A stretch of 41,892 bases of DNA from positions 1 through 41,892 of the IMG/VR virus record IMGVR_UViG_3300035703_000173; one strand, given 5' to 3'. A program made the position numbers and the translations under genes. The notes below the pieces were generated by a model. That model was not told the DNA's origin and searched no databases. It saw nothing but the letters and a program-made list of their open reading frames with translations. This stretch comes from a virus. Shown here piece by piece: positions 1 through 41,892 of the stretch (position 1 is the stretch's first letter; every line of letters begins with the position of its first letter).

Positions 1-127
1 GAAACCATATTAGTTGCTGAGCAGTTAAAGGATGGCAGTGGTGCCATTGCTTCTGCAAGATCTCGTGCTGCTACGTCAATGAAGTTTGCAACCAGAGGCT
101 TTGGGTATTCCTCTGAAAACATTGCAG
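1..127. repeat. Terminal overlap, copy 1 (circular contig junction)
   Basis: Bases 1-127 are identical to bases 41766-41892. The repeat lies inside the portal gene, whose reading frame runs intact from one end of the contig into the other. The length matches a common assembler k-mer, so this most likely marks closure of a circular or circularly permuted genome of 41,765 bp. A true packaged direct terminal repeat cannot be excluded from sequence alone. Confidence 0.95.
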
Positions 128-248
128 GGTATACCTTAGAGATATCTCCCTGACGCACCGAGAGCACATCGCGCATACGTTGATCTCGCGCTGATGAGCG
201 AGTACGTAAGCGTGCGAGCTTAGCGTCTACTTCTTTGACTGATAACAA
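1..248 (-). CDS. Portal protein, N-terminal part (continues at the other end of the contig)
   Basis: This is the start of the portal gene whose body lies at 40256-41892. Reading leftward, the frame stays open across the 127-base overlap and adds 42 residues before the internal Met that opens the distal part, giving about 585 residues in all. I chose a TTG start at 246-248 because TAAGGA lies about 7 bases upstream and no ATG or GTG in the frame sits closer to the stop of the preceding gene at 259. The added segment is Arg- and Lys-rich and predicted helical. The start codon is inferred; continuity of the frame is seen directly. Confidence 0.8.
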   Translation of the reverse strand, partial: MLSVKEVDAKLARLRTRSSARDQRMRDVLSVRQGDISKVYPAMFSEEYPKPLVANFIDVAARDLAEAMAPLPSFNCSATNMV

Positions 249-258
249 TGTGGGGTCC

Positions 259-492
259 TTACTTAGACTTCTTGTATAATCCTGGGTACTTCTTGTCAAT
301 GGCTTTCTTAGCGCCAGCTTCTGCCTTCTTAACACCTGATGGTGATGTACGACGCTGCAATGCTTCTACTGCAGCAGGTCCTGTAAGTGGTGCAGGCTTC
401 TTGCCAATCTTTGGCATTGGAGTCTTAGGTGTCTTAGAAGGTGCTCGTGAAACTGTTGGCTTCTTCATTGCTGGCTTCTTCATATTTGCCAT
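259..492 (-). CDS. Small basic Lys/Pro/Ala-rich protein
   Basis: This encodes about 77 residues beginning MANMKKPAMKK, rich in Lys, Pro and Ala, with low-complexity character and no recognised domain. The start at 492 is chosen over an upstream ATG at 543 because AAGGAG lies 7 bases before it and it begins just after the terminase stop at 506. It sits between the large terminase and portal genes in the late operon, so a minor virion or packaging-associated role is plausible but not shown. Its composition resembles the small basic proteins at 27770-28382 and 40098-40238. Confidence 0.7.
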   Translation of the reverse strand: MANMKKPAMKKPTVSRAPSKTPKTPMPKIGKKPAPLTGPAAVEALQRRTSPSGVKKAEAGAKKAIDKKYPGLYKKSK

Positions 493-505
493 TGTTATCT
501 CCTTG

Positions 506-2365
506 TTAGATGAACGTACGATCTTTTTCTGCGAGCAGTTCATCTATGTTGATAACTGTTCGTTTGCCTCTCTCGTAACGAGACAGGAATGGATTTTTTA
601 AGTGGTGGGTTTGGTTAAGTCCTTGGTTGAGCATCTCGCGTGCGCGGATCTCACAGAACCATAGAGCCATCACCATATCGGTCTTACCCTTAGTAGTAGG
701 TGACCACGTAATCAGTTGCTCGATGAGCGCCTTAATGTTTTCAGTTTGGTCACTAGGTAAGTGAATAAGGTTGTCGCGGTGGTGCTTTCCGTCAAACTGC
801 TTGGTGCCGAACAAAGTTGACATTGATGCAACACCAAAGCCTGAGTCCCACTTGTTGGTTCCAGTATGGTGTTCCCGCAGTAACACTCCTCGTGATGCCA
901 AGTTCGCACGGATACCTTCATCCTGTGTTAAGAAAGACTGAAAGGCGTTCTTCTCTACAATCCATTCGCTAGGGCTGTAGAGGCTAGTCCAGTCAAAGAT
1001 TAGTTGACGGATCTGAGCAGGCGTTGGCCTGCTAATCTTAATAGCATCAACGATATAGCGTTTGTGAGTAACCCGATCAACAGCGTAACAAATGGCGGCT
1101 GTATCACCAACCATAGCGGGATCAAGACCACAAATAAAAGAAAAGCCGTTGACATCACGTGGATGGCCAGGGTTACCAGGAACCAAGCGACCTGCTTTAC
1201 GCATTCCATCTATAGCACCTCGTACACATACTGGGTCAAAGATTGCATCATCTGATATATCCTGTTGCTGATAGACCAAAGCCCAGGTACTGGCATCCAT
1301 AGCTTGGCGTTCATTGTAAAGGTTGCGACCATTCCAACGTGGGTATAGGCCGTCCTCGTTCTTATCAGATTCTTGTTGTCCATCAAATGGGGCATCGGAT
1401 GCTGGCCAGAGAGTCTCCCACTTGTCAGGGTCCTCATCTGTTTTCAATAGCGCCGGCATCGCTAGATACTTCCACGGGACCAGTCCACCTGGGTAGCGGT
1501 CTTCGTTGCGTAGTTCGCGGTATAAGTCCATAGCTGCAACTCGCGTACCAATAACTACCAGCTTACCCGTAGGGTTCAAACGAGAGCGTACGTCCTGGGT
1601 TAACCAGCGAATCTGCTTTTCAAACTCGTTAGCGTTCTTTAAGGTAACAGCGTCATCTACGATAATCATATCTGCACGCTTACCGTAGATCTGACCGCCG
1701 ATACCAATGGCCTCGATGTTCGGGTCTTTTTCACTAGACTCACGTAGCTCGGTACCGAAGGTAACACGGGTAGCCTGCCACGAGGCAGACTTAGAGTTAA
1801 ACCCTACACCGGCAGCATAAGCACTCTGGAGGTCTTCATACATTGGATGAGTCAGGCGTTGCTTGATGGCGTAGAGAAAGTCGGCAGCTAACTGCTGGGT
1901 TTGGGAGACAATCAAAACTCTAAAGTTGGGGTTACGTACTACCTGCCACGTTACATAGTCCACGGTAATCGTAATTGACTTGGCGTGGTTTGGCGGGATG
2001 TTAATTAAGATTCTATTAGAAGCCAGTCCTGGCTCATACTTCATAGAAGGGTGTAGCCACGAAGGTTCTCGTCCCTCGATCATATCTACCAGGTTTTGCT
2101 GGTGTGGAAATGTCTGGGAGTGTAAGAACTTCTGGCGGAACTCTGCAAAGGAGATGTCGTGGACATCGGCGTTAACAAAGCTCTTGTCCTTCAGGCCCAG
2201 CCGTGTTCGGTCAATCTTGTCTGTAAAGACCTTATCAGTCCTACGGTAGTACTCGTAGGTCTTAATAGATTTCCCAGCAGATGCACAGGCTTGCTCAATG
2301 GTCATACCCTCTGCTACACAGCCAAGGATAATTCTCTTGGCAATATCTGCTGAGTTGTCAGCCAT
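506..2365 (-). CDS. terL: Terminase large subunit (ATPase and nuclease) with N-terminal HTH
   Basis: This 619-residue protein drives DNA packaging into the prohead. A Walker-A-like segment PPNHAKSIT lies at residues 124-132 and a Walker B motif MIIVDDAV at 233-240. The C-terminal RNase H-like nuclease has the expected acidic set: Asp415 in GLDPA, Glu471 in EKNAF and Asp563 in KTDMVMA. Residues 1-55 look like a small-terminase-type helix-turn-helix (IEQACASAGKSIKTYEYY). No separate small terminase gene was found, so this domain may supply DNA recognition. The ATG at 2365 has AAAGGAG upstream. It is the first gene of the late operon, which runs leftward into a small basic protein and the portal. 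Confidence 0.95.
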   Translation of the reverse strand: MADNSADIAKRIILGCVAEGMTIEQACASAGKSIKTYEYYRRTDKVFTDKIDRTRLGLKDKSFVNADVHDISFAEFRQKFLHSQTFPHQQNLVDMIEGREPSWLHPSMKYEPGLASNRILINIPPNHAKSITITVDYVTWQVVRNPNFRVLIVSQTQQLAADFLYAIKQRLTHPMYEDLQSAYAAGVGFNSKSASWQATRVTFGTELRESSEKDPNIEAIGIGGQIYGKRADMIIVDDAVTLKNANEFEKQIRWLTQDVRSRLNPTGKLVVIGTRVAAMDLYRELRNEDRYPGGLVPWKYLAMPALLKTDEDPDKWETLWPASDAPFDGQQESDKNEDGLYPRWNGRNLYNERQAMDASTWALVYQQQDISDDAIFDPVCVRGAIDGMRKAGRLVPGNPGHPRDVNGFSFICGLDPAMVGDTAAICYAVDRVTHKRYIVDAIKISRPTPAQIRQLIFDWTSLYSPSEWIVEKNAFQSFLTQDEGIRANLASRGVLLREHHTGTNKWDSGFGVASMSTLFGTKQFDGKHHRDNLIHLPSDQTENIKALIEQLITWSPTTKGKTDMVMALWFCEIRAREMLNQGLNQTHHLKNPFLSRYERGKRTVINIDELLAEKDRTFI

Positions 2366-2503
2366 CGTGCTCCTTTAATAATGTCAGTAGGAACCAGTCC
2401 TGACCGAGCGACTGACAGCGCCGTGTAGGTGCTCTCCTAGTTGAGCCTACATACCTCGGTTATGAGGTGTCACACTTCTAAGATCGGCCGAGATCGGTTT
2501 TCA

Positions 2504-2539
2504 TTTATACTAGGTAGAATGTTTCATCTACCAGTAGAT
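2504..2539 (-). promoter_or_regulatory. Candidate late promoter and operator upstream of terminase
   Basis: On the minus strand a TATAAA -10-like box (2504-2509) lies about 140 bases before the terminase start. No good TTGACA -35 is present. The expected -35 position instead holds inverted repeats: GGTAGA/TCTACC (2513-2518 and 2527-2532) and the near-palindrome ATCTAC-CA-GTAGAT (2526-2539). A weak -35 plus palindromes fits activation by a phage factor, such as the sigma-like protein at 8089-8721, but this is inference. Confidence 0.35.
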
Positions 2540-2563
2540 AGACCTATCCCCACTAAAAGTACC

Positions 2564-2687
2564 GGAGCGGTTCGGGCTTAGCGCCCGAAGGAGCCACAGC
2601 GAACTGAGGGGTAAGTCAGTGCTCGGCCTAGGGGGCCTCGCAAGAGGCCAACCTGCTCGCAAAGCTCATCACTCCCCGCTTTGCTCC
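2564..2687 (+). ncRNA. Candidate structured RNA: four consecutive hairpins
   Basis: Four perfect stems follow one another: TTCGGGC/GCCCGAA (2571-2589, 5-base loop), ACTGA/TCAGT (2603-2620, 8-base loop), GGCCTC/GAGGCC with a GCAA GNRA tetraloop (2634-2649), and GCAAAGC/GCTTTGC (2659-2684, 12-base loop). The GNRA loop exists only in the plus-strand reading, which favours a plus-strand RNA. The block is also GC-richer than its surroundings. It matches no RNA family I recognise. It could instead be a DNA-level structure at the putative origin. Confidence 0.35.
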
Positions 2688-2735
2688 CCTACTATATATA
2701 AGGCAGGAAATTTAACGCATTTCCCGTTTTACGGA

Positions 2736-2751
2736 TGTGAGTTACATCACA
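2736..2751. promoter_or_regulatory. CRP/GlxR-type palindrome
   Basis: The sequence TGTGA-GTTACA-TCACA exactly matches the TGTGA-N6-TCACA consensus shared by E. coli CRP and actinobacterial CRP-family regulators such as GlxR and mycobacterial Crp. It lies between the hairpin block and the DnaA boxes. Binding by a host regulator is inferred. Confidence 0.45.
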
Positions 2752-2865
2752 GTACTAAAACCGCAGGTCAGAGGCCAGATCGCAGCTTTGACTTTAGCAA
2801 ATATTTTTTTCTGGGGAGTGTATATACCGCCGCGGTCGGCTTTAGCATAGGGGGGTGTCCGTTGC

Positions 2866-2875
2866 TGACCGGTCA
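2866..2875. promoter_or_regulatory. Perfect 10-base palindrome TGACCGGTCA
   Basis: This self-complementary decamer lies 27 bases before the first DnaA box in the non-coding region. It could be a protein-binding site, but nothing identifies the partner. Confidence 0.25.
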
Positions 2876-2901
2876 TCTGTTTTGCCCTGACTGTTCTGAC
2901 C

Positions 2902-2922
2902 TGTGGATAAAGCTGTGGATAA
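2902..2922. other. Two DnaA boxes; putative replication origin
   Basis: TGTGGATAA occurs at 2902-2910 and again at 2914-2922, each the exact complement of the DnaA box TTATCCACA, in the same orientation with 12-base spacing. They sit in the longest non-coding stretch of the genome, near AT-rich runs (2689-2702 and 2801-2812). The phage encodes primase and helicase-like proteins but no recognisable DNA polymerase. An origin that recruits host DnaA and the host replisome is therefore plausible but unproven. Confidence 0.5.
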
Positions 2923-3088
2923 CTGTTTGTAGAAAATGGTGGGGCAGACTACCGCCTAGGCATACTGATAATGAAAACCATTTCCATTTAACAATGACCC
3001 AACAGCACACCCAACACAAAGCTCCAGCAATTCCCAGCAAGATCCCAAGTTACTGAGACCCGTTGCCTGGTAACTTAATGGATAAGTA

Positions 3089-3118
3089 GTTGAACATTCA
3101 ACCATTCAACCCTTGACA
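3089..3118 (+). promoter_or_regulatory. Inverted and direct repeats beside a TTGACA box
   Basis: An inverted repeat GTTGAA-CA-TTCAAC (3089-3102) overlaps two tandem copies of CATTCAAC (3095-3110). These are followed at once by a consensus -35 TTGACA (3113-3118). The position is typical of an operator. The matching -10 near 3136 (CACTAG) is weak, so promoter activity is uncertain. Confidence 0.35.
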
Positions 3119-3190
3119 TAATGCTGGCAAATGTCCACTAGTTGCCACCGGTTTTGTTATCAAATCGTTATGTGTTTTTGTGTTGTTTTG

Positions 3191-3219
3191 TTGCGATATG
3201 GGGGAGGCTGTGCCATACT
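3191..3219 (+). promoter_or_regulatory. Probable early promoter of the rightward operon
   Basis: TTGCGA (3191-3196) and CATACT (3214-3219) are separated by 17 bases, and the start would fall about 40 bases before the first rightward gene at 3266. Both boxes deviate from consensus, but the spacing and position fit a sigma-70-type promoter. Confidence 0.45.
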
Positions 3220-3265
3220 TACACCATCAGCACAACACGGAGCTGAATTACGAAAGGGTTAAAGA

Positions 3266-3406
3266 ATGTGCGATATCTGCAAAACACAGACAGGATTATT
3301 AAATCCATTTGAGAAAACAAAAGCCCGTCTTGATGGATGGGATGGGATTGATTTCTACAATCAAATCTGCTTGAACTGTTGGGAAACTATCAAGGAGGAA
3401 AGATAA
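3266..3406 (+). CDS. Small zinc-ribbon-like protein
   Basis: This 46-residue product begins MCDICKTQ and contains CxxC at residues 2-5 and again at 35-38 (CLNC), the spacing of a small zinc ribbon. It is the first gene after the candidate early promoter. The stop overlaps the next start (TAATG). No function is recognised; a small host-takeover or regulatory protein is possible. Confidence 0.65.
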   Translation: MCDICKTQTGLLNPFEKTKARLDGWDGIDFYNQICLNCWETIKEER

Positions 3407-3657
3407 TGAAAACCCTAAAAGAATTAGCACAAGAATTAAACATAGATGAAAAGTATTTTGACCGCGATTTCCTAATGTTAGACAATCGCTACGCGGTTAT
3501 GCAAGATGAAAAAGGTTTACACCTAACCGACGTTTTCTCTTGGGCATCATTCAATCCAATCAAGATTGGGCGCAAATCAAATGCAACAGCCAAGGGATTA
3601 CAATTTCAACTAGGTCAATACAAGGTATATATCAAGCAACTACAGGAGGCAAAATAA
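3406..3657 (+). CDS. Hypothetical early protein (83 aa)
   Basis: The 83-residue product starts MKTLKELAQELN. I chose 3406 over an in-frame ATG at 3379 because AGGAGG lies just upstream and the start overlaps the previous stop. The N-terminal segment is a predicted helix and the rest is mixed. No family is recognised. It ends directly before the next ATG. Confidence 0.7.
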   Translation: MKTLKELAQELNIDEKYFDRDFLMLDNRYAVMQDEKGLHLTDVFSWASFNPIKIGRKSNATAKGLQFQLGQYKVYIKQLQEAK

Positions 3658-3993
3658 ATGACAACAGAATCAATGACCCGTAAATCCTTTTGGGATCTAA
3701 TCGAAACACCTGCCGATAATGTGTGCGAGGTCACTAACCTCATTCATTGGTCAATGAATTACGACAACAAAATGGGAACACCTTACTATATCTTTTTAGA
3801 CCTTATCGGCTACTCAACTGAGCATTTCGGTCACAGATTATTCAAGGGAAACCCTCGCAATGTCTTGGGATTGATGGAATTGGATTACTTAGGCGACGCG
3901 CTCAAGGAATACGCGAACAATCCTCAAGCGGTAGAGGATTGGATTGACCTCCTTATGGAGACAGAAACAGCGGAAGCGGAGGAGAACAAATGA
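3658..3993 (+). CDS. Hypothetical early protein (111 aa)
   Basis: The 111-residue acidic protein begins MTTESMTRKSFWD, with an AGGAGG-containing ribosome site inside the end of the previous gene. It looks like a helical soluble protein with a Glu-rich tail. Its segment NVLGLMELDYLGDALKEYA resembles small conserved phage proteins of unknown role. A 4-base ATGA overlap couples it to the next gene. Confidence 0.7.
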   Translation: MTTESMTRKSFWDLIETPADNVCEVTNLIHWSMNYDNKMGTPYYIFLDLIGYSTEHFGHRLFKGNPRNVLGLMELDYLGDALKEYANNPQAVEDWIDLLMETETAEAEENK

Positions 3994-4175
3994 GAACAAA
4001 ATACATTTTGTCTGTGGGTTTCTATACTGACCGCGAACTGACAGAGGAGGAACTCGGGGCGCTACAGTTGCAGGTCATCGCCCAAATTGATGAGCCTGTC
4101 ACATTGGACGGAGACGATGTGGATTATCGCACGGAGCTTTACGGCTCAGATGTGGACAAGGAGGCAGAATTATGA
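3990..4175 (+). CDS. Hypothetical small acidic protein (61 aa)
   Basis: The product is 61 residues, begins MRTKYILSVGF and is strongly acidic in its second half. A beta-alpha-beta pattern is suggested (YILSVGFYTD, then a helix EEELGALQLQVIAQ). It is translationally coupled on both sides by 4-base overlaps. Function is unknown. Confidence 0.65.
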   Translation: MRTKYILSVGFYTDRELTEEELGALQLQVIAQIDEPVTLDGDDVDYRTELYGSDVDKEAEL

Positions 4176-4327
4176 GGTACGTAACGCCTCGAGGCTGGCT
4201 AGTGGCTGGGATCGTAATAGGGCTGGCTGTGTGGGGGCTGTGGGAGGTGGCGAGCCATCTTCTGTGGACCGGTAGCGGCTGGGAGTGGTGCGAGGATTTA
4301 CTAAACTGTGAGAAGGAGGGCAAGTGA
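4172..4327 (+). CDS. Small single-pass membrane protein
   Basis: The 51-residue product starts at an ATG overlapping the previous stop (ATGA). Residues 9-24 (WLVAGIVIGLAVWGLW) form one clear transmembrane segment, followed by a short Trp/Cys-containing tail. A role at the host membrane is possible but not assigned. It ends in a TGATG overlap with the next gene. Confidence 0.6.
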   Translation: MRYVTPRGWLVAGIVIGLAVWGLWEVASHLLWTGSGWEWCEDLLNCEKEGK

Positions 4328-4446
4328 TGAATAAGTGCGTAGGAATAGAGGGCAAGGTCTGCGGTCTTGAGTTTGACCCAGGGCTAGAGTTTCCTGATGA
4401 CACTCTATGCGACGAGTGCTTTGATGAGATGGCGGAGGGCGAATAA
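4327..4446 (+). CDS. Tiny Cys-containing acidic protein (39 aa)
   Basis: The 39-residue product begins MNKCVGIEGKVCG and has four cysteines, at residues 4, 12, 28 and 31, the last pair in a CxxC-like CDEC. This could bind one zinc ion. It starts within the preceding stop codon and ends TAATG into the next gene. Function is unknown. Confidence 0.6.
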   Translation: MNKCVGIEGKVCGLEFDPGLEFPDDTLCDECFDEMAEGE

Positions 4447-4646
4447 TGGGATACGAACCTGAGCTGAATGACCCTGTATTTTATGCGGGAGACTATGAGG
4501 AAGCGGTCAAGTGCTTTATCTGTGGCGACCAGTTAGATCCTGACGACATAGTGTGGGCAAATGTGGAGGGGCAGATTGTGAAAGAGGGCAACGACACATC
4601 CTGGTGCGTTGTTTGTTTACCTAGTGAAGAGGAAGCAAATGAATAA
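4446..4646 (+). CDS. Small zinc-binding-like protein (66 aa)
   Basis: The 66-residue protein has two CxxC knuckles, CFICGD near residues 23-26 and CVVC near 54-57, separated by an acidic strand-rich stretch. This is the layout of a zinc ribbon. It overlaps the preceding stop by one base and the following gene by 8 bases. No specific function can be given. Confidence 0.7.
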   Translation: MGYEPELNDPVFYAGDYEEAVKCFICGDQLDPDDIVWANVEGQIVKEGNDTSWCVVCLPSEEEANE

Positions 4647-4797
4647 AGAATACTTAGAGGCTAAGTTTGACCTGTGCATAAATCAAGCTGAGAAGAACAT
4701 CAAGGAGGAGGAGATCGCGGAAGCGATTAAGAACCTCAAGCGTGCCAATAGTGCGCTGTCACAACTGTTTGGGTTCGAGGAGGAAGAAAATGAGTAA
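4639..4797 (+). CDS. Small helical protein (52 aa)
   Basis: The start at 4639 (MNKEYLEAKFD) is supported by AGAGGAAG upstream, and an in-frame ATG at 4609 has no such site. The product is 52 residues, almost entirely charged helix (heptad-like LEAKFDLCINQAEKN) with a Glu-rich end. It overlaps the next gene by 8 bases. Function is unknown. Confidence 0.65.
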   Translation: MNKEYLEAKFDLCINQAEKNIKEEEIAEAIKNLKRANSALSQLFGFEEEENE

Positions 4798-5098
4798 CAT
4801 AAAAGCAACCCTTTATGGGCAAGTACGCAGTAAAAAATTAGAGGAGGGCAGCAACATCTACACCATACACCCAAAAAAGTCTGACCTGATCTTGTTCTAT
4901 GAAGTGGTAGAGCCTGATGGAGCTAACACTTGGGGCGGGGCTAGTGCTGAGCAATGTATTCAATGGCTCAGCCTTGCACCGGTAGGCTCACGCATACTGG
5001 TATCGGCGTGGGATAGCGATGAAGAGGACGCTCACCTGGTAGGGCAGAGCATAGACATAACCGAGATTATTCAACAGGCAAGGGAGGTAGGGCTATGA
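4790..5098 (+). CDS. Hypothetical early protein (102 aa)
   Basis: The start MSNIKATLYGQ at 4790 follows GGAGGAAG, so I prefer it to an in-frame ATG at 4742. The 102-residue product is predicted beta-rich with a final helix (IDITEIIQQAREVGL). No domain is recognised. A 4-base ATGA overlap leads into the next gene. Confidence 0.7.
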   Translation: MSNIKATLYGQVRSKKLEEGSNIYTIHPKKSDLILFYEVVEPDGANTWGGASAEQCIQWLSLAPVGSRILVSAWDSDEEDAHLVGQSIDITEIIQQAREVGL

Positions 5099-5331
5099 TT
5101 TACGATAAGATAATTTCAGACTTAAGTAAGTATGTTACGTTGGTGGAGGCAGCTGGTATGCCAGCAACGGCAAAGATGGCAACTATCACTCAAGAAGTAG
5201 TGGAGTTACATAAGAGGATACTGTGGAAGAACATAGACCACGACACACAAGGCTATAAGTGTCAATCTTGTGAAGGGTATACCTACCCTTGTGAAACTAT
5301 CGAGACTATTCAAAAGGGGTTAGGGTTATGA
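5095..5331 (+). CDS. Zinc-ribbon paralogue with YPCxTIxxI motif
   Basis: This 78-residue protein has an N-terminal helical region, the segment EVVELHKRI, one CxxC (CQSC), and the C-terminal signature YPCETIETIQKG. The same arrangement occurs in the proteins at 7473-7712 and 13813-14034, on the other strand of this genome. It is therefore one member of a scattered paralogous family. I recall similar proteins in actinobacteriophages, but their function is not known to me. Confidence 0.7.
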   Translation: MIYDKIISDLSKYVTLVEAAGMPATAKMATITQEVVELHKRILWKNIDHDTQGYKCQSCEGYTYPCETIETIQKGLGL

Positions 5332-5408
5332 GCTACTGGTTAGGGTTAGCTGCCGTTATGGTGGTAGTCTATGTGCTTATAGTGTGGGAGGACAAGATCA
5401 ATGACTGA
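5328..5408 (+). CDS. Tiny membrane peptide (26 aa)
   Basis: The ATG at 5328 overlaps the preceding stop (ATGA). The 26-residue product is essentially one transmembrane helix, residues 4-20 (WLGLAAVMVVVYVLIVW), with a short charged tail. The stop lies 8 bases inside the next gene. The translational coupling argues it is expressed; the size keeps confidence moderate. Confidence 0.5.
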   Translation: MSYWLGLAAVMVVVYVLIVWEDKIND

Positions 5409-5700
5409 ACAGGTCAAGAGAAGAATGGCAACTGCCAGCCGCAAAGCTGTAAGTGATCGCAATTACAGAAGGGCAAGAGATAGAGCTTTGGCTCGCCTTG
5501 CTCATCTATACCCTGATACCTATAAGCAACTGCTTGAAATGGAGAAGAAAGAAGATGAGCTACAAGGCAAGAAGTGGATTAGTATTGACGGCACTACTGT
5601 TCCTAGCGTGGGCATACACACACGAGCCAACGGCGCAAACGATCTTGCATACCCCAGTAATGCAGGAGAGAACGAAGGCTACAATGGAGGAGAAGCGTGA
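5401..5700 (+). CDS. Hypothetical basic protein (99 aa)
   Basis: The first 50 residues are Arg/Lys-rich and helical (SRKAVSDRNYRRARDRAL, then LAHLYPDTYKQLLEME), a pattern I associate with conserved actinophage hypothetical proteins. The C-terminal half shares its DNA with the transglycosylase-like gene that starts at 5555 in another frame, and it looks unstructured. The tail may be a by-product of overprinting. It could be a nucleic-acid-binding protein. Confidence 0.65.
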   Translation: MTEQVKRRMATASRKAVSDRNYRRARDRALARLAHLYPDTYKQLLEMEKKEDELQGKKWISIDGTTVPSVGIHTRANGANDLAYPSNAGENEGYNGGEA

Positions 5701-5986
5701 GAACAAAGCACTTGCAGTTAGTTTCCTCAGAGCACTCGGATACAACGCACAACAGAGAGAGTGTGCGGTCACACTTTGGACCCGTGAGTCCCGCTTCGAC
5801 CACCTTGCTCGCCCAAGAGACTCTCAGGGCAAACCAATTAGTTCAGCTTTCGGAATTGCTCAACTCCTTAGAGAGCGTAGTGGAGAGCCTAAACTACAAA
5901 TCCTTCACGCTGTACGATACGTTGAACACCGCTATCGAGGCAGTTTCTGTCGCGCTCTCGCAGCAAACGGAGGAAGGTGGTATTGA
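5555..5986 (+). CDS. Membrane-anchored lytic transglycosylase-like protein
   Basis: I place the start at 5555 (MSYKARSG), just before a transmembrane or signal segment at residues 8-21 (LVLTALLFLAWAY). Residues 52-143 resemble a minimal lytic transglycosylase/lysozyme-like domain: the probable catalytic Glu78 in WTRESRFD, the GIAQL motif at 100-104, a QILHAVRYVEHRY helix and the terminal GGRWY. Such domains cleave peptidoglycan glycan strands. The protein lies in an early operon, far from the main lysis genes at 15816-16692, which is unusual. It overlaps the preceding gene by 146 bases, and the next gene begins in its stop (TGATG). Confidence 0.7.
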   Translation: MSYKARSGLVLTALLFLAWAYTHEPTAQTILHTPVMQERTKATMEEKRENKALAVSFLRALGYNAQQRECAVTLWTRESRFDHLARPRDSQGKPISSAFGIAQLLRERSGEPKLQILHAVRYVEHRYRGSFCRALAANGGRWY

Positions 5987-6002
5987 TGCTGACCGGTGTT
6001 AG
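5697..6002 (+). CDS. Possible overprinted gene inside the transglycosylase-like gene
   Basis: A GTG start at 5697 overlaps the stop of the 99-aa gene (GTGA) and is preceded by GGAGGAG, an excellent ribosome site. The frame gives 101 residues with a leucine-rich coiled-coil-like C-terminal half (LVQLSELLNSLESVVESL). It shares 290 bases with the transglycosylase-like frame, which has the more recognisable protein. Either frame may be the real one, or both may be translated. Confidence 0.35.
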   Translation: MRTKHLQLVSSEHSDTTHNRESVRSHFGPVSPASTTLLAQETLRANQLVQLSELLNSLESVVESLNYKSFTLYDTLNTAIEAVSVALSQQTEEGGIDADRC

Positions 6003-6774
6003 TTTATTCGCAGGTGTAGGTGGCTTTGACTTAGCTATGCAACGACAAGGAGTAAAGGTAGTAGCCTCGGTTGAGATAGACAAGAACTGCAACCAAGTAT
6101 TGGCGCAGCATTTTCCTGACGCTACACAATTTACAGATGTAACTACAGTAAAGGGAGAGGATCTCATCAATGCAGGATTTACACCAAGCACAGGAATTAT
6201 TACAGGAGGATTTCCCTGCCAAGACCTCAGCGTCGCTGGCAAAAGGGCTGGTCTTGCTGGCGCAAGAAGCGGGTTATTCTGGGAGATTGCAAGACTTGTG
6301 GAAGAAACGCAAACAGAATACTTCATCCTCGAAAACGTACCTGGTTTGCTATCCAGTAACGGAGGAAAAGATTTTGGAGTCGTCCTCGGGACGATGGCCG
6401 ACCTCGGGTATTCTGTTGGATGGAGGGTGCTTGATGCTCAACACTTCGGAGTACCCCAGCGCAGGCGCAGAGTCTTCGTCGTTGGGCGACGTACTCCTAA
6501 CTCAAGCGTTGCCGAAATACTTTTTAAGTCAGAAGGCTTGCGAAGGGATCTTACGCAGAGCAAACAAAAGGGGCAAGACCCTACCCGAGAAACTCCAAGC
6601 AGCTTTGGTCAGACAGGCTTCGCCAAGTACACACCAGGAGTAACAACACTTACTGCTACTACATACAAAAGACCTGAAGATAATGTAGTTATAGGAACAC
6701 TTCAAGCGCGAGACTATAAGGGAGTAGGCAACCAGTATGTTGCAGAGAACAAACTTGTGGTTCACGAAAAGTAG
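5986..6774 (+). CDS. DNA cytosine-5 methyltransferase, N-terminal part (motifs I-VIII)
   Basis: This transfers methyl groups to cytosine C5. From the ATG at 5986 the 262-residue product has motif I FAGVGGF (8-14), motif IV GGFPCQ with catalytic Cys78, motif VI ENV (116-118) and motif VIII QRRRRVF (158-164), then the start of the target-recognition region. It stops at TAG 6772-6774 right after an A4 run (6767-6770). Motifs IX and X lie in the next ORF in another frame. Removing one A would join the two parts. It is therefore a two-subunit enzyme of the M.AquI kind, a frameshifted gene, or an indel. Confidence 0.9.
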   Translation: MLTGVSLFAGVGGFDLAMQRQGVKVVASVEIDKNCNQVLAQHFPDATQFTDVTTVKGEDLINAGFTPSTGIITGGFPCQDLSVAGKRAGLAGARSGLFWEIARLVEETQTEYFILENVPGLLSSNGGKDFGVVLGTMADLGYSVGWRVLDAQHFGVPQRRRRVFVVGRRTPNSSVAEILFKSEGLRRDLTQSKQKGQDPTRETPSSFGQTGFAKYTPGVTTLTATTYKRPEDNVVIGTLQARDYKGVGNQYVAENKLVVHEK

Positions 6775-7252
6775 GCGAGCACAGAATGTGGATGACTACG
6801 AGACTTGGATTGAAGGAGGAGTAATGCCAACGCTTAACGCATTTGATAATGGTGATGTGCGAACGACTGTCATTGTCTTTCATCCTCACTACCACGATGG
6901 AGCTAGAGTGCAAGGAGATACAATGAATACACTTACATCTCGTATGGGTACAGGTGGTAACAACGTGTCAGGTGTAGCTACAATCTTTAGTCATACACAA
7001 GGACTAGATGCACAACCTAGTGAGACAGTATCACCAACACTTCGAGCAGGAGGATCGGGTATGGCAACACAGATAGAGTCAAACGTACGCCGCTTAACAC
7101 CAGTAGAGTGTGAAAGATTGCAGGGTTTCCCTGATGATTGGACTGCTGGACAATCAGACTCAACCAGATACAAGCAGATGGGTAACGCAGTAGCTGTACC
7201 TGTGGTAGAGTGGATAGTGCAGAACATAGTAGATGTGGCTAAGGTTTCCTAA
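6737..7252 (+). CDS. DNA cytosine-5 methyltransferase, C-terminal part (motifs IX-X)
   Basis: This frame continues the target-recognition domain and carries motif IX (RRLTPVECERLQGFPDDW, residues 118-135) and motif X (YKQMGNAVAVPVVEWI, 145-160), which complete the catalytic fold begun in the previous ORF. It overlaps that ORF by 38 bases in a +1 frame. Two starts are possible: ATG 6737 with a distant GGGAG, or ATG 6824 with a perfect AAGGAGG. The second would truncate the recognition domain. It is the last gene of the rightward operon, just before a terminator. Confidence 0.85.
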   Translation: MLQRTNLWFTKSRRAQNVDDYETWIEGGVMPTLNAFDNGDVRTTVIVFHPHYHDGARVQGDTMNTLTSRMGTGGNNVSGVATIFSHTQGLDAQPSETVSPTLRAGGSGMATQIESNVRRLTPVECERLQGFPDDWTAGQSDSTRYKQMGNAVAVPVVEWIVQNIVDVAKVS

Positions 7253-7271
7253 CCCTTTTCCTTAGCACAAC

Positions 7272-7308
7272 AAAGACCCATCGGTAACGGGAACCGGTGG
7301 GTCTTTTG
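7272..7308. terminator. Bidirectional terminator between converging operons
   Basis: A 12-bp stem (AAGACCCATCGG at 7273-7284 with CCGGTGGGTCTT at 7294-7305, one G-U wobble) encloses a 9-base loop and is followed by TTTT. The complement has a shorter T run. It lies between the end of the methyltransferase (7252) and the end of the leftward operon (7310). Confidence 0.85.
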
Positions 7309-7309
7309 C

Positions 7310-7483
7310 TTATCCGCCTGTAGAGTAGAAGCCTTTACCCTTGAAGGTAATACCTGGTGAATCCCACTTACGCACCATAGGTATGTGGCAGTCAAAGCAG
7401 GATGGTTCACGTGGTGTATCGTGGATAGAACGTTCAATAGTTAATACTGTGTTGCAGTCAGGGCAACGATAGTCATACTGCAT
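7310..7483 (-). CDS. FmdB-type zinc-ribbon protein
   Basis: The start at 7483 gives MQYDYRCPDCN, matching the typical MPxYDYxCxxCG opening of FmdB-family zinc ribbons, with a second pair CFDC and a final KGKGFYSTGG typical of the family. The product is 57 residues. FmdB-like proteins are putative regulators with no established phage role. It is the last gene of the leftward early operon and its start overlaps the upstream stop region. In-frame ATGs further upstream fall inside the neighbour and are rejected. Confidence 0.8.
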   Translation of the reverse strand: MQYDYRCPDCNTVLTIERSIHDTPREPSCFDCHIPMVRKWDSPGITFKGKGFYSTGG

Positions 7484-7712
7484 TAGCCAATCCCTTCTCA
7501 ATGGCACGGATGGTTTCGCAAGGGTACATTGCAACATAACCATTACCTGAACATTCAACGCAACTCTCCCACTCATCAGGGAAATCAGACTCATCAGGCT
7601 TATGCAACTCCACTACCTCACAAAGAATTTTATGAAATAACCAACGCCCATTCATAGGTGTGTTAGCACCTTTGGCATAGTGCAACTCTTCCAACAACTC
7701 ATCGTGTGTCAT
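7473..7712 (-). CDS. Zinc-ribbon paralogue, MTHDEL family
   Basis: The 79-residue protein begins MTHDELLEELHYAK, contains VVELHKPDES, a CxxC (CVEC) and the C-terminal YPCETIRAIEKG. The N-terminal hexapeptide and the C-terminal signature are shared with 13813-14034, and the C-terminal part with 5095-5331. A 4-base overlap joins it to the upstream nuclease-like gene. Function unknown; zinc binding is likely. Confidence 0.75.
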   Translation of the reverse strand: MTHDELLEELHYAKGANTPMNGRWLFHKILCEVVELHKPDESDFPDEWESCVECSGNGYVAMYPCETIRAIEKGLANAV

Positions 7713-8092
7713 AGCTGGACTGCCTCCTCTATGGGTAAATAACCTACTAACTTCTCAACCTTCTCAACGCGATCAAACTCAGTTGTCGCTGGCATCTGGT
7801 GATTAAACCATACTGGCTCTGGTAGATCCATCAGATCAAAGGAGAAGATACCTTGCGGGGTAGAGTTGATGTAGTAAGGGATAAGGTCACGCTCTGCTGC
7901 TTGTGTTATCAGCTTGCGATACTTCATCTCTTCAATCAGTAGCGTGGGATAGTGTGTAGCCCTGCACTTTAACTCTATGTAATGACCTGCTTGCAAAGAG
8001 ATACAGTCATAGGCATCAAAGATGCCCTCTGATCTTACTAGGTCAGGGTACAAACCCTGGCGCAAGAAGGTAAACAATAACTCTTCGTTCAT
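7709..8092 (-). CDS. Putative PD-(D/E)XK nuclease-like protein
   Basis: The 127-residue protein has the segment GIFDAYDCISL followed by HYIELKCR. This resembles the Asp...ExK catalytic core of the restriction-endonuclease fold (Asp26/Asp29, Glu40, Lys42), with a helix MKYRKLI after it. The rest is not recognised. It lies between the sigma-like gene and a zinc-ribbon paralogue, with 4-base overlaps on both sides. A DNA-processing role is inferred from the motif alone. Confidence 0.55.
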   Translation of the reverse strand: MNEELLFTFLRQGLYPDLVRSEGIFDAYDCISLQAGHYIELKCRATHYPTLLIEEMKYRKLITQAAERDLIPYYINSTPQGIFSFDLMDLPEPVWFNHQMPATTEFDRVEKVEKLVGYLPIEEAVQL

Positions 8093-8721
8093 TGCCAGGG
8101 TGAAACCCCACCAAGATTATCCTGCAACCTACGCAGTGACTGAGCACATCTGCGATCTGCAGTAGAGATAGCGCACTCTAAGTACTGTGCTATCTGTTGC
8201 AGGGTAAAGTTCTCGTGGTGGCGTAGCCTTAGAATTGTTTGGTCCTCTATCTCTAGCTTCAGATAACCACGCTTGATGTCTATGAGGTTGGCTAGTAGGT
8301 TGCCACCTTCTGCCGGTGATGATGAACCTTTAGGTTGCCCATCTCTAATCATCTCTTGTGCTTGCTCTAGTACTGTGCCATCTACAACTGATGCAATAAC
8401 AAAGGGTAGCAACTGACCAAGAGTAGCTGACTCGTAGTAGGCTTCATCATTAGTCTGATAGCCAGACTTAGATGCCTTCTCTTTGCGTGCGTAGCGTTCT
8501 GCTACACGTCTCATCTGCCACGCAATGCGCTGCTCGTTATGCTTGCGCCTATCTTCGATAGGTTCCATTAAATCAACTGTATGATCTTCAACTCTAGTCA
8601 TAGCCCAAGCCATCAGCTCTTGCTTCACATCATCCTTCTCAACGTAGGCTTTATACCTACGATGGATACTGTTAGCAACGCTAGGCACTAGGTCATAGAT
8701 TACTGGGTGCAGTTCAGTCAT
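8089..8721 (-). CDS. Sigma-factor-like transcription regulator
   Basis: The 210-residue protein has a region-2-like segment (YVEKDDVKQELMAWA near residue 26) and a C-terminal region-4-like helix-turn-helix (DQTILRLRHHENFTLQQIAQ, then a recognition helix ISTADRRCAQSLRRL). The linker is long. This is the layout of phage-encoded sigma-70-family proteins. A natural role would be switching host RNA polymerase to late promoters such as the atypical one upstream of terminase, but that is inference. It overlaps both neighbours by 4 bases. Confidence 0.7.
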   Translation of the reverse strand: MTELHPVIYDLVPSVANSIHRRYKAYVEKDDVKQELMAWAMTRVEDHTVDLMEPIEDRRKHNEQRIAWQMRRVAERYARKEKASKSGYQTNDEAYYESATLGQLLPFVIASVVDGTVLEQAQEMIRDGQPKGSSSPAEGGNLLANLIDIKRGYLKLEIEDQTILRLRHHENFTLQQIAQYLECAISTADRRCAQSLRRLQDNLGGVSPWQ

Positions 8722-9197
8722 CGCATCACCACGACCGCTGAGGGAAACGGAGCGGAATTAGGTTGGTTCCCAAACTTGAGCCGACCTCTAATAAACTCCA
8801 CCTCATACGCAATACAATGTTCGTGCCACCAGGAAGTGTCAGTTCGGGAGGGAACCAGTAGTACCACTGTGCATCCTTTCTTGCTTTCAGCTTCTGCTTT
8901 AGCAACCCAATCTTTGATTGTCCTTCCGTATGGTGGGTTAAGCCACACGGCCCCACCATTACTATCGCTAGCCCAGTCATTATGAAATGCGTCCTGACGC
9001 GCTGGCTCAGGATGGTCGGGGCCATACCAGTTGTCGGGAACAAGAGTGGATGACTGCAGTGCTGCTGCGTCCAAAGAAAAACGAAACGTGTCGTTGTATC
9101 TGTCGAAGAAAGCTCGTGGTGTAGTCCACGTATCATCGTTGGAGGTTTTGAAGGTGTCAGTTTTGTAGAATCCCTCACTCACGTGGCCACTTACCAT
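8718..9197 (-). CDS. DNA N-6-adenine methyltransferase (Dam family, phage type)
   Basis: This 159-residue protein matches the phage DNA N-6-adenine methyltransferase family: a WTTPRAFFDRY opening, the catalytic NPPYG at residues 87-91 preceded by VWL, and VLLVPSRTDTSWWH. Such enzymes methylate adenine in short DNA sites, often to evade restriction. A GTG at 9182 (VSEGFYK) is an alternative start; neither start has a clear ribosome site. With the cytosine methyltransferase at 5986-7252, the phage carries two DNA-modification activities. Confidence 0.85.
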   Translation of the reverse strand: MVSGHVSEGFYKTDTFKTSNDDTWTTPRAFFDRYNDTFRFSLDAAALQSSTLVPDNWYGPDHPEPARQDAFHNDWASDSNGGAVWLNPPYGRTIKDWVAKAEAESKKGCTVVLLVPSRTDTSWWHEHCIAYEVEFIRGRLKFGNQPNSAPFPSAVVVMR

Positions 9198-9591
9198 CTA
9201 GTACCATCAATGCGATAGCACTGTAGTTGAGTAGATCAATGAAGCTATCTCGCAGTGACTCATTCTCAGGGGTAGCACCACTATCAATCAAGTGATTGAT
9301 GCGTGCAGTCTTATCGTGCATACGCACACGCAAACCATTGAGCGGTCCACCAGGAGATAGGCTGATGTTAGTTGGGCCGTAGTCCTTGTGCTTCTTGATG
9401 AGCAGGTTACCTGCTGCATCTAAGATTTCCCACATATCAACAACAAACTTTACGTGGTCAAAGTCTACCGAATCGGTATCGGACGTATTGTTATCGTCTC
9501 GCTTTGCGTATCCACTAAAAGGATCTGGAAGCCCATATGCTGCAAAGTCTGTAGCATCGTGTCCCATTCGCTTCTTGTCATCGTCATACAT
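9175..9591 (-). CDS. DUF1599-like protein
   Basis: The 138-residue protein contains LLIKKHKDYGPTNI, LNGLRVRMHDKTARINHL and ESLRDSFIDLLNYSAIA, the signature run of the DUF1599 (nucleotide-modification-associated) family. These are small all-alpha proteins that may act on nucleotides or modified bases, though the biochemistry is not settled. The acidic residues in the DxxxDLxNY helix could bind metal. It overlaps the methyltransferase by 23 bases and the primase gene by 8. Confidence 0.8.
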   Translation of the reverse strand: MYDDDKKRMGHDATDFAAYGLPDPFSGYAKRDDNNTSDTDSVDFDHVKFVVDMWEILDAAGNLLIKKHKDYGPTNISLSPGGPLNGLRVRMHDKTARINHLIDSGATPENESLRDSFIDLLNYSAIALMVLDGKWPRE

Positions 9592-10234
9592 TCGACTCCC
9601 CTATCAGTAGCTTTCTCGTAGCATCAATTCCATTAGCCAAGTAGTAATCATTGATGTCCATACCTGGCGGTAGTGTAACAATCTGTGAGTTCATTACCTC
9701 ATTCGCCACGCGCTTAGCAAACTCAGCTCCAGGGTTTGACCCATCCTCTTTCACATCATTGTCACCAACAACGTAGATAGTTTCATACCCTGCAAATAGT
9801 TTTGGAAAGTGTGGCTTCCACGCAGCAACCCCTGGCACACCCACTGCTGGGATACCAAGCTGCCCACTGGTAACTATCGCATCTAGTTCACCTTCACACA
9901 CCACGATGTATGGTGAATCAAGAGTGATGTCACAGACATTGTAGAGATGAGACTTCTGCCCAACTGGTGAACCATACTTAGGCTTGCCATCATCTAATCT
10001 TCTAAACTTAAATCCAACACAACCACCAGATGCGGTGATGTATGGAATAGAGATCCAACCCTCATACTGCTCGTGTCCATTGATAGGGTTGGTAATAGTT
10101 CCTAACTGAAACTTAGCTGCAGTTACCTCAGAGATCCCACGTGCGTTTAGTACGGCCAGTGCCTCTGGACTTATTGCCTGAGCGTATTGCTGCGCCGCTT
10201 CCAGTAGCAATTTCGACTGCACGTTTGAGGCCAT
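9584..10234 (-). CDS. DNA primase, TOPRIM subunit
   Basis: The 216-residue product carries a TOPRIM fold: VCEGELDA (Glu114), then GIPAVGVPGVAAWK, then VVGDNDVKEDGSNPG (Asp158, Asp160), which bind the catalytic metals in DnaG-type primases. Residues 23-45 match the usual pre-TOPRIM helix and RGI segment. The zinc-finger domain is in the upstream ORF, in another frame, overlapping by 107 bases. A split primase of this kind is known from mycobacteriophages of the L5 group. It makes RNA primers for replication. Confidence 0.85.
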   Translation of the reverse strand: MASNVQSKLLLEAAQQYAQAISPEALAVLNARGISEVTAAKFQLGTITNPINGHEQYEGWISIPYITASGGCVGFKFRRLDDGKPKYGSPVGQKSHLYNVCDITLDSPYIVVCEGELDAIVTSGQLGIPAVGVPGVAAWKPHFPKLFAGYETIYVVGDNDVKEDGSNPGAEFAKRVANEVMNSQIVTLPPGMDINDYYLANGIDATRKLLIGESNV

Positions 10235-10511
10235 CGTTAAACTCCAAGTTCTCTAGTATGCACACTAAGTTAGCTGCATTGCCACCCTTTCCGCAGGTGT
10301 GGCAGTAGTACAGGTTGTCATAGGTATTGATAACGGCAGACCTGCGACTGTCATTATGTAGGCAGCATCGAACAGATGCGCTCTTACCTTCTCTTACTTC
10401 ACCACCAAAGTGGGAAACAATAGGAGCTATGGGGATTGTGTTTGCATCAACGGGACCTTTGTACCTTCCCGCTTTACGAACCCTGGTCCAGTCTTGTGCT
10501 GGCATCCGCAC
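10128..10511 (-). CDS. DNA primase, zinc-finger (CHC2) subunit
   Basis: The 127-residue product contains IPIAPIVSHFGGEVREGKSA, then CCLHND and YYCHTCGKGGNAANLV. This is the CxxH...CxxC zinc-binding module with which DnaG recognises template DNA. The family's catalytic TOPRIM half is encoded next door. The last 35 residues overlap the TOPRIM frame and look unstructured, so a ribosomal frameshift could also fuse the two. The start could be Met3; its first 85 bases overlap the upstream gene. Confidence 0.8.
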   Translation of the reverse strand: MRMPAQDWTRVRKAGRYKGPVDANTIPIAPIVSHFGGEVREGKSASVRCCLHNDSRRSAVINTYDNLYYCHTCGKGGNAANLVCILENLEFNDGLKRAVEIATGSGAAIRSGNKSRGTGRTKRTWDL

Positions 10512-10612
10512 CCCTTAAAGTCGCACTTGCTGTGCCAGGCAGTGGCACGCTTGTAGTGTTTATCCCTGTTCTCTGAACCTGCTTTAAGACAGTTCTGGCA
10601 GATCATCTTCAT
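10427..10612 (-). CDS. Small zinc-ribbon protein with CQHKTGPG motif
   Basis: The start at 10612 (MKMICQNCLKAG) is chosen because an upstream in-frame ATG (10636) lies deep inside the neighbouring gene. The 61-residue product has CQNC, a later C...CGC pair and the CQHKTGPGFVKREG segment, which I recall from several actinobacteriophages. It likely binds zinc. It overlaps the 36-aa gene upstream by 29 bases and the primase zinc-finger gene downstream by 85, suggesting tight co-expression with primase. Confidence 0.7.
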   Translation of the reverse strand: MKMICQNCLKAGSENRDKHYKRATAWHSKCDFKGCGCQHKTGPGFVKREGTKVPLMQTQSP

Positions 10613-10694
10613 CCTCTTCGGTAGTTGAAACTTCAACTACTTCTTCTGGTTGTAGTATCTCTGATGTTGTAATGATTCCTTCTGGTACTGGCAT
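10584..10694 (-). CDS. Tiny acidic protein (36 aa)
   Basis: The ATG at 10694 follows the upstream stop directly (TAAATG) and has AAAGGAG about 8 bases before it. The 36-residue product MPVPEGIITT... ends in a run of Glu and Asp. Acidic tails of this kind occur on DNA mimics and single-strand-binding-protein-like adaptors, but no assignment is possible. Its end overlaps the zinc-ribbon gene by 29 bases. Confidence 0.5.
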   Translation of the reverse strand: MPVPEGIITTSEILQPEEVVEVSTTEEDEDDLPELS

Positions 10695-11045
10695 TTACTT
10701 TTTCTCCTTTAGCCATTGAGTTAAATCTTGGATTACCCAAGCCTGATCTATTGAAGCGTTGCGACGCTTAACTACCACGTAAGACAGAGGAACTTCCCCA
10801 AGACCTCTAGCCTTTGCATAGTTAAGCGCCTCAACTTGTGCTTCTCTCCAGAACTCAGGCAAGGAAAGGGTTGCCCTGTTCTTGAGTTCAAGGATGTAAG
10901 TTTCTCCCGCGATAACAGTTACGATGTCGCCTTCATCCTTTGCCCCAGCTTTAGACAGACGTTCTGCCACAACTCCTGCACCGCGAAGCCATTTCATAAC
11001 ATCTGTCTCAAACTGAGAACCTTTAGTCTTGTTGTACTGACTCAT
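10695..11045 (-). CDS. Holliday-junction-resolvase-like nuclease
   Basis: The 116-residue protein begins with KGSQFETDVMKWLRGAG and contains AKDEGDIVTV followed by YILELKNR. Glu13, Asp40, Glu53 and Lys55 form the PD-(D/E)XK core arrangement of Hjc-type resolvases. Such enzymes cut branched recombination or replication intermediates before packaging. The neighbouring helicase-like and primase genes support a DNA-metabolism role. It overlaps the upstream gene by 23 bases. Confidence 0.75.
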   Translation of the reverse strand: MSQYNKTKGSQFETDVMKWLRGAGVVAERLSKAGAKDEGDIVTVIAGETYILELKNRATLSLPEFWREAQVEALNYAKARGLGEVPLSYVVVKRRNASIDQAWVIQDLTQWLKEKK

Positions 11046-11235
11046 CTACCAGTACGACCTTGTTGATTTTATAGACGATGTTACCTTCTTCGTCCTTGAC
11101 TAACTCGACGATGCCAGACTGAAGCAAGGCACCAACGAAGTTAGTTAGGTCTACCTTCAGTGCGTTAACATCTTCACGCAGTGCATCAATCTTGAGATTG
11201 TCTCGGTACTTATTGGTTAACTCTGGTTCAGACAT
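11023..11235 (-). CDS. Hypothetical small protein (70 aa)
   Basis: The start at 11235 (MSEPELTNKYRDN) has GGGAG upstream; an in-frame ATG at 11292 lies inside the helicase-like gene and is rejected. Residues 10-30 form a heptad-like helix (IDALREDVNALKVDLTNF), suggesting a coiled coil, followed by a short beta hairpin. No family is recognised. It overlaps the helicase-like gene by 8 bases. Confidence 0.7.
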   Translation of the reverse strand: MSEPELTNKYRDNLKIDALREDVNALKVDLTNFVGALLQSGIVELVKDEEGNIVYKINKVVLVDESVQQD

Positions 11236-12076
11236 TGTAACTCCCTTGGTATCCTGCAATAGTATCTTTACGTAACATCCAACCGAACTCATTTTGATCT
11301 GAGATCTGTACTGCTGCGTAGTTTACCAGTAGCTGTGCGTATTGGCTTGCATCTGCTGTGTGTTTACCAAAACGATTCTTTACTGGTGCTACCTTTAGTA
11401 TTCCTTGTGTTGGGTCATAGCCCAGTGTAAGTATCAGTGCTGGTAGCTGACTGACCTTTCCGTGAATTGCTCTGCGATGAGGTGGGTTACTAGGTGACCC
11501 ATACTCTGACTGTTCTGATACGTGATGGAGCACCAAGACACAGGCCTCAGTCTTGCGTGCCATATCGTGCAGCTCCATCATAATTGCTCTAAGTCCAGCC
11601 CATTCGTTGTCCGTCTCAGCGGTGATGTTCATTAAGTTATCAATGACTATCAACTCAGGTGGTTGTCCGTAGAGTTCAACGTAAGCCCTGATCTCTAACT
11701 CCAAGTCATCAATACTAGGAGATGAATCAAAGACCCACTTGAGGTGTGAAAGTTTATCTAGGTGTGCGTTGTAATACTTACTATCATCTGCAAGGTTTGC
11801 CTCTACTGTCACTTGTGAGTGACCAGATAGATGCGAGACAGACCTCATCATTACGGTAGTGGTATCAGTATCTGCAGAAAAGAAAAGTGTAGGGACTTTG
11901 GCTTTGATGGCATAGATCAGAGCAAACATTGACTTACCAGCATTAGGTGCTGCAGCTACCATACATACTTGGCCTCTGCGAAACTTAATACCTTCAGCCT
12001 TTAATCCATCCCACACATCCGGCAGTGGTGTTGCTTTGGTAAGCACTCCACTCCAAGCGCGGGAAAGATTAAGCAA
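11228..12076 (-). CDS. DnaB/RecA-like ATPase (replicative helicase candidate)
   Basis: The 282-residue protein has a Walker A APNAGKSM (43-50), Walker B LIVIDN (142-147) and VLHHVSE (182-188), the order seen in DnaB/RadA-type RecA-fold ATPases. It lacks an N-terminal DnaB domain, as expected for compact phage helicases. The start is a TTG at 12074-12076, with AAGGAG at ideal spacing and overlap with the WhiB stop. A DNA-repair ATPase is the main alternative. Primase and nuclease neighbours favour replication. Confidence 0.8.
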   Translation of the reverse strand: MLNLSRAWSGVLTKATPLPDVWDGLKAEGIKFRRGQVCMVAAAPNAGKSMFALIYAIKAKVPTLFFSADTDTTTVMMRSVSHLSGHSQVTVEANLADDSKYYNAHLDKLSHLKWVFDSSPSIDDLELEIRAYVELYGQPPELIVIDNLMNITAETDNEWAGLRAIMMELHDMARKTEACVLVLHHVSEQSEYGSPSNPPHRRAIHGKVSQLPALILTLGYDPTQGILKVAPVKNRFGKHTADASQYAQLLVNYAAVQISDQNEFGWMLRKDTIAGYQGSYNV

Positions 12077-12344
12077 CGTCGTTCTCCTTTTTTAATATGA
12101 TGCCTCGTTTATCTCTGATCTTCTGACGTTCTCTTAAAGTCAGACCACCCCAGATACCAAAGTATTCTTTCTGTATTCCCCACTCTGCACATTCTCTTCG
12201 ATGGGGACACCTATTACAGATACTAACTGCGTACTTAGTATCCTCAATAGATGATTCTTTTCTACCAGGGATAGTCTCTGGAAACCAGAAATCCCCACCG
12301 ATGGTTTCACAACTAGGAGCTTCGTATTGACTTGGCTCCCGCAT
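12069..12344 (-). CDS. whiB: WhiB-family iron-sulfur transcription regulator
   Basis: The 91-residue protein has the four WhiB cysteines, Cys12, Cys43, Cys46 and Cys52 (CxxCxxxxxC), the GIWGGL turn at 63-68 and a basic C-terminal tail. WhiB proteins bind a 4Fe-4S cluster and act on the primary sigma factor; they are confined to Actinobacteria and their phages. This is the strongest host indicator in the window. In mycobacteriophage TM4 a WhiB homologue interferes with host WhiB2, so a host-control role is plausible here. It overlaps the downstream TTG-started ATPase gene. Confidence 0.92.
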   Translation of the reverse strand: MREPSQYEAPSCETIGGDFWFPETIPGRKESSIEDTKYAVSICNRCPHRRECAEWGIQKEYFGIWGGLTLRERQKIRDKRGIILKKENDVA

Positions 12345-12347
12345 TTG

Positions 12348-12722
12348 TTAGCGAACCCAGATAGTGTCGCACTTATCTGGCGCACCCTTTGGTGCTGCAC
12401 ACATATAACCTGACCACGGACCCTTTTGTCCTACACCTGAACGTAGTGACATCTGACCGTGCTTACATACGTGACCTGCACCCGCTGGTGCTGCTGCTAC
12501 TGGTGTGCCACCGAATGCTGCTGCAACTGATGCAACCGTTGGTGCTGGTGCAACTGCCAGTGTGCCGTGTAGTTCTACTGCTGTTGAAAGGATAAGACGT
12601 GAGACCATAGATAGATCTGTTAGACCTATCTCTAAATCCTGTACATCCTTTGCGTAAAGATTGATAAGTGTTCCATCACTCAACTTGTAGTTGATCTGAA
12701 ACTTTGTACCTTCTGTTGCCAT
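12348..12722 (-). CDS. Hypothetical protein with C-terminal zinc-ribbon-like segment
   Basis: The 124-residue product has a beta-rich N-terminal part, an Ala/Pro-rich linker (about residues 56-83) and a C-terminal CKHGQM...GPWSGYMCAAPKG...C segment, which looks like a zinc-binding end. GGAGG precedes the ATG. The position next to the Cas4-like nuclease and helicase-like genes suggests a role in DNA metabolism, perhaps as a nucleic-acid-binding accessory; no family name is secure. Confidence 0.7.
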   Translation of the reverse strand: MATEGTKFQINYKLSDGTLINLYAKDVQDLEIGLTDLSMVSRLILSTAVELHGTLAVAPAPTVASVAAAFGGTPVAAAPAGAGHVCKHGQMSLRSGVGQKGPWSGYMCAAPKGAPDKCDTIWVR

Positions 12723-13664
12723 TTACTTGCCTCCACTTTGTTTGATTGATAGTCGCTGGCTTTCAGCTCCTACCTTCTTAGGGACAAACCCTAATAGTTT
12801 TTCTACCTCGCTACTGTCAACTGACTCGCGCCCTTTAACAGTTGTCCAACTTACTTCGATACCACTTGCAGTAGTACCAAGCAAACCTTCAAAGGATGTC
12901 TTCAAAGAATCCTGTTGCTTCTCAAGCTCTTTGATCTGCTCTGCTAACTGTAAGTACAACAGTGCATTCTTGTCAACATCTGCGTCAGCAATGATTACTT
13001 CACTGACTGACGTACGTTCTTTTTTTAGACCAACACATCCCATCTCACCGGTAGCATCGTAGAACTTACAATAGAACTGGCAATAACTTGCATCACGTTC
13101 TGGTGCTGGCGCCTCTTTACTTTCTTTAACAGCCGCTAGCCAACCGAGTGCTTCTAATGCGATGGCTTCGTCATAGTCTTCGGTGTGTACCTTGACATCA
13201 CGTTCGTCACCATCTCTAGCGATAGCTACTAGAGATACTCGGTTGACCGCATAGCCGTTCTTAGCTAGGAGGTAGCCATATAGCTGCACCTGCCAGCGTT
13301 GTTGATTGCTTGGAAAGTAAGAAAGGTTCCGGACCTTACTTGTCTTCCAGTCAATAACATCACCGGTGCCTGGTACAAAACAGTCAATGTGTGCTTTCAT
13401 TCCGTTGTATTCAACTTCGGTTTCAATCATCACATCTGGATTATCTGATAATGCTTTCTCAATCTCTGCGTGAATAGCAGTACCCATAATTGCAGCGAGT
13501 TTTAACTCGTTGTCATTAGTTTCAGGTTGATCGTTAAGTCGGTACCACACCTTACGTCGGCAACCACCTACCTCTGATGGACCAATCTGTACTTGTGTAG
13601 AACGTGAACGCTTAGCATCACCTGCACGTAGTGCATTGAGTAATAGTTCTTTAGGATCTGTCAC
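12723..13664 (-). CDS. Cas4/RecB-like PD-(D/E)XK exonuclease
   Basis: The 313-residue protein carries the RecB-family nuclease motifs His65 (GTAIHAE), Asp94 (AHIDC), Asp105-x-Lys107 (VIDWKTSK) and QVQLYGYLL (125-133). Cys35 with Cys195, Cys199 and Cys210 reproduce the Cas4-type iron-sulfur cysteine layout. A coiled coil follows at about 230-260. Such phage nucleases process DNA ends for recombination. No cas genes or CRISPR array are present, so this is not part of a CRISPR locus. The GTG start overlaps the upstream stop (GTGA) and has GGAG upstream. Confidence 0.85.
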   Translation of the reverse strand: MTDPKELLLNALRAGDAKRSRSTQVQIGPSEVGGCRRKVWYRLNDQPETNDNELKLAAIMGTAIHAEIEKALSDNPDVMIETEVEYNGMKAHIDCFVPGTGDVIDWKTSKVRNLSYFPSNQQRWQVQLYGYLLAKNGYAVNRVSLVAIARDGDERDVKVHTEDYDEAIALEALGWLAAVKESKEAPAPERDASYCQFYCKFYDATGEMGCVGLKKERTSVSEVIIADADVDKNALLYLQLAEQIKELEKQQDSLKTSFEGLLGTTASGIEVSWTTVKGRESVDSSEVEKLLGFVPKKVGAESQRLSIKQSGGK

Positions 13665-13816
13665 GCCAACTCCTTCTCAATAGCCTGAATAGTTCTATGT
13701 CCTACCATTTCAGCCGAGCAATTAGGGCAGTTATACTCAAGAGGTATTTCAGGGTGTAAATACCCGCTAAAACTTCCGTGTCCGTTTGGGCATTCAACAA
13801 AGAAGTTATTTGTCAT
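13661..13816 (-). CDS. Zinc-ribbon paralogue, short form (51 aa)
   Basis: The ATG at 13816 overlaps the upstream stop and follows a GGAGATAG site. The 51-residue product has CPNGHG near its start, CPNC at residues 30-33 and the C-terminal TIQAIEKELA shared with the neighbouring MTHDEL family. It lacks the family's N-terminal half. DNA encoding the C-terminal signature is nearly repeated about 150 bases upstream, which suggests local duplication. Confidence 0.65.
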   Translation of the reverse strand: MTNNFFVECPNGHGSFSGYLHPEIPLEYNCPNCSAEMVGHRTIQAIEKELA

Positions 13817-14034
13817 CCTATCTCCTTCTCAATAGCCCTGATGGTTGGGCAGGGGTAAGTAACTTCTAAGGTGCAATGTGTACAACGATAACCAGCAATT
13901 GAATGTTCAGGCTTATGTAATTCCACTACTGCACGAAGGGCATTAGTATTTTCAATAAGCAGTATAAAAATGTCTTCATACTTTAATCCGTTAGTTGAAT
14001 CATAAATCTTTGCCAGTAATTCGTCGTGTGTCAT
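13813..14034 (-). CDS. Zinc-ribbon paralogue, full-length MTHDEL form
   Basis: The 73-residue protein begins MTHDELLAKIYDS and contains AVVELHKPEH, a CxxC (CTHC) and YPCPTIRAIEKEIG. It is the most complete member of the paralogous family also seen at 5095-5331 and 7473-7712. It likely binds zinc. It is translationally coupled to the short paralogue downstream and separated by only 3 bases from the upstream MTHDEL gene. Confidence 0.7.
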   Translation of the reverse strand: MTHDELLAKIYDSTNGLKYEDIFILLIENTNALRAVVELHKPEHSIAGYRCTHCTLEVTYPCPTIRAIEKEIG

Positions 14035-14037
14035 ATG

Positions 14038-14184
14038 TTAATTGCTCCTTACTATTGTTACTGCTTCCTTAAAGCAAAACTCAGAATTGAAGTCAAAATA
14101 AATCCCAATTCCATCTTTTACTTGTTGTTGCCAATATGCTTCAATTTCTTGAGCAATAGATTCACGCAATTCATCGTGTGTCAT
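14038..14184 (-). CDS. Small MTHDEL-type protein lacking the zinc ribbon (48 aa)
   Basis: The 48-residue product shares only the first six residues, MTHDEL, with its neighbours and then diverges (ESIAQEIEAYWQQQ). It has no CxxC or YPC signature. It may be an eroded or recombined family member, or the shared start may reflect a conserved translation-initiation block. The ATG overlaps the upstream stop. Confidence 0.6.
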   Translation of the reverse strand: MTHDELRESIAQEIEAYWQQQVKDGIGIYFDFNSEFCFKEAVTIVRSN

Positions 14185-14342
14185 ACTTTAAATGCTCCAG
14201 CCTTTTCTGATTCTTCGTATCGTTTGTAAGCAAGTCTGCAAGCCATCCACCCTTGTTGATGCCAGTACTGTGCAGCGTATTCATCTGTCATTGGTATGTA
14301 TTTAAGTTCAGGATGAACATACTCAAAAGTTTCTTCTTCCAT
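14181..14342 (-). CDS. Hypothetical small protein (53 aa)
   Basis: The start at 14342 (MEEETFEYVHPE) has GAAGGAA upstream and overlaps the preceding stop. The product is acidic at its N-terminus and helical at its C-terminus (QQGWMACRLAYKRYEESEK). No domain is recognised. Confidence 0.6.
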   Translation of the reverse strand: MEEETFEYVHPELKYIPMTDEYAAQYWHQQGWMACRLAYKRYEESEKAGAFKV

Positions 14343-14446
14343 TAAAATTCCTTCCCACATTCTAGACAAATCACGGTAGCACTTATGCCATCAGCAAACC
14401 ATACGTGACCCCAGATCCAGCAACGAATCTTTTTGTATAGTTTCAT
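14342..14446 (-). CDS. Tiny zinc-knuckle-like protein (34 aa)
   Basis: The 34-residue product MKLYKKIRCWIWGHVW... has Cys9, His14 and a CLEC pair near its C-terminus, consistent with a single zinc site. It starts directly beside the stop of the proteasome-like gene (14447) and ends overlapping the next gene. It is small, but both junctions are the tight kind typical of this operon. Confidence 0.5.
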   Translation of the reverse strand: MKLYKKIRCWIWGHVWFADGISATVICLECGKEF

Positions 14447-15004
14447 TTACATCCTTTCCTGGACTACTAACTGTATGGGCTTACCAGTGTTTGAGTCAAG
14501 GACCGACGCAATCTCTACTGCCTTCCTGGCGTGTCGCTTGGCGTAGGCTAACTCCATATCAGGTTTGACAATTGAATACAGGTAGCCAAGAGCAAGCTGA
14601 CCCCCACTACCAATGCCATACGCTCCGTGATTTGCTTGGAAAAAAGAGAGATCACAAGCAATACGAAAGATATTGCCGTTAAAAGCAATGAGATAATCAA
14701 AGCCACCATCTTTGTCCACCTTGTTGTAGTCGTAGTTGTTATCTGTAAATGCTTGGTTGATACTAGGAATAATCTTCTTGCCCATAAATTGTGCTGGGTC
14801 TTCACCACGATAGAGCGGTGGCTTCCAGTTATAAGCAAGGATGTCACCAGGTCGTGTATCACCTGAGATACCGATGAGATACTTACCCACCTCAATAATC
14901 TTTGGCGTACTGGTGGCAAGAGTTACTAGGTTGTCCTCGGTGATCTGGCTATCGGCAACTAACACCGCGTAATCAATACCTTCCAAAGCTGCGATTGTGG
15001 TCAT
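14447..15004 (-). CDS. Proteasome-beta/HslV-like Ntn hydrolase
   Basis: From the ATG at 15004 the 185-residue product begins M-TTIAALEGIDYAVLVADSQ. Removal of Met exposes a Thr1 nucleophile, and Asp17 sits exactly where proteasome beta subunits and HslV have their catalytic Asp; Lys34 lies next to the expected Lys33. Downstream, YGIGSGGQLALGYL matches the conserved GSGG turn, and NTGKPIQLVVQE matches the C-terminal strand. The length fits one beta-type subunit, with no propeptide. It is the first gene of the early leftward operon. An upstream in-frame ATG (15052) would bury the Thr and is rejected. An assembled peptidase is inferred, not shown. Confidence 0.85.
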   Translation of the reverse strand: MTTIAALEGIDYAVLVADSQITEDNLVTLATSTPKIIEVGKYLIGISGDTRPGDILAYNWKPPLYRGEDPAQFMGKKIIPSINQAFTDNNYDYNKVDKDGGFDYLIAFNGNIFRIACDLSFFQANHGAYGIGSGGQLALGYLYSIVKPDMELAYAKRHARKAVEIASVLDSNTGKPIQLVVQERM

Positions 15005-15030
15005 ACTAGGTATCCTACCAGTCCTTCGGC

Positions 15031-15050
15031 GTGTCGTCGCGTAGCGACAC
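15031..15050. promoter_or_regulatory. Inverted repeat, candidate operator
   Basis: GTGTCG and CGACAC form the arms of an inverted repeat around an 8-base centre. It lies 11 bases upstream of the TATAAT at 15062-15067 and within the divergent region, where it could control both directions. Confidence 0.4.
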
Positions 15051-15061
15051 ATACTAGGCGC

Positions 15062-15067
15062 TATAAT
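15062..15067 (+). promoter_or_regulatory. Candidate -10 box TATAAT for the short rightward operon
   Basis: A perfect TATAAT lies about 97 bases before the first rightward gene. No good TTGACA is present at 16-18 bases; the -35 area overlaps the inverted repeat at 15031-15050, so an activator may be needed. On the minus strand, TTATAG at the same place could serve the leftward operon. Confidence 0.4.
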
Positions 15068-15091
15068 TCGAGCGTAAGCGAGATAAGCAGA

Positions 15092-15121
15092 CGGCCCTTG
15101 TCAGGGCCGAGGCTGAAAGCC
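15092..15121 (+). promoter_or_regulatory. Structured leader of the rightward operon
   Basis: A perfect 7-bp stem CGGCCCT/AGGGCCG with a TGTC loop (15092-15109) is followed by GGC-TGAAA-GCC (15111-15121). Both lie between the TATAAT and the start codon at 15164, so they would form in the 5' untranslated RNA. The only ribosome-site-like AAGGAG (about 15143) is 16 bases from the ATG, so the leader may affect translation. Confidence 0.35.
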
Positions 15122-15163
15122 GAGAGGCGACTGACCACAGGAAGGAGCCGTGCCGAGTATACT

Positions 15164-15421
15164 ATGCTCCGTCTACCAATCCTGTCAAAAATTCGCCAGC
15201 GTATATCAGACCTACGATACCTCCCACAAGTCACTGGAGCAGATTTAAGGGCTTTAGGCCCTGTCCACGTCTGTAGTTGTGGGTCTCAGGTCTTTAACGT
15301 TATGGCCTCCTTTGAAGACTACGAGCTAGTCTGGTACTTCCTTGATGCTACCTGTGTTAATTGTGGCAACCTAGTAACTATCCCTTGTCCAGCAGACAAA
15401 GATGCACCACAAGCTAACTGA
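15164..15421 (+). CDS. Zinc-ribbon protein (85 aa)
   Basis: The first in-frame ATG after the promoter is at 15164; an earlier in-frame start at 15098 lies inside the leader hairpins. The 85-residue product has a basic N-terminal helix and then CSCG...CVNCG, a zinc ribbon with FEDYELVWYFLDA between the knuckles. This layout recurs in actinophage hypothetical proteins next to HNH genes, as far as I recall. It overlaps the HNH gene by 20 bases. Confidence 0.7.
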   Translation: MLRLPILSKIRQRISDLRYLPQVTGADLRALGPVHVCSCGSQVFNVMASFEDYELVWYFLDATCVNCGNLVTIPCPADKDAPQAN

Positions 15422-15752
15422 CCACAACGAAGAAGAACGCACTGCCACGTGCTCTATTTGTGGCCCCACCAAGATCAAGCTACGAGATAAGACCAACCCG
15501 CTGTCTAGTAGGTATCGCTGTCGCGCAGTATGGAAGCGTAACTACAACAACACTATCTACCCATATGCCAAGTACAAAGGCACCACCTGTCAGCAGTGTG
15601 GCTTTGTACCAGTACACATCAGCCAGTTAGATGTAGACCACATAGACGGTGACCGGTGGAACAATGACCCAGCAAACCTGCAGACTTTGTGTGCCAACTG
15701 CCATAGGCTAAAGACTCACCTATCAGGGGACAGTAACTCTGGCATATTTTAG
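15402..15752 (+). CDS. HNH endonuclease
   Basis: The 116-residue protein has an N-terminal CSICG knuckle and then the HNH core: CQQCGF, LDVDHIDGDRWNNDPANLQTLCANCH and RLKTH. HNH enzymes cut DNA; in many phages one sits near terminase and aids packaging, but here it is in a separate two-gene operon about 14 kb from terL. The product could be a packaging-associated nuclease or a free-standing homing enzyme. It ends just before the terminator at 15757. Confidence 0.88.
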   Translation: MHHKLTDHNEEERTATCSICGPTKIKLRDKTNPLSSRYRCRAVWKRNYNNTIYPYAKYKGTTCQQCGFVPVHISQLDVDHIDGDRWNNDPANLQTLCANCHRLKTHLSGDSNSGIF

Positions 15753-15756
15753 GCAA

Positions 15757-15793
15757 CAAAAAACAGGCCCCCACCCCCGAAGGGATGAGGGCC
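15757..15793 (-). terminator. Terminator of the leftward late operon
   Basis: Read leftward, a 12-bp stem (15782-15793 with 15766-15777, two G-U wobbles) encloses a TTCG tetraloop and is followed by six T residues (A run at 15758-15763). On the plus strand two positions mispair and no T run follows, so it mainly stops the late operon, which ends at 15816. Confidence 0.9.
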
Positions 15794-15815
15794 ATTGCCT
15801 CGCAGTTACACTAGA

Positions 15816-16019
15816 TTAGTTTTCTAGTACTCGTCCAAACTCTTCTTCTGTTTTGTCAGCCCACTTGATTGCTGGAGCTGCAACTGCGCCCACCAATACT
15901 GCGTACTGTGGAGCTAGGTCTGTGAGTAGTGCGATGCCCATTGCAACTGCAGCACCTGCAACTGCGCGGATGTAAGACTTGAGGATTGCCTTATGCTTCT
16001 TGCTTAGTTTTAGTTTCAT
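15816..16019 (-). CDS. Putative holin
   Basis: The 67-residue protein has a basic N-terminus (MKLKLSKKHKAILKS), two short hydrophobic stretches (AVAGAAVAMGIALL and YAVLVGAVAAPAI) and a charged C-terminus. This is the layout of small phage holins that permeabilise the inner membrane at lysis. It is adjacent to the M15 endolysin gene (4-base overlap) at the end of the late operon. Assignment rests on size, topology and position. Confidence 0.6.
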   Translation of the reverse strand: MKLKLSKKHKAILKSYIRAVAGAAVAMGIALLTDLAPQYAVLVGAVAAPAIKWADKTEEEFGRVLEN

Positions 16020-16483
16020 TTCTTCTCTTTCTTTTTAGGTAGTGGCTTTAGCTTTGATGCTGCTAACCTGGCTTGGTCAGCAGTGGTGTACTTAGGTTTG
16101 TCTAACCAGGCAAACCACGGGGAAGTGTCTTTGCCACACTCGTCTTTGATGGAGATATGTAAATGCTTATTGTGTTGGTTAATCCCGTCGTACTTGGATT
16201 CACCATTCTTTGCTGACCAGATCTTGCCGTGGAAGATTAGATACTTCACACGTGGGTCCTTCTTTAACTTCTGATAAATCATAAAGCAGTCAATGCCTGC
16301 TTCCTTATCGTGAGTCAGGTCTACTGCGTAGCCTGTGTTGTGGTCGCTATTAGGATTCTGCTTGATGTGTGACTTCGATGGGAGCAATCCATCGGAGGCT
16401 TTCAAACGCGATGGTGCTATCACTGTGGCCTGGCGCAGTACAGCAATAGCGGCAGGTGTGGCTTTCTTGGCAACAGGTTTCAT
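16016..16483 (-). CDS. Endolysin, peptidase M15-like
   Basis: The 155-residue protein matches the D-Ala-D-Ala carboxypeptidase/VanY-like M15 family used by phage endolysins. It has SDHNTGYAVDL with zinc ligands His48 and Asp55, and HNKHLHIS with His109. Such enzymes cut cell-wall peptide cross-bridges. The N-terminus has no signal peptide, so a holin should release it. The Lys-rich tail may bind the wall. It lies between two membrane-protein genes with 4-base overlaps. Confidence 0.85.
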   Translation of the reverse strand: MKPVAKKATPAAIAVLRQATVIAPSRLKASDGLLPSKSHIKQNPNSDHNTGYAVDLTHDKEAGIDCFMIYQKLKKDPRVKYLIFHGKIWSAKNGESKYDGINQHNKHLHISIKDECGKDTSPWFAWLDKPKYTTADQARLAASKLKPLPKKKEKK

Positions 16484-16692
16484 CGGTGTTCATCTCTCCC
16501 CTTCTGTAGCATCATCTGATACAGGATCTCTACTTTTTCTTCTAACCTAATGACAGAATCTTTCAGTGAACTGCCAGAGTTTGGCTTAAGTTCTGCTAGG
16601 TAATGCTTAACTAACCAGCGAACACCGGTAGCAAACCCACCTACAACTGTGCATACAGCTACGGCAATAGCCGCGTAGTCTTGTGCCTGCAT
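16480..16692 (-). CDS. Small membrane protein with coiled coil, lysis-associated
   Basis: Residues 5-25 (DYAAIAVAVCTVVGGFATGV) form one transmembrane segment. They are followed by a charged stretch and a coiled-coil-like C-terminal half (DSVIRLEEKVEILYQMMLQ). This resembles the single-pass proteins that accompany holins in actinophage lysis cassettes. It overlaps both the endolysin gene and the large tail gene. Confidence 0.6.
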   Translation of the reverse strand: MQAQDYAAIAVAVCTVVGGFATGVRWLVKHYLAELKPNSGSSLKDSVIRLEEKVEILYQMMLQKGRDEHR

Positions 16693-18899
16693 TAGACCGT
16701 CCTAATGGTTACTAAGAGCAATCCACCAAACCCAGTGAATCGCTTATCCGATGGTGTTGTGTTTCTAAAATCAAGTTCTTCGATAAGTCCGATGTAGGAC
16801 TCACCAGTTCTAAAGTCTTCAACACGGATGGTGTCACCTACGTTTTCAATAGATTCAAGTTGTGACATACGGAAGTAAGCAGAATCTTCGTAGCCAACCT
16901 CAACCCCATTGTGATCTGATTCGTGGTCAAAGCAAGACAGTGGATACTGGATGAGTCGCTGACGTGGGATAGCAGGTAGCGCCTTGATCTGGTAACCAGT
17001 AAACAGCGGTCCCTTAGAGCTATCAGTAGTTGAACGAGTCAATGTAAACTGGAATCCAAGGTACTCTTGTGATGCCTGTGGATAGTTAATGTTAATCTCT
17101 GGAACCAATGACTCTTGCGAGAAGGTACCAATGCGATAGAAGTTATCGGCATAATCAATAGAGTCAATCAATAGTCCACCGTTGGTGGTATCTACACGAG
17201 CCTGCATCAGCTTGAAGATCTTGAGTTCTAGTGTGTTGTATCGGACATAGCCTGTACGCAGGAAGCCCTCTTCTAGTAACTCTGCTGCAGACTGGACATA
17301 GATAGTTCCATCTGAGCCATTGCCTGCATTACAAAATGCTAGGCGGTTTGTATCTCCAAGGAAGGCAGATGCTGTGGTGTAGTGACCCAATGTATCTGCT
17401 GGGTCATACAGGTCGTAGGCATAAGGGAACAAAAGGTTACCTAATGGCTGACCCATATCTACACGGGTTAGGCCTGCTTGTCCATCAACACCAGATGCAG
17501 CCCAGATGTATCTGTCACGGAAAGCAAAGTCATAGACAGGCTGAGTTGATTCAAAGATTAAAGCACCGTAGGTAATAGAGCCATCGAGCTGACTTGCATC
17601 TGCCATACGCATACCCTTAGAGGTACCGATAGCCATATTGCCAAGGTAGTAACTAATCTTAAATACGATCTCACCTACTGGTAGTTCTGCTGCAGTGATA
17701 GCAGATGTCAGTGTTGGCATAGCACCAGCGGTAGACAAGGTAAACTTGTAGATGTTGGACTGGATGCCACTGTATCCTGCAATATAGATAGCTGCGCCAC
17801 TAGATGTAATGCTTGTATAGATGTGGTCTGGATCGTTGTGCGAATATACAGGGCTAGGTAGTGACGTTGCGCTGCTTGAGAACTCGTAGACCTTATCGTT
17901 AACACACATAACGATACGCTCTTTGGTGTACTCCATTACAGCGTTAGTTACAGTGATGCCGTTATCGCTAATCATTAACGTAGGCGATACAGAACTATCA
18001 TCAGATAGCAACTTCTTATACACTCTAAGGCGTGGAGTACCGCTGTTGAGTACGTTAGTAACCCAGTAGGCATAGACACCATCATCACAGATAGCGTGTA
18101 CTGGATAGTCAGTACCTGAGATGTAATCAATGAAGTGGATAATGTCGGAATAGCCAGTACCTACTGGAGATACCGCAGCAGATGGAACGTCAGCTGCAGT
18201 CTTGGCATAGGTAAAGGTAGTAGTGGTAGGTACGCTGGTAATGCGATACTCACCGTTGAACGTAGCATCTACACCTGAAACAACAATCTGCATACCAGTA
18301 GATAGGCCGTGTGCTGCAGTTGTGGTTAGCGTTGCAACGTTAGATGTCAGCGCCTTGTTGTTAATAGATACAGTAATCGCTGGGAATGTCTTATCTACAT
18401 CGTACTCATCAGAGACAAGCACACCGTTGTAGGTATTGCTGTTCTTATCCCATTGGATAGAGCGCATATACTGCCACGGACGACCATTGGTTTGAATGCC
18501 ACCAGTAATAGTGTGTTGCTTAGCACAAGAGTTCAGCAGTGTTGCCTGTCCCTTGGTCCAGACGTTGATACCCTTAGACTCTGTGTACTGAAAGCGTAGT
18601 GACTCTTCTTGGATAGGCTCAAAGAACTTGATGCCTTGTCCATAGTGGAAAGAGCTTTGGGATCTAAGCCACCAACCAGTCAGTGTTTGCTCACCAGGCT
18701 CACGGCTCTGGTCAATTTGTTGCTTACGATACTGCGCTGTTACGCGACGATATGGTGAATCATCACTGTTCAGCAAGAAGAACGGTAGGCCTGCGATTGC
18801 CACATCGTAGGCTTCACCTGTTGCTGAATAGTTGGTAGACCCTGCGGGGTTAGACAGTGTATACGGTATTGCCTCGGTGATGTCGTCGCCATATGGCAC
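16692..18899 (-). CDS. Large tail protein with an Ig-like module
   Basis: The 735-residue protein is beta-rich. Residues 183-250 form an Ig-like module recognisable by LTSNVATLTTTAAHGLSTG and FTYAKTA; nearly the same module interrupts the major capsid protein at 29232-30410. Residues about 255-560 have a repeating strand pattern (DGVYAYWV, IYIAGYSG, RYIWAASG) suggestive of a beta-propeller. It is the first large gene upstream of the lysis cassette, where tail tip or tail tube B-like proteins usually lie. A role in the tail or host recognition is inferred; the exact part is unknown. Confidence 0.65.
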   Translation of the reverse strand: MPYGDDITEAIPYTLSNPAGSTNYSATGEAYDVAIAGLPFFLLNSDDSPYRRVTAQYRKQQIDQSREPGEQTLTGWWLRSQSSFHYGQGIKFFEPIQEESLRFQYTESKGINVWTKGQATLLNSCAKQHTITGGIQTNGRPWQYMRSIQWDKNSNTYNGVLVSDEYDVDKTFPAITVSINNKALTSNVATLTTTAAHGLSTGMQIVVSGVDATFNGEYRITSVPTTTTFTYAKTAADVPSAAVSPVGTGYSDIIHFIDYISGTDYPVHAICDDGVYAYWVTNVLNSGTPRLRVYKKLLSDDSSVSPTLMISDNGITVTNAVMEYTKERIVMCVNDKVYEFSSSATSLPSPVYSHNDPDHIYTSITSSGAAIYIAGYSGIQSNIYKFTLSTAGAMPTLTSAITAAELPVGEIVFKISYYLGNMAIGTSKGMRMADASQLDGSITYGALIFESTQPVYDFAFRDRYIWAASGVDGQAGLTRVDMGQPLGNLLFPYAYDLYDPADTLGHYTTASAFLGDTNRLAFCNAGNGSDGTIYVQSAAELLEEGFLRTGYVRYNTLELKIFKLMQARVDTTNGGLLIDSIDYADNFYRIGTFSQESLVPEININYPQASQEYLGFQFTLTRSTTDSSKGPLFTGYQIKALPAIPRQRLIQYPLSCFDHESDHNGVEVGYEDSAYFRMSQLESIENVGDTIRVEDFRTGESYIGLIEELDFRNTTPSDKRFTGFGGLLLVTIRTV

Positions 18900-18937
18900 T
18901 GGTTACTCCTTATATCGTCGTTGGTTACTGCTGGGTC

Positions 18938-19162
18938 TTACTTAGATAGTGCTGCAATTTCTTCGGCTGTTAAACCTAGTGCTGCTAGCTTTGCTTCTGC
19001 GTTAGCCTTAGCCTCAGCAACTGCTGCTGCTGCTGCCTCTTCTTCGTGGCGGCGTGCTTCTGCCTCTGCTGCTGCTGCTTCGTTTGCTGCGATCTCTTCT
19101 GCTGTTAGTGGACGCTCTGTCACTACACCAGTTTCGCAATTGATTTCTACTGCTGTTGTCAT
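18938..19162 (-). CDS. Ala/Glu-rich coiled-coil protein
   Basis: The 74-residue protein consists of a short beta N-terminus (AVEINCETGVVTERPLT) and an Ala/Glu-rich helix (EEIAANEAAAAEAEARRHEEE) with repeated GLTAEEIAAL-like ends. It is flanked by tail genes. Small proteins of this type often act as chaperones or oligomerisation elements of tail fibres, but that is inference. Confidence 0.65.
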   Translation of the reverse strand: MTTAVEINCETGVVTERPLTAEEIAANEAAAAEAEARRHEEEAAAAAVAEAKANAEAKLAALGLTAEEIAALSK

Positions 19163-19178
19163 TGTTGCTCCTTAGTTG

Positions 19179-19712
19179 TTATGAGTTTTTGATGCCGTAT
19201 AGATAGAAAGATGAACCTGATGCAATACTGCTATTACTATTAGTTATTCTGATTGAGGTAACAGCAGCTGAGTTTCTCCAAAGTCCGGCAACAACATCAA
19301 TAACATTAACGGTGCTGCTGTTGTTTTCTTTTACTCCATAAATACTTAAAGGCTTGTTTGCGCTTAAAGTATAGTTTGGTAGATACATTTCAACATTGTT
19401 AAAAGTGTTAGATGTTGTTCCCGTGTCATTTTCCAATGCGTAACCTTGCAACCAATAGAAATTGCTTTGTCGTAATGAAAATGCAGATGAACCTTCGCCA
19501 ATTAATTCAGTCATAGAATAATCTGAACCAGCAGGGCTACCGTTTATAGATACAACCCAAGTGATGTTACCTGAACCTGCATTTGCTCTAGTGCTTGCCT
19601 TCAAGATTAAATCCGTATAGGTGCTAGGAATAGCAGAAAAGGTAACAGATGCAGCAGAACTGCTAAGGACATTGGATGAGATGAGTGTGTAGGTACTAGG
19701 CAACTGACTCAC
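19179..19712 (-). CDS. Adhesin-like tail protein A (cassette 2, type III)
   Basis: The 177-residue protein has the family's N-terminal motif ASVTFSAIPSTYTDLIL and its C-terminal SGSSFYLYGIK. Its closest relative in the window is protein D (21382-21897): both have an LI(A/S)S..VL start, an IPxYTxSxNKPxS strand and a VAGLWRNS-like segment. It is the last member of the second three-gene cassette. Its 5' end overlaps the HNH gene by 17 bases. A receptor-binding or fibre-tip role is inferred. Confidence 0.65.
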   Translation of the reverse strand: MSQLPSTYTLISSNVLSSSAASVTFSAIPSTYTDLILKASTRANAGSGNITWVVSINGSPAGSDYSMTELIGEGSSAFSLRQSNFYWLQGYALENDTGTTSNTFNNVEMYLPNYTLSANKPLSIYGVKENNSSTVNVIDVVAGLWRNSAAVTSIRITNSNSSIASGSSFYLYGIKNS

Positions 19713-20268
19713 CCACTAACTTGTCTGGTGCATACTGCTTGAGAATCTCTATAGCGTGTACCACTTTGTCCTCTACTCTCTGTCCAGCGGGCTGCCCTTT
19801 GGACCATAGTTCTAGGTTTTCAATACGGTTATCTGAACGGTTACCGTTCTTATGATGCACTGATTCATCTGGTAATAAACTACGACCAAGTGATTCTGAC
19901 ATTACTAATCTGTGTTCTAATATGTGACCATTAGTATTTGAGTTTGGATGTTCTGGCTTGTATATCTTTACGTATCCATCTGCATTTACTATTGCATTAC
20001 CGCTTCTTAACTTGCCATCTGCTTTGTGCGGATCACCATACAAAGCATTTCTACGGTAGTGCATCTGGCACATACCTTGAGCTGTGTGTTCTTTATCGCA
20101 ACCTTCTATGGTGCAATGAGTGTGCTTAAGGTTGTTGCCGTGTGGTGCATTGCCTAGTGGATCGCCCCACTTCTTCCACCTCACGTGGTGAGTAGAGCAA
20201 TACATTTTATATCTCTTAGCTCTGTGACAACCTTTGACCTGACAAGGATATTCATTAGCGTATGGCAT
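19696..20268 (-). CDS. HNH homing endonuclease 1 with two N-terminal zinc modules
   Basis: The 190-residue protein begins with two tandem modules of the form C..GC....Y.MYCS.H and GDPLG (residues about 8-38 and 52-82), each likely a zinc-binding DNA-recognition unit. They are followed by the HNH core HILEHRLVMSESLGR, DESVHHKNGNRSDNRIENLELW. This is the design of free-standing homing endonucleases. It lies between adhesin genes B and A, so cleavage of a phage lacking it could drive its own spread together with flanking adhesin sequence. Confidence 0.85.
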   Translation of the reverse strand: MPYANEYPCQVKGCHRAKRYKMYCSTHHVRWKKWGDPLGNAPHGNNLKHTHCTIEGCDKEHTAQGMCQMHYRRNALYGDPHKADGKLRSGNAIVNADGYVKIYKPEHPNSNTNGHILEHRLVMSESLGRSLLPDESVHHKNGNRSDNRIENLELWSKGQPAGQRVEDKVVHAIEILKQYAPDKLVGESVA

Positions 20269-20283
20269 AGTTAATTATATCCG

Positions 20284-20775
20284 TTAAGCGGACTTTATCC
20301 CATACAGAGTAGCGATTGTGCCAGCAGCAAATGTGCTTGTAGAAGATACTAGATCTAACCTGCTAATTGCAGTAGTAGATCGATAAAGTCCAACCTGTCT
20401 TGTGACGTAACCAGATCCGTTTTTATCAGCGCAAACTTCCATTAACAAAGTTTTAAAAGTTGATCCGGCATAAGAAAAGACATCATAAGTAATCATTGAA
20501 ATGGTTGTGTCAAATAAATTATAAGCCTGTCTAATTTGAGTTTGTGAAGTTTGTGTTGTGCTACCTGCGGTAGAGCCATCGCCATTTAAATTGGTTTGAC
20601 TGTATAAAGCAGATGAGTCGTTATTAAATCTCAACCAAGCGTTTGATGTACTTGTTCCAGTACCGACTAAAACAAGTCGTAAATCAGTCCAAGAAGTTGC
20701 AATGCTTGTAAAACTGATAGATGCTGCTGCACTACCTAAAGTCGTGGTAGCGATTGGCTCGTATGTTGCTGGCAT
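20284..20775 (-). CDS. Adhesin-like tail protein B (cassette 2, type II)
   Basis: The 163-residue beta-rich protein opens with IATTTLGSAAASISFTSIA and closes with AAGTIATLYGIK. It shares the internal DVFSYAGSTFKT strand with protein E (21907-22404, DIFSYAGSTNKT), its counterpart in the first cassette. No signal peptide or enzyme motif is visible. It is probably a virion surface or fibre-tip domain. Confidence 0.65.
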   Translation of the reverse strand: MPATYEPIATTTLGSAAASISFTSIATSWTDLRLVLVGTGTSTSNAWLRFNNDSSALYSQTNLNGDGSTAGSTTQTSQTQIRQAYNLFDTTISMITYDVFSYAGSTFKTLLMEVCADKNGSGYVTRQVGLYRSTTAISRLDLVSSTSTFAAGTIATLYGIKSA

Positions 20776-21381
20776 TTACGCCCCCTTGATTCCGTATAGT
20801 GCGAAGGTTGAACCTACAGTCCAGTTACCATCTTGCCCAATTAGTTTAATTGAGTTAATTGCGGAAGTGTTCATCCATAACATAGAGGATAAATAAACTC
20901 TATTGGCTGAAACTTCCCCATTAGTGTCAAAACCAGCAAAAGCGCGAAGAGTTTTATTCTGTGTAGTAATCGCATAATTATGTAAATCTATGATTCCAAC
21001 TCCGTAAATGCTGGTAGTTGTTGGGCTGTCTAATCCTTGCGTGATTTTTTGTAATTGAGTAGCCTGTGCTATTGCGGATGATCCCTCACCATAAAGAGCG
21101 TGGAAATAATAATTTGATGAGGTGGTATCACCATTTAACTCACAACGAATAGTTGTATTATTGTAAGATCCATAAGCAGCACTAGCCATAAATCTAATTT
21201 GTAAAGATGTATAAGTGCTAGGAATAGAGCTAAAGGTTATTGAAGATACAGCAGTACCCACATTTATAGTAGCAATAGACTCAAAGCTGCTTGGAATGTA
21301 AGCAGCGTTAGGACCAAGGAAGTCGTTGTACTTTTGCAGGTTAGTAAAACTAGAGCCTGTCTTTATACTTGTGATTGCCAT
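20776..21381 (-). CDS. Adhesin-like tail protein C (cassette 2, type I, anchored)
   Basis: The 201-residue protein has an extra N-terminal segment of about 30 residues (MAITSIKTGSSF...KYNDFLGPNAAYIP) before the family core SSITFSSIPSTYTSLQIRF, and ends GSTFALYGIKGA. The extra segment is shared in pattern with protein F and may attach the protein to the virion, which would make types II and III partner subunits. It also shares HNYxxTTQNKT with F. It opens the second cassette. Confidence 0.65.
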   Translation of the reverse strand: MAITSIKTGSSFTNLQKYNDFLGPNAAYIPSSFESIATINVGTAVSSITFSSIPSTYTSLQIRFMASAAYGSYNNTTIRCELNGDTTSSNYYFHALYGEGSSAIAQATQLQKITQGLDSPTTTSIYGVGIIDLHNYAITTQNKTLRAFAGFDTNGEVSANRVYLSSMLWMNTSAINSIKLIGQDGNWTVGSTFALYGIKGA

Positions 21382-21897
21382 TTAGCTTGCCAATCCGTAG
21401 AGGTAGAATGATGATCCTGCTGCAAATGCAGTTCCAGCAGATGCGGCAGTTATTGTAGAGATTGCAGATGTATTACGGAATAAGCCAGCAATTGCGCTCA
21501 TTCCTAGTGATGTTGAATTGCGTTCTCTAAATGAAACCAAACTTACTGGCTTGTTTTGACTTGCCGTGTAAGAAGGAATGTAAATCTCAGATACACCGAA
21601 TGTGTCAGCTGTATCTCCGCTTGCTGTTCCGAATAAATACGAGGATGTTCCAAATGGGTCTGTATTAGATGTTCTAGTGCTTCCCACAGATGATGTTCCT
21701 TCAGCGTGTATTTCTGTCTCAGAATACTGACCAGCACTACCACCTACGCTTAACGTGTAATTGTAAGAGTTAGTTGTATTTCTGCAAGTGACCCTCAACA
21801 CTAGATCCTTATATGTTCCAGGAATAGCGCTAAAGGTTACAGTTGCTGCGCTTGTACCCAATACTTGCGAGGCAATAAGTTGTCTTGATGATGGCAT
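21382..21897 (-). CDS. Adhesin-like tail protein D (cassette 1, type III)
   Basis: The 171-residue protein opens LIASQVLGTSAATVTFSAIP and ends FAAGSSFYLYGLAS. It aligns along its length with protein A, including the IPSYTASQNKPVS strand and AGLFRNTSAIS. It is the third gene of the first cassette and its stop directly abuts the start of C. It is a predicted beta-sandwich virion protein; function inferred. Confidence 0.65.
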   Translation of the reverse strand: MPSSRQLIASQVLGTSAATVTFSAIPGTYKDLVLRVTCRNTTNSYNYTLSVGGSAGQYSETEIHAEGTSSVGSTRTSNTDPFGTSSYLFGTASGDTADTFGVSEIYIPSYTASQNKPVSLVSFRERNSTSLGMSAIAGLFRNTSAISTITAASAGTAFAAGSSFYLYGLAS

Positions 21898-21906
21898 TAT
21901 TCCCCC

Positions 21907-22404
21907 TTAGAGTATTCCGTATAGTGTGGCTGTGGTGCCAGCAGCCATTGTTGTTCCGCTAACATTAAGACTGACAGATGTTATAGCACCAGTATTGCGC
22001 CACATTTGAACTGCAATTGTAGCTGCACCGCCACCATTAGAATCAGTGCTTTCATTAGTAAAAACAGTTTTATTGGTAGAACCTGCATACGAGAAGATAT
22101 CCATTGTTCTCAAAGTTGGAATTGTGGTACTCAAATTATCATTAATACCCAAACTTATAAAAGCAATGTTTGTTCCTCTTTGTGAATAAACAGCAGATCC
22201 ATCACCCAGCAAAGATGTTCTTGAATAATTAGTTCCAGTATCAGAATTAAACTGTGCCCTAAGTCCAGTTGCTGATGTTGCGGTTCCAACAAAAACAATT
22301 CTTAAATCAGTATAAGTAGCAGGGATGCTAGTAAAAACAATACTGCTGGCAGCACTGCCAAGTGTGGTAGTTGCAATAGCAACCTCTGTTGAAGTATCTG
22401 GCAT
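21907..22404 (-). CDS. Adhesin-like tail protein E (cassette 1, type II)
   Basis: The 165-residue protein opens AIATTTLGSAASSIVFTSIP and ends AAGTTATLYGIL. It pairs with protein B through the shared opening and DIFSYAGSTNKT. The motif LRAQFNSDTGTNYSRTSLLG resembles a strand-loop common in marine and freshwater phage adhesins, from memory. Its ATG overlaps the stop of HNH2. Confidence 0.65.
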   Translation of the reverse strand: MPDTSTEVAIATTTLGSAASSIVFTSIPATYTDLRIVFVGTATSATGLRAQFNSDTGTNYSRTSLLGDGSAVYSQRGTNIAFISLGINDNLSTTIPTLRTMDIFSYAGSTNKTVFTNESTDSNGGGAATIAVQMWRNTGAITSVSLNVSGTTMAAGTTATLYGIL

Positions 22405-22775
22405 TATTTAACCAACTTTCTTTTTGCCCAACTAGCTCTGCGACGTACCCTGTTGCACTCAGCACATTCACGCTTGCCGTTTTTGCGTACCATTATGTTC
22501 TCCGCAACAAAAGAATGCCCTTGTGGACAATTGCTTTTATTATCAATGTTATGTTTTCCAGCCATAACATTTTCTTTTTGTGTTACAGCGCGTAAATGGT
22601 CTGGTGCTACACAAGCGCGATTGCTGCATAGATGATCAATTACCAGTCCTTTGGCAATAGGTCCATTAAGTAATTCCCAAGATACTCTATGAGAACCTGT
22701 AGTTTTACCATTAAATACAGTAAACGTGTAACCAGTTTTTTGTATCTTTTTATCAGGAATAATACAGTCAGTCAT
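22404..22775 (-). CDS. HNH homing endonuclease 2
   Basis: The 123-residue protein has an HNH core HRVSWELLNGPIAKGLVIDHLC-type run followed by CVAPDHLRAVTQKENVM. A C-terminal zinc element (CPQGH...CAECN) ends in a basic tail. The ATG at 22775 overlaps the stop of gene F (TGATG); a GTG one codon earlier is possible. It is unrelated in layout to HNH1 and sits at a different junction of the sister cassette, between F and E. Confidence 0.82.
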   Translation of the reverse strand: MTDCIIPDKKIQKTGYTFTVFNGKTTGSHRVSWELLNGPIAKGLVIDHLCSNRACVAPDHLRAVTQKENVMAGKHNIDNKSNCPQGHSFVAENIMVRKNGKRECAECNRVRRRASWAKRKLVK

Positions 22776-23356
22776 CACTTCATCCCATACAGTGCGAAGG
22801 TGGAACCGCTAGAAAAAGTACCGCTACTCATATAGATTCTCAGGCTTGTAATTGCAGAAGTGTTACGCCATAGGCCAGATGCTAAAACAACTTCTCCTGA
22901 ACCATTTAGATCTACGCCGCCAAAACTTCTAATAGTTTTATTTTGAGTTGTTGATGTGTAATTATGTATGTCCACAATTGAGCCTGTTGGATAAGTTGTT
23001 GAACTTCCGTTAATAATTGTTGGTAGAAAATTAAATGAAGTGTTAATAGAATAACTGGCAGATGCGGCAGAGCCATTACCACGCAGCCAATGGTTATCAT
23101 AGATGCCTGATGAGCTGCCGTTAATTTCTAACAACAAGCCATTCCCAGATACAGATGCAAGCCAGTTCATTCTAATTTGCAATGATGAATAAGTCTGTGG
23201 GATAGAACTAAAGGTAACGCTTGATACACCTGAACCATTAATACGTTGAATCAAGAACGTAGCAGCAGGATCATAGCCAGCATTGCCAGCCAACATTGAG
23301 CGATACTTAGGAAAGCCCTGCAATACCGATGAGGATTTTACTCTCGATACGGCCAT
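22775..23356 (-). CDS. Adhesin-like tail protein F (cassette 1, type I, anchored)
   Basis: The 193-residue protein has the anchor-like N-terminus (MAVSRVKSSSV...KYRSMLAGNAGYDP) before the family core VSSVTFSSIPQTYSSLQIRM, and ends SGSTFALYGMK. The anchor pattern and IHNYTSTTQNKTIRSFGG match protein C. It is the first adhesin gene of the first cassette, directly after a small structural gene. Confidence 0.65.
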   Translation of the reverse strand: MAVSRVKSSSVLQGFPKYRSMLAGNAGYDPAATFLIQRINGSGVSSVTFSSIPQTYSSLQIRMNWLASVSGNGLLLEINGSSSGIYDNHWLRGNGSAASASYSINTSFNFLPTIINGSSTTYPTGSIVDIHNYTSTTQNKTIRSFGGVDLNGSGEVVLASGLWRNTSAITSLRIYMSSGTFSSGSTFALYGMK

Positions 23357-23358
23357 AA

Positions 23359-23688
23359 TTAAGAAATCTCAGATCCGAAGGCTGTGAATGTTAGGTTAGC
23401 TGTTGAGGCATACACAGTGATTACATCTGTTGCGTTCAGTGTGATACCAAGAGTTAGTGCTGTTGAATCAGATGCGCCTACTGTTACATCATATGCAACG
23501 TACTGGCTGTTAGCCAATGCTGCACCAGCAACACGTACTGCAATACGAAATGTTGCAGATGATGCTGTTAGATTAGCAATAACGATTGTTGATACTACTG
23601 CCTGTGTAGCAGATGGAACTGTGTATAGAGTTGTTGCAGTTGTTGCACTTGGGTTGGACTGACCAAGCACCTTGTAAGTTGTTGCCAT
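23359..23688 (-). CDS. Small beta-rich virion protein
   Basis: The 109-residue protein (MATTYKVLGQSNPS, then TLYTVPSATQAVVSTIVIANL) has the strand pattern of a small beta-sandwich found next to fibre genes in many phages. The ATG has AAGGAG upstream. It precedes the adhesin cassettes and may be a fibre-attachment or collar component; function inferred. Confidence 0.6.
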   Translation of the reverse strand: MATTYKVLGQSNPSATTATTLYTVPSATQAVVSTIVIANLTASSATFRIAVRVAGAALANSQYVAYDVTVGASDSTALTLGITLNATDVITVYASTANLTFTAFGSEIS

Positions 23689-23719
23689 TTATTTCTCCTT
23701 ATTAGTTGTTTGGTTAGTT

Positions 23720-24259
23720 TTATGCACCCATTAGCATAAATACATCTGATACTGAACTTCCACCACCAGTGGAATCTGCCCATTTGACACCCAGTGTTTG
23801 GGTTGAGTCTGCTGTCAGTACTTGACCGTTAGTTCCCACGGCAAGGTTATCTACTACACCACTTGCACTGGCAACGAGTAGGTCTGCCTTGGCAGTTACT
23901 ACTGATTCAGGGATTGCTGCATCTGCTGTAGCCACACCTGTTGTGTAGAAGGTAAGGTCGGCGCTAGTTAAGACGTGCTTGACTGATGCACCTGCGGTAT
24001 GTGAGATGGCAGAAGTTCCTGCTTGCCCACGAACAATTGTTAGAGTGTCGCTGTTGACTTGAGTAACGTAGACAATTTCTTCATTCTGTGTATCTACGTC
24101 AATAGCGACGGTAAAGATATCCACGTTGCCAGCAGCAAGAGTCACACCTCCCATAAGGGCAGAACCTGTACCAGATGCAACAGTCATTGATGTTGCACTG
24201 TTAGAGATTCCCGCAGCTAGCGTTGTCTCAACGCTAATGGATGAATACTTACGAGTCAT
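23720..24259 (-). CDS. Tail-fibre-like structural protein
   Basis: The 179-residue protein has a beta-rich N-terminal domain (TTLAAGISNSATSMTVASGTG, EEIVYVTQVNSDTLTIVRGQ) typical of virion attachment domains, and a C-terminal segment (KADLLVASASGVVDNLAVGT, GQVLTADSTQTLGVKW) common near the ends of phage fibres. It lies between the adaptor-like gene and the adhesin cassette. Confidence 0.6.
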   Translation of the reverse strand: MTRKYSSISVETTLAAGISNSATSMTVASGTGSALMGGVTLAAGNVDIFTVAIDVDTQNEEIVYVTQVNSDTLTIVRGQAGTSAISHTAGASVKHVLTSADLTFYTTGVATADAAIPESVVTAKADLLVASASGVVDNLAVGTNGQVLTADSTQTLGVKWADSTGGGSSVSDVFMLMGA

Positions 24260-24268
24260 TGGCTTTCC

Positions 24269-25171
24269 TTATCGGGTGTAGTGAATACGGATTGGATACT
24301 TGTCTGCTAACTTCAGAGCTTCTTCATTGAGTCGCTGTTGATAGAGAGCAAAGATGTAACGAGATGCGGCAGCACCGGCAGATGATGGTAACTTGCTATC
24401 GTTTAGATCGGCCTCAGCACTAGAGAGATTGATTCGTCCAGCGTCAAGGTAAGACAGTAGTTTGTATGATGCGCCGAGGACAACAACATCCTTACAAGAC
24501 TCTGGTAGGCCAGTAACGTCAGCAAAATCATCTGTGTTTGCGTCAAGAGTGTTCGGCGTTGCGGTATACCAAACTTGAATTGTACGACCAGGTTGTACGT
24601 TCTCATAGATGTTAAGTGTATTGTTTGTATTAAAGGTAGCAGCATTAGCCATACCGTCTAAGCGCCAGCGATTTACTGGTAGCCATTCTTGGCTAGAACC
24701 TGTTGTCTGCCAAGAGATAAATAGAACACCCTCAACATCATCTGGTAGTGGGTATGTAACCTGAGATGCGTTAAAGGTGAATGTGTAAGAGTTAATAATC
24801 CAGAGCTTCGGATAGAAGCTGTTGATCGTATCGTTAATAGCCTTCTTAATGGAGTTACGTGGGAAGGTTGGAGATAAAGTTACCGGTGCATACTGTGAGT
24901 GAGGCGATGCAGTAGTTCCTTGGTATCCACGACCAAAGCCTGGGATAACGTTAAGCACGTTATTGGCCTTGTCAAATGAATCAATCCAGATTAGTTCATC
25001 ATCAATTTCAATAATACCTTTGGCTAGGTTAGAAGATGAGCCAACGGTAATTTGGGTGCTAGTAGTAGTTAAACCAGCAGGGTTAGCAACGTAAGTAATA
25101 CGGTCTTGGCGCAGTGCATAACCTTGCAGGTTAGCCTTTACCTCGTCCACCAGTTCGTTGAGTGTTGGCAT
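24269..25171 (-). CDS. Head-tail adaptor-like protein
   Basis: The 300-residue protein begins with a helix (PTLNELVDEVKANLQGY), has a beta-rich middle and ends in a helical part (LPESCKDVVVLGASYKLLSYLDAGRINL). This combination recalls phage connector or neck proteins, and the position downstream of the capsid genes fits. The exact family is not certain. It overlaps the glycosyltransferase stop by one base. Confidence 0.55.
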   Translation of the reverse strand: MPTLNELVDEVKANLQGYALRQDRITYVANPAGLTTTSTQITVGSSSNLAKGIIEIDDELIWIDSFDKANNVLNVIPGFGRGYQGTTASPHSQYAPVTLSPTFPRNSIKKAINDTINSFYPKLWIINSYTFTFNASQVTYPLPDDVEGVLFISWQTTGSSQEWLPVNRWRLDGMANAATFNTNNTLNIYENVQPGRTIQVWYTATPNTLDANTDDFADVTGLPESCKDVVVLGASYKLLSYLDAGRINLSSAEADLNDSKLPSSAGAAASRYIFALYQQRLNEEALKLADKYPIRIHYTR

Positions 25172-26232
25172 TATTTCCTTTCATACCAGCCGTCTCCCCA
25201 TAGAGTAAGAAGCCGTGCAAAGTATTGTTCGTATTGTGGTGCGATAGCATCCAAGGAGTACAAGGACACTGCTCGCTTATGTATTGCTACTGGGTCTAAA
25301 CTCTTAACCCACTCTGTAGCTACTGCAAACTCCATTGCATTTCTGCAACGGTATCCAGTAACGCCTTGTGGATTAGTTTCTGTAAATGCTCCCCAGTCTG
25401 TGGTAATCGTTGGAGTTCCACAGGTTTGTGCTTCGATAACGACGTTACCGAAAGGTTCTATGTATAGCGTTGGTGCAAACAAGGCGATAGCACCGCCCAT
25501 TAACTTTGCTCGCTCTTCAGGACCTACTGGTCCTACCCATTCGCCATACTCGACTTTAGGATCTTTGCCAGGACCTGCAAGAATAAGTTTCAAGCCCATC
25601 TCTTTGCATACGTGCTGGGCAATCCCAATTCCTTTGCGATCTACCATACGTCCTACGTACAGGTAGTAATCTTCTTTCTTCTCTTGCAGCGGAAACATCT
25701 CTGGTTCTAAGTAACCAGGTATAACCGCATCATAGAAGTTGCCATCTACTAGCGTTGGATTCTTAAACATTGCATAGATGCTGTGCATCCAAGCGTATGA
25801 TTCAAAGACCCTGTACTTGCTAAATACTCCACCGTAACCGACACCAAACTCTACGCTGATGTGGTTAGGGTAGGCATCTGCTATTGGCTTCTGTGATGCT
25901 CCACCGATAAGACAGATAAAATCTTTCTGCTCTAGGCGCTTGCCTAGTTCTTCAATAGCCTTGCCATTAAAGATCTGCCAGTGTGGTAATTCATTATTAA
26001 ACTCAGCCTCTGTAAAGTGTTTACCCGCCAGAGCCTTTTGCTGTTGCTCTTTAGTAATGCAGGTAATTAACTCATCTACTGGAGCTTCATTATCTTCACT
26101 GGCATAGAGATAGACCGTATGGCCTAACCCTTTCATCATCATACAAAAGCGCCTGACCTTTTCGGTATAAGCGCAGTTGACGTAATCTTTAGTTGTTTGT
26201 GTATGCGGTAGGCTAATAACGTGGAATCTCAT
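25171..26232 (-). CDS. Glycosyltransferase, GT4 family (GT-B fold)
   Basis: The 353-residue protein has the C-terminal Rossmann half of GT4 enzymes: [12 protein letters not shown] for donor binding, LILAGPG, and [18 protein letters not shown] with the ExxxxxxxE motif. It transfers a sugar from a nucleotide-activated donor. It is embedded in the virion-gene operon between the adaptor-like gene and the collagen-like gene, so a virion protein or the host surface is the likely target. No signal peptide is present. The acceptor is unknown. Confidence 0.85.
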
Positions 26233-26241
26233 AAGAGAATC

Positions 26242-27137
<896 letters not shown>

Positions 27138-27141
<4 letters not shown>

Positions 27142-27479
27142 TGGGTTACCGCTCCTGTCACAATAAACTTACCTTCAAGAATACGAGTAACAGTACTTCC
27201 TGAATCTAATACTAGGTCATAAGCGTAGCGACCTGCTGCGATAGCACCAGTGGTTGTTGCATCAAGAGTGACGTTGATACGTCCTGTTAACGCAGTAAGA
27301 ACCATACGACCATTAGCAGTGCTTGCCACTACAGTTGTAGTAGTAGCGCCAACGAATGGTCGAACAGTCATAGTTCCTGTGTAGCCAGTCAAGTCCCAAG
27401 GAGTTGAGTCATTCTTGATCTGGAACTGGAAATTAAATGTAGTTGCTTGGTCACAAACCAAGTTGTATTTAGCACTCAA
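27138..27479 (-). CDS. BppU-like N-terminal-domain structural protein
   Basis: The segment [24 protein letters not shown], then [15 protein letters not shown], resembles the N-terminal domain of phage baseplate/fibre proteins related to BppU. I place a TTG start at 27477-27479 overlapping the upstream stop (TTGA), giving 113 residues beginning at this conserved segment. An in-frame ATG at 27542 would add 21 unlikely residues. No clear ribosome site supports either. It likely lies in the tail or fibre complex. Confidence 0.6.
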
Positions 27480-27760
27480 GATGACACCGCTCTGAGAGCT
27501 TGCGCTGCAGGTAATTGAAAAGTACCAGCGATGAGATTGCATACACCGTTGTAATCAAGACGATTAGCAGCAGTCGTACCCGCAATCGCATTTAGAACCC
27601 CCACTGTGTCTGTTAAATTTGTTGTTACTGAGCGTTGAACTGCCCATTGACGGGCAGCTAACGCTTCATCAACCATCTCGCCTGGTGCTCTATAGGTGCC
27701 ACCATTAGCCAAACGGTTAAGTTCATCTAATAACGTTGTGCCGTACTGTCCTAGTGCCAC
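27476..27760 (-). CDS. Hypothetical virion protein (94 aa)
   Basis: The 94-residue helical protein (TTLLDELNRLANGGTYR, EMVDEALAARQWAVQR) ends in [12 protein letters not shown]. Similar short proteins sit next to BppU-like genes in other phages, from memory. It is likely structural. No catalytic motif is visible. Confidence 0.6.
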   Translation of the reverse strand: MALGQYGTTLLDELNRLANGGTYRAPGEMVDEALAARQWAVQRSVTTNLTDTVGVLNAIAGTTAANRLDYNGVCNLIAGTFQLPAAQALRAVSS

Positions 27761-27769
27761 CTATATCTC

Positions 27770-27934
27770 CTACTTCTTCTTAGTTCTCTTGACTGCAGCG
27801 TTATCTACTAGATTCGGATATGGTCGTCCCGCTGCCTTGGCTCTTGCCTTTGCCTGCTTCTTTTGCTCTGGCGTTAAAGGCTTTGACTTCTTATTGGGAT
27901 TCTTTGTATCCCAGAATGCTACTTTCTTTTTCAT
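27770..27934 (-). CDS. Small Lys-rich protein (54 aa)
   Basis: The 54-residue product MKKKVAFWDTKNPNKK... is very basic, with PLTPEQKKQAKARAKAAGRPYPNLVD resembling conserved phage basic peptides. The start overlaps the upstream stop (ATGA). A nucleic-acid-binding or minor virion role is possible. Confidence 0.65.
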   Translation of the reverse strand: MKKKVAFWDTKNPNKKSKPLTPEQKKQAKARAKAAGRPYPNLVDNAAVKRTKKK

Positions 27935-28209
27935 TTGCAACTACAATCCCAAGCACGAAGTGACTTGTTTATTCTTGAGTTCGGATCTCTAGCTGTCTTA
28001 CTAGAAGTGTTCTTTGCCTTCATCCCACACATACGACCACAGAAAGACTTGCGCCGTCCTGCTGCCTTGGGAGACTTAGCAGCCTCAGCCTTCTTGACTG
28101 GAGGCTTAAGGTTCATCCCCTGCGCTTTGGCAGAGGCACGACCCTTAGCGTTGAGGCCACCCTTTGGGTTCTTGCCTTCTGCTCTTTGCCACGCTGGAGA
28201 TTTAGCCAT
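27931..28209 (-). CDS. Conserved small basic phage protein (SPAWQRxEGKNPxGGLN type)
   Basis: The 92-residue protein has the SPAWQRAEGKNPKGGLNAKGRA opening, a central LKPPVKK linker and RRKSFCGRMCGMK near residue 54, ending in a WDCSCK tail. I recall proteins with this layout from cyanophages and other aquatic phages, without a known function. It is rich in Lys and Arg and has four cysteines that could bind metal. It is in the capsid-proximal cluster. Confidence 0.75.
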   Translation of the reverse strand: MAKSPAWQRAEGKNPKGGLNAKGRASAKAQGMNLKPPVKKAEAAKSPKAAGRRKSFCGRMCGMKAKNTSSKTARDPNSRINKSLRAWDCSCK

Positions 28210-28382
28210 TACTTCTTTTTGCCCATCTTCTTCTTAGTCATCTTTGCTGAAGCTAAGGCGATAGCAACTGCTTGCTTCTTGTTCTTTACTACCGGTCCTT
28301 TACTAGAACCAGAGTTAAGAGTTCCTGTCTTGAACTCACGCATTACCTTGGCTACTTTAGCCTTCTTTTCTGCCTTGTTCAT
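28209..28382 (-). CDS. Small Lys-rich protein with MREFKxGTL motif (57 aa)
   Basis: The 57-residue product contains KVMREFKTGTLNSGSS, then GPVVKNKKQAVAIALA and a Lys-rich end. The pattern MREFKxGxLxSG...GPxVKxxxQAxAIAL belongs to a recurrent small-protein family of phages and bacteria with no firm function. The ATG overlaps neither gene, but the stop overlaps the next ATG. Confidence 0.7.
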   Translation of the reverse strand: MNKAEKKAKVAKVMREFKTGTLNSGSSKGPVVKNKKQAVAIALASAKMTKKKMGKKK

Positions 28383-28451
28383 TTAGCACTTGCAAGACTT
28401 CTTGGACTTACCGCACTTCTTGCACATTCCTGCCATTGGCTTCTTCTTCAT
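28383..28451 (-). CDS. Tiny Cys/Lys-rich peptide (22 aa)
   Basis: The 22-residue frame MKKKPMAGMCKKCGKSKKSCKC has four cysteines in 13 residues and a net positive charge, like a metal-binding knuckle. It lies exactly between two accepted genes, sharing TAATG with the upstream one. Size makes it uncertain. Confidence 0.45.
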   Translation of the reverse strand: MKKKPMAGMCKKCGKSKKSCKC

Positions 28452-28573
28452 TACTTTGCTGCCTTTCCCATAGCTCCGGTTTGGATTGACTCGTATGTGC
28501 AGTACTTCATTGCTGCTTCATACTGCTTGTCTGGTGTTGGATACTTTGTAATATCCTCTGCGTAGTTTTCCAT
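28451..28573 (-). CDS. Small hypothetical protein (40 aa)
   Basis: The 40-residue product MENYAEDITKYPTPDKQYEA... is helical with a TGAMGKAAK end. It begins 3 bases after the upstream stop, with AGGAGTAAC before the ATG. No family is recognised. Confidence 0.55.
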   Translation of the reverse strand: MENYAEDITKYPTPDKQYEAAMKYCTYESIQTGAMGKAAK

Positions 28574-28575
28574 TG

Positions 28576-28848
28576 TTACTCCTTGAACGTCATTGAGATC
28601 CCATCGAAAGCCTTACCAGCCTCGTTGGAAAGTTGGACTGCTGCATCTATATCTTTGCTCTTTGTAGAACGTGGTTCTATACCCTGACGTGTTGCGTCAT
28701 AGTAAGACTGTAGTTCTTTATCGTGCTGCTTTGCTGTAGGCAAACCTCTATGGTTTGCTACTCCTACGCTTAGTTCTAGCTCGCCTATCTTGCAGCCAAA
28801 GCATCCTTCAACGTAGACCGGATGCGTCTGCTTTCTATGTAGACTCAT
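28576..28848 (-). CDS. Conserved hypothetical protein with HPVYVEGCFGCK motif
   Basis: The start at 28848 (MSLHRKQTHPVY) is preferred; an in-frame upstream start at 28863 overlaps the neighbour more. The 90-residue protein has a single CFGCK knuckle and a helical remainder (HDKELQSYYDATRQGIEP). I recall this family from actinophage virion-gene clusters, without assigned function. It overlaps the upstream gene by 4 bases. Confidence 0.7.
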   Translation of the reverse strand: MSLHRKQTHPVYVEGCFGCKIGELELSVGVANHRGLPTAKQHDKELQSYYDATRQGIEPRSTKSKDIDAAVQLSNEAGKAFDGISMTFKE

Positions 28849-29168
28849 ACTGGAGTTAACCAACTTCCATATCCTGCATCAATAAGAACCTGTGCTTGTT
28901 CGTCACTGAGAGTGTACTCGTGACCACCGAGGAAGTAATAACTAGCCGCTGCTAATTCATCTTGGCTAGGTGTTAAAGTAATTGTTACTTGAGTCCCATT
29001 AACGATCAATGTCTGACCTCGTGGGATGTCTGTCATACTTGGAGCAATGGCACCATCAATGGTTCCACCATTAAGACGACGACCTGCAAGGCGTGAGTAA
29101 CGATCAAAGGTATCGTAACCTGCGCCCCAGGTTTGCCACTGGTACGGAGTCATTAGTGTGTATGCCAT
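28845..29168 (-). CDS. Hypothetical protein next to the capsid gene (107 aa)
   Basis: The start at 29168 (MAYTLMTPYQW) follows AAAGGTTGGAT. The protein has an N-terminal segment with Trp and Tyr, a central strand run (RGQTLIVNGTQVTITLTPS) and a helical C-terminus. It could be a head-completion protein given its place right after the capsid gene; this is positional inference only. Confidence 0.65.
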   Translation of the reverse strand: MAYTLMTPYQWQTWGAGYDTFDRYSRLAGRRLNGGTIDGAIAPSMTDIPRGQTLIVNGTQVTITLTPSQDELAAASYYFLGGHEYTLSDEQAQVLIDAGYGSWLTPV

Positions 29169-29192
29169 ATCCAACCTTTCATAAGTGACAGA

Positions 29193-29210
29193 GGGTAGGT
29201 TTCCCTACCC
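29193..29210 (-). terminator. Hairpin after the major capsid gene
   Basis: A perfect 7-bp stem GGGTAGG/CCTACCC with a 4-base loop lies between the capsid stop (29232) and the next start (29168). No T run follows, so it is likely an attenuator or mRNA-stabilising element and not a full terminator. Confidence 0.45.
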
Positions 29211-29231
29211 CCTGCCGAGCAATAACGGAGA

Positions 29232-30410
29232 TTATCCGTTTGTTGCTGCTGACTCAATGCGATAGAGAGCAGCTTCACGAAGGCGTGCAAAGCCTCCGAA
29301 GTAGTACCAACCGATTGTGCGGAAACGACGTAGCGCATCAATCTCTGGACCGATAACGGTTGAGATGTCTGCAGCCTGTGCTTCAGCCAATGCTTCACGA
29401 CCAGCGACGATTGCGCGGTAGTTGTTGGTGAATGTAACAGTACCTGTGTCAGCAACTGATGTGATGTTAGATGCTGTTAGTGCATAGGTAAATGTTGTTG
29501 ATGTTGTACCTGTGATGGTGAATGTGCCGTTAACACCTGTGTTAGTTGTAGCAGCAACTGTTACAACCTGACCTGTTCCGAGGCCGTGAGCAACTGCTGT
29601 AGTAATTGTTACTACGTTAGATGTCAAAGCAACGTTGGTGATAGCAACTGTAGGTGTGATACCTGTAGCCAACTTTAGACCGTTTAGAACACGTGGTGTC
29701 TCAACGATGAAAGCGCCTTCGATAACGCCTACTGCACCAGCAACGAACGGTGTACGCTCAACGTACTTTGTTAGCTCCTGGAATCCACCAGTACCAGTCT
29801 CAGCGCGTAGGTCTGCTGACTGACGTGGGTGTAGGTATGCAGCATATAGTTCACCCATACGAGGCAATGCCTTGTTTGTGCGTAGTGATACAACAGCGTT
29901 GCGGATGTCTGCAACTGTCATTGTGTCTACTGGTAGAACTGTTGCTGATGATGTTGGAGCAGTTCCTGATGGACCGTTTGAGTAGATCACGTTAGTTCCT
30001 GCTGAGAGGACCTGACCTACTACGTTGTCAATAGAGTCTGCTGCGTTGTACGCGATGATGTCAGCAAGAGCTGAATCAACGTCGTTGAAAGAAGTTAGGT
30101 TTAGCTTCTTTGTTGTTGTAACTGCTGAACCGTATTCGTTCAGTGTTACTGTAACCTGTGATGGGTTACCTAGTGCAATGCTTGATACATCTGAAGATTC
30201 TGTCAATGTAGATGTAGCCTGAGCCAAATCTGAATAGATTGAGAATACAACTGATGATCCTGGCATTGCCTGTTGCACTGGCTTAACATCTGCAAGTGAA
30301 CGCATAACAGGAATAGAGCGAAGCGCCATTCTTACATACTGGTCGTATGCTGTTTGTACGAGGTTGCTGATGCTAGACGTGGTGGTAGGGGTACCTGTTG
30401 GGATAGCCAT
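29232..30410 (-). CDS. Major capsid protein, N4-gp56 family, with an Ig-like insertion
   Basis: The 392-residue protein matches the N4-gp56 type of HK97-fold capsid protein: ADVKPVQQAMPGSSVVFSIYSDL, VTVTLNEYGSAVTTTKKL, and the end VIGPEIDALRRFRTIGWYYFGG...ALYRIE. Residues about 259-327 (LTSNVVTITTAVAHGLGTG to DTGTVTF) are an extra Ig-like module between NGLKLATG and YRAIVAGREAL, probably displayed on the capsid surface. The same module is in the tail protein at 16692-18899. A scaffold-like gene lies upstream, the usual order. Confidence 0.9.
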   Translation of the reverse strand: MAIPTGTPTTTSSISNLVQTAYDQYVRMALRSIPVMRSLADVKPVQQAMPGSSVVFSIYSDLAQATSTLTESSDVSSIALGNPSQVTVTLNEYGSAVTTTKKLNLTSFNDVDSALADIIAYNAADSIDNVVGQVLSAGTNVIYSNGPSGTAPTSSATVLPVDTMTVADIRNAVVSLRTNKALPRMGELYAAYLHPRQSADLRAETGTGGFQELTKYVERTPFVAGAVGVIEGAFIVETPRVLNGLKLATGITPTVAITNVALTSNVVTITTAVAHGLGTGQVVTVAATTNTGVNGTFTITGTTSTTFTYALTASNITSVADTGTVTFTNNYRAIVAGREALAEAQAADISTVIGPEIDALRRFRTIGWYYFGGFARLREAALYRIESAATNG

Positions 30411-30442
30411 TTATGGTCTAGCCTTTCTGTTTTAGGATCGGA

Positions 30443-30913
30443 TTAGAGTCCAGACAATCTGATAACTTCATCCAATTCTTCTTTGCTGTTAGCGTTCATT
30501 AGTCTTTGCATAATGTCTCCGTTATGTTCTGGTGATACACCAGAGTCTGCGGAGTTAGTCATACGCTTGTATGCTGCAGCATCGTTTGGATTGATATTAG
30601 GTGTTGCCTGGGTTTGGCCTGTTTCAATACCGAATACATCGGCATAGTCTTCAAGCCATTTAGATACAGACTCTTCAGTTGGGTCTATATCCTGTGGGAT
30701 AAATGAAGCAATTTTGCTGTTTACCCCGCGACTTGCGAGGGCATCCTTTATTGCTCGTTCGCGCTGCGCTTTGCTTAGGCCTTCAAACTGAGCACGTAGC
30801 TCTTGTAGTTCTTTGTCCTTCTGCTTAGCTGCTTTGCGTAGTTGCTTTACTAGGTCGTTTGATGTATCTTCAGTTGTGAAGTCGTCATCATCCTCGTAGT
30901 CGTAATTGGACAT
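30443..30913 (-). CDS. Capsid scaffolding protein (putative)
   Basis: The 156-residue protein has an acidic N-terminus (MSNYDYEDDDDFTTED), a helical, charged middle (LVKQLRKAAKQKDKELQELRAQFEGLSK) and a short helical end. This composition and the position directly upstream of the capsid gene are typical of scaffolding proteins. No protease domain is visible. Confidence 0.7.
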   Translation of the reverse strand: MSNYDYEDDDDFTTEDTSNDLVKQLRKAAKQKDKELQELRAQFEGLSKAQRERAIKDALASRGVNSKIASFIPQDIDPTEESVSKWLEDYADVFGIETGQTQATPNINPNDAAAYKRMTNSADSGVSPEHNGDIMQRLMNANSKEELDEVIRLSGL

Positions 30914-31004
30914 AGTGGTCCTTCTCCCTATTAGTTGTTTGACGCAGGCCTCACATATCCTTGGGGCGGGTTATGTGGCTCCTACTACTGGTCTTGTTAT
31001 CGCT

Positions 31005-31028
31005 CCACTAGGCCAGTCGTTCTAGTGG
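31005..31028 (-). other. Hairpin in the gap upstream of the scaffold gene
   Basis: A perfect 7-bp stem CCACTAG/CTAGTGG with a 10-base loop lies in the 123-base gap 30914-31036, the longest gap in the late operon. No T run follows. It may be an RNA processing site or leader for abundant capsid transcripts. Confidence 0.35.
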
Positions 31029-31036
31029 CAGGCTTG

Positions 31037-32332
31037 TTATAGGACTCCGGCTCTGTCTCGTGCTATTGCACCAGCACCGGCACTGCCACCAAATGCGGCA
31101 GTCTCTAGCTGAGTAAGTTTCTTACGCTGTTTTGCAGCCTCTGTAGATCCAGCAAGTCCAAAGACTTCAGCCTCTGCTGTTGTCTGTGTGTACGGAGATT
31201 GCTTATAGATTTCTGCTAGTTGTCCACCACGTGGTGCTACATCTGCAACTGTTCTAAATCCTTGCTGTGCTACATCCTTAGTAACACCAGCAGCAGCAAG
31301 TTCTTCTGCGCGAGTCATACCGGTCTTGAGACCTGCTTGGATTGCAGCTCCACCAATCTCAGCAGCAGTTACCTTGCGCTTGATATTCTCAATAGCATTC
31401 TTAGGATCAAGCGTGTAAGCCAAGATATCTGCGTTAGTAATGTCTGGGTAGAACTCTTTAAGCGCTGCGGCAACTTCTGGGTTAGCATTAAGCACGCGCT
31501 TTTGCGCTGTTTGAATGCGGTCTTCTAACTCTACTGGACTTACATCTCCTGCAAGGAATTTTTCAAATCCTTCTTGGCGACCTAAATCTCCACGAGTGTA
31601 GTAATTCTCTGGTAATCCATAGCGACGCATTACATCTTGGTACTGGTCCTCTAACTGGATGTATTCAGCCTCTGATAGAGAACGTAAACCTTTAGCAATA
31701 CGCTGTGCATTGGCAGCAAAGCGCTTCTTGTACGCATCTGTATTGCGCAAGCGAAGAGTAAATTCTGATGAAGATAGACCCTGCGTAATAAACTCTTTGA
31801 GTGGCTCTACTAAAGCACCCATTCCATATTCAGCAAACTGTGTGTATAACAAGTCATAAGCAGACTGACCAGCCTTTGTCTTTTCTTGTTGCTTAAGATC
31901 TGCAATGTATGCGTTGTAAGCATTAAGGTCTGTAAAGATTTTTCCATCTGGCGCTGTGTATGTTGTAGTAGCAGCAGAGCTAGTTGATGACGAGGTGGAA
32001 CTACCACCACCAGCATTAACCTTATTAGGATCTGTTGTGGTAATAACTTTGCCAGTAGTACGGTCCACTCTGGATGTCATTGTTGGATCAACTGTACGTA
32101 TCAAATCTGCAGTATCATAGGCATCACGAAGGGCGTCAATTTGAGCCTGAGTTTTACCACTTGCAAGAGTCTTTGTGTAGTAAGCATCATCTGTCTTCTG
32201 CTTATTAACTGCAGCCTCTGCTGCTGCCAACGCCTTTTGATCTGCCTGAAGAGTATTTAATCTAGCCTTCTGCTTTGCAAGAAGCGCCTGTGCTGCTGCA
32301 AGGGCTTTTTTCTCTGCCGCTGTTTGTGCCAT
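31037..32332 (-). CDS. Virion internal protein (431 aa)
   Basis: Residues 1-50 are an Ala/Lys-rich coiled coil. A low-complexity Ser/Thr linker follows at about 109-125. The remainder is helical, with LRNTDAYKKRFAANAQRI, SLSEAEYIQLEDQYQDVMRRYG and KRKVTAAEIGGAAIQAG, a pattern I associate with large virion proteins of freshwater actinophages. It is one of four consecutive large helical proteins between portal and scaffold, where podoviruses encode ejection proteins. Function is inferred from position. Confidence 0.6.
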   Translation of the reverse strand: MAQTAAEKKALAAAQALLAKQKARLNTLQADQKALAAAEAAVNKQKTDDAYYTKTLASGKTQAQIDALRDAYDTADLIRTVDPTMTSRVDRTTGKVITTTDPNKVNAGGGSSTSSSTSSAATTTYTAPDGKIFTDLNAYNAYIADLKQQEKTKAGQSAYDLLYTQFAEYGMGALVEPLKEFITQGLSSSEFTLRLRNTDAYKKRFAANAQRIAKGLRSLSEAEYIQLEDQYQDVMRRYGLPENYYTRGDLGRQEGFEKFLAGDVSPVELEDRIQTAQKRVLNANPEVAAALKEFYPDITNADILAYTLDPKNAIENIKRKVTAAEIGGAAIQAGLKTGMTRAEELAAAGVTKDVAQQGFRTVADVAPRGGQLAEIYKQSPYTQTTAEAEVFGLAGSTEAAKQRKKLTQLETAAFGGSAGAGAIARDRAGVL

Positions 32333-32335
32333 TGC

Positions 32336-34039
32336 TTACCCCTGGAATCCAAAGTCACGAAGGACTTTAAGTGCTGAATCTGCTACCTCTGTGCGAGCAG
32401 ATTCTGTGTACTGCCAACGTGGATCTTTACGTAGTGCCTTCTTGAAATCATAGAGGTTCATATCACCTTGGTCTGATATAGCCATACGAAGCGTTGAATC
32501 ATTAAGATCAATTTCGTCTGGATTAAGTTCAAGAGTTGCTGCCATCTGCTTCTTGTAAGGAGCATAGACATCATCTAAGTTATAGCCAGCAGCAAGTAAA
32601 TCGCGCACATACTTAGGTTGACCTGCAGCGGCTAGTGTGCGTGCATTTTGTAGAACAGTATTAAGGTCAATATCTCCAGATAGGATCTTTTGAATTGTAG
32701 TCTGTTCTGCATCCTGCCCTGCACCTGTAGCACCAAACTTTGGCAAGATGGTTGCTATATCAAGTCCATTAGCCTTAGCTATAGCGTTTAGGCTTTGCTG
32801 GATTTGTAGTGCCTCACCTGAGTAACCTGTTACAGCACCACCGGTACCATAGATGTTGGTTGTCTTTCCAACGTAAGGAATGATGAGACGGTCAATGGCT
32901 AATGGGTCATTGTCTAGGAATCCGTTATAGATATCCTCAACAATCTTCTGAGCGGTTGCATCATCTAGCGTAGCTCCAGATAGTGCCTTTGCTCGGTCTT
33001 TGACCTTACGCATTTGCGCTGTCTGGTACATACCAAAGTCTGTCTTACTTACATCAAGACCTTTTTTCTGTAACTCTTTGTACTTGTTAAGGTCAATGAT
33101 GCGCTCACGTACTGAGCCAGCATTGCTCTGCCACCAATCGGTGAGCATTGCTTCATCTAAGAACTGCTTTTCTGTATAACCCTTTTCAACAGCCTTAAGA
33201 AGCAGCTTGCCTAGTTGTCCTAGTTCGCCTGTCTTCTTATCGCGGTCTACTGTAAAGATGTAGTCAGGTAGGTTGAAGTTGAAATCTGTTTTTGAAAGCA
33301 ACTCTTGGAAAGCAGATTCTGCTCGTCCTGGAATCTTAAGTGCATCGCGTACGCCAACGCCTGGGCCTTGTTCTCCAGTAGCCTTACCAGGAGTTGTTAG
33401 ATCTCCAACTACTGTAGGAGTAGCGTCTCCGCCACCTGCGCCACCAGCGTTTGCCTTAGCATCTGCCTTGGCCTTCTCAACCTTTGCAGCGTCTTCTGCG
33501 TCTTTCTTTGCTTTAGCTGCTTCTGCACTTGTTTTAGCAGATACCTGTTCTGCAGATAGGCTTAGGTCAATTCCATCCTTGTACTTACGATTGTTGTAAG
33601 TTCCAGTAAATGGCTTTCCGTTTTGTAGGAATAAGTTTTCCTTCGTTCCACGACCTGTGTAGAACTTAGTGCCAAGTTCTGCTTGCGTTTCTGGCTTTGG
33701 AGTTGTTTTGAAAACCTTATCAACAGCAGTTGCTTTTTCTGGATTTAATTTTCTAAGAATTTGGACTGTATTTTGATAGGTCTTAAATACCTTTTCTGCT
33801 TCAGCTTTAGAAACAGAACCTCTTTGAACGCCACCAATAACACGCAATAATTCAGATGCAGCAGTGCTTGCATTAAGGAATGCATTTAACTCAGCTTCTT
33901 TTTGCTGCTCATTTCTAGCGGCAAATTTTAGTTTCTTTGCCTTTGCTAATTCTTGTTGAATACGCTTAGCACGTTCTGCTGCAGATTCTTTAGCAGTAGC
34001 CGTTGTGTAGTCATTTAAGTAATCGTTAAACGTAGCCAT
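32336..34039 (-). CDS. Virion internal protein (567 aa)
   Basis: The protein is mostly helical. A charged N-terminal coiled coil (residues 15-50), an Ala/Lys-rich linker (about 170-215) and a C-terminal domain with LPDYIFTVDRDKKTGE and LRKDPRWQYTESARTEVADSAL are visible. Three short segments with repeated AA..AR patterns suggest membrane-active helices. A role in DNA ejection or the internal core is inferred from position. The start overlaps the upstream stop by one base. Confidence 0.6.
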   Translation of the reverse strand: MATFNDYLNDYTTATAKESAAERAKRIQQELAKAKKLKFAARNEQQKEAELNAFLNASTAASELLRVIGGVQRGSVSKAEAEKVFKTYQNTVQILRKLNPEKATAVDKVFKTTPKPETQAELGTKFYTGRGTKENLFLQNGKPFTGTYNNRKYKDGIDLSLSAEQVSAKTSAEAAKAKKDAEDAAKVEKAKADAKANAGGAGGGDATPTVVGDLTTPGKATGEQGPGVGVRDALKIPGRAESAFQELLSKTDFNFNLPDYIFTVDRDKKTGELGQLGKLLLKAVEKGYTEKQFLDEAMLTDWWQSNAGSVRERIIDLNKYKELQKKGLDVSKTDFGMYQTAQMRKVKDRAKALSGATLDDATAQKIVEDIYNGFLDNDPLAIDRLIIPYVGKTTNIYGTGGAVTGYSGEALQIQQSLNAIAKANGLDIATILPKFGATGAGQDAEQTTIQKILSGDIDLNTVLQNARTLAAAGQPKYVRDLLAAGYNLDDVYAPYKKQMAATLELNPDEIDLNDSTLRMAISDQGDMNLYDFKKALRKDPRWQYTESARTEVADSALKVLRDFGFQG

Positions 34040-34722
34040 TACTTACCACCCAACGCATTCATAAAAGTCTGATAGTAACCAAGAACCTGATTGGCTTTTG
34101 CCTCATCAGTTCCAGCGATTTGATCTATCAGATACTGTTGTTCATTGATGCCACCAGTAGTTGTTGCGCTAGTAGTTCCACCAGATGTTGTGTATGTTGT
34201 AACTGTTGGAGATGCCTTTTGCGCTGCCTGAATAGCCTTTGTGTACTTTAGGATTTCCTTACCAGAGGCCTTACGACCTAGTGTGTCCTTGAAGATTGCG
34301 TCAATCAAAGCACGTGCTGTGGTTTGGTCAGAGATACGAGTCTCTTTACGAACAGATGGGCCACCTGAACCTTCAGCAACACGAGCTGCTGCTTCTTGGT
34401 CTAGGTACTGTGCAACTGTAAAAGGTTGACCGATATACTGGCTTTGTAGAGCAGCCTTCATAGAAGCAGTCTGGTATGCAGCAAGTAACTTGTCTGAGAA
34501 CTTACCAGTAACTGCTACCTTGTATCCAGCGTTCTTTAGTCTCTGAGCAAGGATCTTACGATCTGCTTCAGGTAGGTTGTAAAGAGTTCTTGCATCATCG
34601 TTGGCAGTAGTTGTAATACCTTCTTTGTATCCGCCAACACCACTTACTGCAGTATTAGATACTGTCCCACCTGTTGTAACGATAGGTGTCTTATAGTTGT
34701 AATCAAATAGATTATCTGCCAC
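34039..34722 (-). CDS. Virion protein with a peptidoglycan-binding-like segment
   Basis: The 227-residue protein contains LPEADRKILAQRLKNAGYKV...TGKFSDKLLAAYQTA. This resembles the repeated helix pattern of peptidoglycan-binding domain 1 (RxLxxxGY...GxFGxxTxxAV), though weakly. A Thr-rich linker and a C-terminal helix follow. A wall-contact role during ejection would fit its position in the internal-protein block; the similarity needs testing. Confidence 0.5.
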   Translation of the reverse strand: MADNLFDYNYKTPIVTTGGTVSNTAVSGVGGYKEGITTTANDDARTLYNLPEADRKILAQRLKNAGYKVAVTGKFSDKLLAAYQTASMKAALQSQYIGQPFTVAQYLDQEAAARVAEGSGGPSVRKETRISDQTTARALIDAIFKDTLGRKASGKEILKYTKAIQAAQKASPTVTTYTTSGGTTSATTTGGINEQQYLIDQIAGTDEAKANQVLGYYQTFMNALGGK

Positions 34723-37700
34723 TTAGTCACCAATCAATCGTGAGAATAGTACGTCGTATGCTGATTTAGCATTTGGGTTTTTTCCTGCAATTTCTAGTAA
34801 TTTTACTTTGATGCTTTGACGCAACAAATCTTTGTAGTTTTGCTGTATATCACCGTTGCCAGTGATGTTGTCACGAGCAGTCTTGTATGCCTCAAACTCA
34901 TTGACCATCTTAGAAAGTATTGCACGAGTCTTTGGCTGTGCTGTTACAGACTTGTCACCGAGCATATCTACTAGGTCTTGGTATGCACGTTGACGCTGGA
35001 TCTGACGACCTGCACCACCGGTACCTAGTTCTTCTTGCAATACTGGACGTGTGCTCTTGAACTGATCTGCCCAAGTATTCCATTGCTGACGAATCATACG
35101 CTTGCCTTCATCTGAAGGAGTAGCTGCTAGATCTGCTTCGTATAGTTCCTTTTGGCTGTAATAGAACTGAATGTCCTTTGCAGCGCCTACTTCTTTTAGG
35201 TAGTCATCAAGAGTCTTGCTCTTCTTGAGACCTGCTTGGAAGATAATCTTGTAAGCATCGAAGTTGAAATCACCCTTTGTAGGGATAAGGAACGGAGCAC
35301 CTTCCTTGTACTTGTCAAGTAGTGGCTTGTTCTCCTGAATCCAGGTATCTGCACCATCTACTGCACGAACTACAGCTACTGTATTACGCTCTGACTCAGA
35401 TACTGTAAATGGCATCTGGTTTGGATAGAGCTTAATCCATTCTTTTGTAGTCTTATCAATGTCGCCATTGTATGTCTGCAATAGATTGTTAAATACCTGC
35501 TTGAAGTTTGTACGCTCATTGTCACGTACCCACTTAGCCATATCAGACTTGAGTGTTACCTGTGGTGATGCTGGTGCAATGAAACCGAATACTGCACGAA
35601 GTGCTAGAACGCTTAGCGTTGCAGACTGCAACTTGTCCTTGTACTGCTGCAACTCACCAGGTGTAGGTGGAACCTCTACCTCTTGACCGTTAACAATCTC
35701 AATACGAGACTTTGGGCTATAGCCTGCAGCCTCTAGGTATGTAACAGCCTTACGGAAAGCAGATGCGTACTGAGATGAACGCTCATCCTTGTTTAATGCA
35801 CCCAAGATACGGTTAACGTGTGCAGGCATCAAGGCATTTACCATAGGTGCGTCTTCGCCATACTCACCTAGGAATGCTCTTTCTAGTTCTGCAAACTGCG
35901 GTACTAGGTTGCCCATTACCTTGATTGGAAACGCTGCTAATGGACCTGCAAATGTAGGGAATAGCGAATCAGGGTTCATAGAAGGTGTAATCATCTTCAA
36001 CTTACCTGAGAACTCTACCGGCATTGGGATCTGGAACGCTGTCTCTACGCCAAATGCCTTCATTACGCCATTGACTGCCTTGTACACAGGCTCTAGTCCT
36101 GGGTAGAAGAAGTATTGCTCACCATTATCGTCTGTCTGTACGAAGCCAGAGTGTGCAATACCCTCATAAGTAAGAGCTGCACGTGATAAAGACTCTGGGT
36201 TGTACTTTACTGTGCGTGCAATACGACGATAGAAGTCTTCAGTAGCGCGATAGAAGCGTGCAAAGTTACGACCAGACATAGCCAACTGGCTACGCACTGC
36301 AGGATTGTCCACAAATGCTAGGACTCGCTCACGAGCAAGGTCCTCTGCAATGTCAACTAACTGACGAGTTGCTTTTTCTGTAGCCTTTGCTAGTTCATCG
36401 CCTGTTAAACCTGCAGTAAAGCGGTCCATAATGGCCTTTTCAAAGCCTGTGGCACGCATATTCTTGCGGATCTCTGTTAACTGGTAGATAACTAATGGCT
36501 CACGTGAGAATCTAGCGTTAGCTTCTCCCATATAGCCCCATAGTTTGTCCATAATTCCAGCGGCAAACTGGTTGCCCTCTGTAACTGGTACAAGTACTGG
36601 ACCGTTAATCCACTTAGGAGCAAGAGCAATGTCATCAAGACCTGGTAAATCATCTAATACAAGGTTATTTGCAGATACCTTTACGTTACCAAGACCATCT
36701 GTGAATCGAATCTTTGCTAATAGGTCCTGGTTAACATCACCATTTTCCTTAGACAAAAGATTCTTAACAGCCTGGAAAGCACGCTGTGCGTGATTCTGTT
36801 CTGTCTCACCAGGAACGCTGTAGAGCTGGAAGCGCTCACGTTCTTGCTGTGTTAAACCCTTGAGATAAGTTGTAATTGCATCAACTGCTTTACCTTCATC
36901 ATTAAGGTTAGCAATAGCAAGGCTACCGATTTCGTCATTTGCTACACGGCTAATCTGTACTAGCCAGCCTAGACGACTTTCTGTACTTGCTATTGGGCTA
37001 AACGGTGCGTATGCACGCTTGCCATAGGCCTGCTTGTATGCAGTTCCGTCATAGGTTAAAGCTGCCATCTCACCAAAGCGTGCAACATCATCTGTTGCTG
37101 CCATATATTGATCTGCACCACGAAGGCCGTTCTTGCCACCTTCACCGATGATACGCATAGTTTCATCTAGGCGACCAAACTTTGCAAACTCTGCTAAGAA
37201 CTCTGCTGCTTCTTTGTCAAGAAACTTTCCAACCATAGAGTCAAGGATTGCCTCTGCCATAACGCTTTGTGCTGCATTGACATCACCAGCTTCTGCTGCT
37301 GCTTTAATCTTTGCGTTAAAAGCATTAACTTCTTTTTTACGGACAATCTTGTTGATAAAACCTAGGTTGCCTTCTCCTGCTGCAACACGCAAACGTGTTG
37401 ATAGCAAACGTCCCTTTACGATTCCCCAAGGAGAATCACCTACTGCAAGATGGAGCATTAAGTCTTCTGCAGCGTTACGCACTGGAAACTTAGGACCGGC
37501 TAGAGTTCCAAGAACCCAACCGCTTGTTAGGTCATCTGCCCACTTCTGTTGGGACAGACCCATAACATTATCAATGATTCCAGAGCGTGCAGCTAGACGA
37601 TCTACGTCCTGAATACTAGGAGTTGAAATAGTCTCAGATAGTTGAAAGTTAAACAACGCAGAGCGCTGTCCATTAGGCAACTCATCAGGGTTGATGCGCT

Positions 37701-39450
37701 TAGTAACTTCGTTACCTGCTTCATCAATCTCACGAACGATAGTAGGTGAGGCATAAGCCTTTGGCACACCCTTGCTACCAAAGTTCTTGAGGAATGTTCT
37801 TCCAGCCTCTGACTTGTCTAAACCGCGAATAGTTGCAAGTGTGTACCAGACACCTTCGTAGATCTGCTTGCGCTGACCTTCATTGCCTGCACTAAATGCT
37901 TCTGCAATAATCTTTGAGTGGTAACGAGAGTTGGCAAGACGAGCCAAACGATACACCTGTGTTGGTGCATCATCTGCTAGTACATTGAACTGGTTATCGC
38001 GGAAGAATGGGATAGTTGAAAACTTGCGTGCAAAGCGGTCAATACGTCCTTGGATCTGACGCAGAGGCATACGTGTAGCTCCGTCAGAACCTTTGATACG
38101 GCCAACCTGACGCTCTAAGCCTGCAAGCTCTGTAACGTCATCTGTTAGTCCTGCTGCAATGTCTTCGTACTGGATTGTGTTAGTGCCATAAAAGGCATCA
38201 ACAATCTTCTGACCAACTTCGTCAATGTTGAATACTTTGTTTGCTGTTCTATATGTAGCAATACGAGCCTTGCGTGCAGGGCTTAGTGTAGGCACAAGTG
38301 GAGTCATACGTGCTGCTTGTCCACTAATGATAGACTTAAGATCTACTACGTTCTGTAGGTAGTTCTTTGCAGTTGCTGCATCCTTTACGCCAGCCTTAAT
38401 AAATTCATCTATAGCTGCTGGGCCAAACTCTGGTGCGATACGACGTAGTTCATCGCTGATAGCAACCTGAGCGCGTAGGTCTCTGCTTGACTTACGTACC
38501 TTGTCAAGTTCATCTAGCTTTGAACCGTATAGGTTAAAGAAGTCTACGACACCCTTTTGCTCAAACACTCTGTCTAGTCGCTGTGTGTTTCCAGCAACTG
38601 CCATAAGGTTGCGACCATAGGTGAACTTTTCTTTACCAATAACATTAAATAGTAGGAAGTCTCCGGCATCGTATGCCTTCTTAGCCTTACCTAGTATGAG
38701 TGTTGGGTCAGCAAAGATACGGTAAGAAGCATCTACAACTCCAGAGATACCCTTGTAAAGAAAGCCTGAACCTTCTAGTGAACCTGGGAGTAGATTTGCA
38801 ATCTGGCGACCAGGAGAATACTTGGCAGCATTGACCTTATCTAGCGCATTTTGGAAATCTTTAACATCTTCTTCTGTGCTGTAGCGTAGATCTGCACGAC
38901 GTGCAATCTGCTTCTCAATCTCGGTACCTTCTGCAATGATCTTATCAAGCGGTGTACCGCCTGCTACCTTCATAGCAACGTTGATTAAGTCATTACCAAA
39001 CTCTTTTTTAGCACGTGAGATACGGTCTGGGCTAAAGACCATATCGCCTTTGTCGTTTGCAATCTCAAATGCTTTTGCAATATTGACGTTCTGGTCTAGT
39101 GCAATAGCACCAGTACGGTAGATACGAGTCATCGCATCTGATACTTCAGTTAGTGCAGCAAATGTGCCACCGATGACAGCCTTAATAGGAGCTGTTGCAT
39201 AGTGAAATGCTGTTCCAAACCAACCACGCTTTTGCTCAGGTGGTGCATCCTCTGACTCGCCAAACATAGCAAGGTGAGCATTCTGTTGGTCCTGAGTCAT
39301 CTGACTAAACTTTTGCTGTGCAACTGGTGCAGGCAAAGCAAGTAGAGTCTTGTGAGAATCAAGTAGCTTTGCTAAACCGTCAACCTGTGCCTTTTGTGAT
39401 GAGTTAAGGCCAGCCTGTGCTGCTGCAGAAATTAAATTATTCTGCGCCAT
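34723..39450 (-). CDS. Very large virion protein (1575 aa)
   Basis: At 1575 residues this is the largest gene, placed where siphoviruses have a tape measure and podoviruses have ejection proteins. A hydrophobic helix lies at about residues 80-105 (HYATAPIKAVIGGTFAALTEV). The rest is largely helical, with charged segments and no long hydrophobic coiled-coil repeat typical of a tape measure. I see no peptidase, transglycosylase or polymerase motif. It is probably injected with DNA or lines the head core; function is not assigned. Confidence 0.7.
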   Translation of the reverse strand: MAQNNLISAAAQAGLNSSQKAQVDGLAKLLDSHKTLLALPAPVAQQKFSQMTQDQQNAHLAMFGESEDAPPEQKRGWFGTAFHYATAPIKAVIGGTFAALTEVSDAMTRIYRTGAIALDQNVNIAKAFEIANDKGDMVFSPDRISRAKKEFGNDLINVAMKVAGGTPLDKIIAEGTEIEKQIARRADLRYSTEEDVKDFQNALDKVNAAKYSPGRQIANLLPGSLEGSGFLYKGISGVVDASYRIFADPTLILGKAKKAYDAGDFLLFNVIGKEKFTYGRNLMAVAGNTQRLDRVFEQKGVVDFFNLYGSKLDELDKVRKSSRDLRAQVAISDELRRIAPEFGPAAIDEFIKAGVKDAATAKNYLQNVVDLKSIISGQAARMTPLVPTLSPARKARIATYRTANKVFNIDEVGQKIVDAFYGTNTIQYEDIAAGLTDDVTELAGLERQVGRIKGSDGATRMPLRQIQGRIDRFARKFSTIPFFRDNQFNVLADDAPTQVYRLARLANSRYHSKIIAEAFSAGNEGQRKQIYEGVWYTLATIRGLDKSEAGRTFLKNFGSKGVPKAYASPTIVREIDEAGNEVTKRINPDELPNGQRSALFNFQLSETISTPSIQDVDRLAARSGIIDNVMGLSQQKWADDLTSGWVLGTLAGPKFPVRNAAEDLMLHLAVGDSPWGIVKGRLLSTRLRVAAGEGNLGFINKIVRKKEVNAFNAKIKAAAEAGDVNAAQSVMAEAILDSMVGKFLDKEAAEFLAEFAKFGRLDETMRIIGEGGKNGLRGADQYMAATDDVARFGEMAALTYDGTAYKQAYGKRAYAPFSPIASTESRLGWLVQISRVANDEIGSLAIANLNDEGKAVDAITTYLKGLTQQERERFQLYSVPGETEQNHAQRAFQAVKNLLSKENGDVNQDLLAKIRFTDGLGNVKVSANNLVLDDLPGLDDIALAPKWINGPVLVPVTEGNQFAAGIMDKLWGYMGEANARFSREPLVIYQLTEIRKNMRATGFEKAIMDRFTAGLTGDELAKATEKATRQLVDIAEDLARERVLAFVDNPAVRSQLAMSGRNFARFYRATEDFYRRIARTVKYNPESLSRAALTYEGIAHSGFVQTDDNGEQYFFYPGLEPVYKAVNGVMKAFGVETAFQIPMPVEFSGKLKMITPSMNPDSLFPTFAGPLAAFPIKVMGNLVPQFAELERAFLGEYGEDAPMVNALMPAHVNRILGALNKDERSSQYASAFRKAVTYLEAAGYSPKSRIEIVNGQEVEVPPTPGELQQYKDKLQSATLSVLALRAVFGFIAPASPQVTLKSDMAKWVRDNERTNFKQVFNNLLQTYNGDIDKTTKEWIKLYPNQMPFTVSESERNTVAVVRAVDGADTWIQENKPLLDKYKEGAPFLIPTKGDFNFDAYKIIFQAGLKKSKTLDDYLKEVGAAKDIQFYYSQKELYEADLAATPSDEGKRMIRQQWNTWADQFKSTRPVLQEELGTGGAGRQIQRQRAYQDLVDMLGDKSVTAQPKTRAILSKMVNEFEAYKTARDNITGNGDIQQNYKDLLRQSIKVKLLEIAGKNPNAKSAYDVLFSRLIGD

Positions 39451-39855
39451 TTATAGACCTCGTGATGCTGCTCGCTGATACAAGATTGCGATTTCACCGG
39501 TTTCATCATAAGGAATCATCTTTGCTAGTACATCAGATAGCTTCTCAGTTGCAGGGCGCATACCTAGCGCTTCTGGTCCTGCACCTGGTCCCATTGCAAT
39601 ACCTGTTGTGATCTCTTCGCCTGGGCGTTGTGTCTCTGCAAATAATTCTGTTACTGGTCCCTGCGCTGCTGCTTCGCGTACATCTCCTGCACGAGCAGGA
39701 CGCACATCACCAGTCTTAGCTAACGGAGCACCAGACTTAATAGCCTGTGTCTCAACGCCTTCGCCGTATGCTGTGGAACCTAATTCTAACTTATCGGTAC
39801 GTGTGGAGAACTTGCCTGGCCCTGCAGGTCCAGCGAGTGGGTTCATCATACTCAC
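39451..39855 (-). CDS. Hypothetical virion-region protein (about 135 aa)
   Basis: Start candidates are GTG 39855 (GGAGG at ideal spacing, overlapping the upstream TAG), ATG 39849 and ATG 39846; I give the first. An upstream ATG at 39903 lies inside the neighbour. The product is Gly/Ala/Pro/Thr-rich (PLAGPAGPGKFSTRT, PARAGDVREAAAQGPV) with a final helix DETGEIAILYQRAAS. It lies between portal and the giant protein. Confidence 0.65.
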   Translation of the reverse strand: MSMMNPLAGPAGPGKFSTRTDKLELGSTAYGEGVETQAIKSGAPLAKTGDVRPARAGDVREAAAQGPVTELFAETQRPGEEITTGIAMGPGAGPEALGMRPATEKLSDVLAKMIPYDETGEIAILYQRAASRGL

Positions 39856-40067
39856 TATTTGTCCTCCTCTAATTTTTCTAAATCTGCTGTCATATCTTCC
39901 CAAGCCCTATTGGTTTGAGTAAGATGATTTGAATGATAAATTGCTAACTCCATTAGTTCACCTGTTAAGGTTTCTATTGATGAAGCTATGTTGTGTATAA
40001 AGCCTACGCCTACAACGACAAGATCAAGAAAGCGCACCGGACGAGGAATGTACTTATCATCTTTCAT
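39855..40067 (-). CDS. Small protein with one hydrophobic helix (70 aa)
   Basis: Residues 11-30 (RFLDLVVVGVGFIHNIASSI) are hydrophobic and could span a membrane, followed by an acidic helix (ETLTGELMELAIYHSN) and a Glu/Lys-rich coiled end. Proteins of this pattern are recurrent in aquatic actinophages, from memory. It could be a membrane-interacting minor virion protein. Confidence 0.65.
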   Translation of the reverse strand: MKDDKYIPRPVRFLDLVVVGVGFIHNIASSIETLTGELMELAIYHSNHLTQTNRAWEDMTADLEKLEEDK

Positions 40068-40097
40068 CGTCCAGTGCCACCTTCCATTAAAAAGTTA

Positions 40098-40238
40098 TTA
40101 TCCCTTTTTTACTGCGTTGCCACGACGGCCTGCTGGCATCATTGATGGAACTACCTTGCCACCTGCTGGCTTAGATGTGTCCTTCTTGCCTTCGACTGGC
40201 TTTGACATTGGCGCTGCTGCGCGAGATCCCTTGTTCAT
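40098..40238 (-). CDS. Small basic protein (46 aa)
   Basis: The 46-residue product MNKGSRAAAPMSKPVEG... is rich in Lys, Pro, Ala and Gly, with a final RRGNAVKKG. A near-perfect AGGAGGTG ribosome site lies before the ATG, predicting high expression. It resembles the small basic protein at 259-492 in composition. It directly follows the portal gene. Confidence 0.65.
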   Translation of the reverse strand: MNKGSRAAAPMSKPVEGKKDTSKPAGGKVVPSMMPAGRRGNAVKKG

Positions 40239-40255
40239 ATTTACACCTCCTCTGC

Positions 40256-41892
40256 TTAAGCTGCGCCGGTGATACCAGCGAGTAATTGGGCTATATCGGG
40301 TTTTTGACCAGCAGCAGGGGCCTGACCGGCTTGTTCTTGTGGAGGTTGCTGCGAGGCAGGAGCGGTGGCCTCACCTGCTGCTGGAAGTTGTTGTTCCATA
40401 CCTGGTGCCATAGGCGGCACCTGTGGGGTTGGAGGTGGTTCTGGTGTAAAGGCTTTTTCAATAACCGCTTCTAGCGATTGACCCTTTTGACGACCTTGGA
40501 TAACAGTTGCAATGCGGGAGATAATCTCACTAGGGTCTTGACCTTGCGCTGCCAACGCTGGAATGGCCTGAGCATACTGAGCAACAGCCACCCGCAGAGA
40601 ATCGCGCATTTCTTCAATATCAACACGTTGTTCCTCCTGCGTCACATTCAAGTCCATAGGAATCTCACGACGTACATAGTCACGAGATACGAGCTTGTCT
40701 GAACGCATTTGTAGTAAAGCAATGATGGCACGGTTTGGATCCATACCAGACATAATTCCGTAACGTACATCTACGCCGTACTCGCCCTTGATGTCACGAG
40801 ATGGTGTGTACTTAAGAACGTAAGGTGTTCCGTCATCTGTTCCCTTGATGGTCTTTGGAATACCACCAAATACTTTCTCATCTGCTTCAAAGCAAATAGA
40901 GATAAGCTCTTGGAACATACGAGCAAACTGTGCCTGTGCTGCCTTGATCTGTGTATCAAAGCCTGCTTGTAGTGCTTGCACACCACGGCCTGTTACAACT
41001 GATGCGTCAATGTTACCTGAACGAGACTCAGGGTAACGAGCACCCATACGTAGTTCACGCTCTAGTACGCCTGATTCTGTAAAGACTCCAGGTGGTAGTT
41101 CTAGCGGAACGCGACGAATACCTTGTGGGTTAGCAGAACGCATAATGGAATCTGGACCAAGTGCTAACTCTTGCACATCTTGTGGGATAGCAATAGGTGC
41201 TTGGATAGACTTTTCTGCCGCTTGGATTTGCAAGATTGCAAAGCGAGCACGAGCGAGCTGTACAGATAGCACATCATCAAACTGTCCACGTGCTTCACCA
41301 TCTAGGGATGAGCGCATAATGACAGATGCCATTGGCTTGTTTAAGATGTTTGGTGTACGTGATAGTACAAGGTTCTTGCGCTCTGGTAGGTAGAGCAAGT
41401 CTTGGTCCTTATCGTGGTACTTGACCATTGAGATGTAAGGAGAAGATAGAGCGTACTGGTTTCGACCTAGAATCAAATCGTAGAACTCTGGGTATTGTGC
41501 AGCTAATGTCTCTGCATCTGTCACGATTACCTGTGTTACAGATAGTACGCGACCATAACGATCTAACTCTGGGTATGTACCGAATGGGTTGAGCATACGG
41601 ATGCGAGGGTTATTATCCTCAAAGTCCATCTCAACCATACCAACACCAAGACCGTATGTGTTATACCAGTCTGCTGCTGTGTACATCTGCAGTTGTAGGT
41701 CAGAGTTTGTTACATAAAAGTTTGCAATACGAGTTCTAGTATCTGCTGCCTTGCGTGCTGCATCTGAAACCATATTAGTTGCTGAGCAGTTAAAGGATGG
41801 CAGTGGTGCCATTGCTTCTGCAAGATCTCGTGCTGCTACGTCAATGAAGTTTGCAACCAGAGGCTTTGGGTATTCCTCTGAAAACATTGCAG
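40256..41892 (-). CDS. Portal protein (main part; N-terminus continues at 1-248)
   Basis: The portal ring forms the DNA entry vertex and docks terminase. The gene lies directly downstream of terminase across the circular junction. Features include a helical crown/stem pattern, PISxYPELDRYGRV-like segments around the wing, a conserved ALQAGFDTQIKAAQAQFARM stem helix, and a Pro/Gln/Ala-rich C-terminal tail (about the last 65 residues). The complete protein is about 585 residues. The identification rests on gene order, length and overall portal-like character more than on a single motif. Confidence 0.8.
   Translation of the reverse strand, partial: AMFSEEYPKPLVANFIDVAARDLAEAMAPLPSFNCSATNMVSDAARKAADTRTRIANFYVTNSDLQLQMYTAADWYNTYGLGVGMVEMDFEDNNPRIRMLNPFGTYPELDRYGRVLSVTQVIVTDAETLAAQYPEFYDLILGRNQYALSSPYISMVKYHDKDQDLLYLPERKNLVLSRTPNILNKPMASVIMRSSLDGEARGQFDDVLSVQLARARFAILQIQAAEKSIQAPIAIPQDVQELALGPDSIMRSANPQGIRRVPLELPPGVFTESGVLERELRMGARYPESRSGNIDASVVTGRGVQALQAGFDTQIKAAQAQFARMFQELISICFEADEKVFGGIPKTIKGTDDGTPYVLKYTPSRDIKGEYGVDVRYGIMSGMDPNRAIIALLQMRSDKLVSRDYVRREIPMDLNVTQEEQRVDIEEMRDSLRVAVAQYAQAIPALAAQGQDPSEIISRIATVIQGRQKGQSLEAVIEKAFTPEPPPTPQVPPMAPGMEQQLPAAGEATAPASQQPPQEQAGQAPAAGQKPDIAQLLAGITGAA
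41766..41892. repeat. Terminal overlap, copy 2
   Basis: This is identical to bases 1-127 and represents the same genomic segment inside the portal gene. Removing one copy gives a 41,765-base circle. Confidence 0.95.

Follow-up and report, generated by a model that had tools for sequence, protein, structure and literature searches.

The window (the whole stretch analysed, 41,892 nucleotides of IMG/VR virus record IMGVR_UViG_3300035703_000173) carries two adjoining triplets of adhesin-like genes, F-E-D (triplet 1) and C-B-A (triplet 2). Judging from gene sequence and arrangement, we consider it reasonably probable that an anchored F, one E and one D would form a hetero-oligomeric, lectin-like receptor-binding head, and that the triplets are cassettes exchangeable in two slots.

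Gene map and pairing of the six proteins

The eight genes listed in this region by the first-pass annotation were confirmed at their positions, all on the minus strand. These genes and the neighbouring features, with the evidence for each assignment, are as follows.

23720..24259 (-): Y179, tail-fibre-like gene, upstream of the adhesin locus
23359..23688 (-): X109, conserved tail gene immediately upstream of slot 1
22775..23356 (-): F, putative anchored first subunit of triplet 1 (slot 1), 193 aa, predicted beta-sandwich head; best match is C, 43% over the full length
23267..23356 (-): putative N-terminal anchor segment of F, ~30 aa, slot-1 type; identity to L011 and L012 anchors and end of the DNA match
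22404..22778 (-): HNH1, predicted HNH_3 endonuclease at the F-E junction; same type at the same junction in L010, L074 and L148
21907..22404 (-): E, putative second subunit of triplet 1, 165 aa, no anchor; BLASTP and trees
21382..21897 (-): D, putative third subunit of triplet 1, 171 aa, no anchor; BLASTP and trees
20776..21381 (-): C, putative anchored first subunit of triplet 2 (slot 2), 201 aa; BLASTP, trees and AF2 beta sandwich
21292..21381 (-): putative N-terminal anchor segment of C, ~30 aa, slot-2 type; identity to the slot-2 anchors of L011 and L012
20284..20775 (-): B, putative second subunit of triplet 2 (E type), 163 aa; BLASTP and trees
19696..20268 (-): HNH2, predicted HNH_3 endonuclease at the B-A (E-D) junction; same place in L026, L099, L158 and L132
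19703..20293 (-): HNH2 insertion, 591 nt, relative to the empty E-D junction of L037, L027 and L050
19179..19703 (-): A, putative third subunit of triplet 2 (D type), 174 aa from TTG; BLASTP, trees and AF2
18938..19162 (-): K74, small conserved gene closing the adhesin locus
16692..18899 (-): P735, conserved 735-aa tail gene, used as backbone marker

Gene A had been called as 19179-19712, but the TTG at 19703 is the likelier start. The GC content of the triplet region is 38-41%, compared with 45-49% in the flanks.

All-against-all BLASTP gave F-C (135 bits), E-B (130 bits) and D-A (130 bits) as the best pairs, with every cross pair at 60-94 bits, and a small tree of the six proteins grouped D with A (0.999) and E with B (0.973). 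Alignment and tree agree with the pairs named in the first-pass annotation, and the anchor-like N-terminal segment described there (about 28-30 residues) was confirmed in F and C alone among the six. Searches of Pfam returned no match for any of the six proteins, including PF21722 (Gly_rich_2) and the collar domain PF07484, and no convincing match was found among the PHROGs. A search of the whole record for a reverse transcriptase (PF00078) had no match, as the first reading of the sequence had held, while the same search was positive in three control genomes; a diversity-generating retroelement was dismissed on this basis.

Single-chain AF2 predictions gave a confident beta sandwich for both C (mean pLDDT 85) and A (mean pLDDT 88). 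No solved homologue of the triplet proteins was found by sequence, nor a convincing one by fold. When the models were used in a PDB fold search, C had no match at E ≤ 0.001 and A had one weak match (TM 0.34). Lectin resemblances lay near TM 0.4, the modelled folds having a weak likeness to galectin and other sugar-binding folds, and gp37 was absent among the fold matches listed for the C and A models. Many predicted-structure relatives occur in uncultured tailed phages; the annotations of some read tail fibre, collagen-repeat or glycine-rich protein.

An old three-gene unit and its two slots

Hundreds of relatives were fetched from viral contigs with an alignment of the six proteins as bait; C alone had no match in the same kind of search. 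As such baits rest on conserved motifs, the common type is favoured. Nearly every fetched locus contained three members in a row, and the first two locus sets together gave 110 F-E-D triplets from 104 sources. Gene position corresponded to clade without exception in a tree built from 234 domains (F 79/79, E 79/79 and D 76/76); one-gene relatives were placed outside the F, E and D clades. To counter the bias towards F, a second search was made with D and E as baits, yielding 98 loci (deduplicated by sequence, with some contigs overlapping the first locus set). Each contained F-E-D once or twice, except for loci cut by a contig end, and no lone E or D was found among them away from contig ends. 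A triplet related to F-E-D was seen in about 200 viral contigs from metagenomes, most relatives holding one triplet only, and also in one uncultured actinobacterium MAG. The sole reordered triplet was that of L166 (E-F-D). Gene order, clades and N-termini support the earlier proposal of a three-gene adhesin unit with one anchored member and two partners, and indicate that F-E-D is an old unit. We found no description of this phage triplet in the literature.

The members differ in what precedes and follows the domain. F has a median of 26 residues ahead of it (more than 10 in every full-length F), compared with a median of 2 in E and D. A small number of E and D genes, and F genes of the L027/L037 type, are called with a long N-terminus. 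In each case the ORF caller appears to have chosen a start that overlaps the preceding gene, and these apparent extra anchors were dismissed as probable artefacts. In L166, it is the first gene, E, that has the extra N-terminal stretch and F has none; therefore, one anchor per three heads seems to be kept despite the changed order. C-terminal extensions, either glycine-rich (Gly_rich_2) or of other kinds, were found in 12 of 96 triplets: on both E and D in eight, on D alone in four and on F in none. Two loci (L124:7694-9445 and L134:7697-9436) encode a D-type member with a fibronectin-like stretch and a long stretch of unassigned fold; a Pfam search of the extended L124 member returned no match. 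The one-gene relative L035 has a collagen-like stretch ahead of its head.

The closest relatives of the window, L011 and L012, carry a glycine-rich one-gene adhesin in slot 1 (with a PF21722 domain in L011) and a triplet in slot 2. The window F anchor is identical to their slot-1 adhesin anchors at 24/30 (L011) and 22/30 (L012) positions, and the window C anchor to their slot-2 F anchors at 23/30 (L011) and 21/30 (L012), whereas cross-slot identity is 11-13/30. At the DNA level, the window and L012 match (79%) across X109 and as far as the end of the F anchor, where the match breaks off. Because it ends there and the anchors are slot-matched, the slot-1 anchor appears to stay in place while the head is replaced. 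The anchor peptide MPILGIFASSISGSKA is common to F of L097 and the glycine-rich adhesin of L115 at the same locus, and F proteins and glycine-rich adhesins also have another class of anchor in common, M(S/T)PILGIxAS. These patterns indicate two adhesin slots, each with a slot-specific N-terminal anchor, with a triplet in both slots here; we infer the anchor role of the peptide from this shared use.

The first-pass annotation had read the two triplets as a block duplication. A recent tandem duplication of the whole triplet in this lineage would accord with their adjacency and common order, and the large tree does pair D with A, if weakly (support 0.75). However, the copies (F/C 45%, E/B 49% and D/A 42% identical) are as alike as those of random phage pairs, falling at the 61st, 82nd and 54th percentiles, respectively, of pairs from different loci. 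In the large tree, ordering the 78 other F-type domains by their closeness to C puts F in 64th place, C comes 14th in the order by closeness to F, and the E/B ranks are 25-27, such that the two triplets are not mutual nearest relatives. The F and C anchors are of different slots, and junctions common with other phages are marked in C-B-A, not in F-E-D. Other double-triplet loci show the same pattern, with copies that are not specially close. We dismissed a recent tandem duplication on the closeness ranks and identity percentiles, and consider it very improbable.

Exchange of the triplet and the HNH genes

Inter-triplet distances of F, E and D correlate with each other (r 0.45-0.56, permutation maximum 0.13), while triplet distances and P735 distances do not (r about 0); phages with P735 proteins that are 96% alike have triplets only 42-54% alike. 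In several phage pairs, one member is 86-99% alike and the others about 42-62%. Because these pairs match closely in one member alone, members move singly as well, and any partner interface must therefore be permissive. For example, L078 and L135 are 95% alike in F and 60% and 42% alike in E and D, and an HNH gene in L135 lies exactly at the border. The triplet moves between phages mostly as a block, with single members replaced too. The comparison with relatives that the first-pass annotation had proposed turned up single-triplet loci, HNH-less loci and swapped members alike.

In triplet 2, the start regions of B and A have raised synonymous identity with 19 of 87 and 17 of 86 loci, respectively, compared with about 0-4 for inner windows. 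Raised start regions are absent in triplet 1, and codon identity at shared residues, taken over all pairs, is flat along the genes. On account of this flatness, conserved DNA junctions were dismissed as a general recombination signal, and the start-region effect is considered local because it is raised only in triplet 2 of the window.

Both nuclease genes have a match to PF13392 (HNH_3; 54 and 40.9 bits, cut-off 24.8), but the similarity between HNH1 and HNH2 is slight. Their locations between F and E and between B and A are as first described, but a nuclease for each copy is no rule: HNH genes are absent from most triplets and otherwise occur at the F-E or E-D junction, behind D or behind P735. 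The HNH2 site is empty in the relatives L037, L027 and L050 (E-D junction), and gene A starts with TTG in the window versus ATG at the empty site, as is likewise the case for L026 and L099. The DNA of this junction is conserved among many phages. HNH1 and HNH2 are probably free-standing homing endonucleases. They resemble known enzymes of this kind (PF13392) in their domain, optional presence, insertion at junctions and, for HNH2, an empty site in relatives; cleavage and homing belong to the known enzymes and are predicted here from sequence. HNH2-type genes are also found directly after the P735-type gene in L109, L112, L113, L117, L119, L120 and L123, making this a second preferred site for the type in the tail module, and two different HNH2-type genes occur in one adhesin locus (at E-D and behind D) in both L099:5636-7171 and L158:2040-3575.

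The first-pass annotation is supported in placing these genes in a region of heavy exchange. The HNH genes would be optional passengers at triplet junctions that may raise the local exchange rate. We tentatively add the possibility, itself somewhat unlikely, that they cleave HNH-less junctions in co-infecting phages, with repair and flanking coconversion then replacing the neighbouring subunit. The conserved DNA at the HNH2 junction, the position of the L135 gene at a mosaic border and the raised identity at the B and A starts are consistent with such a process, but most mosaic pairs are without an HNH gene, and raised start regions are a weak effect over the full set and missing from triplet 1.

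Proposed assembly and comparison with known systems

Trimeric phage receptor-binding proteins are usually encoded by one gene. In the assembly proposed here, a slot-specific anchor peptide would dock the adhesin on the tail, and could bear either a one-gene glycine-rich adhesin or the three-gene beta-sandwich F-E-D. E and D would join the anchored F in what is most likely a single lectin-like head, a 1:1:1 heterotrimer, that would bind a sugar or receptor, with E and D as the members able to bear an extra C-terminal tip. An anchored hetero-oligomer is favoured because there is one anchor per three heads, tips are found on E and D, the heads are predicted beta sandwiches and one-gene relatives exist. 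The stoichiometry is probably that of a 1:1:1 heterotrimer, although the strict 1:1:1 gene content is also compatible with a stepwise F-E-D stack or with an adhesin and two accessory partners. Natural E-D or F-E fusions were sought as proof of contact and none were found.

The presence of an anchor on F only, and of extra tip domains on D or on E and D but never on F, would also suit an arrangement in which F makes up the fibre tip, with accessory roles for E and D either as assembly factors or as chained F-E-D tip adhesins, in the manner that gp38 caps gp37 in T-even phages. We judge this unlikely: the three proteins have a common fold, are close in length and share their diagnostic motifs, which is unusual for a chaperone or cap, and the existence of one-gene relatives suggests that this domain is able to act as a fibre head by itself. 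If F, E and D were instead three independent adhesins used separately, the window would encode six receptor specificities. Each protein does contain a complete head domain and single members are replaceable alone, but E and D have no anchor and, contig ends aside, never occur alone among the 98 loci, making separate use highly improbable. For the hetero-oligomeric head, if F/C, E/B and D/A act as interchangeable types, combinatorial assembly of the two triplets would give up to eight anchored head types from six genes, with swaps between co-infecting phages tuning receptor choice by thirds; we regard this extension as decidedly doubtful.

The nearest precedent is the tail of virophage DSLV2, reported in 2025 (PMC12724248), in which three consecutive genes encode proteins that co-purify as a 1:1:1 complex; the principle of a heterotrimeric tail is therefore already known. 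Both systems have three consecutive genes of similar size that fall into position-specific groups. DSLV2 is a virophage whose proteins have a T4 gp37-like fold and the collar domain PF07484, whereas the phage triplet lacks PF07484 and has a different predicted fold, one anchor per set, two slots and exchange with one-gene glycine-rich heads. Predicted fold, slot system and viruses thus differ from DSLV2, the distinction being drawn from domains, predicted fold and gene arrangement. Glycine-rich phage adhesins (PF21722; compare T-even gp38) share the locus and the anchor peptides, and some phages carry their domain as a fusion to E and D, but the window heads are predicted beta sandwiches with no Pfam match. 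In aquatic phages with variable receptor-binding islands, a near-constant backbone accompanies strongly divergent receptor-binding genes, and homing endonucleases are frequent among the variable genes (PMC7468147). The locus described here is alike in these respects; in those islands, however, what varies is single tail fibre or C1q genes, whereas the varying unit here is a set of three genes.

If the proposed assembly is correct, it would represent a widespread heteromeric receptor-binding protein in tailed phages (about 200 metagenome contigs), a testable case of a homomeric fibre head becoming an obligate hetero-oligomer with part exchange, and an annotation rule for hundreds of genes now without a Pfam or PHROG family.

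The 392-aa capsid protein of the window (29232-30410) matches major capsid proteins of Streptomyces phages, and for this reason an actinobacterial host is likely; the phage probably infects freshwater actinobacteria. A 67-residue segment with 48% identity recurs in this protein (residues 254-320) and in P735 (residues 176-242), and resembles an exchangeable surface domain. A collagen-like tail gene (PF01391, 26242-27141) adjoins a glycosyltransferase gene (25171-26232) whose product may act on virion proteins, and this arrangement is kept in many relatives.
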